The notes under the pieces were generated by a model. That model worked only from the letters and a program-made list of their open reading frames with translations, did not search any database and was not told where the DNA came from. 64,000 bases of DNA, from NCBI GenBank assembly GCA_012031265.1, contig JAAUTY010000009.1:1-64000 (forward strand). Reading direction: 5' to 3'. Below, piece after piece: positions 1 through 64,000 of this stretch. The position numbers and the translations under genes are program-made. Every line of letters begins with the position of its first letter. The first letter of the stretch is position 1. The stretch comes from Spirulinaceae cyanobacterium SM2_1_0 (lineage in GTDB: Bacteria; Cyanobacteriota; Cyanobacteriia; Cyanobacteriales; Spirulinaceae).

Positions 1-229
1 GGTGGTCGGTTCCGGTGGCCGAGCCGCTGGCGGGCGCACTGGAGTCGGCGGTGGCGGCGCGGCAGGGGTCCGGGGCGGTGTCTGTCCCCAGCATCCCGTC
101 CGCGACCTTGGCCATCTCGCGGCCGACTTTATCTTGGGTGAAATAGTCCCAATCACGCATCGACTGCCAGACCGTTTTCGCAAACTGTCCCGCGAGTTTG
201 TGCAAATCCCAATCGTCTTTCGCCGTCAT
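1..229 (-). CDS. Hypothetical protein, N-terminal part (runs off the window)
   Basis: An open frame on the minus strand starts at ATG 229..227 and stays open to base 1, giving 76 residues. It begins MTAKDDWDLHKLAGQFAKTV and continues with an aromatic, charged helical stretch. It then becomes Ala/Ser/Pro/Thr rich, which looks like a flexible linker. I do not recognise the family. The initial DDWDLHKLAGQFAKTVWQSM segment looks amphipathic. The product cannot be named without the missing C-terminal part. Confidence 0.5.
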   Translation of the reverse strand, partial: MTAKDDWDLHKLAGQFAKTVWQSMRDWDYFTQDKVGREMAKVADGMLGTDTAPDPCRAATADSSAPASGSATGTDH

Positions 230-445
230 TGTTTTTACCCTCCCACGCTACACGGTACTACCGCTACACCACCCGCCACTGCACCACAGCCCTGACCCGT
301 CCGGCATCGACCGTGAACCACTGGGGGCAGCATCGCGCCAGAATTCACCAAAGCGAAGTGGTTTCAGTCGTGCAGCCATCATCAGGAATGGGTTGGTGAA
401 TGTGGTTTAGGTTGAATCCTAGGTTTGAACAAAGAGCATTGCTCC

Positions 446-1246
446 TCATTCAGTGCCAAACCGCCGCTGCAAATCGTCAGCATCGAGATCCAGGAGGGTC
501 GCGACCTGTTCGACTGACATCCCCGTTGCCAGCAGTCGCTCCGCGCCGTTGTATAGGTTTTCAATCGCTTGCTGGCGTTCTACCTCAGCGCGCTCTCGCC
601 TCGCCTGCTCTTCTCGACGACTCGCTTCAGCTTCCGTCAGACTCTCGACGGCTTCGCTGTAGCTCGGAAGCTTTTGCCCTGTATCTGGTTTGTAGAAGCG
701 CAATTGCCCAGCGTCGAGTCTTAGCTCCAGGTTGAGAACCTCAGAGTGGATGGCAATGGCACCGCTGCCGTTGCCACCAGCGGGCATCGGTTCGTATTCC
801 CTGGCGGTCAGACGCAAGCCGATCAGCGGTGGCTCAAGGTAGTCGCCGGTTGGGTCGTACTGAAAATATTCGGTGACGCCCAGGTCAGCGTAGATCCGAC
901 GTTTCTCAACGCTATCGGTGTGGCGTGTTGAGGCTGACGTGATTTCAATAATGAAGTCTGGCGTCAAGCCGTTTTCTTCCCAGACCTTGTAGCTTCTACG
1001 CTGGCGATTTTCTGCTCCCAGGACAACGTACACATCGGGCGAGACGACGGCATCTTTTACCCCTTGCTGGTAGTAGACAAACGAGTTGCCCGAAACATAG
1101 ACAGCGGGGTGCTCCGCAAAATGCAGCTCTAGCGCCTCAACGGCATACGTCAAGCCCTTCCGAGTGGGATCGCTTTCGGCCATGGGGGTGCCATCAGAGT
1201 CTGGATATTCAATCTCGGTGGTGGGACTGATCGGGGTGAGTGTCAT
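446..1246 (-). CDS. Uma2 family (DUF820) putative endonuclease
   Basis: The protein has 266 residues and the Uma2/DUF820 fold, a PD-(D/E)XK nuclease superfamily member that is greatly expanded in cyanobacteria. The likely catalytic residues are the Asp of VSPDVYVV (about residue 71), the Glu of PDFIIEIT (about 100) and the Lys of SVEKRRIYADLGV. The core ends near residue 180. It is followed by a charged coiled coil (EAEASRREEQARRERAEVERQ) and a short helical tail that ends in LDLDADDLQRRFG. That tail is common in these proteins and resembles the last segment of Rpn/PD-(D/E)XK transposase-like proteins. Its stop lies 23 bases from the start of nothing else on this strand, so it may be transcribed alone or with the chemoreceptor upstream. 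In vivo function is unknown. Confidence 0.85.
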   Translation of the reverse strand: MTLTPISPTTEIEYPDSDGTPMAESDPTRKGLTYAVEALELHFAEHPAVYVSGNSFVYYQQGVKDAVVSPDVYVVLGAENRQRRSYKVWEENGLTPDFIIEITSASTRHTDSVEKRRIYADLGVTEYFQYDPTGDYLEPPLIGLRLTAREYEPMPAGGNGSGAIAIHSEVLNLELRLDAGQLRFYKPDTGQKLPSYSEAVESLTEAEASRREEQARRERAEVERQQAIENLYNGAERLLATGMSVEQVATLLDLDADDLQRRFGTE

Positions 1247-1269
1247 GGGAGTGATTAGGGACAGACGAG

Positions 1270-4200
1270 TTAGTTCACCTTGAACTGGCGGACGACCTCC
1301 TGAAGTTGTTGGGCGGTGGCGAGGGAGTTTTGGAAGGAGTTGGACAGCTCCGCTGATCCCTCGGAGGTGCTCTGCGAGATCGCCGCCACCTCGTTCATGG
1401 TCTGGGTGACCGAATCGGATTGGGTGAGTTGGGCGGTGGTGGCGTTGGCGATCGCCTCCACCAGTTCACTGATCTGGGCGGTGGCGAGGGCGATCGCGTT
1501 CAAGCTCTCGCGGGTTTCTTCCACCAGATTCGTCCCAGCGCTGACCTGGGCGATCGCTGCCTCGGTGACGGCGATCGCGTCGCCGGTCTGGGTGCGAATC
1601 TCGGCGACCAAGTTGGAAATCTCCAGCGTCGCACTGGCCGACTGGCGGGCGAGCGATCGCACCTCATCGGCCACCACCGCGAAGCCCTTGCCGTATTCGC
1701 CGGCGCGCGTCGCCTCGATCGCCGCATTCAGCGAGAGCAACTGCGTCTGGGTTGCGAAGTCGCTAATCAGTTTGACGACGCGGTCGATCTTTTGTGACGA
1801 CTCGCTCAGCTCGCGGATCTTCTGGCTGGTTTCCGCCACCGTGTCACGGATGGCGAGGATGCTCTCCACCGTGCGGTTCATCGCGGCGTCACCGGACTGC
1901 ACCGTGCGGTTGGCATTTTGTACCGCGCCCTCGATCGCCTCGGCATTGGCACTCACCGCCTGCGTCGAAGTCGCCATCATTTGCACTTCTTCCAGTGCCT
2001 TGTTCAGTTCCGCCGCCTGCCGTTGCGCTTGCGCCGCCAGTTGGCTCACGGCGACTTCGCTGCTGCCGGAGGTTTCCGCCACCTTCGTCGTCGCTGACTG
2101 CACCTGGAGCACGATGCCGCGCAGACTTTGCAGCGTGTTGTTGTACACGTCGGCGATCGTGCCCAGCTCGTCGTCAGAGATCGGCGCGCGCACGGTCAGG
2201 TTGCCTTCTAGCGCCGGACGCACGGCCGTCAGCAGGTCGATGGCGCGGCGCTGGAGCAGTTCGCGGGCGGCTTTTTCGCGGGTTGCTAGTTCCGAGAGCT
2301 GTTGGGCTTGCGATCGCAATTGTTCCAAATCCTCCGCCCGTTGCAGCGCGATCCCCAACTGCGTGCCCAGTTGCACCATCAACTGCACTTCGGCGTCATC
2401 CCACTGACGCGGCTCGGAGCATTGATAGTTCGCCAGCAATCCCCAGAGTTGGTCGCCGAGGAAGATCGGCACGGTCACGTAGGCGCGGGCTTCAAACGCT
2501 TCCAGCAGCCCCACGTAGCATTCCGGGAAGCCGGAATCGTAGATGTCATTGCAGACCCGCGCCTTGTCACCCTGGCGGTAGCTGCCGCCTTGGGTGCGTT
2601 GCAGATAGGTATCCTGAGCACCCAACTGGCGCATCTGCATTTGTTTGATCGTGCAGCCTTCCGTGTCAATATTTTCCTGCGCCTGCTCCAGCAGCTTCGG
2701 GTCTTCGCCCTGGCGGCCCAGTAGTGAGGTCCAGGGGCTGCCCACCGATTCGGCGACGAATTCGCCACTCCAATCCGGGTTGAAGCGATAGATCACCACG
2801 CGGTCGGAGTCGAACACCTTGCGCACCTCGCGGGTGGCGATGCGGAAGATCGTGTCGATGTCGGAGGATTCGCGGATCTTGTCGCTGACCAGGGCGATCG
2901 CCCGTTCCCGCTCCACCGACACTTCCAGCTTGCGCTTCTGTGCTTGTAGATTTTCCAGATCCTGCGCCCGTTGCAGCGCGATCCCCAGTTGCCCGCCGAG
3001 GTTGACAGCGAGATTGACCTCCTCCGGCTCCCAGGCCCGCGCGTCGGCGCATTGGTAGCTGGCGAGCAGGCCCCAGAGCTGGTCATTGAGGAAGATCGGC
3101 ACGGTGACATAAGCCCGCGCCTGGAAGCTGGCCAGCAGCTCCACATAGCAGTCGGGGAAACCGGCGTTGTAGACATCATCGCACTGGCGGTACTGCTCGC
3201 CTTGGCGGTAAGTGCCGCCCTGGGTACGTTGCAGGTAAGTGTCCTGAGCACCGAGCTTGCGCGTCCGCATTTGTTTGATCGTGCAGCCTTCGGTATCGAT
3301 GTTTTGGCGCGTGCCGTCGAGGATTTCCGGTTCCTCGCCCTGAGCGCCGAGCAGCGATTTCCAGCCCGCGCCCACCGATTCGGCGACGAAAACACCGCTC
3401 CAGTCAGGATTGAAGCGATAGATCACCACCCGATCGGCTTGCAGTAAGCGCCGCAGCTCCTCGGTGGCAACGCGGAAGGTGGCTTCGGTGCTCTGGGACT
3501 GCTTGATGCGATCGCTCACCAAGGCCAGGGTGCGCTCCCGCTCGACGGCGGCTTCCAGTTTGCGGGTTTGCGATTTCACCGCTTCTAAATCCTGTGCCCG
3601 TTGCAGCGCAATGCCCAACTGGCTGCCGAGGTTGACGGCGAGATTGATCTCCTCGGGCTGCCACTGGCGCGGCTGCGAGCACTGGTAGGAGGCCAGCAGG
3701 CCCCAAAGCTTGTCACCCAGGAAGATCGGCACGGTGACGTAAGCACGCGCCTGGAAGCTTTCGAGCAATTCCACGTAGCAGGGGGGGAAACCGGCGTTGT
3801 AGATGTCGTTGCAGACGCGGGCCTTGTCGCCTTGGGCATAAGTGCCGCCCTGGGTTCGTTGCAGATAGGTGTCTTTGGCACCCAGTTCGCGGGCACGCAT
3901 TTGTTTGATCGTGCAGCCCTCGGTGTCGATATTTTGGCGAGTGCCGTCGAGGATTTCCGGTTCCTCGCCCTGGGCACCGAGCAGCGATTTCCAGCCCGCG
4001 CCCACCGACTCGGCCACGAACTCGCCGCTCCAGTCGGGATTGAAGCGATAGATGACCACGCGGTCGTTGCCCAGCAGTTGCCGCACTTCTTCGGTGGCGA
4101 CGCTGAAGACGGTTGCGGTGCTCTGGGATTGCTTGATCTTGTCGCTGACGACGGCGATCGCCCGTTCCCGCTCGACCGCACGCTGGAGTTTTTGGGCTTG

Positions 4201-5427
4201 CAGGCGTTGTTGGCGGAGCAAGGCGGCTTGTTGCAGCGCCACGCCGAGCTGATCAGCGATCTGGCCTAGCCAGCGCATCTCTAGCTCTTGCCACTGGCGC
4301 GGCCCGCTGCACTGGTAGCAGGCGAGCAGACCCCAGAGTTTTTCGCCCTGGTAAATGGCGGTGGTGAGATAGGCGCGAGCTTGGAAGCGCTCCAGCAGGT
4401 CGATGTAGCACTGGGGAAAATCGCGCGTGTAGATGTCATCGACGATGCGGAATTGGTCACCCTGGGCGTAGTTGCCGCCTTGGGTGCGTTCGAGGTAGCT
4501 GTCTTTGACTTCACCCAGCGCCGCGTTGTAGTTCTTGGTCTGAGCGCCGTTGACCATCAACTTGAGGTTGCAGTCTTGGGCGTTGTCTTGGATGACTTCG
4601 GGATCGACGGGGTTTTGCAGCAGCGAGATCCATTCGTCGCCGACGGCTTCGGCGATGAATTTGCCACTCCAGTCAGCGTTGAAGCGAAAGATGCCGACGC
4701 GATCCGCGCCCAACAGACGGCGGACTTCCTGAGTGGTGGTTTGGAAGATGACTTTGAGATCCAGCGATCGCCGCATCCGGTCAATCACTTGGCTCACTGC
4801 TGCTTCGCGCGCCTGCTGCTGCTGCAACTGCTCACGCACGTCGTAGTTGATCAAACTCAGGGCGAGGCGACTGGCGATTTGTTCCAGGAGGGCGATGTCT
4901 TGGGGTGACCAGGCGCGCGCCTCCTGGCACTGCTGCACGACCAATAGTCCCCAGAGGCGACCAGCCGGACGCAGACTGACGGCGAGGCTGCTGCGGACTT
5001 GGTATTGCTCAAACAGTTGCTGCTGGTAAGGGGTCAGGTCAGCTTCGCTGCTGTCGTCGATGGCGAGGCTATCGTCTTCGGCGTAGTCGGCTTGACCGTC
5101 TGCGCCAAACATCGTCGCGGGTAGGATCTGCTCCTGAGCGGGCGTCCAGCCGCGTTCGACGGATTCGGCGAGCACCGTGCCGCGATCGCCACTGGCAAAT
5201 TGGTAAATCAAGACCCGCGAGGCGGCAGTCAGGTCGCGCACCGCTTCGACCGCCGTGACCAACAGGGCGTCTAAGTCTGCGGCTTGGCTAAATTCACGGG
5301 CGATCGCGGCAATTTGCTGGCGTTGGCGCTGAAACTCCGCCTGTAGTTCGCTCAGTGCAGCCAGGTCGGCGTCATGGTTACGAGCTTTAGCCTTCGGGGA
5401 CGATTGAGCAGGTTGAGTGGCAGTCAT
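1270..5427 (-). CDS. Soluble methyl-accepting chemotaxis protein with tandem cyanobacteriochrome-like GAF domains (PixJ-like)
   Basis: This 1385-residue protein has no membrane segment. The order is: short coiled coil; a degenerate GAF (about 50-195); four bilin-type GAF domains (about 220-400, 430-610, 640-820, 850-1030); a HAMP-like linker (about 1060-1110); and an MCP signalling domain (about 1130-1385) with the conserved hairpin tip (LLSLNAAIEATRAGE...FAVVADEVRSLA). Each of the four GAFs has a Cys-Tyr at the canonical bilin-attachment position, Cys340, 550, 760 and 970, spaced exactly 210 residues apart. Each also has a second conserved Cys upstream (286, 505, 715, 925), reminiscent of two-cysteine cyanobacteriochromes. 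GAF3 and GAF4 share long identical stretches. The first GAF has no such Cys. By homology it is a cytoplasmic light receptor feeding CheA/CheW. No partner kinase is in the window. Photochemistry is inferred, not shown. Confidence 0.85.
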   Translation of the reverse strand: MTATQPAQSSPKAKARNHDADLAALSELQAEFQRQRQQIAAIAREFSQAADLDALLVTAVEAVRDLTAASRVLIYQFASGDRGTVLAESVERGWTPAQEQILPATMFGADGQADYAEDDSLAIDDSSEADLTPYQQQLFEQYQVRSSLAVSLRPAGRLWGLLVVQQCQEARAWSPQDIALLEQIASRLALSLINYDVREQLQQQQAREAAVSQVIDRMRRSLDLKVIFQTTTQEVRRLLGADRVGIFRFNADWSGKFIAEAVGDEWISLLQNPVDPEVIQDNAQDCNLKLMVNGAQTKNYNAALGEVKDSYLERTQGGNYAQGDQFRIVDDIYTRDFPQCYIDLLERFQARAYLTTAIYQGEKLWGLLACYQCSGPRQWQELEMRWLGQIADQLGVALQQAALLRQQRLQAQKLQRAVERERAIAVVSDKIKQSQSTATVFSVATEEVRQLLGNDRVVIYRFNPDWSGEFVAESVGAGWKSLLGAQGEEPEILDGTRQNIDTEGCTIKQMRARELGAKDTYLQRTQGGTYAQGDKARVCNDIYNAGFPPCYVELLESFQARAYVTVPIFLGDKLWGLLASYQCSQPRQWQPEEINLAVNLGSQLGIALQRAQDLEAVKSQTRKLEAAVERERTLALVSDRIKQSQSTEATFRVATEELRRLLQADRVVIYRFNPDWSGVFVAESVGAGWKSLLGAQGEEPEILDGTRQNIDTEGCTIKQMRTRKLGAQDTYLQRTQGGTYRQGEQYRQCDDVYNAGFPDCYVELLASFQARAYVTVPIFLNDQLWGLLASYQCADARAWEPEEVNLAVNLGGQLGIALQRAQDLENLQAQKRKLEVSVERERAIALVSDKIRESSDIDTIFRIATREVRKVFDSDRVVIYRFNPDWSGEFVAESVGSPWTSLLGRQGEDPKLLEQAQENIDTEGCTIKQMQMRQLGAQDTYLQRTQGGSYRQGDKARVCNDIYDSGFPECYVGLLEAFEARAYVTVPIFLGDQLWGLLANYQCSEPRQWDDAEVQLMVQLGTQLGIALQRAEDLEQLRSQAQQLSELATREKAARELLQRRAIDLLTAVRPALEGNLTVRAPISDDELGTIADVYNNTLQSLRGIVLQVQSATTKVAETSGSSEVAVSQLAAQAQRQAAELNKALEEVQMMATSTQAVSANAEAIEGAVQNANRTVQSGDAAMNRTVESILAIRDTVAETSQKIRELSESSQKIDRVVKLISDFATQTQLLSLNAAIEATRAGEYGKGFAVVADEVRSLARQSASATLEISNLVAEIRTQTGDAIAVTEAAIAQVSAGTNLVEETRESLNAIALATAQISELVEAIANATTAQLTQSDSVTQTMNEVAAISQSTSEGSAELSNSFQNSLATAQQLQEVVRQFKVN

Positions 5428-5715
5428 GGATTCAGTGTCTGAGTTTCAGGTTTGAGGCGGGCGATCGCCCTAGGCAACCCCGGACAGATTCATGCGGTCG
5501 AGATGCCGTAATCAGCAAGGTTGCGATGGCGATCAACAGAGCACAGACACGGATGGTGGCTCAGCCGTTGGCTCTGTCAATGCCCAGCGAGCCAGCAAAG
5601 TGAGGGCTGAACCGAGTTAACAGAGTGTGGCGAGTAAACTGTGCTCGCTTCTACAGATTGTAAACTCGCTGGCGGATTGCGTGCGGGCTGAGTGGCTAGG
5701 CTTGGGTGGCATCTG

Positions 5716-6345
5716 TCACACTCCAACTCCCATCAGGCGCTTGAAAATTTGCAGGACGGGATAGAGGCCGTTGTCACGGTTGCGGATGACGAACTCGTCG
5801 GAGCGGGCATAGTGGGGGACGCCCTCGAGGCGAGCGAGTTTGACGAAGGTGAAGTTGGCGCCGGTAGCGATCAGGCCGTAGGTGGGGGTATCGGGCTGGG
5901 GGTCGGCGAGCATGTAGGTGAGGATCTGCGCCAGAGCTTCGTCGGTGGAAAAAGCGAATTGCTTGGATTCGATGACGGCAACCCAGATGTTGTCGCGCAG
6001 CAACAAAATATCAATCCGCCCTTCGATGGTCTGCCCCTCATCTTCGGCGGCGAGTTCGATCGATTGCTCAGCGCGGATCTGGAAGGGTGCGAGGTAGACA
6101 CCGGCGATGAAAAGTAGCGGACTGACGATCGCCAACTTAACGACGCTCTCAAGTAGGGGCGGATTTTCGATCAGATTAAAGTAACCTTCGCGAATCCGGT
6201 CAAGTTGCTGCTGCTCGCTAGCGGTCAGGAGCGGCAAGTCAGTTTGCCACTCGAAGAAGAAGCGATCATCGCGGCTGCGGACAAGCCCGAAGCGGTCGAT
6301 CAGGTCGCGGAGGTTGATATTGCTGGCGGCGAGGGTGGCGGGCAT
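5716..6345 (-). CDS. HsdR N-terminal-like PD-(D/E)XK nuclease domain protein
   Basis: The protein has 209 residues. The segment GRIDILLLRDNIWVAVIESKQ (about residues 109-129) contains the Asp and Glu-Ser-Lys of a PD-(D/E)XK nuclease, as in the N-terminal domain of type I restriction R subunits (HSDR_N). No helicase domain and no methylase or specificity subunit is nearby. It is therefore one of the stand-alone restriction-endonuclease-like proteins common in cyanobacteria rather than part of a restriction-modification system. The C-terminal part (VIRNRDNGLYPVLQIFKRL) is typical of this stand-alone group. DNA cleavage activity is an inference. Confidence 0.75.
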   Translation of the reverse strand: MPATLAASNINLRDLIDRFGLVRSRDDRFFFEWQTDLPLLTASEQQQLDRIREGYFNLIENPPLLESVVKLAIVSPLLFIAGVYLAPFQIRAEQSIELAAEDEGQTIEGRIDILLLRDNIWVAVIESKQFAFSTDEALAQILTYMLADPQPDTPTYGLIATGANFTFVKLARLEGVPHYARSDEFVIRNRDNGLYPVLQIFKRLMGVGV

Positions 6346-6411
6346 GGTTGGGTTACCTGTTTAACGGGTCGCCTTGACGACCGGGGGTTCAAGCCCCAGG
6401 CCAAGTGCTAA

Positions 6412-6429
6412 AACCCGCTGGAGCGGGTT
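6412..6429. repeat. Short palindrome (REP-like hairpin)
   Basis: AACCCGC-TGGA-GCGGGTT is a perfect 7-bp stem. It lies in the 106-bp gap between two minus-strand genes, next to a second small inverted repeat (GGGG/CCCC at about 6383-6397). On the minus strand the stem is followed by TTAG, so it could act as a weak terminator. The same kind of palindrome is a common intergenic repeat in cyanobacteria. Confidence 0.4.
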
Positions 6430-6451
6430 CGCTGGATGGCTCGCGGCACAG

Positions 6452-7813
6452 TCACTCCGACTGCTGACGTTCGGCAAGCTTCTGTTGCCACTCGCGGTCG
6501 ATCTCGTCCTGCCGCGCGAGATTTTGATCGAGGAGATCCTCGCTGGTGGAATAAGCCAAGTCTTCAGCCGTGATCACCTGGCGGACTTCGAGCTGGCGGG
6601 CGGCGGCGAGTTTGTGCTGGAGCGTCTCGTCCGGTTGCGCGAGGACTTGGGCACGCTCCCGCCGCTGTTGATTGCGAGCGTCAATCTTGGCATTGCGCTG
6701 TTGCAGCCAGAGGTAACGGAGGCCGGGGATGGCGAGGAAGGCGATCGCATAGACCAGCAAAACACCGTAGACCGAGGCGGCAAGGGCGACAACACCGCCC
6801 AGCTCGACCGCGCCCTCAAACCAAAGCAGCCAGCCCAACAACACGGCGAGGGTGATATTGGCAAAACCCAGACCGGTCACCCAGCCGAGTTGGTTGCGGG
6901 AAGCAGCGCTAAACTCCCAGCGGGACTCATGCAAGTAGCCGCCGCTGGGTGGGGCAGCGGTCGGCATTGTCCCCGCCGTCACCTGCAACTCCGGAAAGGC
7001 GTAGATCAACTCGCCCTGCTCCGTCACGTCCGGATAGCCGTTGAAGCGCGCCAGAACCGGAAGCATATAGTCTTCGTCTTCGCGCTCGGCTGCGTCGAGG
7101 TAGGGGGCGATCTGCTCAGCGGTGACCGCGCCGCCGGACTGACGAATCACGGTGGCGATCGCCTGCCAGCGTCGTTGCTCCAGGTCAGCATTCGGGTCGC
7201 CATCCCCGAAGAGGAAGGAGAAGACGGCATCCAAAAAACTCATTTTCGGGCCGCCGGTCGTGGCGCTGGGCTGGGTGCGGAAGGTTTGGGCACGCGGTGT
7301 CTGCAAGCTGGCATATTGTCCGTAGCCGGGTTGCAGCCAGCGATACCAGTTGGGGCCGACCCAGTAGTTGAGATAGATCAGCAGTCGGGCGGTGTTGAAG
7401 CTGCTGCCCGAACGCGATCGCGAGTCCGACTGTCCCTCGCGATTCCCGGCACTCATCGCGGCGATCGCGATCGCCACAATCGCCACGACGATCAACACCA
7501 ACGAGGCAATCAGAATAATCCCAAACGACATCCGAATCAGGGCAAAGAGCACCCGCCAGACCTTCGCCGCCGTTTGTTGCCACTGCAATCGCCGCGACTT
7601 CGCGCGCAGGATGCCGAGAATGTTGCGCGGGAAGCGGTAGACCAGATCGCCGCTCTCCGCCACTTCTAGGTTGCCGCCAACTGCGGCCGCCAGGGCGACC
7701 AGTTCGCGCTGGGCGAGATCGAGGCCGAGACCAGCCCGTGCCGCGATGTCGGCAACCGTGACGCGATCGCCACTTTGCTCAACAGCCTGAATGATGGTGC
7801 GATTAAATTGCAT
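6452..7813 (-). CDS. Conserved cyanobacterial membrane protein with duplicated winged-helix-like domain
   Basis: I start the gene at ATG 7813 (MQFNRTIIQAV), which gives 453 residues. A longer frame to 7927 would overlap the upstream gene. Two similar soluble segments are visible. Residues about 1-70 contain QAVEQSGDRVTVADIAA and end in ESGDLVYRFP. Residues about 240-300 contain TVIRQSGGAVTAEQIAP and end in EQGELIYAFP. Both look like small winged-helix domains. Hydrophobic stretches follow each copy (about 85-120, and two between about 325 and 385). The C-terminus is a charged helix rich in Arg, Gln and Glu. It lies 38 bases after the PLP-lyase gene and is probably co-transcribed with it. The function is unknown. 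Confidence 0.7.
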   Translation of the reverse strand: MQFNRTIIQAVEQSGDRVTVADIAARAGLGLDLAQRELVALAAAVGGNLEVAESGDLVYRFPRNILGILRAKSRRLQWQQTAAKVWRVLFALIRMSFGIILIASLVLIVVAIVAIAIAAMSAGNREGQSDSRSRSGSSFNTARLLIYLNYWVGPNWYRWLQPGYGQYASLQTPRAQTFRTQPSATTGGPKMSFLDAVFSFLFGDGDPNADLEQRRWQAIATVIRQSGGAVTAEQIAPYLDAAEREDEDYMLPVLARFNGYPDVTEQGELIYAFPELQVTAGTMPTAAPPSGGYLHESRWEFSAASRNQLGWVTGLGFANITLAVLLGWLLWFEGAVELGGVVALAASVYGVLLVYAIAFLAIPGLRYLWLQQRNAKIDARNQQRRERAQVLAQPDETLQHKLAAARQLEVRQVITAEDLAYSTSEDLLDQNLARQDEIDREWQQKLAERQQSE

Positions 7814-7851
7814 CGCCCGCGTTTCCCCCGCATTTGCGCTCTCTCTCGATT

Positions 7852-9081
7852 CTAAGCCGGGCCGACGGCTTCTATAGCGGCGGCGAGGGCGATCGCCACG
7901 TGCGTCCAGTGCGTTCCCCCTTGACAAAAGACGGTGTACGGCTCGCGCAGCGGCGCATCAGCGGAAAATTCGGCAGTGCTGCCATCAATGAACGTGCCGC
8001 CCGCCATCACCAGCTTGCTGCTGTAACCGGGCATCGGCGCAGGCACCGGGTCGAGGTAGGAACCGACGGGTGAGTATTGCTGGAGGGCGCGGCAGAAGGC
8101 GACCAGCTTATCGGCCGAGTTGAGGCGAATCGCCTGGATCGTGTCGCAGCGCGGCGTCTCGGGCAAAGGATTGACCCGATAGCCCAGCCGGTCAAAGACG
8201 CTGGCAATCAGGTGTGCGCCTTTGAGTGCCTCGCCGACCATCTGCGGCGCGAGAAACAGTCCCTGAAAGAGGAGGCGATTCGTCCCGAGGCTGGGGCCGC
8301 TGCTGCTGCCGATGCCTGGGGCAGTTAAGCGGCAGGCAGCAGCTTCCACCAGTTCCGGATTGCCAGCGACGTAGCCGCCCGCCGGGGCCAGCGTGCCGCC
8401 AGGATTTTTGATCAACGACCCGGCGATGAGATTCGCGCCCACGGCCGGCGGCTCGAGGCTCTCGACAAATTCGCCGTAGCAGTTGTCCACGAAGCAAATG
8501 GTGCTGGGATTTTGTGCTCTGACCCGCCGCACAATTTTGGCGATGTCGGCGATCGCCAAGCTCGGTCGCCAACTGTAGCCACAGGAGCGCTGGATCAGCG
8601 CCACCCGCGTTTTTCCCCAGACAGCACTTTCCAGTGCCTCCCAATCGACCTGACCAGTAGCGGTCAGCTCGAGCTGGCGGTAGCTGATGCCAAATTCGAG
8701 CAGTGAGCCTCGGCCGCTACCGCGCAGGCCGATCACTTCTTCGAGCGTGTCGTAGGGATGACCGGCGATCGCCAACAGCTCGTCCCCCGGCCGCAATACC
8801 CCAAACAGGGCACAGGCGATCGCGTGGGTGCCGGAGACAAACTGGGTGCGGGCGATCGCCGCCTCCGCACCCATGACCTGGGCAAATATCCGCTCAAAGG
8901 TATCGCGGCCGAGGTCATCGTGACCGTAGCCGCTGGTCGTAGCAAAATGGTGTGCCCCAAGACGGTGGTCACGGCAAGCCCCTAAGACTTTTTGCAGATT
9001 TTGCTTGACCCGAGCGTCGATCCCAGAAAAAATCGGGAACATTGCCTTTTCTGCTTCACTCAGGAGTTCCGAGCTGTTCAT
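7852..9081 (-). CDS. Methionine gamma-lyase family PLP enzyme (aluminium-resistance protein family)
   Basis: The protein has 409 residues, the usual length for Pfam Met_gamma_lyase. It is a fold-type I PLP enzyme. The PLP lysine is probably in GSLIKNPGGTLAP (about residue 225). Other typical features are HHFATTSGYGHDDLGRDT near the N-terminus, FVSGTHAIACALFG and FVDNCYGEFVE. These proteins are annotated as C-S lyases or as aluminium-resistance proteins, and the true substrate is not established. The start at 9081 gives MNSSELLSEAEKAMFPIF, which matches the family N-terminus. It is divergent from the desaturase gene, with a gap of 110 bases. Confidence 0.88.
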   Translation of the reverse strand: MNSSELLSEAEKAMFPIFSGIDARVKQNLQKVLGACRDHRLGAHHFATTSGYGHDDLGRDTFERIFAQVMGAEAAIARTQFVSGTHAIACALFGVLRPGDELLAIAGHPYDTLEEVIGLRGSGRGSLLEFGISYRQLELTATGQVDWEALESAVWGKTRVALIQRSCGYSWRPSLAIADIAKIVRRVRAQNPSTICFVDNCYGEFVESLEPPAVGANLIAGSLIKNPGGTLAPAGGYVAGNPELVEAAACRLTAPGIGSSSGPSLGTNRLLFQGLFLAPQMVGEALKGAHLIASVFDRLGYRVNPLPETPRCDTIQAIRLNSADKLVAFCRALQQYSPVGSYLDPVPAPMPGYSSKLVMAGGTFIDGSTAEFSADAPLREPYTVFCQGGTHWTHVAIALAAAIEAVGPA

Positions 9082-9191
9082 GACGCGAATGATCTTTAAG
9101 AGAGCGTGAAATTTGAGCGAATTTCCCGATCGGATTGAGTGCAGCGGCTTAGGATAAGGCTACTTTGTCAAACTCGCATTTAGGATATTGC

Positions 9192-10016
9192 ATGACTGCT
9201 GCGACGTCTAATCAGGATCTTCCCTTTAATTGGGTCAATACAGTTTATTTGGTGTTAACCCATACGGCTGTACTTGCCGTCTTTCTCCCCGGTACGTTCA
9301 GTTGGTCAGCGGTCGGAGTCGCCGTGTTTCTCCACTGGGTCACGGGTGGTTTGGGCATCACCCTCGGCCTCCACCGCCTCGCTGCACACCGGAGCTTCGA
9401 GACCCCCAAATGGTTGGAATACTTCTTTATCCTCTGTGCCGGCTTAGCCTGCCAAGGGGGGGTGATTGATTGGGTAGGCTTGCACCGCCAACATCACAAA
9501 TTTTCTGATACTGGTCAAGATCCCCACGACTCCAACGAAGGCTTCTACTGGAGCCACTGGGGTTGGATGATGCGCTGTATTCCTGGCAACGCAGAAATTC
9601 CCCGTTACACCCAAGATATTGCCAACGACCCGTTCTATAAATTTGTCCAGAACTACTTCGTGCCCCTGCAGATTGCCCTGGGCCTGATTTTATTTGCGCT
9701 CGGCGGGTGGCCATTCATCGTCTGGGGCGTGTTTGTGCGGCTGGTGGCGGTGTTCCACTGCACCTGGTTCGTGAATAGTGCGACGCACAAATTCGGCTAT
9801 CGCACCTTCGAGTCCGAGGATCGCTCCCGCAACTGCTGGTGGGTCGCTCTGATAACCTACGGCGAAGGCTGGCACAACAACCACCATGCCTACCAGTATT
9901 CGGCTCGCCACGGCCTGCGCTGGTGGGAGGTGGATGCCACTTGGATGACGATCTGGCTGTTGCAACAACTCGGTTTGGCTCGCAAGGTCAAGCTAGCGGC
10001 TGCACCCAGCAAGTAG
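9192..10016 (+). CDS. desC: Acyl-lipid desaturase (Delta9-type, DesC-like)
   Basis: The protein has 274 residues from ATG 9192, which is preceded by AGGATA at a suitable distance. A TTG nine codons upstream is a weaker start. It has the three histidine boxes of membrane acyl-lipid/acyl-CoA Delta9 desaturases: HRLAAH (HX4H), HRQHH (HX2HH) and HNNHH. Two hydrophobic hairpins flank them. It would introduce the first double bond into membrane lipid acyl chains using ferredoxin, in the thylakoid or plasma membrane. The third box together with the HKFSDTGQDPHDSNEGFYWSH context fits the Delta9 group. Regiospecificity cannot be read with certainty. A hairpin terminator follows. Confidence 0.88.
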   Translation: MTAATSNQDLPFNWVNTVYLVLTHTAVLAVFLPGTFSWSAVGVAVFLHWVTGGLGITLGLHRLAAHRSFETPKWLEYFFILCAGLACQGGVIDWVGLHRQHHKFSDTGQDPHDSNEGFYWSHWGWMMRCIPGNAEIPRYTQDIANDPFYKFVQNYFVPLQIALGLILFALGGWPFIVWGVFVRLVAVFHCTWFVNSATHKFGYRTFESEDRSRNCWWVALITYGEGWHNNHHAYQYSARHGLRWWEVDATWMTIWLLQQLGLARKVKLAAAPSK

Positions 10017-10119
10017 CGGCGCTGACCAGTGAGTCGTACTGTGCAGGCGCTCATCCTGGGTCAGCGTTGCGGATTGATCGGTTGAATCCAGCTTTGCCGG
10101 TACAACCTCAGCATGATAC

Positions 10120-10152
10120 GGAGACGCGGCCTTTCGCGTCTCCAACATTTTT
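10120..10152 (+). terminator. Rho-independent terminator-like hairpin after the desaturase gene
   Basis: GGAGACGCG (10120-10128) pairs perfectly with CGCGTCTCC (10135-10143) around a 6-base loop. It is followed by AACATTTTT. It lies 104 bases after the desaturase stop. Confidence 0.6.
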
Positions 10153-10357
10153 AGGCACAGACAATTGCTCGCCATTGCTCCTCGGATTACATCCCCATGT
10201 GCAGCAGCGTCTCTGGATCATCGCGGTCAAGCGTGCAATGCGATCGCCAAAATCGCCAGGCGATCGCGCTCCGTGCTGGCGAATCTAGGGCTACCCCCAA
10301 TGAAGCACCGACACGCAAGTCATAATAAGAATGATTACGTTAAAGCGGGAGTTCATC

Positions 10358-11011
10358 GTGGGTTTATTTGGATTTGGCAAAAAGCTAACCGTGCCAACCC
10401 CGGACGAGGCACTGCCGGGCCGTGACGCCGTGATGCCGGTGCCGGACAAGCACTTTGTTAATGGCAATCCCCTCAAGCCGCCCTATCCCGAAGGGATGGA
10501 GTTGGCGATGTTTGGTCTGGGCTGCTTCTGGGGGGCAGAGCGCAAGTTCTGGCAGCAGGAGGGTGTGTTCAGTACCGCCGTCGGCTATGCCGGAGGCAGC
10601 ACGCCAAACCCGAACTACCGTGAGGTCTGCACCGGCATGACCGGTCACAACGAGGTCGTGCGAGTTGTTTTTGATCCCCAGGTCGTCAGCTACGAGACAC
10701 TGCTGAAGGTTTTTTGGGAGAGCCACGATCCGACCCAGGGAATGCGCCAAGGCAATGATGTCGGCACGCAGTATCGCTCAGGCATCTATACCTACTCGGA
10801 GGCACAGAAGCGAGCTGCCGGGCAGACCTGCGAAGCTTATCAGCAAGCGCTGCAAACGTCAGGTTACGGCCAGATTTCGACGGAAATCATCGCCGCGCCT
10901 GAGTTCTACTACGCGGAAGACTACCACCAGCAGTACCTGGCGAAAAATCCCAGCGGCTACTGCGGTTTGGGTGGAACGTCGGTTTGTCTGCCGGAGACAG
11001 CTACCGCTTGA
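10358..11011 (+). CDS. msrA: Peptide methionine sulfoxide reductase MsrA
   Basis: MsrA reduces the S-epimer of methionine sulfoxide in proteins and repairs oxidative damage. I chose GTG 10358 as the start because GGGAG lies 6 bases upstream and the product then begins MGLFGFGKK. An in-frame ATG at 10331 would add nine residues. The protein is about 217 residues. The catalytic motif GCFWG is at about residues 54-58, followed by GYAGG and [16 protein letters not shown] Cys pair near the C-terminus ([10 protein letters not shown]) can supply the resolving cysteine. No msrB is nearby. Confidence 0.93.
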
Positions 11012-11122
11012 CGTGGGTGAGATCCTGCTGCCCATCATTCCTGACGAATGGCGGATGTCTCTTTCTCGGCAGACTGACTAGAATAAGGATGCATTGGCTT
11101 ACTCTCTGGCTAGAGAAAATTT

Positions 11123-11151
11123 AAATCCCCCTGGCTGCCAGGGGGATTTTT
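11123..11151 (+). terminator. Rho-independent terminator-like hairpin
   Basis: AATCCCCCTGG pairs with CCAGGGGGATT around a 3-base loop (CTG), an 11-bp stem ending in a T tract. It lies 111 bases after msrA and probably ends its transcript. The A/T flanks make it potentially bidirectional. Confidence 0.65.
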
Positions 11152-11268
11152 GTCGCAGCGGGACGCACGGGCGCGAATCATGTTCTTGACAGTGGAATTT
11201 GGCCTCAGTAGGCTCCGCAGGGAGAAGAGAACCAACGACCTTGACGACAACTTCTATGAACTCTGCAA

Positions 11269-11574
11269 TTGAGTGGGCTGCTGCTGGTGTCGCTGCGTTG
11301 CAATGGGCTAGAATTCCCGACAAGGATTGATAGCCTCATACACCGCACTCAGTACACTTGTCTTGTGGCAGAAGAAAGGCGGGTCACGCTTATCGTTGAT
11401 AGCGGTGATCTCGGTGTAAAACATTCTAATTTTGCGGTTATCAACGCAAGTGGGGATGAGTTTTTCATCGACTTTACAGTTGTAGACCCACTATCTGTAG
11501 CGATTGCAGACTCAAAAACCAGTGAAGACTCTCCCCCCAGGGTCACGACCGCGGGAAATCTCAGCGCTTTCTGA
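11269..11574 (+). CDS. Possible small hypothetical ORF (101 aa), unsupported by homology
   Basis: The frame encodes about 101 residues with a hydrophobic/charged pattern (VTLIVDSGDLGVKHSNFAVINASGDEFFIDF). It could be a beta-rich small protein. The start codon is uncertain and no clear ribosome-binding site is seen. The following reading frames (11504-11704 and 11619-11810) overlap it in other phases and look like continuing fragments, so this stretch may be a decayed gene. I do not recognise it. It is listed because the 850-bp interval between msrA and the carotenoid gene otherwise holds nothing. Confidence 0.25.
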   Translation: MSGLLLVSLRCNGLEFPTRIDSLIHRTQYTCLVAEERRVTLIVDSGDLGVKHSNFAVINASGDEFFIDFTVVDPLSVAIADSKTSEDSPPRVTTAGNLSAF

Positions 11575-11618
11575 TGGAGTAAAGCTTGCCTTCCCCCTAT
11601 CCATCAAGCTAGAGGAGG

Positions 11619-11810
11619 ATGAGGACGGCGATTTCAAGGGGCAACAAAACCTACTCTGGCAAGCTTCTAAAGGAAGTTCAGAAGCAGGTAGGGTTTGCAG
11701 GTGACAAGCCAAGGTTCAACGACCTCCTACAATGCCCGATGTCTCGCGAGGAATACGCGGCTCACATTAAGGGTATGGAAGAATCCGAGGATGAGGGCTT
11801 CGCCGGTTGA
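11619..11810 (+). CDS. Possible small hypothetical ORF (63 aa)
   Basis: The frame encodes 63 residues, with a basic N-terminal half and an acidic C-terminus ending EESEDEGFAG. GAGGAGG is present but abuts the ATG with no spacing, so it may not work as a ribosome-binding site. The overlapping frame upstream reads LAFPLSIKLEEDEDGDF, which also looks protein-like, suggesting a frameshifted remnant. No function can be assigned. Confidence 0.25.
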   Translation: MRTAISRGNKTYSGKLLKEVQKQVGFAGDKPRFNDLLQCPMSREEYAAHIKGMEESEDEGFAG

Positions 11811-11867
11811 TTGAGCCAATGCACTTCCGGTTGCTTGCAGACCCATGATCCGTTCATCAGCAGCGCT

Positions 11868-13808
11868 TCAAATGCGGAAGATACCCTCTGGATTGACGGA
11901 GAGGAGCGATCGCCGCTGTAAGCCCTCGCGATGCAGCACCTCATTCGCCGCCAGCAAGCCACTGCTGACCGCCCGCTCCATGAGACCACAGGGGAAGGGC
12001 ATCTTCACCCAATCCCCCGCAAACATGAGATTGGCGATGCTCGTCGCCGTGGTGGGACGCTGCTCGTAGCTATTGGGCGGGAAGCCGGAGAAATTCTTCT
12101 GATTCACCAGCTCGCGGTGCAGGACTGTCGCCCCGACCAAATCGGGCACGATCTCGTACAACTCCTGCTCGAAAGTGGTGAGTAGTGCTTCCTGGGTGGG
12201 AAATTCCTTTTCCTTGTAGCAGTAGGCGTGCAGCTCGACGACGGTGTGGCCGGTGCGGGCGTGCCAGTCGATGAACTGCTGCTGGATGCGGTGGTAGAGC
12301 GTGATGCTGTCGGTGAGCGCGTAGCCTGACAGTGAAGCGAAATTGCTGTGCTCCCAGGGGAAGTCGCGATCAAGCCAGAAGCGCGCTACGGCGAAAGGAT
12401 CGGCCAGCGCCAGTTGCGAAACCTGCTGCTTGAGATTAGGGTCGGCATCGCCCTCGATCAGGTCAAAGAGATGGCGGGTGCCGCCGACATCGGTGGCGAG
12501 GACGTAATAATCGGCTGTAATTGCCACCTCGGCGGCGGGAGCATGGGGCACGACCGCCGCGAGCTGGGCGCGATCGCCCGCCGTCGCCAAGATCGCAAAC
12601 TTCGCCAAGTCTCGCGCTGCCGGCCCGCGCTGCACGCGACCTTCAGCGTCATAGAGTGCGCCATGGCAGGGACAGAGAAATTGCCCGTCCGGCTGGGGTT
12701 GCACCGTGCAGCCTTGATGAGTACAGGTGAGGCAGAGTGCCTCGCGCTCGCTCTGGGCGACATAGACGCGATCGCCCGCGCCATAGTAGCGTTTGCCATT
12801 TTGATTCAGCAATTCGTTGCGTTCAACCCAGAAGGGCACATCGGGTTGGGCATCGCCCTGTTGGTAGGTGAGGCCGGTGATGCGATCGCCCGTGCATTCA
12901 ATCTTGCTCACCGTTGCCTGGGGGACGATCTGCCCGCCATTCGCGGCGATCGCCTGAGCAAGTGGTTGCACTAGGCTCGTCCCCATGTCATCGCAAGTGC
13001 CGTTGAAAGCCAGCCCCTCCGGGTTGCCGAAGAAGTAGAAGTGGAAAAATTGCAGCAACTCGCCCGTGCTCAGCACATCCGGCGCATTCAGGCTCGATTT
13101 GGCAAAGGGCAGAAAGTAAAGATCATAAAGCCCTTGGGGAAAGTCCTGACCCGCCCAATCGGCAACGGCGATGCTGTCGTAGGTTTTGAACGTGCGGGGA
13201 ATCTGGAAGCCCGTGATCGCGCGGAAAACCTGGAGGTGCTTGAGTTTGAGCAAGTTGATCCCCCAACGCAGACGATTGGGCGAGGAGATCGCCAGATCGA
13301 TCACGTTCCAGGGAAAGGAGGAGTGGCTAGGGCGAAAGACCTCTGGCTCATAATCACCAGAGCGAAAGACGAGCGAGTAGGATTCCAACGACTTGAAATT
13401 CTCCTCGATCGCCAGCTCGCTGACGAGGCTTTTGAGGTTGTAGTACTGCGGGAAGAAGCCGTGGAAGCCGTGCTCCATGCGGAATTCTTCATCGCCAACG
13501 TTGATTTTCCAGCTCGCGATCTTGCCGCCGAGGTTGGGCGATTTCTCCAGCAGCGTCACTACGAAACCGCGCTGGCTCAGTTCATAGGCCGCTGCCAGTC
13601 CCGCCAAGCCAGCGCCAATCACGCAGACTTGCTTCGGTTGCTGAAGCTGAACCGGCAGGCTGAGGTTATCCGGCTGATAGATTGTTGGCTGGGGCTTGGC
13701 CAAACGCGAATAGCCGAGGCTAACCCCAACTGCCCCCGCGCCCATCAGCGTGATGGCGGCACGTCGCGAGATCGGGGTCGAAAGCAAGGAAGGAGACTCT
13801 TGACTCAT
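11868..13808 (-). CDS. cruE: CruE-like carotenoid desaturase/methyltransferase: FAD oxidoreductase with Rieske domain
   Basis: The protein has 646 residues. It begins with a twin-arginine-like signal (ISRRAAITLMGAGAVG, about 13-28), followed by an FAD Rossmann motif (VIGAGLAGLAAAYELSQRG, about 63-81) and the LEKSPNLGGK segment of phytoene-desaturase-like enzymes. A Rieske 2Fe-2S motif is embedded in the middle: CTH at 362-364 and CPCH at 379-382. The C-terminus MFAGDW...GLMERAVSSGLLAANEV is the FAD-binding end of carotenoid desaturases. A Rieske insert in a CrtU-type protein of this length matches CruE, which forms the aromatic end groups of synechoxanthin in Synechococcus. The gene symbol rests on domain architecture only. 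No cruH is in the window. It could instead be an uncharacterised paralog. Confidence 0.62.
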   Translation of the reverse strand: MSQESPSLLSTPISRRAAITLMGAGAVGVSLGYSRLAKPQPTIYQPDNLSLPVQLQQPKQVCVIGAGLAGLAAAYELSQRGFVVTLLEKSPNLGGKIASWKINVGDEEFRMEHGFHGFFPQYYNLKSLVSELAIEENFKSLESYSLVFRSGDYEPEVFRPSHSSFPWNVIDLAISSPNRLRWGINLLKLKHLQVFRAITGFQIPRTFKTYDSIAVADWAGQDFPQGLYDLYFLPFAKSSLNAPDVLSTGELLQFFHFYFFGNPEGLAFNGTCDDMGTSLVQPLAQAIAANGGQIVPQATVSKIECTGDRITGLTYQQGDAQPDVPFWVERNELLNQNGKRYYGAGDRVYVAQSEREALCLTCTHQGCTVQPQPDGQFLCPCHGALYDAEGRVQRGPAARDLAKFAILATAGDRAQLAAVVPHAPAAEVAITADYYVLATDVGGTRHLFDLIEGDADPNLKQQVSQLALADPFAVARFWLDRDFPWEHSNFASLSGYALTDSITLYHRIQQQFIDWHARTGHTVVELHAYCYKEKEFPTQEALLTTFEQELYEIVPDLVGATVLHRELVNQKNFSGFPPNSYEQRPTTATSIANLMFAGDWVKMPFPCGLMERAVSSGLLAANEVLHREGLQRRSLLSVNPEGIFRI

Positions 13809-14074
13809 GAACTAACTCTGCGGTCAACGTCGAGGTTTAGCAACAGGATCGGGGTGTGGAGAACCGGGATCACGACCTAGGGCGCGATAATCGCCTATAA
13901 CGTTATCAGAATTCACCTAATGTCCTAAAGACCGGACATATGCTTGGCAATTTTACTGCATTGTTAAGTTAGTTTAAGTAATTCCTCTCATTTTTTCCGC
14001 TAATGATTGCATTTGGGGCATTGCACCCTTGATTCGCACGGCTGCTCGCAACCCTCTACCCTCTACCTCGAAGC

Positions 14075-14890
14075 ATGGCAAGCTGGCAAGAACGACTCAT
14101 TGGCGATTGGGATCTCTGGCGCGTTTTGCGTTTGGGGGCGATCGCCTACGCCACCATCGCCTTCTACGCCTACTTTTTTGCCGATCAGAAAATTTTTCTG
14201 CCGCCTCCCACCAGTTATCCGGACAGTGAGGAAATTTTGCGCCTGCCGACGGTGGATGGCGATCGCATCGCCGCCATCCACCGCCCCAATCCCGATGCCA
14301 CCTACACGCTGCTCTACGCCCACGGCAATGCTGAGGACTTGGGCGACATTGCGACCGTCCTCGACATTTTGTACAACGCCGGTTTCAGCGTCTTCGCCTA
14401 CGACTATCGCGGCTACGGCCTCAGCGAGGGCCGACCGAGCGAGCAGAATGCCTACGAGGACATCGATGCCGCCTACGCTTATCTGACTCAGGAGCTGGAG
14501 GTAGCCCCAAACCGCATCATCGCTTTTGGGCGCTCGGTGGGCGGCGGTTCGACGACCGATTTGGCAAGTCGCCAGCCGGTTGCCGGTTTGGTGCTCGAGA
14601 GCGCCTTCACGCAAGCTTTCCGAGTGGTCATCCCCTTCCCGTTGCTGCCGTTTGACAAGTTCCACAACCGTGACAAGCTGGCGCAAGTGACGGCTCCGGT
14701 GCTGATCATCCACGGCACCGAAGATACGACAATCCCGCTGCGCCACGGTGAGCAACTCTTCGCCGCTGCGCCGGAACCGAAGCAGGCGCTCTGGGTTGAG
14801 GGTGCAGGGCATAATGATCTGGTCTGGGTGGCGGGCGATCGCTACACCGCCGCCTTACAAGACTTTGCCGCCAGCCTACCGCAACCTTGA
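14075..14890 (+). CDS. Alpha/beta hydrolase (ABHD17-like serine hydrolase)
   Basis: The protein has 271 residues, with a hydrophobic N-terminal helix (about 21-36) that probably anchors it in the membrane. The nucleophile elbow is FGRSVGGGS (Ser at about residue 155). The acid is in LIIHGTEDTTIP (about 214-225) and the catalytic His in GAGHNDL (about 246). YAHGNAEDLG and YDYRGYGLSEG are the hallmarks of the BEM46/ABHD17 group. The substrate is unknown. It is transcribed divergently from the CruE-like gene across a 266-bp gap. Confidence 0.85.
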   Translation: MASWQERLIGDWDLWRVLRLGAIAYATIAFYAYFFADQKIFLPPPTSYPDSEEILRLPTVDGDRIAAIHRPNPDATYTLLYAHGNAEDLGDIATVLDILYNAGFSVFAYDYRGYGLSEGRPSEQNAYEDIDAAYAYLTQELEVAPNRIIAFGRSVGGGSTTDLASRQPVAGLVLESAFTQAFRVVIPFPLLPFDKFHNRDKLAQVTAPVLIIHGTEDTTIPLRHGEQLFAAAPEPKQALWVEGAGHNDLVWVAGDRYTAALQDFAASLPQP

Positions 14891-15152
14891 GACGGGCGAT
14901 CGCGCGGCCTAAAATTCATTATCAATTAAAGAGGATGAGTCGGAGACATCAGCCTGTTCTGCAAGAATATAGAGCTACCAATCTTGGTTGCTCCCATTGC
15001 AGGGCTGAGGCAAAGGGGCGGGCACCCAGCTTTTGCCAAAACTGTAGCTCAGCGACTTACCTCTGATCAAGGTCTAGTCAAATTGGCTAGATTCTTGCTC
15101 GCGGCAATGTTCTACATAAGAATGAAGAGACTGGTTTTTTTGGGCGATCGCC
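14891..15152. other. Intergenic region without recognisable gene
   Basis: These 262 bases lie between two plus-strand genes. An open frame from 14984 to 15175 overlaps the helicase start and has no recognisable features. No clear terminator or promoter was identified. Confidence 0.4.
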
Positions 15153-16628
15153 ATGCCGCGCCAACCCACCCTTAGCTTCCACCGAGGCACGCTGCTGCTG
15201 CATCCGCCGCCGCGTGGCAAGGCTTGGGTTGACTACGCCACCTGGGATGATCGCGTCGAAAAATTCCGCATCCCGGCCCACCAGTATCGACCGCTCGTCG
15301 AAACCCTGCGCGCTGAAGGCATCCACTTCACCGACGCAGCGCGCGCCTTTGAGCCGCTGGAGCTGCAAGCCAGCCTCCGCCTCGAACCCTATCCCCACCA
15401 GCGCGAAGCCCTGTATGCCTGGAAACTGGCTGACCGGCAGGGGGTCATCGTTTTACCCACAGCGGCGGGAAAAACATATTTGGCGCAATTGGCGATGCAG
15501 GCGACACCGCGCAGTACCCTGATCCTGGTGCCGACGCTGGACTTGTTGCACCAATGGTTTGCCCAGCTTGAAGCTGCCTTTCCTGGTGTCGAGGTCGGTG
15601 TGCTCGGCGGCGGCTCCCAAGACCGGACGCCCATCCTCGTTGCCACTTACAACAGTGCTGCTATCCATGCCGAGACCTTGGGCAATCGCTACGGACTGCT
15701 GGTGTTTGATGAGTGCCATCATTTGCCGACTGAGTTTTTTCGGGTGATTGCCGAGTTTGCGATCGCCCCCTATCGCTTGGGCCTGACCGCTACCCCGGAA
15801 CGCACCGACGGCAGCCATGCTGACCTGGAAACCCTAATCGGTCCTGTTGTCTACCGCAAGTCGCCGCAAGACCTATCTGGACAGGCTCTTGCCGAGCATC
15901 AAGTTGTGCAAATCAAGGTGCAACTCTCGGAACTCGAGCGCCAGCGCTACGACCGCGCGCTGCAAACCCGCAATGACTTTCTGCAACAGGCGAAGATTTC
16001 GCTCGGTTCCCTACAAGGCTGGCAGCACTTTGTGCAGGCTTCGGCGCGATCGCCCGCCGGTCGTCGTGCCATGCTCGCTCATCGTGAGGCGAAGGCGATC
16101 GCCCTCGGCACCGACGGCAAGCTGCGTCTGTTGGCCGAATTAGTGGCTAAGCACTACCCGGAGCGCCTGCTGATCTTCACCAACGACAACGCCACGGTCT
16201 ACCGTATCTCACAGGACTTTCTGCTCCCAGCCATTACCCACCAGACCCCGGTGAAGGAGCGCCATACGATTCTCGATCGCTTCCGCTCCGGGGAATACCG
16301 CGCTTTGGTCGCCTCCCACGTGCTCAATGAAGGGGTGGACGTTCCCGATGCACGGGTGGCGATCATTCTCTCGGGCACGGGTTCGACACGCGAGTATGTG
16401 CAGCGCCTCGGCCGCGTGCTACGGAAGGGGTCGGGTGCCAATAAGTTGGCGATTCTTTACGAAGTGGTCGCTGAGGATACCACCGAAGAACGCACTTCAG
16501 CGCGGCGGCACGGCAGCACACCGAATCAACTTGAACTGCTGCCACAGTCGCCCCTCTACGGTAAAGGTAGCGGTACACTCCCAAGCGCCGCCGAATCGGC
16601 TAATGCTTGGGATCACGACTCGGAGTAA
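15153..16628 (+). CDS. DEAD/DEAH-box helicase, XPB-like superfamily 2
   Basis: The protein has 491 residues. An N-terminal damage-recognition-like segment (about 1-75) precedes the helicase core. The core has PTAAGKT (Walker A, about 102-108), DECH (about 186-189), GLTATPER, and the C-terminal RecA domain with SHVLNEGVDVPDA and the arginine-finger segment QRLGRVLRKG. The layout is that of archaeal/bacterial XPB helicases (type III restriction helicase superfamily). Many of these pair with a Bax1/DUF790 nuclease, but no such gene follows here. The tail after about residue 455 is low complexity. It is likely a DNA-repair helicase. Confidence 0.85.
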   Translation: MPRQPTLSFHRGTLLLHPPPRGKAWVDYATWDDRVEKFRIPAHQYRPLVETLRAEGIHFTDAARAFEPLELQASLRLEPYPHQREALYAWKLADRQGVIVLPTAAGKTYLAQLAMQATPRSTLILVPTLDLLHQWFAQLEAAFPGVEVGVLGGGSQDRTPILVATYNSAAIHAETLGNRYGLLVFDECHHLPTEFFRVIAEFAIAPYRLGLTATPERTDGSHADLETLIGPVVYRKSPQDLSGQALAEHQVVQIKVQLSELERQRYDRALQTRNDFLQQAKISLGSLQGWQHFVQASARSPAGRRAMLAHREAKAIALGTDGKLRLLAELVAKHYPERLLIFTNDNATVYRISQDFLLPAITHQTPVKERHTILDRFRSGEYRALVASHVLNEGVDVPDARVAIILSGTGSTREYVQRLGRVLRKGSGANKLAILYEVVAEDTTEERTSARRHGSTPNQLELLPQSPLYGKGSGTLPSAAESANAWDHDSE

Positions 16629-16703
16629 GCCAGCGAAATGAGCAGCGATTCGGATTGCTGAGCTGAGGAACCGGGTGGGTCACGATCGCCCCACAATCTA
16701 CCA

Positions 16704-16800
16704 CTAGTACAAGGCGGCGGAAATGAGATGCCCATTCAAGATCCGTAGGATGCCCGTATTGTCTGCACTCATCACTCAAAACTCCGCGTAGCGGTACTAG
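16704..16800 (+). repeat. Dispersed CTAGTAC repeat, copy R1 (97 bp)
   Basis: It begins CTAGTACAAGGCGGCGG and ends GCGTAGCGGTACTAG, so the termini are imperfect inverted repeats. It is 14 bases shorter than the other copies because two heptamer units (ACTCAGA, ACTCAAA) are absent from its core. It lies in the gap between the helicase and the LOV-cyclase gene. Confidence 0.85.
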
Positions 16801-16918
16801 GGTGATCGCTAACGATCCGGACAGATCAGTATACAAGCGTCATAATGGTTTTAGGGGTTTTTAACTCTGGGGTGCGTGCAACCGGGAAGTCATTACCGAA
16901 TGATTCAGACCTAGCCCA

Positions 16919-18367
16919 GTGAGCGCTGATGTGGAGCGAGCAATGGACGCTTTGGACGCCTTCTTCGAGCTGTCGCCGGATTTGCTCTGCGTGCGCGGCG
17001 CGGATGGCTATCTGCAAACCCTGAATGCTGTGTGGATCACGACGTTGGGTTGGAGCGAGTCGGAACTGCGATCGCGCCCTTGGAGCGAATTTGTCCACCC
17101 CAGCGATTTGCCAGCCACCGACGAACTCGAACAGCGCTGCCACCAGACTCGCAGCGGCTATGTCACCTACAAAAATCGCTGGCGTGCCCGCGATGGCAGC
17201 TATCGCTGGTTGCAATGGCGGGTCTCGCCCTATTGCGATGGGTGCAGCTATGGTATCGCCCAAGATGTCACCCAGACGACTTGGCAGGGCAATCGTAATT
17301 ATCTGGCGCAGATCGCGGCGGCGGTCAAACTGCGCGATCGCGCCATCGAAGCCAGCAGCGTCGGTATCGTCATTGCCGATGCGACGCGACCGGATATGCC
17401 CCTGATTTTCGTCAATCCGGCCTTTGAGGCCATCACCGGCTATCCGCCCGCAGAAGTCTTGGGCTACAACTGTCGCTTCTTGCAGGGCAAGCAGACGGAT
17501 CAAGCCGAGCTGGATCGCCTGCGTGCCGCCATCCGCGCCGGCAAGGACTGCACCGTGACGCTGCGCAACTACCGCAAAGACGGCACACTGTTCTGGAACG
17601 AGCTGAGCATTTCACCGATCTACGATGGCGAGCAATTGACGCACTTCGTCGGCGTCCAAGCCGATGTCACGGCGCGCATCCAAGCCGAGAAAGCCGTGCA
17701 ACTGGAAAAAACTCGCGCCGAACGCCTCCTCCGCAACGTCTTGCCGCAGCCGATCATTCAGCAACTGAAGGAGTTTACCGGCTCGCTAGCGCAGCAATTT
17801 GACGCCGCAACAATCCTGTTTGCCGATATTGTTGGCTTCACACCGCTCTCGGCGCAGATGCAGCCGCTGGAGCTGATTGAAACGTTGAACCGGGTCTTTT
17901 CCTGCTTCGATCGGCTGGCGGAGCAGTACGGGGTTGAAAAAATCAAGACGATTGGCGATGCTTACATGGCGGCGGGGGGAATTCCGTTGGTGCAGGCGAA
18001 CCATGTTGAAGCGGTGGCGGATTTGGCGATCGCCATGCAAGCGGCGAGTCAGCAATTCAAAACTAGCCGCGGTCAACCGATCCAACTCCGCATCGGCCTC
18101 CATACCGGCCCAGTTGTCGCGGGCGTCATCGGCATTAAGAAATTCATCTACGACCTCTGGGGTGATACGGTCAATGTCGCCGCTCGTCTGGAATCCCTGA
18201 GTGAACCCGGCCGTATCCAGATCAGTGCGGCTGTCTATGAGCAACTGGGCGATCGCTACGACTGCGAGCCACGCGGTTTGATCCCGGTGAAGGGCAAAGG
18301 GGAACTCTTCACCTACTGGCTCCTAGTACAAGGCGGCGGCAATGAGATCCCCATTCAGGAGCTGTAG
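16919..18367 (+). CDS. PAS-LOV-adenylate cyclase (predicted blue-light-activated class III cyclase)
   Basis: The protein has 482 residues. PAS1 is at about 10-120. The second PAS (about 140-252) is a LOV domain with GYNCRFLQG at 182-190, so Cys185 is the expected flavin-adduct cysteine. The class III cyclase domain (about 292-470) has metal-binding Asp303 (LFADIVGFT) and Asp347 (GDAYMA), adenine-selecting Lys343 and Asp412 (IYDLWGDTVN), and transition-state residues Asn419 and Arg423. All active-site residues are present, and Lys/Asp predict ATP rather than GTP. The same order occurs in the cyanobacterial LOV cyclase mPAC of Microcoleus. The start is GTG 16919, with ATG 16943 as an alternative. 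Residues from 469 to the stop are encoded by repeat R2. It is convergent with the receiver-GGDEF gene. Confidence 0.9.
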   Translation: MSADVERAMDALDAFFELSPDLLCVRGADGYLQTLNAVWITTLGWSESELRSRPWSEFVHPSDLPATDELEQRCHQTRSGYVTYKNRWRARDGSYRWLQWRVSPYCDGCSYGIAQDVTQTTWQGNRNYLAQIAAAVKLRDRAIEASSVGIVIADATRPDMPLIFVNPAFEAITGYPPAEVLGYNCRFLQGKQTDQAELDRLRAAIRAGKDCTVTLRNYRKDGTLFWNELSISPIYDGEQLTHFVGVQADVTARIQAEKAVQLEKTRAERLLRNVLPQPIIQQLKEFTGSLAQQFDAATILFADIVGFTPLSAQMQPLELIETLNRVFSCFDRLAEQYGVEKIKTIGDAYMAAGGIPLVQANHVEAVADLAIAMQAASQQFKTSRGQPIQLRIGLHTGPVVAGVIGIKKFIYDLWGDTVNVAARLESLSEPGRIQISAAVYEQLGDRYDCEPRGLIPVKGKGELFTYWLLVQGGGNEIPIQEL

Positions 18368-18433
18368 GATGCCTGTATTGTCTGCACTCATCACTCAAAA
18401 CTCAGAACTCAAAATTCCGCGTAGCGGTACCAG
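18323..18433 (+). repeat. Dispersed CTAGTAC repeat, copy R2 (111 bp), overlaps the cyclase 3' end
   Basis: It runs from CTAGTAC (18323-18329) to GTACCAG (18427-18433). It contributes the last 14 codons and the stop of the LOV-cyclase. It then fills most of the gap to the convergent receiver-GGDEF gene, whose stop is at 18465. Confidence 0.85.
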
Positions 18434-18464
18434 TGCGTCGCACTCCCGTTCCGGCTGAGCGCGG

Positions 18465-20429
18465 CTAAACAACCGCTTGTAAGACAAAGCGATTGCGCCC
18501 CTGCTGCTTCGCTTGATAAAGTGCCCGATCGGCTTCGGCAATCAACAGCTCGGGGGGCTGATCGACCAGCGGGACGAGAGCAGCCACACCGGCACTGATC
18601 GTCACCCAGCCGCTCGGCGCGGTTTGGTGCGGTAGTTCCAGAGCGGCGATCGCCTGCGTCAGCCTACCCGCCACATGAGCGGCACCGGTCAGGGTCGTAT
18701 TGGGCAGCAGGATGGCAAACTCCTCACCACCATAGCGAGCCACCAAGTCGGCTGGTCGCTGGATGAGACGTTCGAGCGCCCGCGCGATCTGGCGCAGGCT
18801 ATCATCCCCGGCGAGGTGACCGTAAGTGTCGTTGTATTGCTTGAAATAGTCCACATCGCAGAGGACTAACGCCAGGAATTTTTGTTCACGGCGCAGACGC
18901 TGCCATTCGTCGCGCAAGCGCTGATTGAACTGGCGGCGATTGGCCACGCCGGTTAGGCCGTCAAGTGTTGCTAGACGGTGCAGATTCTGATTAGCCCGCA
19001 CCAGCGCCGCTTCAGTTTCTTGCAAAGCAATATTCTGCGCACTCAGTTCTGCGCGTTGGCGTTGGGCTTGTTCAAAGTAATGGGCCTGGGCGATCGCGAT
19101 CCCCATTTGAGCCGCAACTGCCTCAAGCAGCTCGATTTCCGCCGCTTGCCATTGCCGGGGGCGATCATATTGCTCGAGACAGATCGCCCCATTCGGTTGC
19201 TCTTGATACGAGGTGCGGATGAACAGCAGCGACTGCAAACTGTCGGGCACCGCAACCGTCGCAAAGCGGGGATCACCGGGGACAGTATGAATCGCCACGG
19301 CGCGATCGCTCGCTAGCGCTGCCGCCACCACAGGTTGCTCAACGGCCCAGGCGACTTCGGGCAGGGTGTGTTGAATGTCAGCATAATACTCGGCGACCCG
19401 GGGAATGCGAGGCTGCGGTAATGTGTCGTAGGTATGCAGTGTGCAGCGATTCACCTGCAACGCCTGACCGAGCGCCGAAGCCGCCGTTTGCAGGATCTGC
19501 TGTGTATCGAGCGAAGAGCGAATATCAGCCGTGATCCGCTTAAGCAGCAGAGCACGCTCCAACTCACGCTGGCGGGCGATCTCCGCTTGCTTCTGAGCCG
19601 TGATGTCGGCAATAAACCCTTCGATGGCACGCAACCCGCCTGTCGCCGCATCGACAATCCCCTGGCCCTGCTCCCAGACCCATTTCTGGTCACCCTGAGC
19701 CGTGATGATGCGATAGGCCGTCTGAAACCGTGATCGGGCGGCGAGAGCCTGTTGCTTGTAGGCGCGGACAGCAGCACAATCTTCTTCGTGAATGAGTTGC
19801 CAAAAGTGGCGGGAGCCGCCCACTGTAAACGTCTCAGGTGGGTAACCGCTGAGATCCTGACAGCCGATGCTGGCAAATTCCATCGTCCACTCGGTATCGG
19901 GACGACAGCGATAGGCAATGCCTGGTAGGTTACTCAGCAGATTGGTGAGGGTCGCCGAGCTTTCCCAGAGCGCTTCTTCGATCACCGCCCGCACGGTTAC
20001 TTCGCGGCGCAATTGCTCATTCTGAGCTTTGAGTTCGCGGGTCAAGGCGTGCAGCCGCAGGTGGACATTCAGGCGGGCGAGCACCTCTTCACGCTGGAAG
20101 GGGATGGTGATGTAGTCCACAGCACCCAGCGTCAAGCCGCGCACCCGACTTTTCACCTCGTCGAGAGCGGTCATGAAAATGATCGGAATCGATTGGGTCT
20201 CATCATCCGCCTTGAGCTGATAGCAGACCTCGAAGCCGTCCAGCGTCGGCATCATCACGTCCAGCAAGATGAGATCTACCGAACCGGTGCGCGTCATTGT
20301 GATCGCCTGCATCCCATCACGCGCCACTAAGACCTCGAAGTCAGCACGCACCAAAAACTCACGCAGGATGCGGATGTTGACTTCGCTATCATCGACGATC
20401 AGGATGGTCGTGTGCGAAGCAGGCTTCAC
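18465..20429 (-). CDS. Receiver-PAS-GAF-GGDEF diguanylate cyclase
   Basis: The protein has 654 residues. It has an N-terminal receiver (about 8-125) with acidic pair Asp13/14, phospho-acceptor Asp57 (LILLDVMMP) and Thr87. The conserved Lys of the usual KPF motif is Ile109 (VDYITIPF). A PAS domain follows (about 155-280), then a GAF domain (about 295-450), a short coiled coil and a GGDEF domain (about 485-652). GGEEF at 567-571 is an active-site form. RPAD at 558-561 matches the product-inhibition RxxD site. It is predicted to make c-di-GMP in the cytoplasm under control of a partner kinase and a GAF ligand. No histidine kinase is adjacent. Confidence 0.9.
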   Translation of the reverse strand: MKPASHTTILIVDDSEVNIRILREFLVRADFEVLVARDGMQAITMTRTGSVDLILLDVMMPTLDGFEVCYQLKADDETQSIPIIFMTALDEVKSRVRGLTLGAVDYITIPFQREEVLARLNVHLRLHALTRELKAQNEQLRREVTVRAVIEEALWESSATLTNLLSNLPGIAYRCRPDTEWTMEFASIGCQDLSGYPPETFTVGGSRHFWQLIHEEDCAAVRAYKQQALAARSRFQTAYRIITAQGDQKWVWEQGQGIVDAATGGLRAIEGFIADITAQKQAEIARQRELERALLLKRITADIRSSLDTQQILQTAASALGQALQVNRCTLHTYDTLPQPRIPRVAEYYADIQHTLPEVAWAVEQPVVAAALASDRAVAIHTVPGDPRFATVAVPDSLQSLLFIRTSYQEQPNGAICLEQYDRPRQWQAAEIELLEAVAAQMGIAIAQAHYFEQAQRQRAELSAQNIALQETEAALVRANQNLHRLATLDGLTGVANRRQFNQRLRDEWQRLRREQKFLALVLCDVDYFKQYNDTYGHLAGDDSLRQIARALERLIQRPADLVARYGGEEFAILLPNTTLTGAAHVAGRLTQAIAALELPHQTAPSGWVTISAGVAALVPLVDQPPELLIAEADRALYQAKQQGRNRFVLQAVV

Positions 20430-20754
20430 TGGGGTTAGAGCGTCAGGGAGCGCTGGCGATGGAGTAGCCGGGTGCGACTGTCAAGCGGCATTTGCGACTA
20501 CCTAAAACTGTCAAATTTTATTCTAGTCGATTCGTCCGGGTCGGGATAGGGTGAAAAGACGGCGATCGCCCCTGCAAATGCCGACTGTCTGTAGAGATGC
20601 GCTTGACCACAAAAAGCAACGGCTGTGGAATCAGCAGCAACCTGTCCGCCTGAATGCTCATAGCGTCGCCAGCGGTAGGCAGCGTGCCAAAGCCAGACAT
20701 CGCAACCAACTCAAAACAATTGGGTCAGGTGGCAATCGCTGCTTGGCTTGGTAA
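20430..20754. other. Intergenic region, no gene seen
   Basis: These 325 bases lie between the start of the receiver-GGDEF gene and tRNA-Glu. Short frames on both strands lack any protein-family signal. It presumably holds the promoter of the receiver gene. No distinct motif was identified. Confidence 0.5.
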
Positions 20755-20827
20755 TACCCCCAAGGGAATTCGAATCCCTGTCGCCTCCGTGAAAGGGAGG
20801 TGTCCTAGGCCTCTAGACGATGGGGGC
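20755..20827 (-). tRNA. tRNA-Glu (anticodon UUC)
   Basis: Read on the minus strand, the 73-base sequence begins GCCCCCATCGTCTAGAGG. It has a D arm, an anticodon stem-loop CCTCC-CTTTCAC-GGAGG with anticodon TTC, and a T arm AGGGA-TTCGAAT-TCCCT. The acceptor GCCCCCA pairs with TGGGGGT, followed by discriminator A. CCA is not encoded. In cyanobacteria this tRNA also feeds tetrapyrrole synthesis through glutamyl-tRNA reductase. Confidence 0.95.
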
Positions 20828-20959
20828 CTGTGCATTTCGCGTTTACCAATGTAACGAAGCGAAGCGTGCCATGTCAACCGGATTTTTGAAAATCGTGTTC
20901 ACACGATTTCCCGCGCCATGACACCAGTGGTTTGCCCGGATCAGTTTGTCGGGTCACGC

Positions 20960-22836
20960 TCAGGCAATCTGGAGACGCTGAATTTGCTGCGCCGCGATCG
21001 CATAGATGCCATCAGTACCGGCGAGAAGCGGCGTGGCAGCATTCACAAAGGGTTCCGTCGCCGGGAAGGTCTGGGCGACGACCAGTTGGCGATCGCGCCG
21101 GGCAATGCGAACAATGCCCTCATCGGTGGCGGCGAACAGGTCATTGCCCACCGCACATTTGCCGTGAATCTGGGTCAGCCAAGGAGTCTGCGCCGGGTCG
21201 AAAGTTTGCTGAGCCAAGAGGTCGCCGCGAATCGTAAAAGCCGTGACCTGGCAATGGCGGCCGGTCGGCGTCGCCAGCGTGCAAAACAGCCAACCGCGAT
21301 CGCCCGCCAACACACAAGCCGCCTCCAAGAGCTGACCCCTGCCGAGAGCGAGCGGCAGGCAATCATTGAGACCGGCACGCTGTGGCTCAAAGACGAAGGC
21401 AACGCTAAGGCGACTCGCCCGATAAAAGCCAAAGCCGAACCGGGAACCGAGCCAGATACGGGTTTGGTTGGCGAGCACATCGCCGAGGTATTCCGGGCCG
21501 AGGCGGCCGTCACGGAGCAGTTGACCGTTGTGCAGCCAGACAAGCTGCTCGCCGTTGCTGGCGAGCTGCGCCTGCGACGCGCAAGTATCGACCGCGAGAC
21601 GGCGGGGCGGTTGACCCGGACAGAAGGCGATCGCCTGTCCCTGCTGCGCCACGATCGTCATGTTGCCGTGCAGGATGAATTGTTGTTGTGGGGTGCGATC
21701 GCACTGAAAACGATCGTCCCATCCTCGCGACGAAAATCGCCCTGCTCCCAAGTCAGCCAATGCAGCCCAGCACGAGTCATGGCCGCGGCTACAATCACGC
21801 CCTCAGTGCAGTAAACCAGGGTTGCCGTGACCGGCCCCTGAACCACCTCGGTCTGAATTGTCGGCTGTGCCAGTTTGACCTGAGTCGTCTGACCGCAGGG
21901 GCAAGTGGCGCGAGCATATTCGAGACGACAGCGCGGACAAGTCTGCCAGTGCAGGTCGGTCAGGAGACGGGCGGGGAAGACACCGCGCTGGTCTTGGGTA
22001 AAAACTTGATAGAAATGATGCAGCAGGTCGTCTGATAGAATTTCGTAGGGCAGCGCCGGTTTGGGGTACTTCACATCGGGGCTGAAGACCGTCAGGCGGT
22101 GCAACGGTCGGGCCGCCGTGGACAGTTTTGGTGCCGGTGGGGTGGGCTTGTGGACGCCGCCGTAGGGGCCGACATAGAGCAGGCTTTGCATCAGCAGTAC
22201 CGCAAAAGCATACCAGTCTGAGGTTTCGCGATGGGGCTGGTTGAGGGTGAGCGGCACGGCATAGGGGTCGCAGCACCGGGGATCGACGCAGTGAGCCGTG
22301 AAGGTGCGACAGGGAAAGCGGCCGAACTGGTAAGAGTCCGCATCGATGCAGTAGGCGGCTGTGCCTTGCACGAGGACATTGAGATCGTTGCAGTCGCCGA
22401 TGACGACGCCAGCGGCGTGGAGTTGGCTGATGGTGGCGTGCAGATCCTGGAAAATTTGGACGACGGTGGCTTGGGAGATGCCCGCGCTACGGAACCTGCG
22501 ATCGCTGTAACGCCAAAGCACCTCAGCGGGTTCAATCAACGGCATGGTGTAGCCAAGGATCGTTTGCCCGCTGCGATCGGTCACGAGTTCGAGCGGTGAC
22601 ACGACGCGGGCGGGTAAACCCGTGGGAAATTGGCGCAGTTTTTGCTGGTGTTCGGCGAGGCGTTGGGCGGCGGCTTGTTGCGCTTGGGGCTGGTTTTGGT
22701 AGTCGGGATGGTCGGGGGGCTTGAAGAGTTTCAGGGCGCGATCGCCATCGAGCCGAAAAATATCCGCCTCCCCGCCTTTGCCAATCGCTTGCTGAGGCTG
22801 GAGTTGCAGGCGGCGACCATGCAGGTAGACGGACAT
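20960..22836 (-). CDS. Protein-kinase-like protein with zinc ribbon and C-terminal beta domain; apparent frameshift
   Basis: Two overlapping frames look like one gene. The N-terminal part (21658-22836) is a divergent protein kinase: GKGGEADIF with Lys36, IGDCNDLN in place of HRD..N (Asp148, Asn153) and DAD at 165-167 in place of DFG. It is followed by a zinc ribbon (Cys300, 303, 312, 314). The C-terminal part (20960 to about 21760) reads in another phase. It continues naturally from the SAIAP segment into QQQFILHGNMTIV and looks like a beta-propeller-like or WD-type sensor of about 230 residues. The phase change falls in the TGTTGTTGTGGGG run at about 21681-21694. A sequencing error or a real mutation would look the same. 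The start at 22836 (MSVYLHGRRLQLQP) is well defined. Function unknown. Confidence 0.72.
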
Positions 22837-22941
22837 GTGATTTGGGAAAACGCAACCATCGATTATTCTCGCACTCGCGAGAATATCAGGTCTCTGGAGA
22901 GGAGTTAGGAAAAACTGTGCCGGGGATTTTGCGAATCCTGC

Positions 22942-23222
22942 CTACCCCAACCCCACCTGCAAAATGACATCGTTATAGTCAAAATCACCCCCCCCCCCGG
23001 CATATCCTCAAAGCCAAAGGTGTTGTCCGCCAGCAAACGAATCTGGTCAACCCCATCCGGATTCGCGCCGATGTAGGGGCAATACATCGCCAGCTCCTGC
23101 CCCGGCTGATTCTCCGGATTCTCCGCCAAAAATTCATCAATCGTGCCATCGGCAATCACAAAGGGCACGAAAATCCCACCGCCACGGCACCAACATCAAC
23201 AACTCCGGACACTTTTTGATTG
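22942..23222 (-). pseudogene. DUF4114-like C-terminal fragment with 11-base G tract
   Basis: On the minus strand the sequence reads IADGTIDEFLAENP...FGFEDMPGGG. The DUF4114 hallmark DFDYNDVILQ follows only if the G tract (bases 22988-22998) has 9 or 12 bases instead of 11. The native stop would be at 22942-22944. Upstream, the frame is interrupted by a stop just beyond the RGGGIFVPFVIADG segment. DUF4114 normally ends large secreted calcium-binding cyanobacterial proteins. Here only the last ~90 codons remain, with at least two frame breaks. Confidence 0.6.
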
Positions 23223-23230
23223 AGAGACTG

Positions 23231-23914
23231 AAGCCCGCATTTTACCGTTAACCGTCAAGCCCGGTGAGAGGGCTAAAACCTTTAGTGTAGTCCATGGAAA
23301 AATTCATCCTTTTAGTCCTCAAGCCCTCTCTCTAAATCTCTCTCCCAAAGTGGTAGGGGAAGACTTCTAGAACCCCTTCTCCAAGCTTGGGAGAAGGGGT
23401 TGGGGGATGTAGACGCGCAGCAGCTTCTCCCAGAGTGGGCTGACCAGGAAGATGCTTAATTTGTTGGATTACTCTTAGAGTAGTCCAACAAATTAATTGT
23501 CCAGCAGATTGTGGGCTGAGAGCCTTGATGGGTCAAAATCCACGACCCACCACAGACATATGGATGATTTATTGACTGGAGTACTCTTAATCTGTCGTTG
23601 ACGCGTTAAAACCGTCCGGATTGTTGATCCATAACGCCAAACTAAAATAAGCTTAATCAGTGTCTGATTTGGCTTTCGAGGTTTAGTTGCAAAAATAATC
23701 AAAGGTAAAACCTGCTTGTGCTCGAAATGCCGGGGTAGCGTCAGTGGTGCGTCAGTGCTAGAGCTTTGGATTTTTTGCTTGGAATCCCGTAGCCTCCTCT
23801 GCGAGAAGTCGCTGCCCGCTGACATCCCCTGACCTTTTCTCCCAAACTGGCGAGAGATTTCGGACGAGAGCGGCAGTGCTGGCAAGGTTGAACCGCGCTT
23901 TTGATCTTAACAGA
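23231..23914. other. Non-coding stretch with palindromes
   Basis: No convincing gene is seen. It contains a long palindrome (AACCCCTTCTC...GAGAAGGGGTT, 23371-23401) of the kind widespread in cyanobacterial intergenic DNA. It also holds a near-perfect 31-base palindrome at 23461-23491. A 130-residue open frame on the minus strand (23493-23885) has low-complexity basic composition and no family features, so I do not call it. Confidence 0.5.
23461..23491. repeat. 31-base near-perfect palindrome
   Basis: TTGTTGGATTACTCT and AGAGTAGTCCAACAA are complementary over 15 bp with one mismatch and a single-base centre. The AGTAGTCCA part recurs at about 23288. It may be the end of a decayed element or a structured RNA. 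Confidence 0.6.
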
Positions 23915-24095
23915 CTGCCAGGAGAAAAGACTGGCAGAGTCATGGTAGCACTTAGCTTTGGCAAGATCTGGGCATGAATCCTCAATGGCTGGCTCTGTTT
24001 GAGTGCATCTTTACTGCGAGGGTGCGGGGGTAGAGCAGCGACCGGTTGCCTGCCAGTTACGTTGACCGTCCTACTGGCAGGCAGTGCCCTGCCAG
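23915..24095. promoter_or_regulatory. Cluster of CTGCCAG/CTGGCAG inverted repeats upstream of the carotenoid oxygenase
   Basis: The heptamer occurs as CTGCCAG at 23915, CTGGCAG at 23931, CTGCCAG at 24050, CTGGCAG at 24074 and CTGCCAG at 24089. The central pair extends to a 10-bp perfect inverted repeat (GCCTGCCAGT 24048-24057 and ACTGGCAGGC 24073-24082). The cluster ends 24 bases before the carotenoid oxygenase start codon. It is a candidate operator or leader hairpin. The binding factor is unknown. Confidence 0.45.
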
Positions 24096-24119
24096 AATTC
24101 TTTAAAGATCTACTAAACT

Positions 24120-26237
24120 ATGGACGACTCTTCAACCGCGACAGCGAAACCAAGCCAAACACCGGCTGTGCGACGCGAACTCGACCTGCAACTGCAAATT
24201 TCAGGACACTTACCGGACGATCTCCAGGGGCACGTTTTCATCGTCGGCCCGGTTGGTACGCTGAGCAATCCGGATGACCGGACAGAGAATACAGCTTTGA
24301 ACGGTGATGGCATGGTTTATCGCCTGGATTTTGACCAGCCTGGAGCGGTCACCCTGAAATCCCGGCTGCTCCGTCCCTTTGAGTATCGCGCTGACGAGAT
24401 CACACAGCGGGAGCCGCGCTGGTCGCGACTGAAGTTTCAGGACTATGGCGTTGTCCGCTTCTCGAAACCGCTGGGCGTTCGCAATGAATTAAACACGGCA
24501 TTTTTGCCATTGCCCGGACTAGAGGGTCAGGAGCAGTTGCTCGTGACTTACGATGTCGGTCGTCCGTACCTGCTCGATCCGGATAGTTTGGAAGTTTTGA
24601 GTCCAATTGGGCAGAATCGCGAGTGGCGTTCTGCGGTACAGCACTCCTATCTCTTCAAACCGATTTTTAGCACGGCACATCCGGTCTATGACTGCTTCAC
24701 GCAGGATGTATTTACCGTCAACTACGGCCGCTCGATCGGCAACTTCTTAAGCGCAGTTCCGGGAATGCAAGCTTTGAGCGCTCTGCTGCGCCGCATCTGG
24801 CACTTCTCGCCTTATAATGTCATCCTGCAGTTTCTGGCGCTGCCATTTACCTGGCTCATCCAGCAGCTCAGCCGCAATCCCGGTTTTGCACGCCGCTGGC
24901 AAAAGCTCAGACAAGGCTTGTTTCCAGACTTTGTCGATCTGTTACGTTGGCATGGCACTGGCAAACTAGAACGCTGGCGCTTGATTTTGCCGGACGGCTC
25001 GCATCTCAGTATCAAGCAAACCATGCACCAGATTGGGGTCAGCAAAGACTATCTCGTGTTGCTCGATACAGCGTTTAGTACTGGGATCGAACAGCTATTC
25101 AACAATCCGCTGCCGCGACTGCCGCGACTGGAGCGATTTTTGCGTCGATGGTTGGAGCTTCCACCCAACGCCGATTCGCTTTTCTACATCGTCAAGCGGC
25201 GCGACCTCGAGCGCACGCCAGGCGATCCCGCTGACCATGATGACCCGCCGCAAATTAGAGTCCGCCCGGTGGCGATCGCAGGCGAGGCAGCCCACTTTCT
25301 GACCGACTATGAAAATCCTGATGGCAACCTAACGCTACACGTCTCGCATATCTGTGCTTGGGATGTTGCTGAATGGATTCGTTCAATTGATAAGCTGCCT
25401 CGTGCTTATACCCAGGGCCGGAAAAATAACTTCCGGCGTTTCTCGAATCCGCTGGCGGGACAGGAACTGAACCCGATGGACATCAGCCGCTTGGGTCGCT
25501 ACACGATTGCCGGTGAGGGGACCTCGGCCGTACCGAGCCAGGTGCGGATGGTGGCAGACACTCGCTACACTTGGGGCACTGGATTGTACGCTTTTCGCGA
25601 TCGCGATGCCCAGAATGCGCCCCCGCAAAAACTCCATAATCTCTACTGGACGACCTTCGGACTGCGTAAGAACTTGATGACTCGGTTCGCTTGTCAACTG
25701 TACAAGCACTATCGCTATCAGCAAGTGCCACAAGCCGAAATCATTGAGTCTGTGAAAGACCGAGATGTCCCGGCCTGCTTGCTGCGCCTCGATACGCAGC
25801 GGATGGAGATTGCGGATATCTATGAGTTTCCGGTGAATTACTTCGTTAGCTCGCCGCAATTTATCCCGCGTCGAGTCGCTTCAGAAGGTGCTGACACAGC
25901 GATCGCGCTATCGACCGACGGCTACCTATCCTGCGTCGTCTTGCATCTCAATCCAGAGCGCAACCAGCTCGATCGTGCGGAAATCTGGCTATTTGATGGC
26001 AGTGCTTTAGCCTCTGGGCCGCTGTGCAAACTTCACCATCCCGAACTTCAGCTTAATTTCACCCTGCACACCGCTTGGCTGCCAGTACTCACCCACGCGC
26101 CAGAAACCTACCGCATCACGCCCTTAGAGGACTATGGTGAGACCGTGGCTCACTACTCGCGGCTCTTTCCTTGGCGGGTAACGCGGCAGGTTCGACAGCT
26201 ATTTTCGGAGCTGCTCCATCAGCTCGATGCAGACTAA
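24120..26237 (+). CDS. Carotenoid oxygenase (RPE65/CCD family)
   Basis: The protein has 705 residues. The four iron-binding histidines of carotenoid cleavage dioxygenases are visible: STAHP (about residue 186), TMHQ (about 303), VSH (about 410) and LHTAW (about 650). The N-terminal GDGMVYRLDF segment is also typical. It is longer than the ~490-residue cyanobacterial apocarotenoid oxygenase, with extra sequence between the first and second His and before the fourth. A hydrophobic patch at about 220-255 may dock to membranes. The expected reaction is oxidative cleavage of a carotenoid double bond. Its stop codon overlaps the ribosome-binding site of the next gene, so the two form an operon. Confidence 0.88.
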   Translation: MDDSSTATAKPSQTPAVRRELDLQLQISGHLPDDLQGHVFIVGPVGTLSNPDDRTENTALNGDGMVYRLDFDQPGAVTLKSRLLRPFEYRADEITQREPRWSRLKFQDYGVVRFSKPLGVRNELNTAFLPLPGLEGQEQLLVTYDVGRPYLLDPDSLEVLSPIGQNREWRSAVQHSYLFKPIFSTAHPVYDCFTQDVFTVNYGRSIGNFLSAVPGMQALSALLRRIWHFSPYNVILQFLALPFTWLIQQLSRNPGFARRWQKLRQGLFPDFVDLLRWHGTGKLERWRLILPDGSHLSIKQTMHQIGVSKDYLVLLDTAFSTGIEQLFNNPLPRLPRLERFLRRWLELPPNADSLFYIVKRRDLERTPGDPADHDDPPQIRVRPVAIAGEAAHFLTDYENPDGNLTLHVSHICAWDVAEWIRSIDKLPRAYTQGRKNNFRRFSNPLAGQELNPMDISRLGRYTIAGEGTSAVPSQVRMVADTRYTWGTGLYAFRDRDAQNAPPQKLHNLYWTTFGLRKNLMTRFACQLYKHYRYQQVPQAEIIESVKDRDVPACLLRLDTQRMEIADIYEFPVNYFVSSPQFIPRRVASEGADTAIALSTDGYLSCVVLHLNPERNQLDRAEIWLFDGSALASGPLCKLHHPELQLNFTLHTAWLPVLTHAPETYRITPLEDYGETVAHYSRLFPWRVTRQVRQLFSELLHQLDAD

Positions 26238-26248
26238 GGAGAGTTCTT

Positions 26249-29200
26249 ATGACAAGTTTAGCGGGCTATACCCTGGGTGAAACGCTGTACGAAAGCGAGA
26301 GGACTCTGGTGCTACGCGGGCATCGAGAGTCCGATTCTGCCTCTGTAGTTCTGAAGTTTTTGCGGTCAGAGCATCCAACCTCAGAGCAGCTTGTCGGCCT
26401 GCGCCAGCAGTACTTACTCACCAATCAAATTGATGACGACCGCATCCTCAAAACCCACGCTCTGGAACGTGATAGCAAGAGCTTCTTTCTAGTTTTGGAG
26501 GATTTTGGTGCGCGATCGCTGCGCGACCTCTATTTGGATACGGCTTTGCCTGTGGAACAGTTTTTGCCGATTGCGATTGAGCTGGCAAAAATCCTGGAAA
26601 TACTCCAAAATCATTCGATAATTCATAAGGATATTAAACCAAGTAATATTCTGTTTAACCCAGAGACTCAACAAGTCAAGCTCACTGATTTCTGTATCGC
26701 CATTTCACTCAGCCAAGAGCAAGCAAACTACGTCGATCCTCATCTGCTCCAAGGTTCACTCGCCTACATTTCTCCCGAGCAGACTGGACGCATGAATCGC
26801 CCTTTAGACTACCGGACGGACTTCTATTCTCTGGGGATCGCGTTTTACGAATTGCTCAGCGGTCGCTTGCCATTTATTGCCAGCGACTTGATAGAGTTAC
26901 TCCACGCCCATATTGCAAAGTCACCGCCACCGTTACAAGAACTGAACCCTGCGCTACCCTCTGTGCTTTGCGAGTTGGTCGCAACGTTAATGGCCAAAAA
27001 TGCCGAAGATCGCTATCAGAGTGCATCAGGCTTGCGCGTCGATCTCGAGCGCTGTCACGCAGAATTGACTGCGACAGGTACCATTACCCCGTTCCCGCTC
27101 AAGACGCGCGATCGCGCACCTCACCTACTCATTCCCCAAAAACTTTACGGGCGCGAAACGGAAGTAGCTGATTTGCTTGCCGCCTTCGAGCGCGCTGCGA
27201 GCTTGCCGAGCGAAGAGCACCCAGCCAATCGCAGCGAATGGGTGTTGATCTCAGGCTATGCGGGTATCGGTAAGACGGCCATTGTCAATGAAGTTCAAAA
27301 GCCGATTGCATTGGCGCGTGGCTACTTTGTGGCGGGTAAATTTGACCAGTTTATGCGCAATATTCCCTACGCCGCCCTGATTCAAGTTTTTCAGAATCTG
27401 ATTCGCCAACTACTCTCAGAAACGGAGTCAAAGCTAGCCCAGTGGCGCGAAAAGTTGTTAGCGGCGCTGGATGATAATGGCAGCATCATTCTAGATGTTA
27501 TTCCAGAACTTGAACTGATTATTGGCGTTCAACCAGAAGTACCGTTGCTGGGCGCACCAGAAACAGAAAATCGCTTCAATTTAGTTTTCCGTCGATTTGT
27601 GCGAGTATTCTGCCAGCCCGAGCATCCGCTCGTGATTTTTCTGGACGATCTCCAGTGGATTGACAGTGCCTCATCAGAGATGATCGAGCGGTTAATCACC
27701 GATCCGAATAGCCAACATTTGCTGTTAATCGGTGCTTATCGAGACAATGAAGTGGATGCAATTCATCCCTTGATCCACCTGGTTGAGCGCGTCAAGAGTG
27801 TCGGTACAACCGTGCGTGAGATATCAGTTGCAGCACTCGATTTTGCCAGCGTTCAGCAACTCATTGCGGATACTCTCCATGGGACAGTAGAGCCAACTGA
27901 GCAGCTAGAACTATCCGAATTGGTCTATCAAAAAACGCAGGGCAATCCCTTTTTCTTAACTCAATTACTGAAAGCAATCTACGCCGAGAAACTTCTCGCT
28001 TACGACCCTGAAACTGGGACTTGGAATTGGAACATTACTGAGATTCAGAGTCATAGTGTCAGTGATCTAACAATTGTTGAACTGATTGCACGCAATATCA
28101 GGAAACTATCACCAGAAACGCGATCGCTGCTGCAGATTGCCGCTTGTATTGGCAATCAATTTAGTTTGAGTGCGCTCGCGACAGCCGCCCAAAGCTCGAG
28201 GTTTGGTGCCGCGAAATCAATTTGGCAAGCGCTACAAGTAGGCTTGATCCTACCCTTGAGCCAAAACTATAAGGTTCCTATCCTGCTGGCTCAGGACGAT
28301 GCGGATAAACTGCAAGATCTGAATGTTGATTACCGTTTTCTCCACGACCGCGTCCAACAGGCGGCCTACAGCCTGATTCCGGAAGCTGAAAAACAGCAAA
28401 CACACCTGCGTATTGGGCGCCTGCTGCTGCGAAATATCCCCCCAGTTGAGCATAAAAATAATATCTTTGCGATCGCCAATCAGCTCAATTTTGGTATCGA
28501 CCTACTTGAAACCCAGTCTCAAAAAGACGAACTGATAGAAATCAATCTTCAGGCGGGTCAGCGAGCGAAGCAAAACACAGCTTATAAGGCAGCATCTAAC
28601 TATCTAAATTTGGGGCTAAGCCTGCTACCCGAATGCCACTGGCAAAGCCATGCGGAACTCGCCTGCTCGCTGTATCAAGAAGCGGCCGAAATAGAATTTT
28701 TAAACGCAAACTCTGAACGAGCTGAACAGCTTTGCGAGACTGCTCTACAACAGGTCGATTCTCTGCTGGATCGAACGAATTTCTACGAAATACAAATCAA
28801 AATCAAGCTATCTAGAAGCCAATTTAGTGATGCATTAGAATTGGGGTCAGCAGTCATAGCCCAGCTCGGTGTCGAGATCGAAAATTCACCCCCAGAACGC
28901 CTCGATCTCAGTGAATTAGCCTCTCTACCATCGATGCGAGATCCCCTCAAACTGAGAGCCAGTCAACTCCTGACGCAACTTCATCGCCCCGCTGCATTTA
29001 CCGGTAGCGAACTAACACTGTCCATCATTTACACCATCATTGCTCTCTCCATCGAGTATGGGAATGCGCCAGCATCGGCCTATGGTTACTGCACGTATGG
29101 TACGATTCTAGGCTTTGCGATTGAAACCTTATTCTTAGGCTATCAATTTGGTCAGTTGGCGGTGCAAGTTCTGAGCATCCAGGAAGATCGCCGCATTGCT

Positions 29201-31381
29201 CCCCAAGTATTGGTTGCAAATAGCGTCAACCTCCAACACAAGCGCGAATCGATTGAGGACACGATTCAGAAGTTTGCCGATATCGTTCAGATTTCCCTCA
29301 ATGTCGGTGATATTGAATATGCCTGTCATGCCGCTCATTTCCATTGTGACCATACATTTTTCTCTGGCACGGATCTGACATTGTGCCAAACGCGACGCCG
29401 TCAATATCTCGAATTCATCCAAGAATCGCAGCAGTCTTATCAGCTTTGGTTAATGACAATTATGGCGCAATGGTGCGCTAATTTGTTGGGTGAGGTGGTT
29501 GAGCCGTTGACCCTAACGGGTGAGTTTATTGAGGAAGAGTCAGAGATTGCTTTAGCCCGCGATAGCAATACGACGATTGTTTTATTCTATATCTATCTAG
29601 CTAAAGTGAGTCTTTGCTATCGCTTTAATCAATTTGCATCTGCCTGGGATTATTGCCAGCTTGCCGGCGAGCATATCTTCGTTGTGCAGGGACAAGTTCA
29701 TTTTGTCGAGTACACTTTCTACAAGGTCTTGACGCAGTTGGCCGTAGCTAATGAGTCAGAGCTGTCAATTGCAGGCGATCTCGAAAAACTGTCCGCCTGG
29801 GCCGAGCAGGCGCCAGTGAATTATCAACATAAGTATGCATTGGTGCTGGCCGAGCAGGCGAGAACTCGCGGCGAAACGCTCGCCGCCATGGATTACTACG
29901 ATCAGGCGATCGCCCAAGCCGCAGCAAATAACTTTCCCCAGGATGAGGCGATCGCCAGCGAGCGAGCTAGTGACTTTTACCGCACGCTCGGTCGCGAAAA
30001 AATAGCTCGCATGTATCTCATTGAAGCCTACTACGCTTACATGCGCTGGGGCGCGATCGCCAAGTTGCGTGACTTTGAACGCCAACATCCGGACATCTTT
30101 GAGGTGATTCACCGGCAGAGCAGACTGCCCATTTCGCCCGAACAAACCATTACGACAAGTTTTATGACGACTACGAGTAGTGTTGGCTTGCTCCAAGCTC
30201 TCGATTTGCAAACGATCGTCACTATGCTGCAAACAGTCTCTGAGGAAATTGTCCTCGACCAGTCACTGCATAAACTACTACAAATCAGTATGGAGAGTGC
30301 TGGCGCTGAAAAAGTCGTCTTGGTGCTAAAACAAGACGTTTCAGCGGCTACTGACGCCGCCAGTTTTGCCGTTCAAGGCATGAAGTTTTTGAATGATGCT
30401 GAAGCAGAGGTCTCATGCACGATGCCATTGGCGGCAAGCCAGGACTTGCCAATCAGTCTGGCTCAATATGTTTTGCGAACTCGAGAAACCATTGTTTTAG
30501 CCAATGCGGCGGCTGAGGGAAACTTCACTCAGGATGCTTACGTGTTGGAGCGCGAGTTGCGTTCAGTGCTTTGTTTGCCGATTGTGTATCAAAGTGAGGT
30601 GACGGGCCTAATCTATTTGGAAAACAATCAGATTCCAGATGCCTTTACGGAGGAGCGCTTGGTACTGATGAGGCTCATTGCCTCACAAGCGGCAATCTCC
30701 TTAGCGAAAGCACGGCTCTACGAGCAGGTCGAGCACTACGCTCAGAATTTGGAAGTGCAAGTGAGCGATCGCACTCAAGAACTCGTGACCAAAAATCAGC
30801 AGCTCGAACGCGAAATCCGGCAGCGCGAAACCACTGAGCAAGCTCTATCGCGCGCGAATCGAGAACTGCAACGCCTGACCAATCTCGACAGTTTGACCCA
30901 GATCGCCAACCGCCGCCGTTTTGATACCGACCTGCGCCAAGCCTGGGAAACGGCGCGAGACGCACAACAACCGATTGCCCTAATTATGTTTGATGTTGAT
31001 TATTTCAAGCGCTACAACGATACCTACGGCCACCAAGCGGGCGATCGCTGCCTGCAAGCGATCGCGCAGGCTATTCAGCCCTTGCTATCGCAGCCCCCGA
31101 ATTTGCTCGCGCGTTACGGCGGGGAAGAATTTGCCATCGTCCTGCCGGAGGCGGATGCGACGAAAGCGGTGGTCGTGGCGAATGAAGTGCAAGCGGCTAT
31201 CCGAGCGCTGGCCATTCCGAATCAGAGTTCTGAGGTGGCTCCGATTGTGACGGTGAGCCTGGGCATTCAATGCTTAATTCCGACGACTGACGGTACGTGG
31301 GAGACCTTAATTCGTGGGGCCGATCGGGCGCTGTATGAGGCCAAACAGCAAGGGCGCGATCGCTATCACCTGAGCCATTAG
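26249..31381 (+). CDS. Serine/threonine kinase-AAA ATPase-GAF-GGDEF multidomain signalling protein
   Basis: The protein has 1710 residues from ATG 26249, preceded by AAGGAG seven bases upstream. A longer frame from 26171 would run into the previous gene. The kinase domain (about 7-275) has HKDIKPSN (126-133) and DFC instead of DFG at 147-149. The AAA/STAND ATPase of the PknB-linked type follows, with GYAGIGKT at about 336-343 and FLDDLQWID. A long helical TPR-like region comes next (about 750-1290), then GAF (about 1330-1490), a coiled coil and GGDEF (about 1540-1708) with GGEEF at about 1624-1628. The inhibitory RxxD site is missing (QPPN). Most proteins with this N-terminal order end in a histidine kinase; here the output is c-di-GMP synthesis. 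It is translated right after the carotenoid oxygenase. Confidence 0.9.
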   Translation: MTSLAGYTLGETLYESERTLVLRGHRESDSASVVLKFLRSEHPTSEQLVGLRQQYLLTNQIDDDRILKTHALERDSKSFFLVLEDFGARSLRDLYLDTALPVEQFLPIAIELAKILEILQNHSIIHKDIKPSNILFNPETQQVKLTDFCIAISLSQEQANYVDPHLLQGSLAYISPEQTGRMNRPLDYRTDFYSLGIAFYELLSGRLPFIASDLIELLHAHIAKSPPPLQELNPALPSVLCELVATLMAKNAEDRYQSASGLRVDLERCHAELTATGTITPFPLKTRDRAPHLLIPQKLYGRETEVADLLAAFERAASLPSEEHPANRSEWVLISGYAGIGKTAIVNEVQKPIALARGYFVAGKFDQFMRNIPYAALIQVFQNLIRQLLSETESKLAQWREKLLAALDDNGSIILDVIPELELIIGVQPEVPLLGAPETENRFNLVFRRFVRVFCQPEHPLVIFLDDLQWIDSASSEMIERLITDPNSQHLLLIGAYRDNEVDAIHPLIHLVERVKSVGTTVREISVAALDFASVQQLIADTLHGTVEPTEQLELSELVYQKTQGNPFFLTQLLKAIYAEKLLAYDPETGTWNWNITEIQSHSVSDLTIVELIARNIRKLSPETRSLLQIAACIGNQFSLSALATAAQSSRFGAAKSIWQALQVGLILPLSQNYKVPILLAQDDADKLQDLNVDYRFLHDRVQQAAYSLIPEAEKQQTHLRIGRLLLRNIPPVEHKNNIFAIANQLNFGIDLLETQSQKDELIEINLQAGQRAKQNTAYKAASNYLNLGLSLLPECHWQSHAELACSLYQEAAEIEFLNANSERAEQLCETALQQVDSLLDRTNFYEIQIKIKLSRSQFSDALELGSAVIAQLGVEIENSPPERLDLSELASLPSMRDPLKLRASQLLTQLHRPAAFTGSELTLSIIYTIIALSIEYGNAPASAYGYCTYGTILGFAIETLFLGYQFGQLAVQVLSIQEDRRIAPQVLVANSVNLQHKRESIEDTIQKFADIVQISLNVGDIEYACHAAHFHCDHTFFSGTDLTLCQTRRRQYLEFIQESQQSYQLWLMTIMAQWCANLLGEVVEPLTLTGEFIEEESEIALARDSNTTIVLFYIYLAKVSLCYRFNQFASAWDYCQLAGEHIFVVQGQVHFVEYTFYKVLTQLAVANESELSIAGDLEKLSAWAEQAPVNYQHKYALVLAEQARTRGETLAAMDYYDQAIAQAAANNFPQDEAIASERASDFYRTLGREKIARMYLIEAYYAYMRWGAIAKLRDFERQHPDIFEVIHRQSRLPISPEQTITTSFMTTTSSVGLLQALDLQTIVTMLQTVSEEIVLDQSLHKLLQISMESAGAEKVVLVLKQDVSAATDAASFAVQGMKFLNDAEAEVSCTMPLAASQDLPISLAQYVLRTRETIVLANAAAEGNFTQDAYVLERELRSVLCLPIVYQSEVTGLIYLENNQIPDAFTEERLVLMRLIASQAAISLAKARLYEQVEHYAQNLEVQVSDRTQELVTKNQQLEREIRQRETTEQALSRANRELQRLTNLDSLTQIANRRRFDTDLRQAWETARDAQQPIALIMFDVDYFKRYNDTYGHQAGDRCLQAIAQAIQPLLSQPPNLLARYGGEEFAIVLPEADATKAVVVANEVQAAIRALAIPNQSSEVAPIVTVSLGIQCLIPTTDGTWETLIRGADRALYEAKQQGRDRYHLSH

Positions 31382-31550
31382 CGGGCTGAATTCGAGCGTT
31401 TGCCGCCTGAACTTTGTCCGGCTCCGGCATAAATGTAAAGAAATATAAATGCTCACCAGACAAGAAATTTAATGTAGTTTTTTATACTAGACCTAGCCGA
31501 TTTAGCCTGGATTATTCATGAAGACATTGAATACCCTCGTATGAGGCAGT

Positions 31551-31688
31551 TCAATGTCTACGCGACGATACTGCTTGTGGTTTAACGGTAACGGGAGACG
31601 GCACCATCTCGTTGAGATCCTGTAGCTTGTCTTTGCGGGCTTCTAGCTGCTGCCGCCGCTTCTTGATTCTGCCAAAGCCTTCAATCAT
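31551..31688 (-). CDS. Possible 45-residue basic ORF
   Basis: ATG 31688 is preceded on the minus strand by AAAGGAGCAGG at a workable distance. The product starts MIEGFGRIKKRRQQLEARKDKL, a basic amphipathic helix with a short tail. It ends inside an inverted repeat (GACATTGAA/TTCAATGTC, 31523-31558). No family is recognised. The good ribosome-binding site is the only support. The rest of the gap from 31382 to 31808 shows nothing else. Confidence 0.3.
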   Translation of the reverse strand: MIEGFGRIKKRRQQLEARKDKLQDLNEMVPSPVTVKPQAVSSRRH

Positions 31689-31950
31689 GCCTACCTGCTC
31701 CTTTCTGCCCTGCCTCTAGCTTGAAGCCGATCCCACTCCTCTCCCGCTCGGTTCATGAAATCTTTCTATTTTTCGAGGTGCCCATAGTCAACCCCTGGAT
31801 CTGAATAGTTACGCAGATGATTCCCAGTTTTCAGCGACGTTGTAGCGATTGCGGCCTTGTGATTTAGCCCGATACAGCGCTTGGTCTGCAGCGGATACAA
31901 TCTCTTCAGGACTTCCCTGAGTCGTGAGTGCGATCGCCGCAATGCCTAAG

Positions 31951-32168
31951 CTAGGGCTTGCTGAAAAAGTTCCCAAAACGCTTCTGGGCGCTGTACAGCT
32001 TGAAAAGTAGGGGTTATACTCCCCAGATTCCAGATTTTGACCCTGATTTTCATCATGGGGTGCAAGGTTTTTGCAACCTTGGGAGCCAAAACCTTGCACT
32101 TACTGTGCCCCAAAAGTGACTGAAGCCCTTATCCTGTCAGGATCTTAGCTTTTTTCAGCAAGCCCTAG
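31951..32168. mobile_element. Miniature element with 18-bp terminal inverted repeats and CTAG ends
   Basis: CTAGGGCTTGCTGAAAAA (31951-31968) and TTTTTCAGCAAGCCCTAG (32151-32168) are perfect inverted repeats. The outer CTAG can be read as a 4-bp target duplication, leaving a 210-bp element. There is no transposase frame, so it is non-autonomous. Four-base CTAG/YTAR-type duplication fits IS5- or IS701-like transposases, which is a guess. It interrupts the GGDEF domain of the pseudogene. Confidence 0.8.
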
Positions 32169-32513
32169 GTAATGGTCAAAGTAGCGACGGTTGGCTACCT
32201 GAGTCAGGGCGTCAGTGTGAGCCAGCTTTTCTAACTCTTGGTTGAGTTGTACCAATTCCAAGGTGCGCTCTTCGATGCGCTGCTCCAATTGCGTAAAAGA
32301 AGCTTTCAACTGGTCGGCCATCGCCGAAAATGAGCGCGATAAATCGCCAATGGCATCTCCTCGATCTAGTTCAATGGTTTTATCCCAGTCGCCTTTGGCA
32401 ATGGCTTGGGCGTTCGCGCTCAGCCTGATGAGGGGTTGGGTGAGCCAGCGGGTGATGAGCAAGCCAATGAAAAGAGTCACCAGCAACGCCACCAAGCACA
32501 GCAAAAAGGTGAT

Positions 32514-32646
32514 GGCTCTCCTGGGTTCGGGGTTATAAATGTATTAACTGATACGTTTTTGTGGCTGCCCAAATTTTGAGATCCTTGATATGACTGGTTT
32601 ACAAGCATTCACCACTTAGACAACTCACCACAGATCCAGGAGAGCC
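32514..32646. mobile_element. 133-bp miniature element with 11-bp inverted repeats and a 7-bp target duplication
   Basis: The termini are GGCTCTCCTGG (32514-32524) and CCAGGAGAGCC (32636-32646). The target duplication AGGTGAT flanks it at 32507-32513 and 32647-32653. Removing the element plus one duplication restores a continuous reading frame across ...NTQIT|FLLCLVAL..., which proves insertion into the diguanylate cyclase gene. It has no coding capacity. Confidence 0.85.
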
Positions 32647-33939
32647 AGGTGATTTGCGTGTTTTTGTGAATCTGCGCCATAAAATCGTCCTCGGGCACGG
32701 CGAGCACGACAATCCAGTCCAAGCCACGAGTATCGATCGCTAAAGCGTAGCACTTCTAAAAATTGGCGATCGCCATTCAGCACCACGTTCAGCCGCGACG
32801 ATTCCACCCGCTCCAGTCGGCCCCAACGTTCCATCAGGTGATGCGTCACCTCGCGAATGACCGAATTTTCACTGTCACTCGCCGCCAGCAACTGGGTTTC
32901 CTCGTCACTACCACTGGTAATTGGCTCTGGGGTAGAGCTGGCAATGAGCAGGCCCGATGGCTCAATGATAAAGGCGATTCCTGATTGACCAATTTCGAGG
33001 CCGCGGAGAAATTGATTGAGTTCTTCAGACAAAATGATGTCAGTGGCACAGACTCCCAACAGGTTCCCGGTGTCGTTGTCGTAAACGGGCGTGTTGGCTG
33101 TAATCACGGGTAGCAGGGTATCGAAGTCGAGATAAACATCACTCCAGACTGATTCGCCGCTGGCTTTAGCGGCTTCGTACCACGGTCGCTGACGGGGATC
33201 GTAGGGCTTGGTGCCCCGACTGCGCAGAAACGATTGCCCCCCGGCTCCGTCCACTTCATAGTAAAAAAGGTAGCTATTGGTTGACGAATTTTTAGCCTGA
33301 ATTTGTAACGTGTCGCCGATGCCGCCGCGCGATCGCCCCACCCCCAGAAAAGCCCCATCCGCTTCGGTGGCACAATAAATCAAATTGGTAGAGGGAAAAA
33401 CCTTAGCCTGCTGCCAAAGCTAGTGGACTCCCTGCCGCGTCGCTACATTCAAATCTCCCTGCTGTGGTGAATTGGCGTTAATTTGGTTGATGACATAGGG
33501 CTGCTCAATAGTGGCTTGGAGCTGCTGCAAAATACGGGAGGTCAGCTCGCTACGTAGCTGGAGCGCTAAGTTGTTGACGGCTGCTTGCCCATTTTTGAAC
33601 GACAAGTAACCGACGACCCCGACCACCGCTACCACTTGAATGACGAACGGCACCGTCAATACAGTTTGAATTGATAGCCCCCGAATGAATCGAGTGAGCG
33701 GAGACGTCATATAACAGAGGATAAAGCTCCTTACATTATCGCTACCCGCTGGCGAATCGGATGGCCGTACTCGATCGAGAACTTCTTCGCCAAGCTCAAG
33801 CAATAAGCTAATGGACATTTAAATTGCATGGTGCCTGGATCAAACCTTTTTCACAGTAAGGTTTCTGGCACGCATAGCACGAAATTAAAATGTTCCTCAG
33901 CTTATCGCGCTATTGCCACTCGTTATGACAAGCCCGCTC

Positions 33940-34161
33940 CTAAACCCCGTCTAGTTTGAAAAGCGGAGTTTGTCGTAGGTTGGGTGAAACTAGAGGGGAA
34001 TTCGCGCCGCCGCCAGAAGAGGCGATCGCCCGCGTCACCTGCGCCAGACCATCCGCATCAGGAGCAATCAGATGCACTTCCAAGTCAGCGGCTAGCCCGG
34101 CTAGCAGGGTCTCACGATTCGCAACAGCCGCGTCGATGCAGACCAGGTTAAGGGGTTTCAT
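33940..34161 (-). pseudogene. DUF4347 N-terminal fragment
   Basis: The 73-residue frame starts MKPLNLVCIDAAVANRETLL and contains VHLIAPDADGLAQVTRAI, the beta-alpha-beta start of DUF4347. That domain opens very large secreted cyanobacterial proteins. It breaks off after about 50 residues into an unrelated tail, and no downstream part follows on this strand. It is a remnant, or less likely an unusually short protein. Confidence 0.55.
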
Positions 34162-34724
34162 GGGTTTTACGGAGAAGTGACGGTTAGTAACGGGGTGCGG
34201 TCAGCCGTTTCTGGGAATTCACGGAGACCATCAGTGGCTTGAATGGAAGACCGGGAGCCGTCGCGAGAAATCACGGATGAGCCAGTTCCATTTCAGTCTC
34301 TACAGTAGCGCCCAAAAATGCAAAACTCGTGCAAAATCCCATAAATTTTGCTAATCCTGGCAAGAAACTTAACAATTCCAGAAATTGCTGTTGTGATCCC
34401 AGTTCCAGGATTTCTCTGGTTCTGAGCCAAGATTGAATTTGCTCATGATGTCTGCTGTGACACCCAATTCCTCTGGACAGGTTGCTGAATTTGCTGACTA
34501 CAGAGCAAATGCGGCGATCGCCGTGGTCACCTCACCTACTGAGTACGGCTCATGCTTCAGACCCTGTGTTTTCTAGCTCCCACGCCCATCCCTAGAGTGT
34601 TGGCGAGCCAAAAATGTCTCCCCAAGCTTGGGAGCAAGCTTGAAGGTAAGGGCAACCCACCTTGAGAGATTCTCCAGTTGTAGGCTCTGTGGCTCCAGGA
34701 AAGATGATTGCCAGACTGCGATCG
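34162..34724. other. Intergenic region, no gene seen
   Basis: These 563 bases lie between the DUF4347 fragment and the mutS stop. A short palindrome containing CTCCCCAAGCTTGGGAG is at about 34619-34636, related to the one at 23371. No open frame with protein-like features was found. Confidence 0.5.
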
Positions 34725-37352
34725 CTAAAAAATCCGCAGTTGTTCAGCGGTGGTTCGTTCTGGCGTAGCTTCCGAGACTTTCGGTTTGCTCCGCTTCGCC
34801 GTCGGTTGGTTACTCTTCCGCAAACCGAGGGCGATTTTGCTATGTTTCTCGATTTGACCCATGACCTGCTTGGCGCGGGCGATCACGGGAGCGGGTAGCC
34901 CGGCGAGGCGACCGGCTTCGATGCCGTAGGAGCGATCCGCACCACCCGGTTGGACGTGGTGAAGAAAGACGATCTTATCGGGAAGCTCTTTCACTGTGAC
35001 CTGATAGTTCGCTACATTGTCCAAGAGTGAGGCGAGTTCGTTGAGTTCGTGATAGTGGGTGGCAAAGATTGCGCGGGCACGGATATCGCTGGCAAGATAT
35101 TCGGCCACCGCCCAGGCGATCGAAAGTCCGTCAAAGGTGGCGGTGCCGCGACCAATTTCGTCGAGTAAAACTAGTGATGTTGCAGTCGCATGGTTGAGAA
35201 TATTCGCCGTTTCATTCATCTCCACCATGAATGTGGATTGCCCCGTGGCGAGATCATCGACGGCTCCGACGCGGGTGAAAATGCGATCGCAAATTCCCAA
35301 ACTCGCTTGCGTCGCTGGCACAAAACTACCAATCTGGGCGAGTAATTGGATCAGTCCGACTTGGCGTAGATAACAGCTTTTGCCACTGGCATTGGGCCCG
35401 GTCAGGATGATCAGATCCGGCTGAGAATCGACAGTTTCTGTCGCTCCTAATTGCGTATCGTTGGGAACAAAGAACCCGGCCGGGAGTGACTGCTCGACGA
35501 CTGGATGGCGACCGGCTTCGATGTGAATCACCCGGTCATCGGTGAGAGCAGGGCAACAATAATTTTGGCTGGCGGCGACCTCCGCTAAACCGGCGAGCAC
35601 ATCGACGGCGGCAACGGCACGAGCGGCGGTACGGATGGCACGGACTTGCTCACTGACCTGCGATCGCAAGTCGGCAAAGATCTCGTATTCCAACTGATTC
35701 ATCTCTTCCCGCGCCGTGAGGATGCGGGTCTCACGCTCCTTCAGCTCCGAGGTGATGTAGCGCTCTTCGTTGACCAGAGTTTGCTTGCGGGTGTAGTCCG
35801 GCGGTGCTTTGGACGCTTCGCCGCGCGGCAAGCTGAGGTAATAGCCAAAAACCTTGTTGTAGCCGACTTTGAGCTTGCTGCTACCGAGGCGATCGCGCTC
35901 GGTCACTTCCAGGTCAGCCAGCCACTGGCGATCGGCAGCAAGCTGTTGGCGGCGCTCGTCGAGCTGGGCGTGGATGCCGTCGCGGATGACGCCGCCGTCT
36001 TTGAGGTGCAGCGGCGGCGACTCGACGAGGTGGCTAAGGACGTGCTGACCGAGGCGTTCGAGGTCAGCGGGTGGCTGTTGCAGTGCTCGTAGATAGGGTG
36101 ACTGACCGCGCTGGGCGATCGCCGCTAGTGCCGTCAGCCTGACCAATGAGTCCGCTAAACCGCAGAGATCACGGGCGTTTGCCGTGCCCGCCCCGACGCG
36201 GCCGCTCAGACGTTCGAGGTCATAGAACTGGCGCAGGGTTTTGCTCAGCTCCTGACGCAATTCGAGATCATCGGCCAATTCTCGAATCGTCGCCTGACGT
36301 GTTCGAATCGCTTCGCGTTCGAGCAGCGGTTGCAGCAGCCAGCGACGCAGAGCACGACCGCCCATCGCCGTTTGGGTACGGTCGAGTGCCCAGAGCAGTG
36401 AGCCGTGGAAGCTGCCATCGCGGACGGTTTGGGTGATTTCCAAGTTGCGGCGGCTCTGATGATCGAGGATGAGATAGTCGCTGAGGCTGTAGGTGCGCGG
36501 TGGTTGCAGCGGCACGCGATGGGCTTTCTGGGTTGTTTCCAGGTACTCCAGCAGGCCGCCAGCGGCGCGAATGCTCAGGGGCAGATGCTCACAACCGATG
36601 CCTTCGAGCGATCGCAACTCAAAGCTCCCCAATAAGCGACTGCGAGCCTCACCAAGATCGAAGTGGCGCTGGGGTCGCAGCGAATAGCAAAAACAGTCCG
36701 GTAAACCATCGGGAAGATCGGCCGATTTTTGCCCCGGTCGCAGGAGAGAACCAAGGTCGGGAGCGTTGGTCGGCAGGAGGATTTCGGCAGGCTGCAAACG
36801 TAGGAGTTCCTGTTGCAAAACCTCGGTATTTTGCGCCTGGGTGGCAAAAAATTCACCCGTGGAAATGTCAGCGTAGGCTAGCCCCCAATGCTGCTTGGCG
36901 ATCACCACCGCCGCCAGAAAATTATTGCGGCGGGAGGTAAGCATACCGTCATCAGTAAGCGTGCCGGGCGTCAACAAGCGGGTGACTTGCCGCTCAACAA
37001 TTCGCCCCTCCGCCTTTGCTTTCGACGCCTCTTCCACCTGATCACAGATCGCCACCGCGTAGCCTTTCTCGACGAGCTGCGCGCTGTAGCGATCGAGGGC
37101 ATGGTGGGGCACACCAGTCATGCGCACCCGCCCGATGTCTTTGCCCCCTTCTTTACTCGTGAGAACCAGTTCTAGTTCCTGAGAAATCGTCACCGCGTCC
37201 TGGAAAAAGCACTCAAAAAAGTCGCCGACGCGATAGAGCAAGAGCGCATGGGGATACTGCTCTTTCACGGCGATGTAGTGCTGCATCATCGGCGAGAGCT
37301 TGTCGCGCTGGAGAGGGTGGTAGTCGGCGTGGGGCGCGTTTTTCTCAGGCAT
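34725..37352 (-). CDS. mutS: DNA mismatch repair protein MutS
   Basis: I start at ATG 37352 ([18 protein letters not shown]), giving 875 residues. An upstream in-frame start at 37430 would add 26 atypical residues. The mismatch-recognition motif is GDFFECF (Phe-X-Glu) near the N-terminus after [16 protein letters not shown]. The ATPase domain has GPNASGKS (Walker A, about residue 648), [14 protein letters not shown] (Walker B/signature) and ATHYHEL. It is a complete MutS1. No mutL is adjacent. It acts on base mismatches during replication. Confidence 0.95.
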
Positions 37353-37757
37353 GGATTCGGCAGACGCAAGGAGCGAAGTTTTATTGTACTGACTGATGAT
37401 CGGTACTGACTGGCGATCGCCCCAGCCCAATCGATCAGGTGGTCGTCTAGGGCAATGCGGTCATCTAGTACCAAGGGAGCCGGGGGATTGATGGGACTGG
37501 TCAGATACCGCTCAATCCTGATGAGATTTTGGGTTTCCCGCATGACTTTCACCAGCCCCGGTCAGAAAAGAATGGCCGCCACTCTTGACAGGACTTACCT
37601 CTTCTATGGAAATGGGTCGGGTCAATGTCTGGAGCCAGATTTAGCTCACCGCCGCAGTTTTGCGCCACACTCCCGATCGGGGTGGCGGCCGCTTGTAGGG
37701 ATTGCCAAGGTGTCAGTTGATCGCGCACAATCATCGCAACTTTAGCCGCTGCTGCCC
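37353..37757. other. Intergenic region, no gene seen
   Basis: These 405 bases lie between the divergent mutS and EamA transporter genes. An open frame at 37455-37745 has no protein-family features. The region likely holds both promoters, but no consensus element is clear. Confidence 0.4.
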
Positions 37758-38792
37758 ATGGCAACCTCCTCGCAAACCTTTCAACTCTCCGGTCGCGCCT
37801 ATTTGATGATCGCCATTGCCATTTTTGGGGCGGCAAATGCGATCACCCGTAGGCTCACCGATGTTGGTGCCGAAAACCTCATCGAGGGACGCAACCCGAT
37901 TTCGTTTTGTAATGTGCTGTTTGTTGGGAATCTCTGCGCGCTGATCTTGCTCAGTATTATTTATTACCGGCAGTGGCGACCATCGGTGTTGCGGCAGATT
38001 AGCTGGCAGAGTTGGTTGACGATGACCTTGGTGGCGATCTTGGGGGCGGCTGTGGTGCCAACGCTGATCTTCACGGCTCTCTCGCTCACAGCGGTCAACA
38101 ATGTCATTTTGCTCGGACAGGTGGATACGCCGCTGATTTTAGTTTTGTCCGTTTGGTTACTGGGCGATCGCGTCAATGCTTGGGTAGTCGCTGGGGCAGT
38201 TGTGGCTTTTATCGGCGTGTCGCTGACCGTGCTCCTCCAATCACCGGATAGTGAGATGATGACGACGGGGGTGGGGTTTGCGATCGGTCGTGGCGAGTTG
38301 TACACCCTGATTGCGGCGGTGGGAAAAGCGATCGGCAATCTGATCAGTCGCATTAACTTGCAGCAGATTCCGCTGGGGATTTTTAGCACCTATCGGATGT
38401 TGATCGGCACGATCGCCTTCTTCATCGCCACGGTCGTACTCTATGGACCGGAGCATTTTATGGATGTTGCCTCGCCGTTTTTGTGGCAGTGGATGTTGTT
38501 GTATAGCGCCGTGATCGTCGTTGGTGGTCAGCTCTCCTGGTTCAGCGGTCTCAAGCAGAGTAGCGCCAGTGAAGTCTCACTCGCGACCGCCTTCACGCCG
38601 CTAGCGGGGGTATTGGCGGCGTATTTGATTCTGGGAGAAGCCCCGACCTTTGCCCAATACATCGGCGGTGGCGTGATCGTGGGCGGCATCGCGCTCAATC
38701 AAATCGGCGTCCAGCGGTTGAATGTCACAGCACCCGAGCAACAGCCGACTAAGCAAGCAATGACCGAAGCTATCGGTTACAAGGGAGTTTAG
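37758..38792 (+). CDS. EamA/DMT family transporter
   Basis: The protein has 344 residues with about ten predicted transmembrane helices in two EamA repeats. The first includes IAIFGAANAITRRLTDVGAENLIEGRNP, and the second ends SLATAFTPLAGVLAAYLILGEAPT. It belongs to the drug/metabolite transporter superfamily and would export or import a small metabolite across the plasma membrane. The substrate cannot be predicted. It is divergent from mutS and convergent with pgm, with a 37-bp gap. Confidence 0.88.
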   Translation: MATSSQTFQLSGRAYLMIAIAIFGAANAITRRLTDVGAENLIEGRNPISFCNVLFVGNLCALILLSIIYYRQWRPSVLRQISWQSWLTMTLVAILGAAVVPTLIFTALSLTAVNNVILLGQVDTPLILVLSVWLLGDRVNAWVVAGAVVAFIGVSLTVLLQSPDSEMMTTGVGFAIGRGELYTLIAAVGKAIGNLISRINLQQIPLGIFSTYRMLIGTIAFFIATVVLYGPEHFMDVASPFLWQWMLLYSAVIVVGGQLSWFSGLKQSSASEVSLATAFTPLAGVLAAYLILGEAPTFAQYIGGGVIVGGIALNQIGVQRLNVTAPEQQPTKQAMTEAIGYKGV

Positions 38793-38829
38793 CGGGCGCA
38801 GTTTCACAGCAACTGATTGTCAGGTCAGT

Positions 38830-40507
<1,678 letters not shown>

Positions 40508-40537
40508 TCAGTCAGCGGCAAGTTGGGGGCGATCGCT

Positions 40538-41316
40538 CTAAAAGAACGGCAACGGCAAGCTAAAGACCATCGAGCCAATCGTGCCGAGCAATTGCAGCAC
40601 GGGAATGCCTAAACCGTTGCCGCCCTCACCAGGATTCTGCACGCGCTCAACCCAGCCGATGAATTGATCGGTGGTGCGAACCGCCGCTTCATCCCCCCGC
40701 TGCTCAAAAATCGCCGGGCGATTTGGGCGTCTTGTACCGCTCCCGGCAGATCGGTGAGGTAGTGGCGCATGATGCCGCGTCCCAGATAGGCGGGGGCGAA
40801 CTGGGGATCGAGTTGCAGGGCTTGATTGTAGTAATCAATCGCGCCAATGTAGTTGTTGTAGCTGGCTTCCTGCGCTCCCAACGCAAAGAAATGTTCGGGG
40901 GTGGCATTGGGATTTGCAAACCCGACCGCACCCTGCATGAGGGCGTTGTCGAGGCGTGCCCCCCAGAGATAGGTATTGGTCAGATAGGCATTGCGCAGAT
41001 CGGCGGCGGCGAGATCCGCACCCATGAGGTTTGCCCCGCTGAGATTGGCACTGTTCAGCGAAGCGCCAGCGAGGTTGGCTCCCCGCAGGTCAGCTCCGGA
41101 GAGATCCGCTTGGCTGAGGTTGGCTCGCCGCAGGTCAGCGCCCCGCAGGTCAGCGCCCCGCAGGTTTGCCATCACGAGGCCGGTATTGGCGAGGTCGCAG
41201 CTCGGGCACTGGCGCGTGGACAGGAGTTGATTGACGTGGGCGACATTTTCCGCGCGGGCGGGGGCTGCCACACTGAGGCTAGCGAGTAGACAGGCAATGA
41301 GCAAAGGGCGTTGCAT
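40538..41316 (-). CDS. Secreted pentapeptide-repeat/TPR protein, apparent frameshift
   Basis: The signal peptide is [22 protein letters not shown], cleaved at about residue 22. A CPSC motif follows, then roughly 16 pentapeptide repeats (A(D/N)LxG pattern, about 45-125), and a TPR pair (about 145-200; [29 protein letters not shown]). The annotated phase turns into nonsense near [11 protein letters not shown] shift at about 40711-40720 continues as [20 protein letters not shown] and ends in a hydrophobic C-terminus [10 protein letters not shown], with the stop at 40538. It is a right-handed beta-helix protein, probably periplasmic or thylakoid-lumenal. Function unknown. Confidence 0.8.
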
Positions 41317-41545
41317 GATGCAGCAGGACGCGAAACTTAGCCTCTATTGTGCAAGATTCGCGTGGAATCGTCGCGCCTCGGCTGGGAGATGCCGCCAAAA
41401 GTTGGGCGGCTGACCCGAGCGACGATTTGCGACAAGAGGTGCGGTTGGCTTGGTTGGCTGAGCGGCGCGGGCTGTTTTCCGCTTTCCTGTAGAATAAGCG
41501 CGGGCATGGCTGCCAGTTGTACTGCCGAGAGGAGAATTTTCGAAC

Positions 41546-42889
41546 GTGGCTACTCGCGTTGTTATCGTGCGTCACGGGCAGAGTGATTACAATGCCCGCC
41601 AGCTGATCCAGGGCCGCTGCGATGAGTCGGTGCTGACGGAGCGTGGCACTGCTGATGCGATAAAAGTGGCGGCCGCGTTAGAGAATCTCAGCTTCGCGGC
41701 GCTTTATCACAGCCCCCTCCAGCGTGCGGCGCAGACGGCGGCGACGATTCGCGATCGCTTCACGACCCCTCCACCGGCGATCGCCAGCGACCAGCTCCTA
41801 GAGATCGACCTGCCGCTGTGGGAGAAGCTGTCGAAGTCAGCCGTGCGAGAACAGTTTGCTGAGCAATATCAGCAGTGGCAACAGCAGCCAGATGAGTTTT
41901 TTATGACCGTGGGCGATCGCCCGCACTACCCAGTGCGCGCCCTCTATGCCCAAGCCCAGGCTTTTTGGCAGGAAGTCTTACCCAAACACCCCGATGCCAC
42001 CCTCCTGGTTGTTGCCCACAACGGCATTAACCGCTGCCTGCTGATGACTGCCCTGGGCATGGCTCCGGCTCGCTACCAGACGCTACAACAATCCAATTGC
42101 TGCATCAACATCCTCAATTTCCAGGGCGGTTGGGGCGAGCCAGTACAGCTCGAATCCCTCAATCAAGTCGCGCACCTCGGCATCCCGCTGCCGCCGCCGC
42201 GCCCGCCGGGGACGCCCGTGCGCCTGTTGCTCGTCCGTCACGGCGAAACGGAGTGGAACCGGGTTTCGCGCTTCCAGGGCGCGATCGATGTGCCCCTTAA
42301 TGATGCCGGTCGCGCCCAGGCCCGGAAGGCGGCAGACTACCTGCGTGATGTACCCTTGAATTTTGCGGCTAGCAGCCCGCTTCTGCGCCCCAAGGAAACG
42401 GCTGAGATCATCCTCGCGCCGCATCCTGACCTTAAGCTGCGCCTCGATGCCCGCTTCTGCGAGATCAGTCACGGCAGTTGGGAGGGCAAGTTCGAGCGGG
42501 AGATCGCGACCGAATATCCGGAACTCCTCCAGCGCTGGAAGAGTTCTCCCGATACGGTACAGATGCCCGACGGTGAGAATTTGCGGCAGGTCTGGGAACG
42601 GGCGATCGCCGCCTGGCAGGATCTTGTCCAAGCCGCCTTCGCTGCCAGCACACCGGCATCGCCTACGGTCGGTCTCCTCGTCGCCCACGATGCGATTAAC
42701 AAAGTTATCCTCTGCCATCTGCTCGGTCTCGCACCGAAAGACTTCTGGGCGATGAAGCAGGGCAATGGCGCGGTCAGTGTCATCGACTACCCCTACGGCC
42801 CCGACCGTCTACCCATTCTGCAAGCGATCAATCTCACCTCGCACCTTGGTGCGGGCGTCCTGGATCGCACAGCGGCGGGTGCTCTCTAG
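41546..42889 (+). CDS. Tandem histidine phosphatase (two phosphoglycerate-mutase-like domains)
   Basis: The protein has 447 residues. The first domain begins VIVRHGQSDYN (His10) and the second LLVRHGETEWN (His about 231). Each has its second histidine (VVAHNGINR and VAHDAINKV) and the ExPLxE/E-type segments. Two complete catalytic sites in one chain is a known cyanobacterial arrangement. Such proteins dephosphorylate small phosphate esters, and the substrate is unproven. The start is GTG 41546 with GAGAGGAG at a suitable distance. Confidence 0.88.
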   Translation: MATRVVIVRHGQSDYNARQLIQGRCDESVLTERGTADAIKVAAALENLSFAALYHSPLQRAAQTAATIRDRFTTPPPAIASDQLLEIDLPLWEKLSKSAVREQFAEQYQQWQQQPDEFFMTVGDRPHYPVRALYAQAQAFWQEVLPKHPDATLLVVAHNGINRCLLMTALGMAPARYQTLQQSNCCINILNFQGGWGEPVQLESLNQVAHLGIPLPPPRPPGTPVRLLLVRHGETEWNRVSRFQGAIDVPLNDAGRAQARKAADYLRDVPLNFAASSPLLRPKETAEIILAPHPDLKLRLDARFCEISHGSWEGKFEREIATEYPELLQRWKSSPDTVQMPDGENLRQVWERAIAAWQDLVQAAFAASTPASPTVGLLVAHDAINKVILCHLLGLAPKDFWAMKQGNGAVSVIDYPYGPDRLPILQAINLTSHLGAGVLDRTAAGAL

Positions 42890-42974
42890 CCTTTGAATCA
42901 GGTTTGGGGAGACTGATCCTCACACGCGCTCATCACAGGCTGGCGCGGCTTGTCAGTGTAGTAAGCTTTTCCCG

Positions 42975-43658
42975 CTACACCTCGCGGTCGAAAAAGCGAT
43001 CAAGAATCCGTGCCTGCTGAGCCGCTGTCAAGCTTGTGAGGGGGCGCGTCGTCATGTCGCCGATATCACCATGCTGGTCAAGGAAGGGACTGGTGGAGCG
43101 GGCTTTCTGGTCAGCCATGCGCTTGTCGGTGCCATTGCGCTCCAGATGTTCGAGCAGTTGTGGCTCGGTGTGCGCGAGCTTGAGGCGCTGGCGGCATTCA
43201 AAGAATGTAAACACGAGATTGCCGAGACGAATGCGATCGCCATCGGTCAGGCGCTGGCGGCTCTGCACCAGTTCACCGTTGACAAACGAGCCATTGGTAC
43301 TTCCCAGATCATGCAGATAGAACGCATCTGTATCTCGCCGATATTGAATCGCGGCATGACGACGCGAAAGTCGCTCTTCAGAGATCGGAATCGTAGCCCC
43401 GCTCCCGCGTCCAATCACCCAAATCGCCTCGGGCTGCATGAGTGTCTGCGTCCGGCTACCCAGTAGATTGGCGATCAGATGGGGATGCGAGGAATTGGTC
43501 ACGCCGATCACATATTTAATCCGGAGTGGCTCCAGCGTGACTGCGCTACCCTCTTCGAGGTGCAGGATCTCATTCAGCAGCTCGCGATTGTGTTCGTAGA
43601 GCTTGAGGAAAACCTGGTAAAGACCCAGTTTTTCGACGAGTTTGACAGCTTCAGACAT
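42975..43658 (-). CDS. FHA domain protein
   Basis: The protein has 227 residues. The helical N-terminus (about 1-50, VKLVEKLGLYQVFLKLYEHNRELLNEILHLE) precedes an FHA domain (about 78-155). The domain has GRG, SRRHA and LGSTNGSFVNG, the phosphothreonine-binding residues. The tail is low complexity. FHA domains read out Ser/Thr kinase activity. The only clear kinase in the window is the large kinase-GGDEF protein, far away, so pairing is speculative. Confidence 0.9.
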   Translation of the reverse strand: MSEAVKLVEKLGLYQVFLKLYEHNRELLNEILHLEEGSAVTLEPLRIKYVIGVTNSSHPHLIANLLGSRTQTLMQPEAIWVIGRGSGATIPISEERLSRRHAAIQYRRDTDAFYLHDLGSTNGSFVNGELVQSRQRLTDGDRIRLGNLVFTFFECRQRLKLAHTEPQLLEHLERNGTDKRMADQKARSTSPFLDQHGDIGDMTTRPLTSLTAAQQARILDRFFDREV

Positions 43659-43706
43659 CGGGTAGAAACTCCCGGTCTCACCGGGAGGTGGAGAAGGTTC
43701 AGGGTT

Positions 43707-43817
43707 GACTTAGGAGTGGATGAGTTTTAAGTTCTTAGTTCCAAATTTTGAGTGGCAGAGCTGACTCAAAATTTGGAACTCAAAATTTGGAACTTAATAT
43801 AAGTCTCACTCCTTAGG
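43707..43817. repeat. Structured inverted-repeat element between FHA and DUF3493 genes
   Basis: TTCCAAATTTTGAGT (43739-43753) pairs perfectly with ACTCAAAATTTGGAA (43764-43778). A second copy of ACTCAAAATTTGGA follows directly (43778-43791). Outer arms CTTAGGAGTG and CACTCCTTAG nearly pair as well. The element fills the gap and uses ACTCAAAA units like the core of the CTAGTAC repeats, though the ends differ. Confidence 0.7.
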
Positions 43818-43818
43818 G

Positions 43819-44088
43819 TTAGGGTTCAGAGGAGCGATCGCGCCGTAGCAACCAAATCGCCAGAGCCACGACGCCGATTTGCACCGCTAGGTTGGTGAAT
43901 GTATTCGGTGCGCTCTGACCCGCGCCGAGTTGAGCCAGAAAGACGATGCCACCGATGAAACCAGAGGCAGCCATGCCAACATAGATAAAGCGTCGTAAGC
44001 CGCGATAGGGCGTCCTTAGCTCGGCACGCAAGCGGGCGGACTTTTCGGGCGAAAGCTTGGTTGCACGAGGCGATTGGAAAGGAGCCAT
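43819..44088 (-). CDS. DUF3493 membrane protein (LPA-type low-PSII-accumulation family)
   Basis: The protein has 89 residues. The core RLRAELRTPYRGLRRFIYVG precedes two membrane helices (about 32-55 and 66-82), the standard DUF3493 pattern. Plant relatives (LPA2/LPA3-type) assist photosystem II assembly, so a thylakoid role is inferred. It ends with basic RRDRSSEP. It is divergent from tRNA-Thr. Confidence 0.8.
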   Translation of the reverse strand: MAPFQSPRATKLSPEKSARLRAELRTPYRGLRRFIYVGMAASGFIGGIVFLAQLGAGQSAPNTFTNLAVQIGVVALAIWLLRRDRSSEP

Positions 44089-44190
44089 GCATCTCGATTA
44101 CTGTGTCGCTTAAATTGTAGTCGATCCTCTTCCAGACTGAATCAAGGCCGGTCAGTACCAGCGATTTCGCGCTAAAATGAAAAGTCGCGT

Positions 44191-44262
44191 GCCGATGTAG
44201 CTCAGGGGTAGAGCATTCGATTCGTAATCGAACGGTCAGCGGTTCAAATCCGCTCATCGGCT
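44191..44262 (+). tRNA. tRNA-Thr (anticodon CGU)
   Basis: These 72 bases give a perfect acceptor (GCCGATG/CATCGGC), a D arm GCTCAGGGGTAGAGC, an anticodon stem TTCGA/TCGAA with loop TTCGTAA (anticodon CGT) and a T arm GCGG-TTCAAAT-CCGC. CCA is not encoded. Confidence 0.95.
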
Positions 44263-44481
44263 TCCCGATCAAACGCTTGAATCCAAAAGGATACGCGCGG
44301 ATAGAACCCGGCATTTGAGAAGCAAAGGCTTCTAGCTATAGGTGCGATCGCGCGCTTGATAATTACCCTGCTTGCCAAGGTCGTTGAGAAGCAGCCTATT
44401 CTGGTGGTCAATTGGAGTCGAGCGTCTTCGCCTCAAGCTGGTAGAGGTTATCCCGTAAAAGTGGATCAGCAGTCCGCCACT

Positions 44482-45540
44482 TTAGGCAGGTCGGGGAACC
44501 GCCGCGATCGCCGCTCGCACGTCCGCAACCAATTCATCGATCCGGGCGCGGGTCGTACTCCAGCTACAGAGGAAGCGCGCGCCACCAACCCCGATGAAGG
44601 TGTAGAACTGCCAGCCTTGGGCGCGGAGGCGATCGCCCACGGCCGGCGGCAACTGCACAAACACACCATTGGCTTGGCAAGGAAACAGCAGCTCAACACC
44701 GGGGATTTGTTGTAATTGCGCGGCTAGGTAAGCAGCGCAAGCATTGGCGTGGGCGGCATTTTTCAGCCAAGCGCCCGTTTCCAGTAGACCCAGCCAGGGC
44801 GCGGCGATAAAGCGCATCTTGGACGCCAATTGACCCGCCTGTTTGCAGCGGTAGTCGAAATCTTCTGCCAGCGCCTTGTCGAAGAACAGAATCGCCTCGC
44901 CCACCGCCATGCCATTTTTCGTCCCGCAAAAGCAGAGCACATCGATGCCTCGCCGCCAAGTCAGGTCAGCCGGAGCCACCCCCAGAGCGGCAACCGCATT
45001 GGCAAAGCGCGCGCCGTCGAGATGGACTTTTAGGTCATGTTGGTGGGCGATCGCCCCGATCGCGTCCAGTTCCGCGAGCGAATAGAGGGTGCCCACTTCC
45101 GTCGCCTGGGTGAGGCTGAGGGCTTTTGGCTTCGGATAGTGGATGTCGTTGCGCTTGGTGATGATCGCGTCGATGGCGGCGGGGGTCAGTTTGCCCTGTT
45201 CGCCTTTGCCAAGCAGTAATTTGGAGCCGTTGGAGAAAAACTCTGGCGCGCCGCACTCGTCGGTCTCGACGTGAGCGAGTTCGTGGCAGATGACGCTGTG
45301 GTAGGACTGGCAGAGCGAGGCGAGCACCAGCGAGTTCGCAGCGGTGCCGTTGAAGGCGAAGAAGACTTCGCAATCGGTCTCAAATAGCTCGCGGAAACCC
45401 TCAGCAGCGCGGCGAGTCCAGTCGTCGTTGCCATAGGCCGGGGCGCTGCCGTGGTTGGCTTTGAGGGTGTAGTCGAGGGCTTCGGGGCAGATGCCGGCGT
45501 AGTTGTCGCTGGCAAATTGTTCGGCGCAGTTCACGGTCAT
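44482..45540 (-). CDS. Low-specificity threonine aldolase / beta-eliminating lyase (PLP)
   Basis: The protein has 352 residues. It begins with the SDNYAG motif typical of threonine aldolases. The PLP lysine is in CFCGTKNGM (about residue 204), and HLDGARFANA is the cofactor-binding Asp loop. It cleaves L-threonine to glycine and acetaldehyde, or acts on a related beta-hydroxy amino acid. It lies alone, with a 444-base upstream gap. Confidence 0.9.
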   Translation of the reverse strand: MTVNCAEQFASDNYAGICPEALDYTLKANHGSAPAYGNDDWTRRAAEGFRELFETDCEVFFAFNGTAANSLVLASLCQSYHSVICHELAHVETDECGAPEFFSNGSKLLLGKGEQGKLTPAAIDAIITKRNDIHYPKPKALSLTQATEVGTLYSLAELDAIGAIAHQHDLKVHLDGARFANAVAALGVAPADLTWRRGIDVLCFCGTKNGMAVGEAILFFDKALAEDFDYRCKQAGQLASKMRFIAAPWLGLLETGAWLKNAAHANACAAYLAAQLQQIPGVELLFPCQANGVFVQLPPAVGDRLRAQGWQFYTFIGVGGARFLCSWSTTRARIDELVADVRAAIAAVPRPA

Positions 45541-45984
45541 GGCAAGCGGAGAGGGGCGGCAAAGTCTCGATTATAAATAATGAGTTGGCGGGGCGATCGC
45601 CAAGAATCCCCCAACTCGCCACCCAACGCCGCACGGACAGGCTGATGTCAACTGCCAGGGGGCGCGATCGCCTTCTCTAGCCCGACTGTCGGCGCGTCCT
45701 CGTTGAGCTGGGAGCGTCGTTGGCAACCCGCTCAGCCCAGGTTCTGGGAGTCTTGGAGATTTGGATGCCGAGCCAGTATCTCATGGCTATGGCTGGAGGG
45801 AGGCGATGGGGATATGTCATCGACTCAACGCCACACCGCATAACGCCTCCAGACAATCACTCTTCAGTAAACCAGCGCCGCGATCGCGCTCCGAAGTGTT
45901 GGAGAGTCGGTTCTGGCTGGTCAGTCAAGATGATTTTCCCTGACCGCCCAATCCTGGTTCCAGAAAAACTCTTCAAACAAGCGC
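45541..45984. other. Intergenic region, no gene seen
   Basis: These 444 bases lie between the threonine aldolase start and the sulfite-oxidase-like stop. A plus-strand open frame at 45720-46073 is antisense to the next gene in part and has no family features. Confidence 0.45.
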
Positions 45985-46581
45985 TTACAGGTGATCAAAT
46001 CGCTCCTCTGCCCAGGGATCGCCGCGTCGGTGATAGCCGTGGCCTTCCCAGAAGCCGAGGGTTTCCTGGCTGAGAAATTCGAGACCGCTGATCCACTTGG
46101 CACTCTTCCAAGCGTAGAGATGGGGAATCACCGTGCGGACGGGACCGCCATGTTCAGCGGGCAGCGGCTCACCGTCGAGTTGGATGGCGAAGAAATTTTC
46201 CTCGCGGGCGAAATCAGCCAAGCTCACATTCGCGGTGTAGTCGCCGTAGCAATGCTGCATCACGCAGACGGCCTGCGGGTCAATCTCGAAGCAGGCGAGT
46301 ACATCGGTGACCTTGATGCCCGTCCAAGTGACATCTAGTTTTGACCAGCGGGTTACGCAATGGAAGTCTTTGGTGAATTCCTGCTGCGGCAGCGCTAGTA
46401 GCTCGTTCCAGCTCAAAAACTGTCGCTTCGCGAGACCCCAAACTTGCAACTTCCAGTCCTGGGGGGCGATCTGCGGGGTGTCACCGTAGGTGAGAACAGG
46501 AAACCCTTTTGCCAGGTGCTGTCCGGGAGGGACGCGATCGCCCAGTTCAGCTCCAGGTTTTTCAAAAAACTTGCCCGCCAT
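45985..46581 (-). CDS. Sulfite-oxidase-like molybdopterin-dependent oxidoreductase
   Basis: The protein has 198 residues and belongs to the Oxidored_molyb (YedY-like) family. The molybdenum-ligating cysteine is in FHCVTRWSKLDVTW (about residue 74). LPAEHGGPVRTVIPHLYAWKSAKW and the terminal GYHRRGDPWAEERF are family hallmarks. It lacks a Tat signal, so it is probably cytoplasmic, unlike E. coli MsrP. Substrate unknown. Confidence 0.88.
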   Translation of the reverse strand: MAGKFFEKPGAELGDRVPPGQHLAKGFPVLTYGDTPQIAPQDWKLQVWGLAKRQFLSWNELLALPQQEFTKDFHCVTRWSKLDVTWTGIKVTDVLACFEIDPQAVCVMQHCYGDYTANVSLADFAREENFFAIQLDGEPLPAEHGGPVRTVIPHLYAWKSAKWISGLEFLSQETLGFWEGHGYHRRGDPWAEERFDHL

Positions 46582-46733
46582 TAGCTGCGGCTGGCTGAAG
46601 CCAGGAGCGAAAATTTACCCTAGCTTAGCGCGCGATCGCCCCATCCAGTTTCCCAAAATCAATCAGGAAGGCACGAATCGCGCCTCCCTGATCATGGATG
46701 ATTTTGGGCTGGTCACTCAGCGCCAGCCTCCTC

Positions 46734-46913
46734 CTACTCCTCGTCGTCCTCGTCGTCCTCATCCACCTCGTAGACAAAGCTGTTCGAGCGTCCGGTGAGT
46801 ACCGACTTGCCCTGAGAGAGAGCTTTCTGGGCGGCGAGGGCGGCTTTGCGATTCCAGTGCGCCCGACGGCGATCGCGCCGCGCATTTGAGGTTTTCTTCT
46901 TGGGGACTGCCAC
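46734..46913 (-). CDS. rpmF: 50S ribosomal protein L32
   Basis: The frame of 59 residues starts at GTG 46913 and reads (V/M)[19 protein letters not shown], the diagnostic L32 N-terminus. It continues through [19 protein letters not shown] to an acidic tail (DEDDEDDEE). The cyanobacterial form lacks the zinc-binding cysteines of many bacterial L32 proteins, as here. It is a structural component of the large ribosomal subunit. It lies 152 bases upstream of the sulfite-oxidase-like gene on the same strand. Confidence 0.95.
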
Positions 46914-46989
46914 GACCGCGACTCCAAAATTTGCGATTCACAAACTCTGATTATACAACGCTCTGGGTCAAAATGGCGGCTGGCGATCG

Positions 46990-47100
46990 CTAGTACAAGG
47001 CGGCGGCAATGAGATGCCCATTCAGGATCCGTAGGATGCCCGTATTGTCTGCACTCATCACTCAAAACTCAGAACTCAAAATTCCGCGTAGCGGTACTAG
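46990..47100 (+). repeat. Dispersed CTAGTAC repeat, copy R3 (111 bp)
   Basis: It is a full-length copy from CTAGTACAAGGCGGCGG to GCGGTACTAG, upstream of rpmF. It is nearly identical to R2 and ends 9 bases before the next mobile element. Confidence 0.88.
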
Positions 47101-47109
47101 GTTCACCAG

Positions 47110-47494
47110 CGGGTGAACGAAAGATTGCGAAGCCTGCTGCCCCCTGGTTTCGAGCGTCAGCGCCGCGGCTGCCCCGCCATCAGAGCGTCCGGTGTTTTAC
47201 ATTGGCGCTGACGGCATCCATACCCCGATGCGCGGGGGCGGCGCTTGCCACCTACGGATGATGCGCTCTCAGCTCGCCAGCAGGGTCTTAGGATTGGTTC
47301 GGGAGTGGTCGAGAGTTCTAACCGCCGCATTGTCACCCAGCGTCTCAAGCGGTCGGGCCTGTTTTGGTCAAAGGTGCCCAGGCGGTGATGTCTTTACGCG
47401 CTGTCTGTCTCAGCGGTTCTCGACGCGGGCACGATTTTTGGCTTGAGCTGGCTTGTTCTTACTTATATCTTCACCGCGTTTTTTCGTTCACCCG
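47110..47494 (+). mobile_element. Internally deleted ISKra4-like insertion sequence
   Basis: The 385-bp element is bounded by perfect 13-bp inverted repeats, CGGGTGAACGAAA (47110-47122) and TTTCGTTCACCCG (47482-47494). Inside, broken frames resemble a transposase: VFYIGADGIHTPMR from about 47192, then IGSGVVES and RLKRSGLFWSK from about 47290, and MSLRAVCL in a third phase. The C-terminal motif order (GSG.VES, R.K.SG..W, .LR) fits ISKra4-family transposases. Most of the centre is missing. It cannot transpose by itself. Confidence 0.7.
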
Positions 47495-47709
47495 ATTCCA
47501 GGCAGGTGCTTTGGTTTTCGGACTAAGCGTGATATGAAATATCAGGGGAACAGAGCAACGCGTCAATGGTGGATTTGGCTTCTCGCAATTTGAAGCACGA
47601 TTCATTGGCTGATGTCATTTGCTTGTCGTGGTCGCGACGCATGTCAAGCTGCCCCGCTAAGGTTGAGTCCGCGCTGACGACTTCTGAAAACTAACCCTGA
47701 TTTGCAGCG

Positions 47710-49827
47710 ATGCACCACGCACGATCCCAGGCTTCTACCTTTGCGACGGCTCGATATCGGGTCACGACTTGGCTGCTTGCCGCTCGCTTCCCCTCTACTT
47801 TTGCCTTGAGCCTGGGAACACTGGCGATGCTCGGTACCAGTGCCCGTGCTGAATTGTCCATCCCGAATCAAGCCTCAGTCAATGCCAGCGATCTGGGTCT
47901 ACCGCTGCAACCCTTGCGCCCAACGGTTCTGGCTGACTCGCTCACCAACTTCCAGTTTGCTCCCGAGTCCATCGTTGCTAGGCAACCCCGCTGGGTGCGC
48001 TCCGATGAGGAGAGTCTCGTACCGCGCGATCGCCCCCCGACCGCCTCGCTCACAGCAGTGGTGCCAAATCCCGATGCGAATTTCTGGGCAGATTTAGAAC
48101 TAGCGGCAACGACGACCGCTCCCACCCTGTTTGATCTCCAGTCAGAACCGGTCGCAATCGAGCTGGAGATCGAGCAACCGCTGGCGCAAGTCCAGGACAA
48201 TGAGGATCGGTTTTTGCAACCGGACGCCACGACGCCGACGCCGCTGGAGGTGGACGCCGACGCGGAGCCGCTGCAAGAATTTGAGTTTGAAGCGCCGGAG
48301 CCAGCAGAACCGGTTGAAGAATTGCCCGAGACCGGCGAACTCCAGGTCAATAATCTCAGCATTGTTGGTAGCACAGTCTTCACAGAAGCCGACTTCGCCC
48401 CCCTAGTCACCCCGTTCATCGGTCAGCGGGTCAGCGCAGCGGCCTTACAGACCCTGGCCGATGCGATCACCGAACGTTATCTCGAGGCCGGCTATATCAC
48501 CTCGCGGGCTGTCCTCGCTCCCGACTCCCTAGGTACGGGCGACATCCGCATCAACATTCTGGAGGGCAGCATCGAGGCGATCGAAGTGGAGGGGCTGGAA
48601 AAACTGAATGACGACTATGTGCGCGATCGCGTCTGGCTCGGTGCAGCAGCTCCCCTGAACACCGGCCGTCTCGAAGACCAACTGCGCCTGCTCCGCGCCA
48701 ACCCCGTGATCGAGAATATCGAAGCCAGCCTGCGCACCGGCAGCACGGCGGTGCAGAGTCTGCTGGTAGTGCGGGTCACCGAAGCCCAGCGCCTTTACAA
48801 CACGCTCTCGGCCGACAACTACTCTCCCCCCAGCGTCGGCTCCGAGCGCTTGGGCTACACCTTCAGACATATCAACCTCACAGGCTACGGCGATGAGATG
48901 CGCTTCGACTACCGACGCACTGCGCCCGGTGGCTCGGACACGATCGATTTTATCTATCGCCGCCCGCTCAATCCCATGGACGGCACGATCCAAGTCCGGA
49001 CTTCGGTGAACTGGAACCGAGTCACCCAGCCGCCCTTTGATATTCTCGACATCAGCGGCGAATCGCAACTCTACGAAATCAGCTACCGCCAACCCTTGAT
49101 CAAAACACCCCGCGAAGAGTTGGCGGTTTCACTCGGTTTCACCTACCAAACCGGACAGACTTTTACCTTTGCTGGCCCGACCCCCTTTGGCTTTGGCCCT
49201 GAGGCCGATGGCAGCAGCACCACCAGCGTCTTCAAATTTGGGCAGGATTACCTGCGGCGTGATCCGACCGGAGCCTGGGCGCTGCGTTCCCAGTTCAGCT
49301 TCGGCACGGGTTTATTCGACGCTACTTCTAATACTGGCGATATTCCTGACAGTCACTTCAGCAGTTGGCTGGCGCAGATTCAGCGCGTGCAGGTGCTGAA
49401 TGCAAACAACTTTCTGATCGTTTCCTTCGATTTCCAATACTCGGTTGACCCGCTGCTGCCATCGCAACAGTTTGTCATTGGCGGCGGTCAATCGGTGCGG
49501 GGGTTCCGTCAGAATGTGCGAGCGGCGGACAATGGCTTCCGCTTCTCGGTCGAAGATCGCATCACCTTGGCGCGTGACGATACGGGCAACTCGATTTTCA
49601 TCCTGGCACCCTTTTTTGATATGGGTTGGGTCTGGAATGCCAATAGCAATCCGAATTTGCTTCAGAATGAGAATTTCATTGCTGGGGTTGGTCTGGGGGT
49701 CTTGTGGGAAGTCTTTCCGGGCTTGACGCTCCGCTTCGACTATGGTTACCCGATCATCAACCTTGCAGATCGCGGCGAAAATGCTCAGGATGACGGCATT
49801 TACTTCAGTGTGGTGTATCAGTTCTAA
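47710..49827 (+). CDS. ShlB/FhaC/HecB-type outer-membrane transporter (TpsB, Omp85 superfamily)
   Basis: The protein has 705 residues. The signal peptide ends SARA-ELS at about residue 47. A long acidic Pro/Glu linker (about 110-212) precedes POTRA domains (about 213-360, starting VNNLSIVGSTVFTEADF). A 16-strand-type barrel (about 365-705) contains the Omp85 loop motif VRGF (about 596-599) and ends in Phe. It would secrete a large TpsA exoprotein across the outer membrane, or act as another Omp85 translocase. No TpsA gene is adjacent. Confidence 0.9.
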   Translation: MHHARSQASTFATARYRVTTWLLAARFPSTFALSLGTLAMLGTSARAELSIPNQASVNASDLGLPLQPLRPTVLADSLTNFQFAPESIVARQPRWVRSDEESLVPRDRPPTASLTAVVPNPDANFWADLELAATTTAPTLFDLQSEPVAIELEIEQPLAQVQDNEDRFLQPDATTPTPLEVDADAEPLQEFEFEAPEPAEPVEELPETGELQVNNLSIVGSTVFTEADFAPLVTPFIGQRVSAAALQTLADAITERYLEAGYITSRAVLAPDSLGTGDIRINILEGSIEAIEVEGLEKLNDDYVRDRVWLGAAAPLNTGRLEDQLRLLRANPVIENIEASLRTGSTAVQSLLVVRVTEAQRLYNTLSADNYSPPSVGSERLGYTFRHINLTGYGDEMRFDYRRTAPGGSDTIDFIYRRPLNPMDGTIQVRTSVNWNRVTQPPFDILDISGESQLYEISYRQPLIKTPREELAVSLGFTYQTGQTFTFAGPTPFGFGPEADGSSTTSVFKFGQDYLRRDPTGAWALRSQFSFGTGLFDATSNTGDIPDSHFSSWLAQIQRVQVLNANNFLIVSFDFQYSVDPLLPSQQFVIGGGQSVRGFRQNVRAADNGFRFSVEDRITLARDDTGNSIFILAPFFDMGWVWNANSNPNLLQNENFIAGVGLGVLWEVFPGLTLRFDYGYPIINLADRGENAQDDGIYFSVVYQF

Positions 49828-50008
49828 AGCGTCTTTGGGGATGCGCGTCTGGAAAAAAGGGGGGAGCGCTCTGCGAGGCAATGTTTATAATTCTGACGAT
49901 AACGACTTGAGGGCCGTTGCTCAAGACCTGACAGCACGACAGTAATGTCGCAAAGCACAGCAATCGTTAATCAGCGGCGAGAAAACCGAGGCTGACTGTC
50001 TCCCCGGC

Positions 50009-51883
50009 TTACGACAAGCGATAGGCACGCGCTTGGGTTTCAAACAAGTGGGCGTATAGTCCTTGCTGGTGGAGGAGTTGGGCGTGGTGACCCGACTCGG
50101 CAATGCGACCGTCAGCGAGGACGAGGATGCGATCTGCTAATTTGACCGTGGAGAGGCGATGGCTGATCAAGAGCGTTGTGCGGGCCTGAGCCAGTTGTTG
50201 AAATTTCGCTAGGATTGTGGCTTCCGCTTGCGGATCGAGGGCGCTGGTCGGTTCGTCTAGGATCGCGATCGGGGCTGCCCGCAGAAGAGCACGGGCGAGG
50301 GCGAGCTTCTGCCATTCGCCGCCGCTCAACTCTGTACCACTCTCAAATTGCGCGCCGAGAATGGTTTGATACTGCTGCGGGAGGCGGGCGATCGCCCCTG
50401 TCAGATCGGCTTGCGCCGCTGCCTGCTCGATGGCGGCAAGGTTTTCTAAACTTGCCAGTGCGCCCAAGCCGATCGTCTCCTGCACCGTGAGCTGGTAGCG
50501 GACAAAGTCCTGGAAGACGGCTGCAATCTGCGATCGCCAGTCCGCTGTCGCAAACTCGCGCAAATCAATGCCATCGGCGCAGATTTTGCCTTCAGTCGGT
50601 TCGTAGAGCCGACAGAGCAGTTTCACCAGCGTCGATTTACCCGCGCCATTTTCTCCCACCAGCGCCAGCGTCTCCCCCGCCTGCCAGCGGAAGCTGAGGT
50701 CGCGCAAGATCCAGCGATCGCTGTGGGGATAGCGGAAGCTGACCTGGTGAAAGCTGATGCCTGCTTGCAGAGGACACGGGACGAGACGGGGTTGCGCCGG
50801 TTCGCAGAGACGCGGCTCGAGGGCGAGAAAATTGATTAAATTGGTTAGAAATAGGCTCTGTTCGTACAAACTGGTCACATTTCGGGCCAAATCTCGCATC
50901 AGTGTCTGTCCGCGCTGCAAGGCTTGGTAATACATGACCAGGCTACCCAGGGTCAACGCCCCCAAAATGGTTTGGTGGGTGAGGAAGGCGAGGGCGAGGA
51001 AGAGTGCCGCGATCGCCACCCCCTGCGCTAAGGTCTCTGCCAACGCCCGCCGCGCCGATAGCTGGAGGCGAGCCTGCCGTACTTGGGTGCGTAGGGTTTG
51101 AAACTGCGCTTGTAAATGGTCGCCCAAGCCGAACAGTCGCACCTCTTTTGCCGACTCTGGCTCGGTCAGCAACCGGCTGAAATACTGGGCGCGGCGCTCT
51201 GTCTGCAACCATTCCTGCCATTGGGCATGGAGATGACGGGCGTAGCGCCAGCGCACCGCCGCTAGCGGCAGCGTCGCTAGTAGCAAGAGCAAGGTCGCGC
51301 TCCAGTGCAATGCCAGGAGCAGGGCGGCGATCGCCAGCAGCGCTAGACCATTTTGCCCGACGGCGAGCAGCCGCCTGAGCAGTAGTGTTGGCCGATAGGG
51401 GGCTTCGGTTTGGGCGTCGTGCAGGCTGTCGTAGTAGCTGGCGTTTTCGTAGTAGTTGAGGTCGATGGCGACCGACTGAGCATGAAGATCGTTTTGCACA
51501 GCATCCGTGACGTATTGTGCCTGCGCCTCACTCACCCAAGTCGCGAGGCTGGCACTCACCTCCAGCGCCAGTGCCGCAATGCCCGCCAGGATAATCCAGA
51601 ACAAAATCGGCTCGAGTTCGGGTGATCGCGCCGCCAGTTGCACGGTCGCCGCGTCGATGATCCGCTTGGTGATGTAGAGAAAGACCAAGGGCAACCAAGC
51701 TTGCAGCACCGTCAATCCCAGGCTCGCCAGCGTCAGGGCACGGCTACTGCGCCAGACCAGTTGCCAGGCGAGTTGCAGGGGCGACGGGCGGTTAGTGCCG
51801 CTACGCGGAGTTCTGAGTTCTGAATTTTGAGTTCTGAGTACCGGCAATGCGGGAATCCTTTGGATTGTGAATGGGACTCTCAT
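50009..51883 (-). CDS. ABC exporter, fused permease and ATPase
   Basis: The protein has 624 residues as opened from ATG 51883. The membrane domain (about 40-340) has about six helices. The ATPase domain (about 370-610) has GENGAGKST (Walker A), ELSGGEWQKLALARAL (signature) and IAILDEPTSALD (Walker B). It resembles type I half-exporters. The first ~31 residues (ending RTQNSELRTPRSGTN) are encoded by repeat R5. The conserved protein begins after them, so the real start may differ. It follows the methyltransferase gene on the same strand, and the two may form an export/modification unit. Confidence 0.88.
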   Translation of the reverse strand: MRVPFTIQRIPALPVLRTQNSELRTPRSGTNRPSPLQLAWQLVWRSSRALTLASLGLTVLQAWLPLVFLYITKRIIDAATVQLAARSPELEPILFWIILAGIAALALEVSASLATWVSEAQAQYVTDAVQNDLHAQSVAIDLNYYENASYYDSLHDAQTEAPYRPTLLLRRLLAVGQNGLALLAIAALLLALHWSATLLLLLATLPLAAVRWRYARHLHAQWQEWLQTERRAQYFSRLLTEPESAKEVRLFGLGDHLQAQFQTLRTQVRQARLQLSARRALAETLAQGVAIAALFLALAFLTHQTILGALTLGSLVMYYQALQRGQTLMRDLARNVTSLYEQSLFLTNLINFLALEPRLCEPAQPRLVPCPLQAGISFHQVSFRYPHSDRWILRDLSFRWQAGETLALVGENGAGKSTLVKLLCRLYEPTEGKICADGIDLREFATADWRSQIAAVFQDFVRYQLTVQETIGLGALASLENLAAIEQAAAQADLTGAIARLPQQYQTILGAQFESGTELSGGEWQKLALARALLRAAPIAILDEPTSALDPQAEATILAKFQQLAQARTTLLISHRLSTVKLADRILVLADGRIAESGHHAQLLHQQGLYAHLFETQARAYRLS

Positions 51884-51902
51884 TTCCGCTGTCTGGTTCT
51901 AG
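51792..51902 (-). repeat. Dispersed CTAGTAC repeat, copy R5 (111 bp), overlaps two genes
   Basis: It is an inverted copy (first base 51902 on the minus strand). Its outermost CTAG supplies the TAG stop of the methyltransferase (51901..51899), and its interior supplies the ATG start (51883..51881) and about 30 codons of the ABC exporter. It is more diverged than R2 and R3 at both ends. Confidence 0.85.
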
Positions 51903-52915
51903 CCGGGCGCGCGGGCGGCGAACTGAGCCAGCGATCGCGGCTGCGCGAAAAAGCTGGATTGCTGAAAGTCGGCGATCGCCTGCTCTTGGCGGTTGACTCG
52001 CGATCGCCACCGCCAGATGTATTGGTCTTGCACGAGATTGGCCTGCAATGTGACCTGGACGCGATCGCCCGCCTGCAAGGCAACCGGTTCCAGCCAGGGA
52101 AAAAAAGCCTTACCGTAGACCCGCTCCGATTGACCGGGAGCATTCGAGAAGCCGATACCGTTCAGCAATTCCGCATCAAACCAGAGGCCGAGGCCGTGAG
52201 CCGTGCCGGGTTGTTCAAGTTGCCAGTCCAGTTCCGCACGGACATGCGGGCTGGTGATCGTGGCGTAGTCCAAGACCGCCCAGCACTGGGCTGCTACCAG
52301 GCACTGCGTAGTGCTAAAGGTACATTTACGCCAGCGGTTGACGGCATAGACACGGGCAGCGCTGAGATCGAGGCCGTGGGGTTGTCCTAACCAGGGCTGG
52401 TCGCAGTCGGCGTAGAGCTTGGGCGCATGGATCAGGCTTGCCCAGAGGCGATCGCGCTGCGGGATCAAAATCCCACCTGGGGCTAGCAGCCGCTGGCGGG
52501 CATCGATCAGGGCTGGGATGTGCTGCTGGAACAGCGGCAAGGTTCCCCGCAGGTCGGAAATAATCACATCGGCGCGCTGCGGCAGTTCAATGTCGCTGGC
52601 GTGGGCGGGCAAGAAGGTGAGGCGATCGCTGACGCCGTTGTCACGAGCGATCGCCTGAGCAACAGTAATCGCCGGATCAGGTTCGATAGCATACACATGA
52701 CTAGCCCCCAGTTGCGCCGCCAGCACCGCGAAGAAGCCGATCCCGCAGCCGAGATCGAGGGCGATCGCCCCCGGCTGCAACGCCGCTCGCAGGGCTTGGA
52801 CATACGGCTCCACGCGCCCCGCGTCGCTAATCATGTTGCCGTAGTGGGAGAGGCTATACACATAGCCCAGTGTAGAGGCGATCGCGTTCCTCCACCGCGT
52901 TACCGAATCCATCAT
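51899..52915 (-). CDS. PRMT-like class I SAM-dependent methyltransferase
   Basis: The protein has 338 residues. The Rossmann motif is ALDLGCGIGFFAVLAAQLG (about 69-87). The acidic SAM ligand is in VYAIEPDP, and IISDLRGTLPLF stands where arginine methyltransferases have the double-E loop. The C-terminal half is the beta-barrel typical of PRMTs. The double-E glutamates are not obvious, so arginine methylation is doubtful. Cyanobacterial relatives often accompany peptide or secondary-metabolite loci. The stop codon comes from repeat R5. It likely shares a transcript with the ABC exporter. Confidence 0.8.
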   Translation of the reverse strand: MMDSVTRWRNAIASTLGYVYSLSHYGNMISDAGRVEPYVQALRAALQPGAIALDLGCGIGFFAVLAAQLGASHVYAIEPDPAITVAQAIARDNGVSDRLTFLPAHASDIELPQRADVIISDLRGTLPLFQQHIPALIDARQRLLAPGGILIPQRDRLWASLIHAPKLYADCDQPWLGQPHGLDLSAARVYAVNRWRKCTFSTTQCLVAAQCWAVLDYATITSPHVRAELDWQLEQPGTAHGLGLWFDAELLNGIGFSNAPGQSERVYGKAFFPWLEPVALQAGDRVQVTLQANLVQDQYIWRWRSRVNRQEQAIADFQQSSFFAQPRSLAQFAARAPG

Positions 52916-53032
52916 CGAGACTGTCTTTGCTGTCCAGTTCTCGCGATTTCGGGGGGCTAAGGGGGGTCATCGAGAGCTGTGTATCAGCGGCAGCCCGAAG
53001 CTCGAGAGGCGACATCGCGATATGGCGCGTCT

Positions 53033-55699
53033 CTACTGGGTGTTCTTGCGGCGAGCATCCGTTTTTCTGGTCGTCGATTTTTTCTTAGTCGTTGAAGTAG
53101 CTGTAGTGTTCTTCTTCGTGGTTGTTTTCTTTGCTGAGGACTTGCGGCTCGTTTTCTTCGTCGCGGCCTTCTCTGCCAATGCCTTCAGCGCCGTCTCGAG
53201 ACTGATCGACTCCACCTCTTCGCCCTCCGGCAAACTGGCATTGAGCTTGTTGTGCTGAATGTACTTGCCGTAGGGCCCTTCGTAGATATTCACCGGATTG
53301 CCATCTTCAGGGTGCGTACCCAACTCACGCAGCGGCTTCTTGGCGCTGCGGCCGCGTCGGCTCTTGGGCTGGGCGAGTAGCTCCAGGGCGCGCGGGAGTT
53401 CGATCGTCAGCACATTGTCTTCGCCTTTCAGGGAGCGGTAGTCCTTACCGACTTTGCCCTGGTCGTGAACGATGTAGGGGCCGTAGGGGCCTTGACCAGC
53501 TTTGATCGGGGCATTGGTCTCAGGGTGAGCACCGAGCAAGCGTGGCAATTGCAGCAAGCCGACAGCCATCTCTAGGGTGATATCTTCCATCTTGCTGCCC
53601 TTGGGCAGCGAGGAGCGCTTTGGGCGCTTGTTAGTTTCGCTGACTTCGCCCAGTTGCACATAGGGGCCGTAGGTTCCGGTCAGCACGTAAATGGGTTCGC
53701 TGGTTTCGGGATGCAGACCGAGCTTGTCCGGCCCCTCGATTTTCTGGCGGACGATGATTTGGACTTGCTCGGCTGTCAGGTCAGCCGGCATCAGATCAGT
53801 GGGAATCGAGGCGGTGACGGCTTCCTCCTCGTGCTGGGTCTCGATGTAGGGGCCGTAGCGGCCGATCTTGACCGTCGCCTCCAGTCCTTCCAAATGCACA
53901 GCACGGGCCGTATTGGGATCGATCGCTTCCTCCCCGTTCTTGACCAGGGTTTCGACGCCGCGATCGCCCAGGTAAAACTCATGCAGATACGGCAACCACT
54001 CCACTTGGCCCCGGGCAATGTTGTCGAGCTGCTGCTCCATCTGCGAGGTAAATTTGGGATTGACCAGATCCTGAAAATGGGACTCCAGCAAGCCGGTGAC
54101 GGCAAAGGCCGTGAAGGTGGGGATCAGCGCCTTGCTGCGAATTTGGGCGTAGCCGCGATCCACGATTGTGCCGATGATCGTGGCATAGGTGCTGGGGCGA
54201 CCGATGCCCTCACTTTCGAGCATCTTCACCAGCGAGGCTTCCGTGTAGCGGGCGGGGGGCTGGGTGTCATGACCGAGGGCGGCGAGTTCCTGACATTGCG
54301 GGCGATCGCCCACCGTGAGCGGCGGCAGGATCACCTCGCGATCTTCCAGGGCCGCATCGGGATCGTCAGAGCCTTCGACGTAAGCGCGAAAGAAGCCGGG
54401 AAAATCGATCCGTTTGCCACTCGCCCGGAAGATGGCATTGTCTACTTGCACGCTCACCGCCAGTTGCGTCAGCCGCGCATCGGCCATTTGGCAGGCCACG
54501 GTACGTTTCCAGATCAGTTCGTAGAGCGATCGCTCGCGTCCCGACAGACCGGTATCTTGGGGCGTGCGGAAGCGCTCGCCAGCGGGGCGAATCGCTTCGT
54601 GAGCTTCTTGAGCACTCTTGCTCTTGGTGGTGTATTGCTTCGGCTTCGGGCTGAGATACTCGGTACCGTACATCTCCTCGACGCAAGTACGGGCGGCAGC
54701 GATCGCCTGTTGCGAGAGATGCACCGAGTCCGTCCGCATATAGGTGATGTAGCCCTGCTCGTAGAGATTTTGAGCCACGCGCATGGTGTCGCGGGCCGAG
54801 ATGCCGAGCTTACGGTTTGCCTCCTGTTGCAGAGTCGAGGTCGTGAAAGGGGGTGAGGGGCGGCGGGTGCTGGGGCGTTCTTCAGCACTGCTGACTTGCC
54901 AAGCCTGTTCCCGCAGGCGATCGCGCAGGGCCGTCGCCGCCGCCTCATTGAGCAACACGACATCGCGTCCCTCCGCCAGGTTGCCGGTGTTGGCATCGAA
55001 GTCGCTGCCCGTGGCCAGCCGTTTGCCATCCAGGGTCACCAGCTTGGCTTCGAAGCTCGCCTCTGCCTGTAGCAGCGTCGCCTTGAGATCCCAGTAGCTA
55101 GCGGATTGGAAGCGACGGCGGGCACGCTCGCGATCCACGAGCAGCCGCACGGCGACTGACTGCACCCGACCAGCCGACAGTCCCCGAGCAATCTTTTTCC
55201 AGAGCAGCGGCGAGAGCGTATAGCCCACGAGGCGGTCGAGGATGCGGCGCGTCTCCTGGGCGCGCACGACACTCTCGTTGATGTCGCGACGCTCATCCAG
55301 GGCGGCTCGGATCGCTTCTTGGGTGATCTCGTGAAAGACCATGCGCTTGTAGGGCACTTTTGGGTTCAACACCTGTGTCAAGTGCCAGGAAATACTTTCG
55401 CCTTCGCGGTCTTCGTCAGTCGCCAGGATCAGCTCATCCGCTTGCTTGAGCGCTTCTTTCAGTTCCTTGACAACTTTGCGCTTGTCCTTGGGGATCACAT
55501 AGAGCGGCTCGAAGTCAGCGGCGACATTGACTCCCAGTTGCGCCCAGGATTGGCCCTTGAACTTGGGGGGAATCTCGTCAGCGGAGGAGGGCAAGTCGCG
55601 GATGTGGCCCATCGAAGCCTCAACGCGATAGTCCGAGGGCAAGTAGTTGCGAATCGTGCGGGCTTTGGTGGGAGATTCGACGATGACCAGCTTGGACAT
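53033..55699 (-). CDS. topA: DNA topoisomerase I
   Basis: The protein has 888 residues. The Toprim domain starts [17 protein letters not shown] with the ATDEDREGE acidic triad (about 93-101). The active-site tyrosine is Tyr320 in ITYMRTDS. Instead of zinc fingers, the C-terminal part has four topoisomerase repeats, each with G(R/T/P)YGPYI-type cores. It ends in a Lys/Thr-rich tail of about 50 residues, likely DNA-binding. It relaxes negative supercoils. It is divergent from ndhB, a familiar cyanobacterial neighbourhood. Confidence 0.95.
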
Positions 55700-56111
55700 G
55701 AGCAGTGCCGAGAACGACAGTTGGGGAGGTATTGGGCGTGATCGCGCTTAGACCCTTTGTTCTCCTATCAATATCACAATCTTTTCGCAAGCTGCGGCCA
55801 GTTCACGCAATTCAGTCAAACCAGCGCTGGTCAGTTGACCTGGCAGGAAGGGGCATCTGGAGGGAGGGCGCGGCACGCGATCGCCCCCGCAGTCGCGCGC
55901 TTGCGCCCTGCTGACCAGAAATGAGCGCGATCACTCTCCCGATGGAGGAAATCGCCGAATCGCCGGGTTACAATTCCGGTTGAATTTAAAGTTTTCTTAA
56001 GCATTCTCTCCCTGAGATGAAATGCGCTGGCGCGCCTAGACGGGCTGAACCAAACCCTCTAAGCTGCTCTCTAGGACCCGTTCGTACCCGGACTCACGAA
56101 TCTTCGACCCT
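55700..56111. other. Divergent topA/ndhB intergenic region
   Basis: These 412 bases hold no gene. The AT-rich stretch around 55981-56005 (TTTAAAGTTTTCTTAAG) is the most promoter-like segment and would serve ndhB. No palindromic operator was recognised. Confidence 0.45.
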
Positions 56112-57659
56112 ATGGATCTTTCGAGTAATCTCGTCTCTAGCCTCAATGCTGGCGCTATCCTGCCAGAGAGCTTGGTCATCTTGACTCTGGTGGTAGTGCT
56201 CGTGGGGGATCTGATTGCCGGTCGCCGGTCTTCAGGCTGGTTGCCCTATGTGGCGATCGCTGGTTTGCTGGCGGCGGTGGCGGCTCTCGCCTTGCAGTGG
56301 AACTCCTCACAACCCCTCGCCTTTCTCGCCAGCTTCGATGCCGACGATCTCAGCATCGTCTTTCGGGGCATCATCGCCCTCTCGGCGATCTCGACGATTT
56401 TGATGTCCGTACGCTACGTTTTGCAGTCCGGGACTTCGCTGGCGGAATTCTTGGCGATCCTCCTGACCGCTACCCTGGGGGGAATGTTTTTGTCGGCGGC
56501 CAATGACTTGGTGACCGTCTTCGTCTCGCTAGAAACACTCAGTATTTCCTCCTACTTGCTGACGGGTTATACCAAGCGTGACCCCCGCTCCAATGAAGCG
56601 GCGCTGAAATACCTGCTGATCGGCGCGGCGAGTTCAGCGATCTTCCTCTACGGCGTGTCCTTGCTCTACGGGCTGTCTGGGGGCGAGACCAATCTCAACC
56701 AGATTGCGACGGTGCTCGTGAGTGCGGCGGGCACGCAGTCGTTGGGGATCGCGATCGCCCTCGTGTTTGCGATCGCCGGGATCGCTTTCAAAATCTCCGC
56801 TGTGCCCTTCCACCAGTGGACACCCGATGTCTACGAAGGCTCGCCCACTCCAGTCGTAGCCTTCCTTTCGGTCGGCTCCAAAGCGGCGGGCTTCGCGCTG
56901 GCGCTGCGACTGCTGCTGACCGTGTTTGACCCGGTGACCCCCGAGTGGCGCTTCATCTTCACGGCGCTGGCGATTCTGAGCTTGATCTTGGGTAATGTCG
57001 TCGCCCTGGCCCAGAGCAGCATGAAACGGATGCTCGCCTACTCTTCAATTGCTCAAGCCGGTTTCGTGATGATTGGTCTAATCGCCGGAACTGAAACAGG
57101 CTATTCGAGCACGATCTTCTACCTCCTGGTCTACCTATTTATGAACTTGGGCGCATTTACCTGCGTCATCCTCTTCACGCTGCACACCGGGACGGATCAA
57201 ATCAGTGAGTACGCGGGTCTGTACCACAAAGATCCCCTGCTAACCTTGGGTCTCAGCATTTGCCTGCTCTCCTTGGGCGGGATCCCGCCGCTGGCGGGCT
57301 TCTTCGGCAAAATCTACCTCTTCTGGGCAGGCTGGCAGGCTGGACTCTACGGTCTGGTGCTGCTGGGTCTGGTCGTGAGTGTCATCTCGATCTACTACTA
57401 CATTCGCGTCGTCAAGATGATGGTGGTCAAGGAACCCCAGGAAATGTCAGCGACGGTCAAGAATTATCCAGAGATCCGCTGGAGTCTACCAGGAATGCGC
57501 CCGCTGCAAATCGGTCTGATCGGCGCGCTGGTCGCGACCTCGCTGGCGGGCATCTTGTCCAATCCGCTATTTACCCTGGCGACCGACTCGGTGGCGCACA
57601 CGCCGATGTTCCGGTCGGCTACAGCCCCAGCCGCTGATATGGCACAGCTCACTCCCTAA
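56112..57659 (+). CDS. ndhB: NAD(P)H-quinone oxidoreductase subunit 2 (NdhB)
   Basis: The protein has 515 residues with about 14 membrane helices. NdhB is an antiporter-like proton-pumping subunit of the thylakoid NDH-1 complex, used in respiration and cyclic electron flow. Signature segments are [69 protein letters not shown] and the conserved Lys in transmembrane helices. Length and sequence are normal for cyanobacteria. Confidence 0.97.
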
Positions 57660-57886
57660 GCCGCATCGCTCAACAAGCTGGAGCATCAATTTCTCGCATA
57701 GGCGGGTTGTCTGATCGATAGGCAGCCCGTTTTTGACTGTCGCTCGCCGTAGCGTTCAGGCTGAGCGATGCTCATCATCGCCTGTGCCCGCTCTGGAATG
57801 AGTCGCCAGATGTTTGTCATTTGGCGGCTGTGCTGATATTGGTTAGGGAGCGCCGGATGCTGTAGTGCCGCTCGCAATTTTGCTGT

Positions 57887-59011
57887 ATGTCTTTTCTTAA
57901 CCGAGCATCTAAGCGCTTGCTGTCGCTGGATGTCTTTCGGGGACTGGCGATCGCCAGCATGGTTCTCGTCAACAATCCGGGCAGTTGGCAGCACGTTTAT
58001 CCACCGCTGTTGCACGCCGAGTGGCATGGCTTTACGCCGACCGATTGGATCTTTCCGGGCTTTCTCTTCATTGCTGGCGTGGCGATGGCTTTTTCATTCG
58101 CTAAATATACCAAGGCGGCCCGCCCCGACCCGCGCGTTTACTGGCGCATTGCGCGCCGCTGTCTGGTCTTGTTTCTCCTCGGTCTCTTTCTCAACGGCTT
58201 CCCGACCTACAATCTCAGCGAACTCCGCATCATGGGCGTGTTGCAGCGGATCAGCCTCGCCTATCTGCTCGCGGCGATCGCCGCCCTCCGCCTGCCCCGC
58301 TGGGGTCTCTGGCTGCTGTGCCTAGCCATTCTCTTCGGCTATTGGGCAGCGCTGATGTGGGTACCGGTTCCAGGGTTCGGGGCCGGTGACCTCAGCCCCG
58401 AAGGGAACCTCGCAGCCTACGTCGATCGCCTATTGCTCAGTCCACCGCACCTGTACTTGCAGGGCGACTTTGATCCCGAAGGGCTACTCAGCACCCTACC
58501 AGCGGTCGTCACCGTACTCAGCGGTTACTTAACCGGAGGATGGCTGCGCGATCAGCCCCGCCAATCTCTGACGAGCTTGACGCTGGTGATTGTTGGGTTA
58601 ACCGGGGTCGCCCTGGGTTGGCAGTGGGGTCTGATCTTCCCGATCAACAAGCATCTCTGGACAAGTTCCTTTGTGCTCTTCAGCAGTGGCTGGTCGCTGC
58701 TGCTGCTCGCCCTCTGCTACGAAACGATTGAAGTTTGGCGCTGGCGCGGCTGGAGTCGGCCGTTGGAAATTCTGGGCATGAACGCCATTTTTCTCTTCGT
58801 TGCCTCCGGGATCGTGACCCGCATTCTCTACCGCACTCATATCGGCACCGGTGAGGACGCACCGACGACCTATCGCTGGCTCTACGAAACCCTATTTTTG
58901 CCTTGGGCCGGAGAGTTGAATGGGTCGCTGTTGTTTGCGATCGCCAATATCATCCTCTGGTGGCTCATCCTCTATTGGCTATACCAACGCGGCTGGTTCA
59001 TCAAGGTTTAG
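57887..59011 (+). CDS. HGSNAT/NagX-like acyltransferase family membrane protein (DUF5009/COG4299)
   Basis: The protein has 374 residues with about ten membrane helices. The N-terminal LSLDVFRGLAIASMVLVNNPGSW and HAEWHGFTPTDWIFPGFLFIAGVAMAFS are diagnostic of the heparan-alpha-glucosaminide N-acetyltransferase-like family. The conserved His near residue 43 is a proposed acetyl-transfer site in relatives. It probably acetylates a sugar or cell-envelope component. Substrate unknown. Confidence 0.88.
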   Translation: MSFLNRASKRLLSLDVFRGLAIASMVLVNNPGSWQHVYPPLLHAEWHGFTPTDWIFPGFLFIAGVAMAFSFAKYTKAARPDPRVYWRIARRCLVLFLLGLFLNGFPTYNLSELRIMGVLQRISLAYLLAAIAALRLPRWGLWLLCLAILFGYWAALMWVPVPGFGAGDLSPEGNLAAYVDRLLLSPPHLYLQGDFDPEGLLSTLPAVVTVLSGYLTGGWLRDQPRQSLTSLTLVIVGLTGVALGWQWGLIFPINKHLWTSSFVLFSSGWSLLLLALCYETIEVWRWRGWSRPLEILGMNAIFLFVASGIVTRILYRTHIGTGEDAPTTYRWLYETLFLPWAGELNGSLLFAIANIILWWLILYWLYQRGWFIKV

Positions 59012-59311
59012 TGACGAAAATTCACGCCGCCTAGGATTTGGCAAATGCTTGGTCGCGCGGCGAGGCATCAGGCGGTATCAGTCCAGATTTCACCAGTTGT
59101 TTCATTAAGGTCTGGTAAAAGAAAACAGATTTATTAAGGTTTGACCAAGGCAATCGTGATGCCTGTCACGCCTTGGTTTGAGCTAGATTGGTGCCTCAGT
59201 ACGATCAGAATTACTCAAACTCAAGTCCCAGATCGCATAATCTGCCCTTAACCTTGTCTACCATGGGAACTGTAAACATAACAGCGCCTCTCAACTGAGG
59301 CTGCTCGATAA
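59012..59311. other. Intergenic region with hairpin
   Basis: These 300 bases hold no gene. ACCAAGGC (59144-59151) and GCCTTGGT (59170-59177) form an 8-bp inverted repeat. A smaller CCTC/GAGG hairpin lies just before the small ORF. TTAAGG occurs twice upstream. This could be a leader or small-RNA region, but nothing proves it. Confidence 0.4.
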
Positions 59312-59494
59312 ATGCAGACAACTATCCTGGAACTTGCAGCCCAAATTCTCACCTCGCGCCAAGTCTCGCGGTCTGAGCATCAACTGATTGCAACAGCTCT
59401 CGCTCAGAACGAGGTTGATGAACAGGAGCGGACGCTCATTGAGCGTGTCCTGTACGGCGTTCGTCACGGCTTACTGAAGGTCACTGATGGATAG
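59312..59494 (+). CDS. Small conserved protein, paralog 1 (60 aa)
   Basis: The product MQTTILELAAQILTSRQVSR... closely matches the small protein at 59972, position by position: ELA.QIL.SR..SR.E.QL.AT.L.Q.E.D.QERTLIERV.YGVRHGLL..T. Conservation between paralogs confirms that both are expressed genes. It is an all-helical acidic protein of unknown function, common in cyanobacteria. Confidence 0.8.
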   Translation: MQTTILELAAQILTSRQVSRSEHQLIATALAQNEVDEQERTLIERVLYGVRHGLLKVTDG

Positions 59495-59661
59495 AGTCAA
59501 TCGGCACCGAGGCTCGCAGAATAGTCCTAGGCTATTCGCACCCCCAAAGGCTGCATCGTGTCTAGGTGCTGTTCAGCCACTTAGGAGTTAGTCAAGTGAG
59601 CAGGGATACGCCGTCGTGTCCCTGCTACCCAAGGAACCCGGTGTCGCATTCGCAGGCCGCT

Positions 59662-59772
59662 CTAGTACAAGACGGTGGAAATAAGCGTCTCATTCAAAAT
59701 CCACGGGATGCCCGTATTGCAGAGACTCAGAACTCAAAATTCAGAACTCAAAACTCCGCGTAGCAGTACTAG
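59662..59772 (+). repeat. Dispersed CTAGTAC repeat, copy R4 (111 bp)
   Basis: The most diverged plus-strand copy (CTAGTACAAGACGGTGG...GTAGCAGTACTAG) lies between the two small paralogous genes. A reading frame running through it would add about 99 residues to the second paralog, but that is a repeat artefact. Confidence 0.85.
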
Positions 59773-59971
59773 TGTGGATCGGGATGAGCGGGCGATCGCC
59801 TCGACCGAGAGTGATCTGATCAATATCACAGGCTCAAGTCTCGCCATATCACTCGCGCTCCTGATCCAGATCCTCAGTGTAGTAGTGCTGGGATCGCTGG
59901 CTATCACAGGGTTTGACGACATATTAGATACAGACACACATCAATATTTTGGTTTGGAGGGATTTCGGACA

Positions 59972-60151
59972 ATGAGGATTGACATTAACGAGCTAGCGGG
60001 TCAAATCTTGGCTTCGCGGACGATTTCGCGACTCGAGCAACAATTGATGGCAACTCTGCTGGGTCAAGAGGAATTAGATGACCAAGAGCGCACTCTGATC
60101 GAGCGCGTCTTCTACGGCGTCCGCCACGGTCTTCTCGAAATTACTGAATGA
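59972..60151 (+). CDS. Small conserved protein, paralog 2 (59 aa)
   Basis: ATG 59972 gives MRIDINELAGQILASR..., aligned end to end with the 59312 paralog, which fixes the start. GGAGG lies 11 bases upstream. A longer frame from 59675 is mostly repeat R4 and is rejected. The tandem pair suggests duplication. Function unknown. Confidence 0.8.
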   Translation: MRIDINELAGQILASRTISRLEQQLMATLLGQEELDDQERTLIERVFYGVRHGLLEITE

Positions 60152-60235
60152 CCGTAGCTAATTTTTTTGCGATAGCTGCGTTCTGAGATTGTGCAATGCC
60201 AGATCTAAATCCTGCATCTCACCCCACGCCAAGGA

Positions 60236-61879
60236 TTACCGGGTCGCCAGCCAAAACGGGATATTCTGACTGGGATTGATCCTGACTCCTTCAACCCCCG
60301 CTTGCGCGAAAACGTACTCCTGGTTTTGCCAGAGGGGAATATAGGGTACGTCTGCCGCCAGTTGTTCCTGAATTGCCGTGAATAGTTCCTTGCGGGCCGC
60401 CGGATCGGTGGCCTGACGCTGCTCATCAATCAGCGCATTCATCGCTTCGCTGTAGTAAAACGAGCCTTGGCTCTGGGCACTACCAGCCGAGCAGCCCGCT
60501 TCGGGCGTGCCTTGGTCGCAATCTAGAAGCGGCTGGACGAAGTTGTCAGGATCGAGAAAATCTGGATACCAGTTTGAGAGCGCCGCTGGGTAAATGCCTT
60601 CCTGGATATTTTTGAAAAAAGTCGCGCCATCCACCGTGTTCGGCTCAAACTGCACTGTCCCCGCCAATTCCTGCGCCGCAAAAGCTTGTAGCGTCTGAGC
60701 GACAAGGCTGCGTGTGGTTGAGGCCGAGGGAAACCAAATGGGAATGACCGCCGGATTTTCGGGTGAGTAGCCGGCCTCGGCTAAGAGTCGCTTCGCTTCC
60801 TCAACATTGGCGTCGCCGTAGGTTTTTTCAAAGCTCGGTTCGTAGGTATCAAACGCCGTCGGGATCAGGCTATAGAGTGGCTCGCCTTGGCCTTGCAGAA
60901 CCCGCTCATTGATCAGCTTACGGTTGACAAGGGCGGCGATCGCTTGTCGCACCTCAGGCTGATCCAAGGGCGCTTGGTTGCGGTTCAGTACCATAAAGTT
61001 GACCGCCGTACCTGGTGCTTCGATCGCCTGCCAGTCACCGGCTTCAGCCCCGTCTAGAAGGGATTGGATCTGGTCAGGATCGAGCGATTGATAGGCAATA
61101 TCCACGGCCTGCGTAGTGAAGGCATTGAAGAGATTCGCGGCATTGTCAGTGTAAATCTGCATATCAATGCCATCATTCGCCGGGGCCTCGCCCCAGTAGT
61201 CAGCGAATGGCTCTAAGCGCAGGGTATCACTGCTAAATTCGGTTAATTGGTACGGCCCAGTGCCGACAAATTCATTGGGACTAAACTCGCCCTCGCCGAT
61301 TGAGTAAGCTTCCGGCGAGACGGCACAAGCGCCCGCGAAGGCGAGGACAGAGGGAAAAGCCGCGAAGGGTTGTTGCAAGGTGATCGTCAATTCGTAATCG
61401 TCGGTCGCTTCCACACGCTCGATCACATCCGCGAGCAAAAAGGCGGGTTTGCCGCCATTGGTGATGAAGCGTTCGAGGGAAAATTGCATCGCGGCGGCGG
61501 TGAATGGCGTGCCGTCGTGGAAGCTGACATCCTCGCGGAGAGGAATCGTGTAGGTCAAGCCATCGTCGCTAATCGTCGGCATCGCGGTGGCGAGGCTCGG
61601 TTGCAGTTCTGTCGTGCCCGGTGTGTAGGTGTAGAGAGTGTTGCCGAGGTTGTAGATGACATTGAGACCGGCGATCTCGTAGCTATCCGCCGGGTCGAGG
61701 GTGCGGGGGGCGAGGGTGGTGCCGAAAATCAGGCGATCGCCCGTCGCCCCAGCCGTCCCAGCCGCATCGTCGGGAGTGGAGCTGGTATTGTTGCAGCCGA
61801 CAATCAAGCCCAGGCAGAGTGCAAACAGACCGAAGAAGCGCCCCCAGCGTCGGAGGGCAGGCGTGAATCCGTCATTCAT
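60236..61879 (-). CDS. ABC transporter substrate-binding lipoprotein (oligopeptide/nickel, SBP_bac_5)
   Basis: The protein has 547 residues. A lipoprotein signal ends LIVGC with lipidated Cys29. The body is the family 5 extracellular solute-binding protein fold, with LAPRTLDPADSYEIAGLNVIYNLGNTLY and DVSFHDGTPFTAAAMQFSLERF. It binds a peptide, nickel complex or similar solute in the periplasm. The matching permeases are not adjacent. The downstream ATPase is of another type. Confidence 0.9.
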   Translation of the reverse strand: MNDGFTPALRRWGRFFGLFALCLGLIVGCNNTSSTPDDAAGTAGATGDRLIFGTTLAPRTLDPADSYEIAGLNVIYNLGNTLYTYTPGTTELQPSLATAMPTISDDGLTYTIPLREDVSFHDGTPFTAAAMQFSLERFITNGGKPAFLLADVIERVEATDDYELTITLQQPFAAFPSVLAFAGACAVSPEAYSIGEGEFSPNEFVGTGPYQLTEFSSDTLRLEPFADYWGEAPANDGIDMQIYTDNAANLFNAFTTQAVDIAYQSLDPDQIQSLLDGAEAGDWQAIEAPGTAVNFMVLNRNQAPLDQPEVRQAIAALVNRKLINERVLQGQGEPLYSLIPTAFDTYEPSFEKTYGDANVEEAKRLLAEAGYSPENPAVIPIWFPSASTTRSLVAQTLQAFAAQELAGTVQFEPNTVDGATFFKNIQEGIYPAALSNWYPDFLDPDNFVQPLLDCDQGTPEAGCSAGSAQSQGSFYYSEAMNALIDEQRQATDPAARKELFTAIQEQLAADVPYIPLWQNQEYVFAQAGVEGVRINPSQNIPFWLATR

Positions 61880-61949
61880 AGGGGGTCTTGCTCAGGAAGG
61901 CGTCAGAACATTGCGGTTAAGCCCTCACTATAGGACAATCTGGCAATGC

Positions 61950-62879
61950 TCAAGTGTCTGGGGCCGAGCTAGATTGCACCAGCGTCAGGAAAACATCGGT
62001 CAGGCTGCTGCGCTCTTTGCGGACGCGGGCGAGGGGTAGGGGTTCGAGGATGGCGAGGGCGGAATAGAGTTGGGCGGTATCGCTGACCCAGACTTGGCGA
62101 TCGCCCTTCAGTCGCGCTCCTAGTAGCGGCAATTTTTCTTGGCGGTGGGAATCGAGCGGGGCTGCCAGCTCGATGAGGTAGGCGCTGCCCGCGAACTGGG
62201 CGATGAGTTCTTGCGGCGTGGCTTCGGCGGCGATCGCGCCATTCTGGATAATCGCCACCCGATCCGCCAGTTCCTCGGCGATGTCGAGCTGGTGCGTGGT
62301 GAGCAAGATCGCACAACCCGCCGCCGCGATCTCACGTACTAGGCCTTTGACTGCCTGGGTGGCTTCGACATCCAGCCCCAGCGTTGGCTCATCGAGAAGC
62401 AGAAGCTGTGGCTGGTGCAGGATGGCGACGGCGATCGCCAGTTTTTGCTGCATACCGCGCGAGAGCGCCTGCACCAGCGTATCGCGCTTAGCGGTCAGCC
62501 CGAAGCGGGTTAGCAATTCGGCACTGCGCCGCCGTACCGTCGCGGCTGGCAAGCCCTTCAGCGCCCCGAAGTAAACCAGATTTTCCTGCGCCGTCAACCG
62601 CCAATAGAGGTTGCGATTGCCTTCGAGCACCGCGCCCAACTGGCTCAGGGCGGCCGGTTGGCGGTGGGGATCGCGGCCGTCGATGCGGATCTGACCGGCA
62701 TCAGGGACGATCAGCCCGGCGATCGCCTTGATCGCGGTCGTCTTACCCGCCCCATTTGGCCCCAGGAAGGCCAGCACCTCGCCGTGAGCCAGTGTCAGGC
62801 TAATGCCGCGCAACGCCTCAAGCCATTGGCGGCCAGTGCGGTAGCGCTTGGTCAATTGCGAAACTTCGAGAGCGAGCAT
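61950..62879 (-). CDS. ABC transporter ATP-binding protein (ABC-2 type)
   Basis: I start at ATG 62879 (MLALEVSQLTKRYRTG), giving 309 residues. GPNGAGKTT (Walker A), LSRGMQQKLAIAVAIL (signature) and LLLLDEPTLGLD (Walker B) are intact. The C-terminal extension (about 215-309) is typical of DrrA/CcmA-like export ATPases. No permease gene is next to it in the window. It is divergent from the small membrane protein. Confidence 0.88.
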   Translation of the reverse strand: MLALEVSQLTKRYRTGRQWLEALRGISLTLAHGEVLAFLGPNGAGKTTAIKAIAGLIVPDAGQIRIDGRDPHRQPAALSQLGAVLEGNRNLYWRLTAQENLVYFGALKGLPAATVRRRSAELLTRFGLTAKRDTLVQALSRGMQQKLAIAVAILHQPQLLLLDEPTLGLDVEATQAVKGLVREIAAAGCAILLTTHQLDIAEELADRVAIIQNGAIAAEATPQELIAQFAGSAYLIELAAPLDSHRQEKLPLLGARLKGDRQVWVSDTAQLYSALAILEPLPLARVRKERSSLTDVFLTLVQSSSAPDT

Positions 62880-62947
62880 GGGAACAGGCCACAAGTGGCG
62901 CATGATAACGTAAACCTATTCTCGCAGTCTGCCGCAACCGAACGTTT

Positions 62948-63250
62948 ATGTGGATAGTGATTGTCGCGCTGAATTGCCTGATTGCTGGGCTGAATTTCTA
63001 TGCCGCCTGGTACGTCTGGTCGTGGCGGCGAGGTTTAGCGGCGGCAACGCGCGGCCTGGTCATTGCCGAGCGCAGCACCCACAATGTCCTCGCGCCCGCG
63101 CCGCGCTATATCAAGCTCGGTCAGCAGGGCACGCGGCAACTACGCGATCGCTACGGTCAGCTCGAGGTGCGGGTAGCGCGGCTGCAACAACTCTTAGCCA
63201 TTTTGCTGCGCTTGCCAGGGTTGTGGCGGCGCTTGCAGCGTCGTCGTTGA
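62948..63250 (+). CDS. Small conserved cyanobacterial membrane protein (100 aa)
   Basis: An N-terminal membrane helix (about 3-26, WIVIVALNCLIAGLNFYAAWYVW) is followed by a basic helical domain rich in Leu/Arg. Similar single-helix proteins lie next to YtxH and DUF948 genes in cyanobacteria, as here. Function unknown. Confidence 0.75.
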   Translation: MWIVIVALNCLIAGLNFYAAWYVWSWRRGLAAATRGLVIAERSTHNVLAPAPRYIKLGQQGTRQLRDRYGQLEVRVARLQQLLAILLRLPGLWRRLQRRR

Positions 63251-63342
63251 GCGATCGCCCCAGTCAGTGAGAAAAGTTGGCACCGGCGACGAAGTTCCTG
63301 GCAAATCTGCATACAATTGGGGGTAAGTGATAGGGCGGAGAT

Positions 63343-63695
63343 ATGGCAAAATCAGGCGTCGGTGCTTTTGTGGGCGGCATACTGGTCGGCAGTACTGTGG
63401 GTGCTGTTGCGGGCGTGTTGCTCGCGCCGCGCGCGGTCGCGAGACGCGCCAGATTCTCCGCAAGTCGGCTGATGCCTTGCCTGAGCTAGCTGAAGATTTA
63501 TCCACCACGCTACAACTCCAGGCGGATCGCCTCTCAGAATCTGCCCTCAGCTCTTGGGAAAGTACGCTGGTGCGCCTGCGGGAAGCCGTCGCGGCTGGCG
63601 TGGATGCTAGTCAGATGAAGGCGCAACAATTGGCACAACGGGGCGATCGCGAGGTCAACCCGGTGTCGGCCAATGCGCCCGACCATCGCCGTTAG
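63343..63695 (+). CDS. YtxH-domain protein, apparent frameshift
   Basis: ATG 63343, with GGCGGAG upstream, gives AKSGVGAFVGGILVGSTVGAV, the glycine-zipper N-terminus of YtxH proteins. The phase breaks at about 63425-63440 in the GCGCCGCGCGCGG run. Beyond it the other frame continues GRETRQILRKSADALPELAEDL and a helical tail to 63695, exactly as expected for YtxH. It is probably a membrane-associated stress protein. A sequencing error is likely. Confidence 0.72.
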
Positions 63696-63703
63696 CGCGT
63701 GGG

Positions 63704-64000
63704 ATGGCATTGATGGTGCTAGGCCCTATTGATCCCGTGTTTTGGCTCGGCTGTTCGCTCTTTCTCGTCGCGATCAGCTTGACCGTTTTGTTGGCGGCGC
63801 TGCTGCCCGCCGTGCGCGAGTTGACTCGGGCGGCTCGCAGCGCCGAAAAGCTTTTTGACACCTTGCAGCGGGAGTTTCCGCCGACACTGGAAGCGATCCG
63901 CCTCACGGGTTTGGAGATCAGCGAGTTGACCGACGACATCAATGCGGGCGTGAATAATGCCGCCGATGCGGCCAAGCAAGTGGATCGCAGTCTGACCGAT
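63704..64000 (+). CDS. DUF948 family protein, N-terminal part (runs off the window)
   Basis: ATG 63704 gives MALMVLGPIDPVFWLGCSLF..., a membrane anchor at about 13-37. It is followed by a long amphipathic helix (LLPAVRELTRAARSAEKLFDTL) typical of DUF948. It starts eight bases after the YtxH gene and is probably in one operon with it. It is open to the last base. Confidence 0.8.
   Translation, partial: MALMVLGPIDPVFWLGCSLFLVAISLTVLLAALLPAVRELTRAARSAEKLFDTLQREFPPTLEAIRLTGLEISELTDDINAGVNNAADAAKQVDRSLTD

Follow-up and report, generated by a model that had tools for sequence, protein, structure and literature searches.

A soluble chemoreceptor of a Spirulinaceae cyanobacterium with a tandem array of four predicted insert-Cys cyanobacteriochrome GAF domains at a 210-residue period

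Known multi-GAF phototaxis receptors are regarded as colour mixers. Cyanobacteriochrome GAFs fused to an MCP occur in PtxD (NpF2164, Nostoc punctiforme) and in PixJ/TaxD1 (Synechocystis). Another established group, the insert-Cys cyanobacteriochromes, is recognised by an insertion-loop Cys in a CXXR/K motif, a DTYL-type motif and the canonical Cys (PMC5240096). Its characterised members, Mbr3854g4 (UG1), Mbl3738g2 (UG2), NpF2164g3 (VO1) and NpR1597g2 (UB1), share these three features and the red/green GAF clade with the domains described here, and have been reported as single domains, whereas the gene studied here places four consecutive ones on one protein. The gene lies in the window, by which we mean the whole stretch of 64,000 nucleotides that was analysed. 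The sensor type is already known; what is new is its arrangement in four to six closely similar copies with constant spacing. Judging from its domains and motifs, the protein is very probably a cytosolic, photoreceptor-type chemoreceptor in which four insert-Cys GAFs with the same colour pair would steer MCP/CheA output (Table 1).

Table 1. Coordinates of the array MCP and its parts in the window
Feature	Position	Strand	Residues and motifs	Basis
MCP with tandem insert-Cys cyanobacteriochrome GAF array (predicted)	1270..5427	-	1385 aa	ORF list, translation, Pfam
N-terminal GAF without canonical bilin Cys	4843..5340	-	about 30-195	weak GAF matches
Bilin GAF unit 1 (predicted)	4225..4854	-	192-401; Cys286 in CNLK, DSYL, Cys340-Tyr	
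Bilin GAF unit 2 (predicted)	3595..4224	-	402-611; Cys505 in CTIK, DTYL, Cys550-Tyr	
Bilin GAF unit 3 (predicted)	2965..3594	-	612-821; Cys715 in CTIK, DTYL, Cys760-Tyr	
Bilin GAF unit 4 (predicted)	2335..2964	-	822-1031; Cys925 in CTIK, DTYL, Cys970-Tyr	
Canonical Cys codon	4408..4410	-	Cys340	
Canonical Cys codon	3778..3780	-	Cys550	
Canonical Cys codon	3148..3150	-	Cys760	
Canonical Cys codon	2518..2520	-	Cys970	
Insert Cys codon	4570..4572	-	Cys286	
Insert Cys codon	3913..3915	-	Cys505	
Insert Cys codon	3283..3285	-	Cys715	
Insert Cys codon	2653..2655	-	Cys925	
MCP signalling domain	1378..1842	-	1196-1350	PF00015

Five GAF stretches and the signalling domain were found in the protein by Pfam, the latter at 138.7 bits against a cut-off of 34.6, which places the protein among the MCPs. 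The most N-terminal GAF has a sole Cys, Cys167. A 19-residue hydropathy scan found no transmembrane-like stretch in the MCP (maximum 1.28), so that the word soluble, used in the initial annotation, fits; with the PF00015 domain and the CheA neighbours seen in relatives, the protein suits a Che pathway.

The 210-residue period stands far above chance: in an ungapped self-comparison 380 of 655 positions are identical at offset 210, while identity never exceeds 12% at the other offsets from 150 to 259. The translation bears out the initial reading that Cys340, Cys550, Cys760 and Cys970, each followed by Tyr, are exactly 210 residues apart, and that a second Cys (286, 505, 715 and 925) stands 54, 45, 45 and 45 residues before them. 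Units 2-4 align with one another entirely without gaps. Aligning unit 1 with them requires gaps, located in the insertion loop; as these precede Cys340, the Cys spacing is undisturbed. Unit 1 is 27-31% identical to the other units without gaps and 45% identical to unit 4 with them. The initial picture of four GAFs as one equal series needs correcting: units 2-4 are close paralogues and unit 1 groups apart from them in trees, yet a single origin of all 45 array units across orthologues is not rejected (AU p = 0.407). Likewise, the near-identity claimed for GAF3 and GAF4 holds for the protein (79% aa for the closest units) but not for the DNA (77% nt), where the longest identical run is 32 nt. 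The array, with its 630-base period, is absent from the output of Tandem Repeats Finder, in line with the stated period limit of that program, 500 bases.

The assignment of the four GAFs to the insert-Cys type is well supported by sequence and predicted fold. The window units read CNLK, CTIK, CTIK and CTIK in the insertion loop and DSYL, DTYL, DTYL and DTYL at the DXCF position, and all four have the canonical bilin Cys, as do 45 of 45 array units across orthologues; set against the published signature, these features uphold the two-Cys, insert-type proposal. In the array units the residue after CXX is K in 37 of 45, Q in six and N in two. Among solved structures, the nearest by sequence belong to red/green cyanobacteriochromes, members of the same wider clade (6bhn, NpR6012g4; 5zoh and 3w2z, AnPixJg2), the alignments being broken at the insertion, and a Foldseek search with a predicted unit gave 6ob8, 6oap and 3w2z as top matches. 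Placing the GAFs in a tree, a check that the initial annotation had suggested, puts all units among insert-Cys GAFs from other cyanobacteria and within the red/green grouping, in a tree built without the four characterised insert-Cys proteins themselves. The use of Cys-Tyr rather than Cys-His as a hint also holds as a correlate, with Cys-Tyr in 127 of 127 insert-Cys units versus 8 of 42 units that have the canonical Cys without an insert Cys (Cys-His in 31 of 42), in a sample picked by likeness to Cys-Tyr units. In structures predicted to see whether both Cys approach the bilin, the insertion loop has pLDDT below 50; a two-unit model has a linker helix at 190-242. Motifs, tree, fold search and the CheA neighbours of relatives together make the reading as a photoreceptor MCP well supported.

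All four window units have Phe at the beta2 tuning position and Phe on helix 4, and hence the same predicted colour pair, at about 385-400 nm and 555-560 nm. Across orthologues this pair occurs in 38 of 45 array units and in all 35 non-first units, the helix-4 position of the first unit being variable in seven of ten orthologues. We thus predict one violet/green pair repeated, unlike the six colours of PtxD; as the second bond stays intact in UB1, a characterised insert-Cys GAF (PMC5240096), violet/green is not certain for the array units. One could instead suppose that the four insert-Cys photoreceptors differ in colour and form a PtxD-like broad-band sensor, for which speak the description of PtxD, an MCP with seven GAFs and six colours (PMC5812497), the divergence of unit 1, the most divergent of the four, and its variable helix-4 position; with tuning pair and motifs alike in all four window units, and the pair constant in the non-first units, we think this unlikely.

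On the favoured reading, each GAF would bind phycocyanobilin via its canonical Cys, and in the dark state the loop Cys may add to C10 of the bilin, giving near-UV/violet absorption. Light would isomerise the bilin to 15E and break the second bond, yielding a green-absorbing state that green light would revert. The state of a GAF might then travel along a continuous joining helix to the MCP tip, which would control how active a CheA hybrid kinase is and, through it, movement driven by pili. With one colour present four to six times, a UV-violet versus green response would become more probable or stronger in a graded way, and no colours would be added. Alternatively, only some units might be pigmented and active, the others being structural spacers whose Cys are kept by descent. 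The protein already contains one Cys-less GAF, and related MCPs of genomes G004 and G007 have degenerate GAFs; nevertheless, both Cys, the motif Asp and the Tyr at the AnPixJ Tyr302 position are retained in 45 of 45 array units, despite a divergence of about one third between the proteins and saturation of synonymous sites between species, and we regard such spacers as quite improbable.

Another aspect is the age of the array, which had been attributed to recent tandem duplication or gene conversion of a 630-bp unit. Arrays of four to six units occur in ten of 13 genomes of the family, with an exact 210 period in every orthologue and repeated units without any length change (a pattern-based scan of Cys spacing misses some units, and its two intervals of 420 are 210 + 210). 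The first units of different species form one clade and so do the last units; since each is therefore orthologous across species, the array is old. While the exact period and a 32-nt identical run shared by units 2 and 3 might suggest that the repeat was duplicated very recently or is an artefact of assembly, we consider this extremely unlikely, given that arrays of four, five or six units are present in independently assembled relatives, that first and last units each keep to their own clade, that dS is 0.71 for the closest pair of units and 1.15-1.21 for the others, and that identical residues share their codon in 108 of 160 cases for units 2 and 3 and in 80 of 142 for units 2 and 4, where random choice would give 78.9 and 71.2, respectively. 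Codon divergence and the age of the array rule out the recent duplication. Nor do we claim that units 2 and 3 underwent local gene conversion, their most alike stretch being no more clustered than in shuffles (p = 0.30). Codon sharing above chance between units 2 and 3, with unit 4 near chance, makes an event between these two units in the lineage of the window likely.

The separate grouping of unit 1, together with a sister clade in which seven of seven tested proteins are histidine kinases, favours the possibility of a chimera, its first unit derived from MCP-type and the others from kinase-type insert-Cys GAFs; the AU test, however, does not reject a single origin. A bolder and rather doubtful extension would make the protein a graded multi-photon light counter, in which four to six same-colour UV-violet/green switches sit on one rigid helix with a period of 210 (30 heptads), the number switched sets the signal, and the dynamic range changes in evolution with the number of units, those after the first having come from a histidine-kinase photoreceptor and then been amplified.

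A CheA hybrid (Hpt-HATPase-CheW-RR) immediately follows the array MCP in G003, G006 and G010; in G003 an RR/DUF4388 gene precedes it, and in G009 some 55 kb separate it from CheA. The window gene is followed by a Uma2 gene, with the contig end 445 bases beyond, and no che gene adjoins; CheA homologues of the source genome are on contigs C144 and C113. The same genome has phycobilisome genes and a PcyA match, split over two overlapping reading frames in this assembly.

The four- to six-fold repeat of one two-Cys sensor across a family makes copy number as a sensitivity setting testable, offers a natural set of four to six predicted violet/green switches, and allows the passage of a light signal through serial GAFs to an MCP tip to be studied. 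A kinase counterpart is an ethylene-receptor-like (ETR1_N) kinase of the same genome (L048, contig C47), whose homology to UirS we infer from domain order. Its single insert-Cys GAF is the nearest to the array units (68%), and its output is a histidine kinase rather than an MCP. The MCPs of G004 and G007 in the same family (L162, L163) are 44% identical over about 1350-1400 residues and have a CheA homologue as the next large ORF. They carry two and three insert-Cys GAFs, respectively, so that having at least three per protein is not exclusive to the arrays; unlike in the arrays, these units are non-contiguous, with a Cys-less GAF between, have CILR/K-type loops and show no 210 period. Compared with characterised insert-Cys GAFs, the array has Phe at the helix-4 position where those have Tyr or Leu, and its distances from insert to motif (15 and about 24 residues) are within the published range (14 in UG2, 26 in UG1, from residue numbers in PMC5240096). 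In PixJ1 there are transmembrane segments and a single pigmented GAF, and the GAFs of PtxD are of mixed type (PMC5812497); the array MCP is soluble and homotypic, and in relatives of the window genome it is adjoined by cheA-type genes. What is new here is a homotypic array of predicted photosensors that keeps an exact 210-residue period in all orthologues and whose 35 non-first units all have the same tuning residues.

In the receptor protein Pfam recognises five stretches of GAF and, at residues 1196-1350, an MCP signalling domain; a hydropathy scan found no membrane-spanning-like stretch in it. Its canonical Cys residues (340, 550, 760 and 970) are spaced by exactly 210 residues, each with Tyr directly after it, and a second Cys precedes them by 54, 45, 45 and 45 residues in units 1-4. 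When the protein is matched against itself at an offset of 210, 380 of 655 positions are identical, and all other offsets from 150 to 259 give at most 12%. Translation and self-comparison therefore confirm the spacing and the earlier second Cys that the initial annotation had described.

Genes at the array locus in the window
Feature	Position	Strand	Remarks
Array MCP gene	1270-5427	-	1385 residues (open reading frame and translation)
Uma2-family gene	446-1246	-	directly after the receptor gene, then contig end; CheA stands there in three relatives

The units had also been taken for insert-type two-Cys cyanobacteriochromes, and this reading is supported: all four combine the canonical Cys with an insertion bearing a CXXK motif (CNLK in unit 1, CTIK in units 2-4), with DSYL or DTYL after it. 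Among solved sequences, the nearest are the red/green cyanobacteriochromes NpR6012g4 (6bhn) and AnPixJg2 (5zoh, 3w2z), and about 33 query residues are skipped between the two aligned pieces in the match to solved cyanobacteriochromes. When one unit is modelled alone (104 aligned units, mean pLDDT 78), the result is a GAF, its top PDB matches being cyanobacteriochromes; pLDDT is below 50 in the insertion (unit residues 97-119). Cys-Tyr is a correlate of the insert type. In a sample of relatives' units and 79 loci (80 kept out of 548 confirmed; 5 dropped, their genomes being already included), Cys-Tyr occurs in 127/127 insert-Cys units, but also in 8 of the 42 units with a canonical and no insert Cys (the others being 31 Cys-His, 2 Cys-Phe and 1 Cys-Gln), and the strength of this correlation is biased because the sample was picked by likeness to Cys-Tyr units; 11 further units have no canonical Cys.

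In the dark state of characterised insert-Cys cyanobacteriochromes, PMC5240096 describes the insert Cys as bonded to bilin C10, a second bond which photoconversion breaks in three of four examples, and ties two positions to colour, III (beta2) and X (helix 4). By our own assignment of these columns, counted from the AnPixJ alignment, both are Phe in all four window units. The beta2 residue of UG1 is Phe, and its Tyr777 to Phe change is reported to give a dark state at 398 nm and to leave the cycle nearly unchanged (PMC5240096). Given these residues and the UG1 result, every window unit is predicted to have one state near 385-400 nm and another near 555-560 nm.

The period is fixed well beyond the window. 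In eleven array-bearing stretches, 30 of 32 intervals between canonical Cys residues are 210, the other two being 420 because the search pattern missed a unit; in 18 other multi-GAF proteins the 13 intervals below 260 residues lie between 182 and 208. The segment from AESV to DTYL is 47 residues in 35/35 non-first array units, takes seven lengths (41-53) in ten first units and spans 37-61 residues in 82 other insert-Cys units. In an AlphaFold2 two-unit model (mean pLDDT 74, pTM 0.53) a single 53-residue helix joins both GAFs; we infer a fixed register along the array, 210 being 30 heptads.

The array gene occurs in 10 of 13 family genomes, our own included, and the records carrying it are Spirulina species and one cyanobacterial MAG. 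Unit number varies: four in the window and in relatives G002, G005, G009, G011 and G012, five in G003 and G010, six in G006; the array of G001 is split across two contig ends. The frame in G005 (locus L041) stops directly behind unit 4, and the end portion of the MCP domain is read in a different frame in G003 (L154). A survey scoring at most 13 candidates per genome at a strict threshold (E 1e-28) found insert-Cys-like GAFs in 47 of 386 cyanobacterial genomes, more than two per protein only in the window genome and G002, and two in three others. Among 76 non-array proteins, 70 have one insert-Cys GAF and six have two. That three or more such GAFs occur only in these arrays is contradicted by a related MCP in G007 with three, non-contiguous; its counterpart in G004 has two, non-contiguous, and one whose insert Cys is lost (Ser). 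In these array-less family members the MCP (L162, L163) is 44% identical, has a Cys-less GAF between several insert-Cys GAFs and is followed by a CheA homologue. The contig of one insert-Cys cyanobacteriochrome (L098) is assigned to a Tatlockia (Legionellaceae) MAG, probably through misbinning.

The initial annotation's "recent" tandem duplication or gene conversion is not supported. Units 2 and 3, the closest pair, have 79% amino-acid and 77% nucleotide identity, with dS 0.71 (1.15-1.21 for pairs involving unit 4). They share the codon at 108 of 160 identical residues (78.9 expected for random choice), the other two pairs at 80/142 (71.2 expected) and 77/136 (68.0 expected), and no conversion tract was found between units 2 and 3 (p = 0.30). 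A tree of 84 units unites the first units across all species in one clade (100/99) and the last units in another (99/97), with turnover among the middle units and extra copies in G003, G006 and G010. Because of these clades, the middle turnover and dS, the array is dated before the sampled family members carrying it, and window units 2 and 3 appear to reflect a later, though not recent, event in the window's own line.

In the tree the units fall among insert-Cys GAFs, with the first unit apart from units 2-4. The first-unit clade adjoins a Moorena MCP (95/83); the non-first units group with a kinase on contig C47 of our own genome (97/91) and next with kinase GAFs (97/99), and the seven proteins of the kinase clade that were tested are all histidine kinases of the hybrid type, two of them carrying an ethylene-receptor domain. 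The array may have a two-source origin, the first unit standing beside an MCP GAF and the others with kinase GAFs, but keeping all 45 array units in one group costs just 5 log units and is not rejected (AU test, p 0.407). The ten non-insert rows fall on no single side of a branch, three lying among insert-Cys rows. The C47 kinase itself (L048:2908-5877; ETR1_N-PAS-GAF-HisKA-HATPase-RR) has an insert-Cys GAF 68% identical to array unit 2; its domain order is UirS-like, here with an insert-Cys sensor.

In G003, G006 and G010 the next same-direction gene after the array gene encodes a CheA hybrid of 1531-1554 residues, with Hpt, HATPase, CheW and response regulator domains (Pfam, run on the G003 and G010 proteins). 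In G003 the array gene is preceded by a response regulator gene with a DUF4388 domain, and CheA is followed by a CheW gene; in G009 a response regulator gene adjoins the array gene and CheA is about 55 kb distant. Our own genome has CheA homologues on C144, which is a short contig, and where C113 ends. It also encodes a second cyanobacteriochrome MCP (L049, C67), with a weak HAMP match below the Pfam cut-off and an MCP domain divided between two frames; its 7.6-kb contig also encodes a CheW-domain protein. Chromophore availability is plausible because phycobilisome proteins and PcyA (phycocyanobilin synthesis) are present, the latter as a sole match in two overlapping frames (C75:102944-103605) whose split may be a sequencing error or assembly indel.

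Literature screened by title or abstract start, with subscription papers mostly outside it, yielded no MCP with consecutive insert-Cys GAFs, which is weak evidence that such an arrangement is new. An insert-Cys cyanobacteriochrome on an MCP is ordinary in kind; what is unusual is the arrangement: the array is homotypic, has a fixed period and a variable number of units, and is maintained across a family. PixJ proteins are described with one to five GAFs in series (PMC13383048), and PtxD is reported to be required for directed hormogonium movement (PMC5812497). Genes of the kinds found with the array gene in relatives also accompany those of PtxD and PixJ (PMC5812497).

Follow-up and report, generated by a model that had tools for sequence, protein, structure and literature searches.

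A predicted blue-light-regulated adenylyl cyclase with PAS and LOV domains from a Spirulinaceae cyanobacterium

The window, by which we mean the whole 64,000-nucleotide stretch of DNA that was analysed, contains a gene that raises the question of whether its product couples the sensing of blue light to the synthesis of cAMP. We consider the product likely, with a probability of about 0.82, to be an adenylyl cyclase of the mPAC kind that is soluble, forms homodimers, and is regulated by blue light. mPAC is the LOV adenylyl cyclase that Raffelberg et al. reportedly described in 2013 from Microcoleus (Coleofasciculus) chthonoplastes PCC 7420. Both proteins are cyanobacterial, and both join a LOV domain to an adenylyl cyclase domain. 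The kind is already known, and the protein from the window is a useful but ordinary new addition to it. The direct observations are the domains and residues of the protein, their conservation, the predicted fold, and the fixed length of the linker.

The frame at positions 16919-18364 of the forward strand is uninterrupted and codes for a protein in which a PAS domain is followed by a canonical LOV domain and then by a class III cyclase (Table 1). Translation may start at the GTG at 16919, giving 482 residues, or at the ATG at 16943, which is preceded by GGAG six bases upstream and would give 474 residues. The Pfam matches are PAS_3/PAS_4 at approximately residues 16-120, PAS_9 at 148-252 (E 2.5e-25), and Guanylate_cyc PF00211 at 291-468 (E 2e-61, 207 bits), and the domain and residue matches are far above the level of chance. 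According to Pfam and the AlphaFold2 model, the cyclase immediately follows the LOV domain and is joined to it by a helix. The model, calculated from 24 sequences, has a mean pLDDT of 82.9 and a pTM of 0.46; therefore, the single domains can be trusted, whereas their mutual arrangement is not predicted. The pLDDT drops below 50 at residues 121-126, where the helix joining PAS to LOV starts.

Table 1. Positions of the cyclase gene and its parts in the window, and of related genes with a receiver domain at other loci.
Feature	Position	Strand	Basis or remark
PAS-LOV-adenylyl cyclase gene	16919..18367, including stop	+	ORF translation, Pfam, orthologs
N-terminal PAS, PAS_3/PAS_4 type (residues 16-120)	16964..17278	+	Pfam, PDB sequence comparison; LOV cysteine motif absent
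Predicted helix joining PAS to LOV (residues 126-145)	17294..17353	+	AlphaFold2 model
LOV domain (residues 148-252)	17360..17674	+	Pfam PAS_9, NCBIfam, PDB sequence match, sensor tree
Codon TGT of Cys185, predicted to form the adduct, in GYNCRFLQG	17471..17473	+	Motif; invariant in 24 sequences
LOV-to-cyclase helix, putative signalling linker of fixed length (residues 251-274)	17669..17740	+	Model; constant spacer lengths
Class III cyclase homology domain (residues 291-468)	17789..18322	+	Pfam, structure matches
Stretch with catalytic residues (Asp303, Asp347, Lys343, Asp412, Asn419, Arg423)	17825..18187	+	Residue check, alignment, base-selection rule
REC-LOV-AC	L140 1465-2967; L142 1486-2967; L143 1480-2967	-	Receiver in front of LOV cyclase

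The PAS-LOV-cyclase layout (PAS-LOV-AC) is present in at least 22 cyanobacterial species besides that of the window, with proteins that are mostly 59-66% identical to the one studied here. A search of contigs turned up close relatives, 52-65% identical, at eight loci from Symploca, Spirulina, Zarconia, Prochloron, and another cyanobacterium. Whole-genome searches, in which matches were counted at E below 1e-115, gave matches in 22 of the 391 species of the order and, within the window's own family, in 11 of 13 species; both counts include the species of the window. The layout was recovered in ten of the twelve other species examined in that family. In the family containing Coleofasciculus, eight of 22 species were matched, seven with PAS-LOV-AC and one only with a variant carrying a receiver domain (REC-LOV-AC). 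Two species from other orders were also matched, with alignments that cover the window protein from its residue 11 or 12 onwards. The N-terminal PAS domain is kept in every aligned ortholog with a complete N-terminus. The earlier note on this DNA had read the gene as a PAS-LOV-AC and had called the additional PAS domain rare; its identification of a LOV adenylyl cyclase agrees with the sequence, predicted fold, and conservation, but the rarity of the PAS domain does not hold. Across the full length of the protein, close pairs of orthologs have dN/dS values of 0.08 to 0.11, which indicates strong purifying selection. The mean pairwise identity is highest in the LOV domain (76%), followed by the cyclase (69%), the linker (66%), and the N-terminal PAS (58%). 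Therefore, the gene has been maintained, and its LOV unit most of all. The genome of Prochloron contains a PAS-LOV-LOV-AC (L028, about 5959-7767, forward strand), with tandem LOV domains and the cysteine in both of them.

By analogy with known families of LOV proteins and cyclases, from which FMN binding, the adduct, the dimer, the use of ATP, light activation, and the cellular role are deduced, a mechanism can be proposed. FMN would be bound in the LOV pocket, and blue light would cause Cys185 to bond reversibly with the flavin. This change would be relayed through Gln247 and its strand, shifting the helix formed by residues 251-274. Together with the helix of the partner subunit, it may form a coiled coil that repositions the two cyclase domains for the conversion of ATP to cAMP. 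In the dark, the bond between the flavin and Cys185 would break and activity would drop. The N-terminal PAS domain, joined by another helix, probably tunes dimerisation or dark activity.

The evidence for the relay comes from the linker. The spacer from the D(V/I)(T/S) motif that ends the sensor to the LLxNxLP motif that starts the cyclase is 18 residues long in all 23 LOV cyclases, and the distance from Gln247 to Asp303 is 57 residues in each of the 25 aligned sequences. AlphaFold2 models residues 251-274 as a helix, and Fourier analysis of the linker showed no clear heptad periodicity. In engineered fusions of LOV and phytochrome sensors, light control follows the length of the linker in steps of seven, and the change of a single residue can invert it (PMC6798134; PMC5995499). 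The constant length fits a signal passing through a coiled coil, in which a change of one residue can modify or reverse the response to light, and on these length data a coiled coil would be the best inference for the route from the LOV domain to the cyclase. However, the 18-residue spacer is shared by 62 of 64 other PAS cyclases, which lack a LOV sensor; in the remaining two, the count had been taken from a preceding motif, and their own DIT gives 18 residues. The spacer is therefore part of a shared chassis and no specific proof of coupling to light.

The same constancy in PAS cyclases lacking a LOV sensor speaks for an alternative in which the LOV adduct forms, but the cyclase is hardly regulated by light, or is inhibited by it, and the N-terminal PAS or another input exerts the main control. 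It would also explain the retention of the PAS domain in all orthologs with complete N-termini, and it has precedents in engineered proteins whose LOV output changes sign with the register of the linker (PMC6798134), and in some LOV-GGDEF proteins, which have no light-regulated activity (PMC10396304). We nevertheless regard it as unlikely, since conservation is highest in the LOV domain, which directly precedes the cyclase, and since mPAC, the nearest characterised kind, is activated by light (PMC9614035; PMC4284465). The value of +30x (PMC9614035) likewise supports the reading as a blue-light-regulated cyclase.

The middle domain is predicted to be the photosensor. Its motif GYNCRFLQG (residues 182-190), which agrees with NCRF(L/I)Q, contains Cys185, which the earlier note had recognised as the canonical LOV cysteine and which proved invariant in 24 sequences. 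Putative flavin-contact positions are occupied by Arg186, Gln189, Arg202, Asn217, Asn227, and Gln247, whose roles we take to be those established for the LOV family. Asn184, Cys185, Arg186, Gln189, Arg202, Asn217, and Gln247 are invariant across the 24 aligned family members, and Asn227 is nearly so. The LOV domain was compared with solved structures by sequence, and the best match in the PDB was LOV1 of phototropin (E 8.4e-34), followed by bacterial LOV proteins. The best NCBIfam families for this part of the protein are YtvA and LOV histidine kinases, which are known blue-light receptors; the scores lie below the full-length cut-offs, as is to be expected with a different output domain. The N-terminal PAS domain has only distant solved relatives (PAS of a diguanylate cyclase, E 7e-10) and lacks the LOV motif. 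In the sensor tree, the middle domain groups with LOV domains and not with PAS domains (SH-aLRT 100).

This placement bears on a second alternative, in which the protein is an ordinary PAS-regulated adenylyl cyclase and its LOV-like domain senses flavin redox state or another chemical cue instead of light. Flavin-containing LOV domains can be sensitive to the redox state, and these genomes encode numerous other class III cyclases. Such a sensor would not need the photoactive cysteine, which is invariant in every member, and together with the position in the tree this makes the alternative very improbable. The window's genome holds three LOV-like motifs; a LOV-like domain in a long multi-PAS/GAF protein on contig C7 (L164) has NCRIL in place of NCRFL and keeps the cysteine.

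The output of the protein is predicted to be cAMP. The earlier note had claimed every catalytic residue of a class III cyclase, and the residue check bears this out: the metal-binding Asp303 and Asp347, the adenine-selecting Lys343 and Asp412, and the transition-state pair Asn419 and Arg423 are in place and invariant among the 24 aligned family members. We take their roles to be those established for class III cyclases. In the PDB comparison, the cyclase part matched adenylyl cyclases, and its model superimposed on 5o5k_A with a Z score of 29.7 and an rmsd of 2.7 Å over 215 residues. The accepted rule that a base-selecting pair of Lys and Asp means ATP (PMC5967339) identifies Lys343/Asp412 as the putative pair of an adenylyl cyclase. 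A guanylyl cyclase, or one of relaxed specificity, is suggested by the many guanylyl cyclases among the structural neighbours of the AlphaFold2 model and is hardly credible given the invariance of this pair in the family.

The comparison with mPAC made in the earlier note is plausible. An ortholog from the Coleofasciculus-containing family (L104), to which the window protein is 63% identical, has 483 residues and 54.2 kDa, which we presume to be also the size of mPAC. On the basis of this size, mPAC probably shares the PAS-LOV-cyclase layout. The dark activity of mPAC is approximately 30 times that of bPAC, and LiPAC has no detectable light-regulated activity despite a good-looking arrangement of photosensor and effector (PMC8522238). 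bPAC and OaPAC resemble the window protein in leading from blue light to cAMP through a flavin sensor placed before a class III cyclase, but their sensor is a BLUF domain, which forms no cysteine adduct, unlike the predicted LOV domain. Pfam detected no BLUF domain (PF04940) in the window protein or in the window's genome. Ordinary cyanobacterial PAS adenylyl cyclases have the same type of cyclase and the same 18-residue DVT-LLxNxLP spacer, whereas the sensor adjoining their cyclase is not a LOV domain.

REC-LOV-AC proteins from the family containing Coleofasciculus (L140, L142, and L143) share the LOV-linker-cyclase core and spacer with the window protein; they differ in having a receiver instead of the N-terminal PAS and a cyclase domain of another lineage. 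In the tree of catalytic domains, the LOV cyclases form two groups, one of 20 PAS-LOV-AC (support 99/93) and one of three REC-LOV-AC (100/91). The latter is nested elsewhere with a non-LOV neighbour, and none of the bootstrap trees joined the two groups. In contrast to their cyclases, the LOV domains of both groups adjoin in the sensor tree (SH-aLRT 85), which is based on few columns. Judged by these trees, LOV domains are carried by two separate cyclase lineages, and the simplest reading is that a LOV unit was transferred between cyclases; alternatively, LOV domains were lost in between. In REC-LOV-AC, a single cyclase might be under the dual influence of phosphorylation and blue light. We speculate, tentatively, that the window protein integrates two inputs, with the N-terminal PAS sensing a chemical signal and gating the response of the LOV cyclase to light, and that LOV units exchanged between cyclase lineages at the fixed 18-residue register constitute a natural plug-in series for the control of cAMP.

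Experimental knowledge of natural LOV adenylyl cyclases comes mainly from mPAC. The at least 22 natural PAS-LOV-AC relatives, together with the REC-LOV-AC and PAS-LOV-LOV-AC variants and the invariant linker, provide a ready set in which to seek LOV cyclases that are less active in the dark, for use in optogenetics, and to test the way in which a class III cyclase is driven by a LOV domain.

The window (GC content 57.5%) belongs to a genome of 5.03 Mb with 26 PF00211 matches and 11 cNMP-binding proteins. The enzyme is therefore one cyclase of many, and candidate cAMP receptors are present. The search for phosphodiesterases of family PF00233 gave no matches, and none in the controls either. Exposure to blue light increases both cAMP and motility in other cyanobacteria, and a LOV cyclase from Microcoleus produces more cAMP under blue light in vitro (PMC4284465). 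A promoter scan found one site, the number expected by chance.

No neighbour of the gene in the window is kept as a neighbour of its orthologs. A histidine kinase near the gene at three loci (L025, L157, and L158) was rejected as a conserved neighbour because it is limited to one lineage, and a GGDEF protein near L025 was rejected as evidence of synteny because of weak similarity (34%). Within the window, the cyclase gene is convergent with a gene approximately 100 bases away (18465-20429, reverse strand) for a response regulator-PAS-GAF-GGDEF protein, a predicted c-di-GMP synthase; this pairing is not conserved. Upstream lies a gene for an XPB-like helicase with an XPB damage-recognition domain (15153-16628, forward strand). 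On the reverse strand, a 392-residue kinase-like frame at 21658-22836 has no Pfam match at E 0.001, and the gene at 11868-13808 encodes a flavin amine oxidase with a Rieske [2Fe-2S] domain inserted in the one chain.
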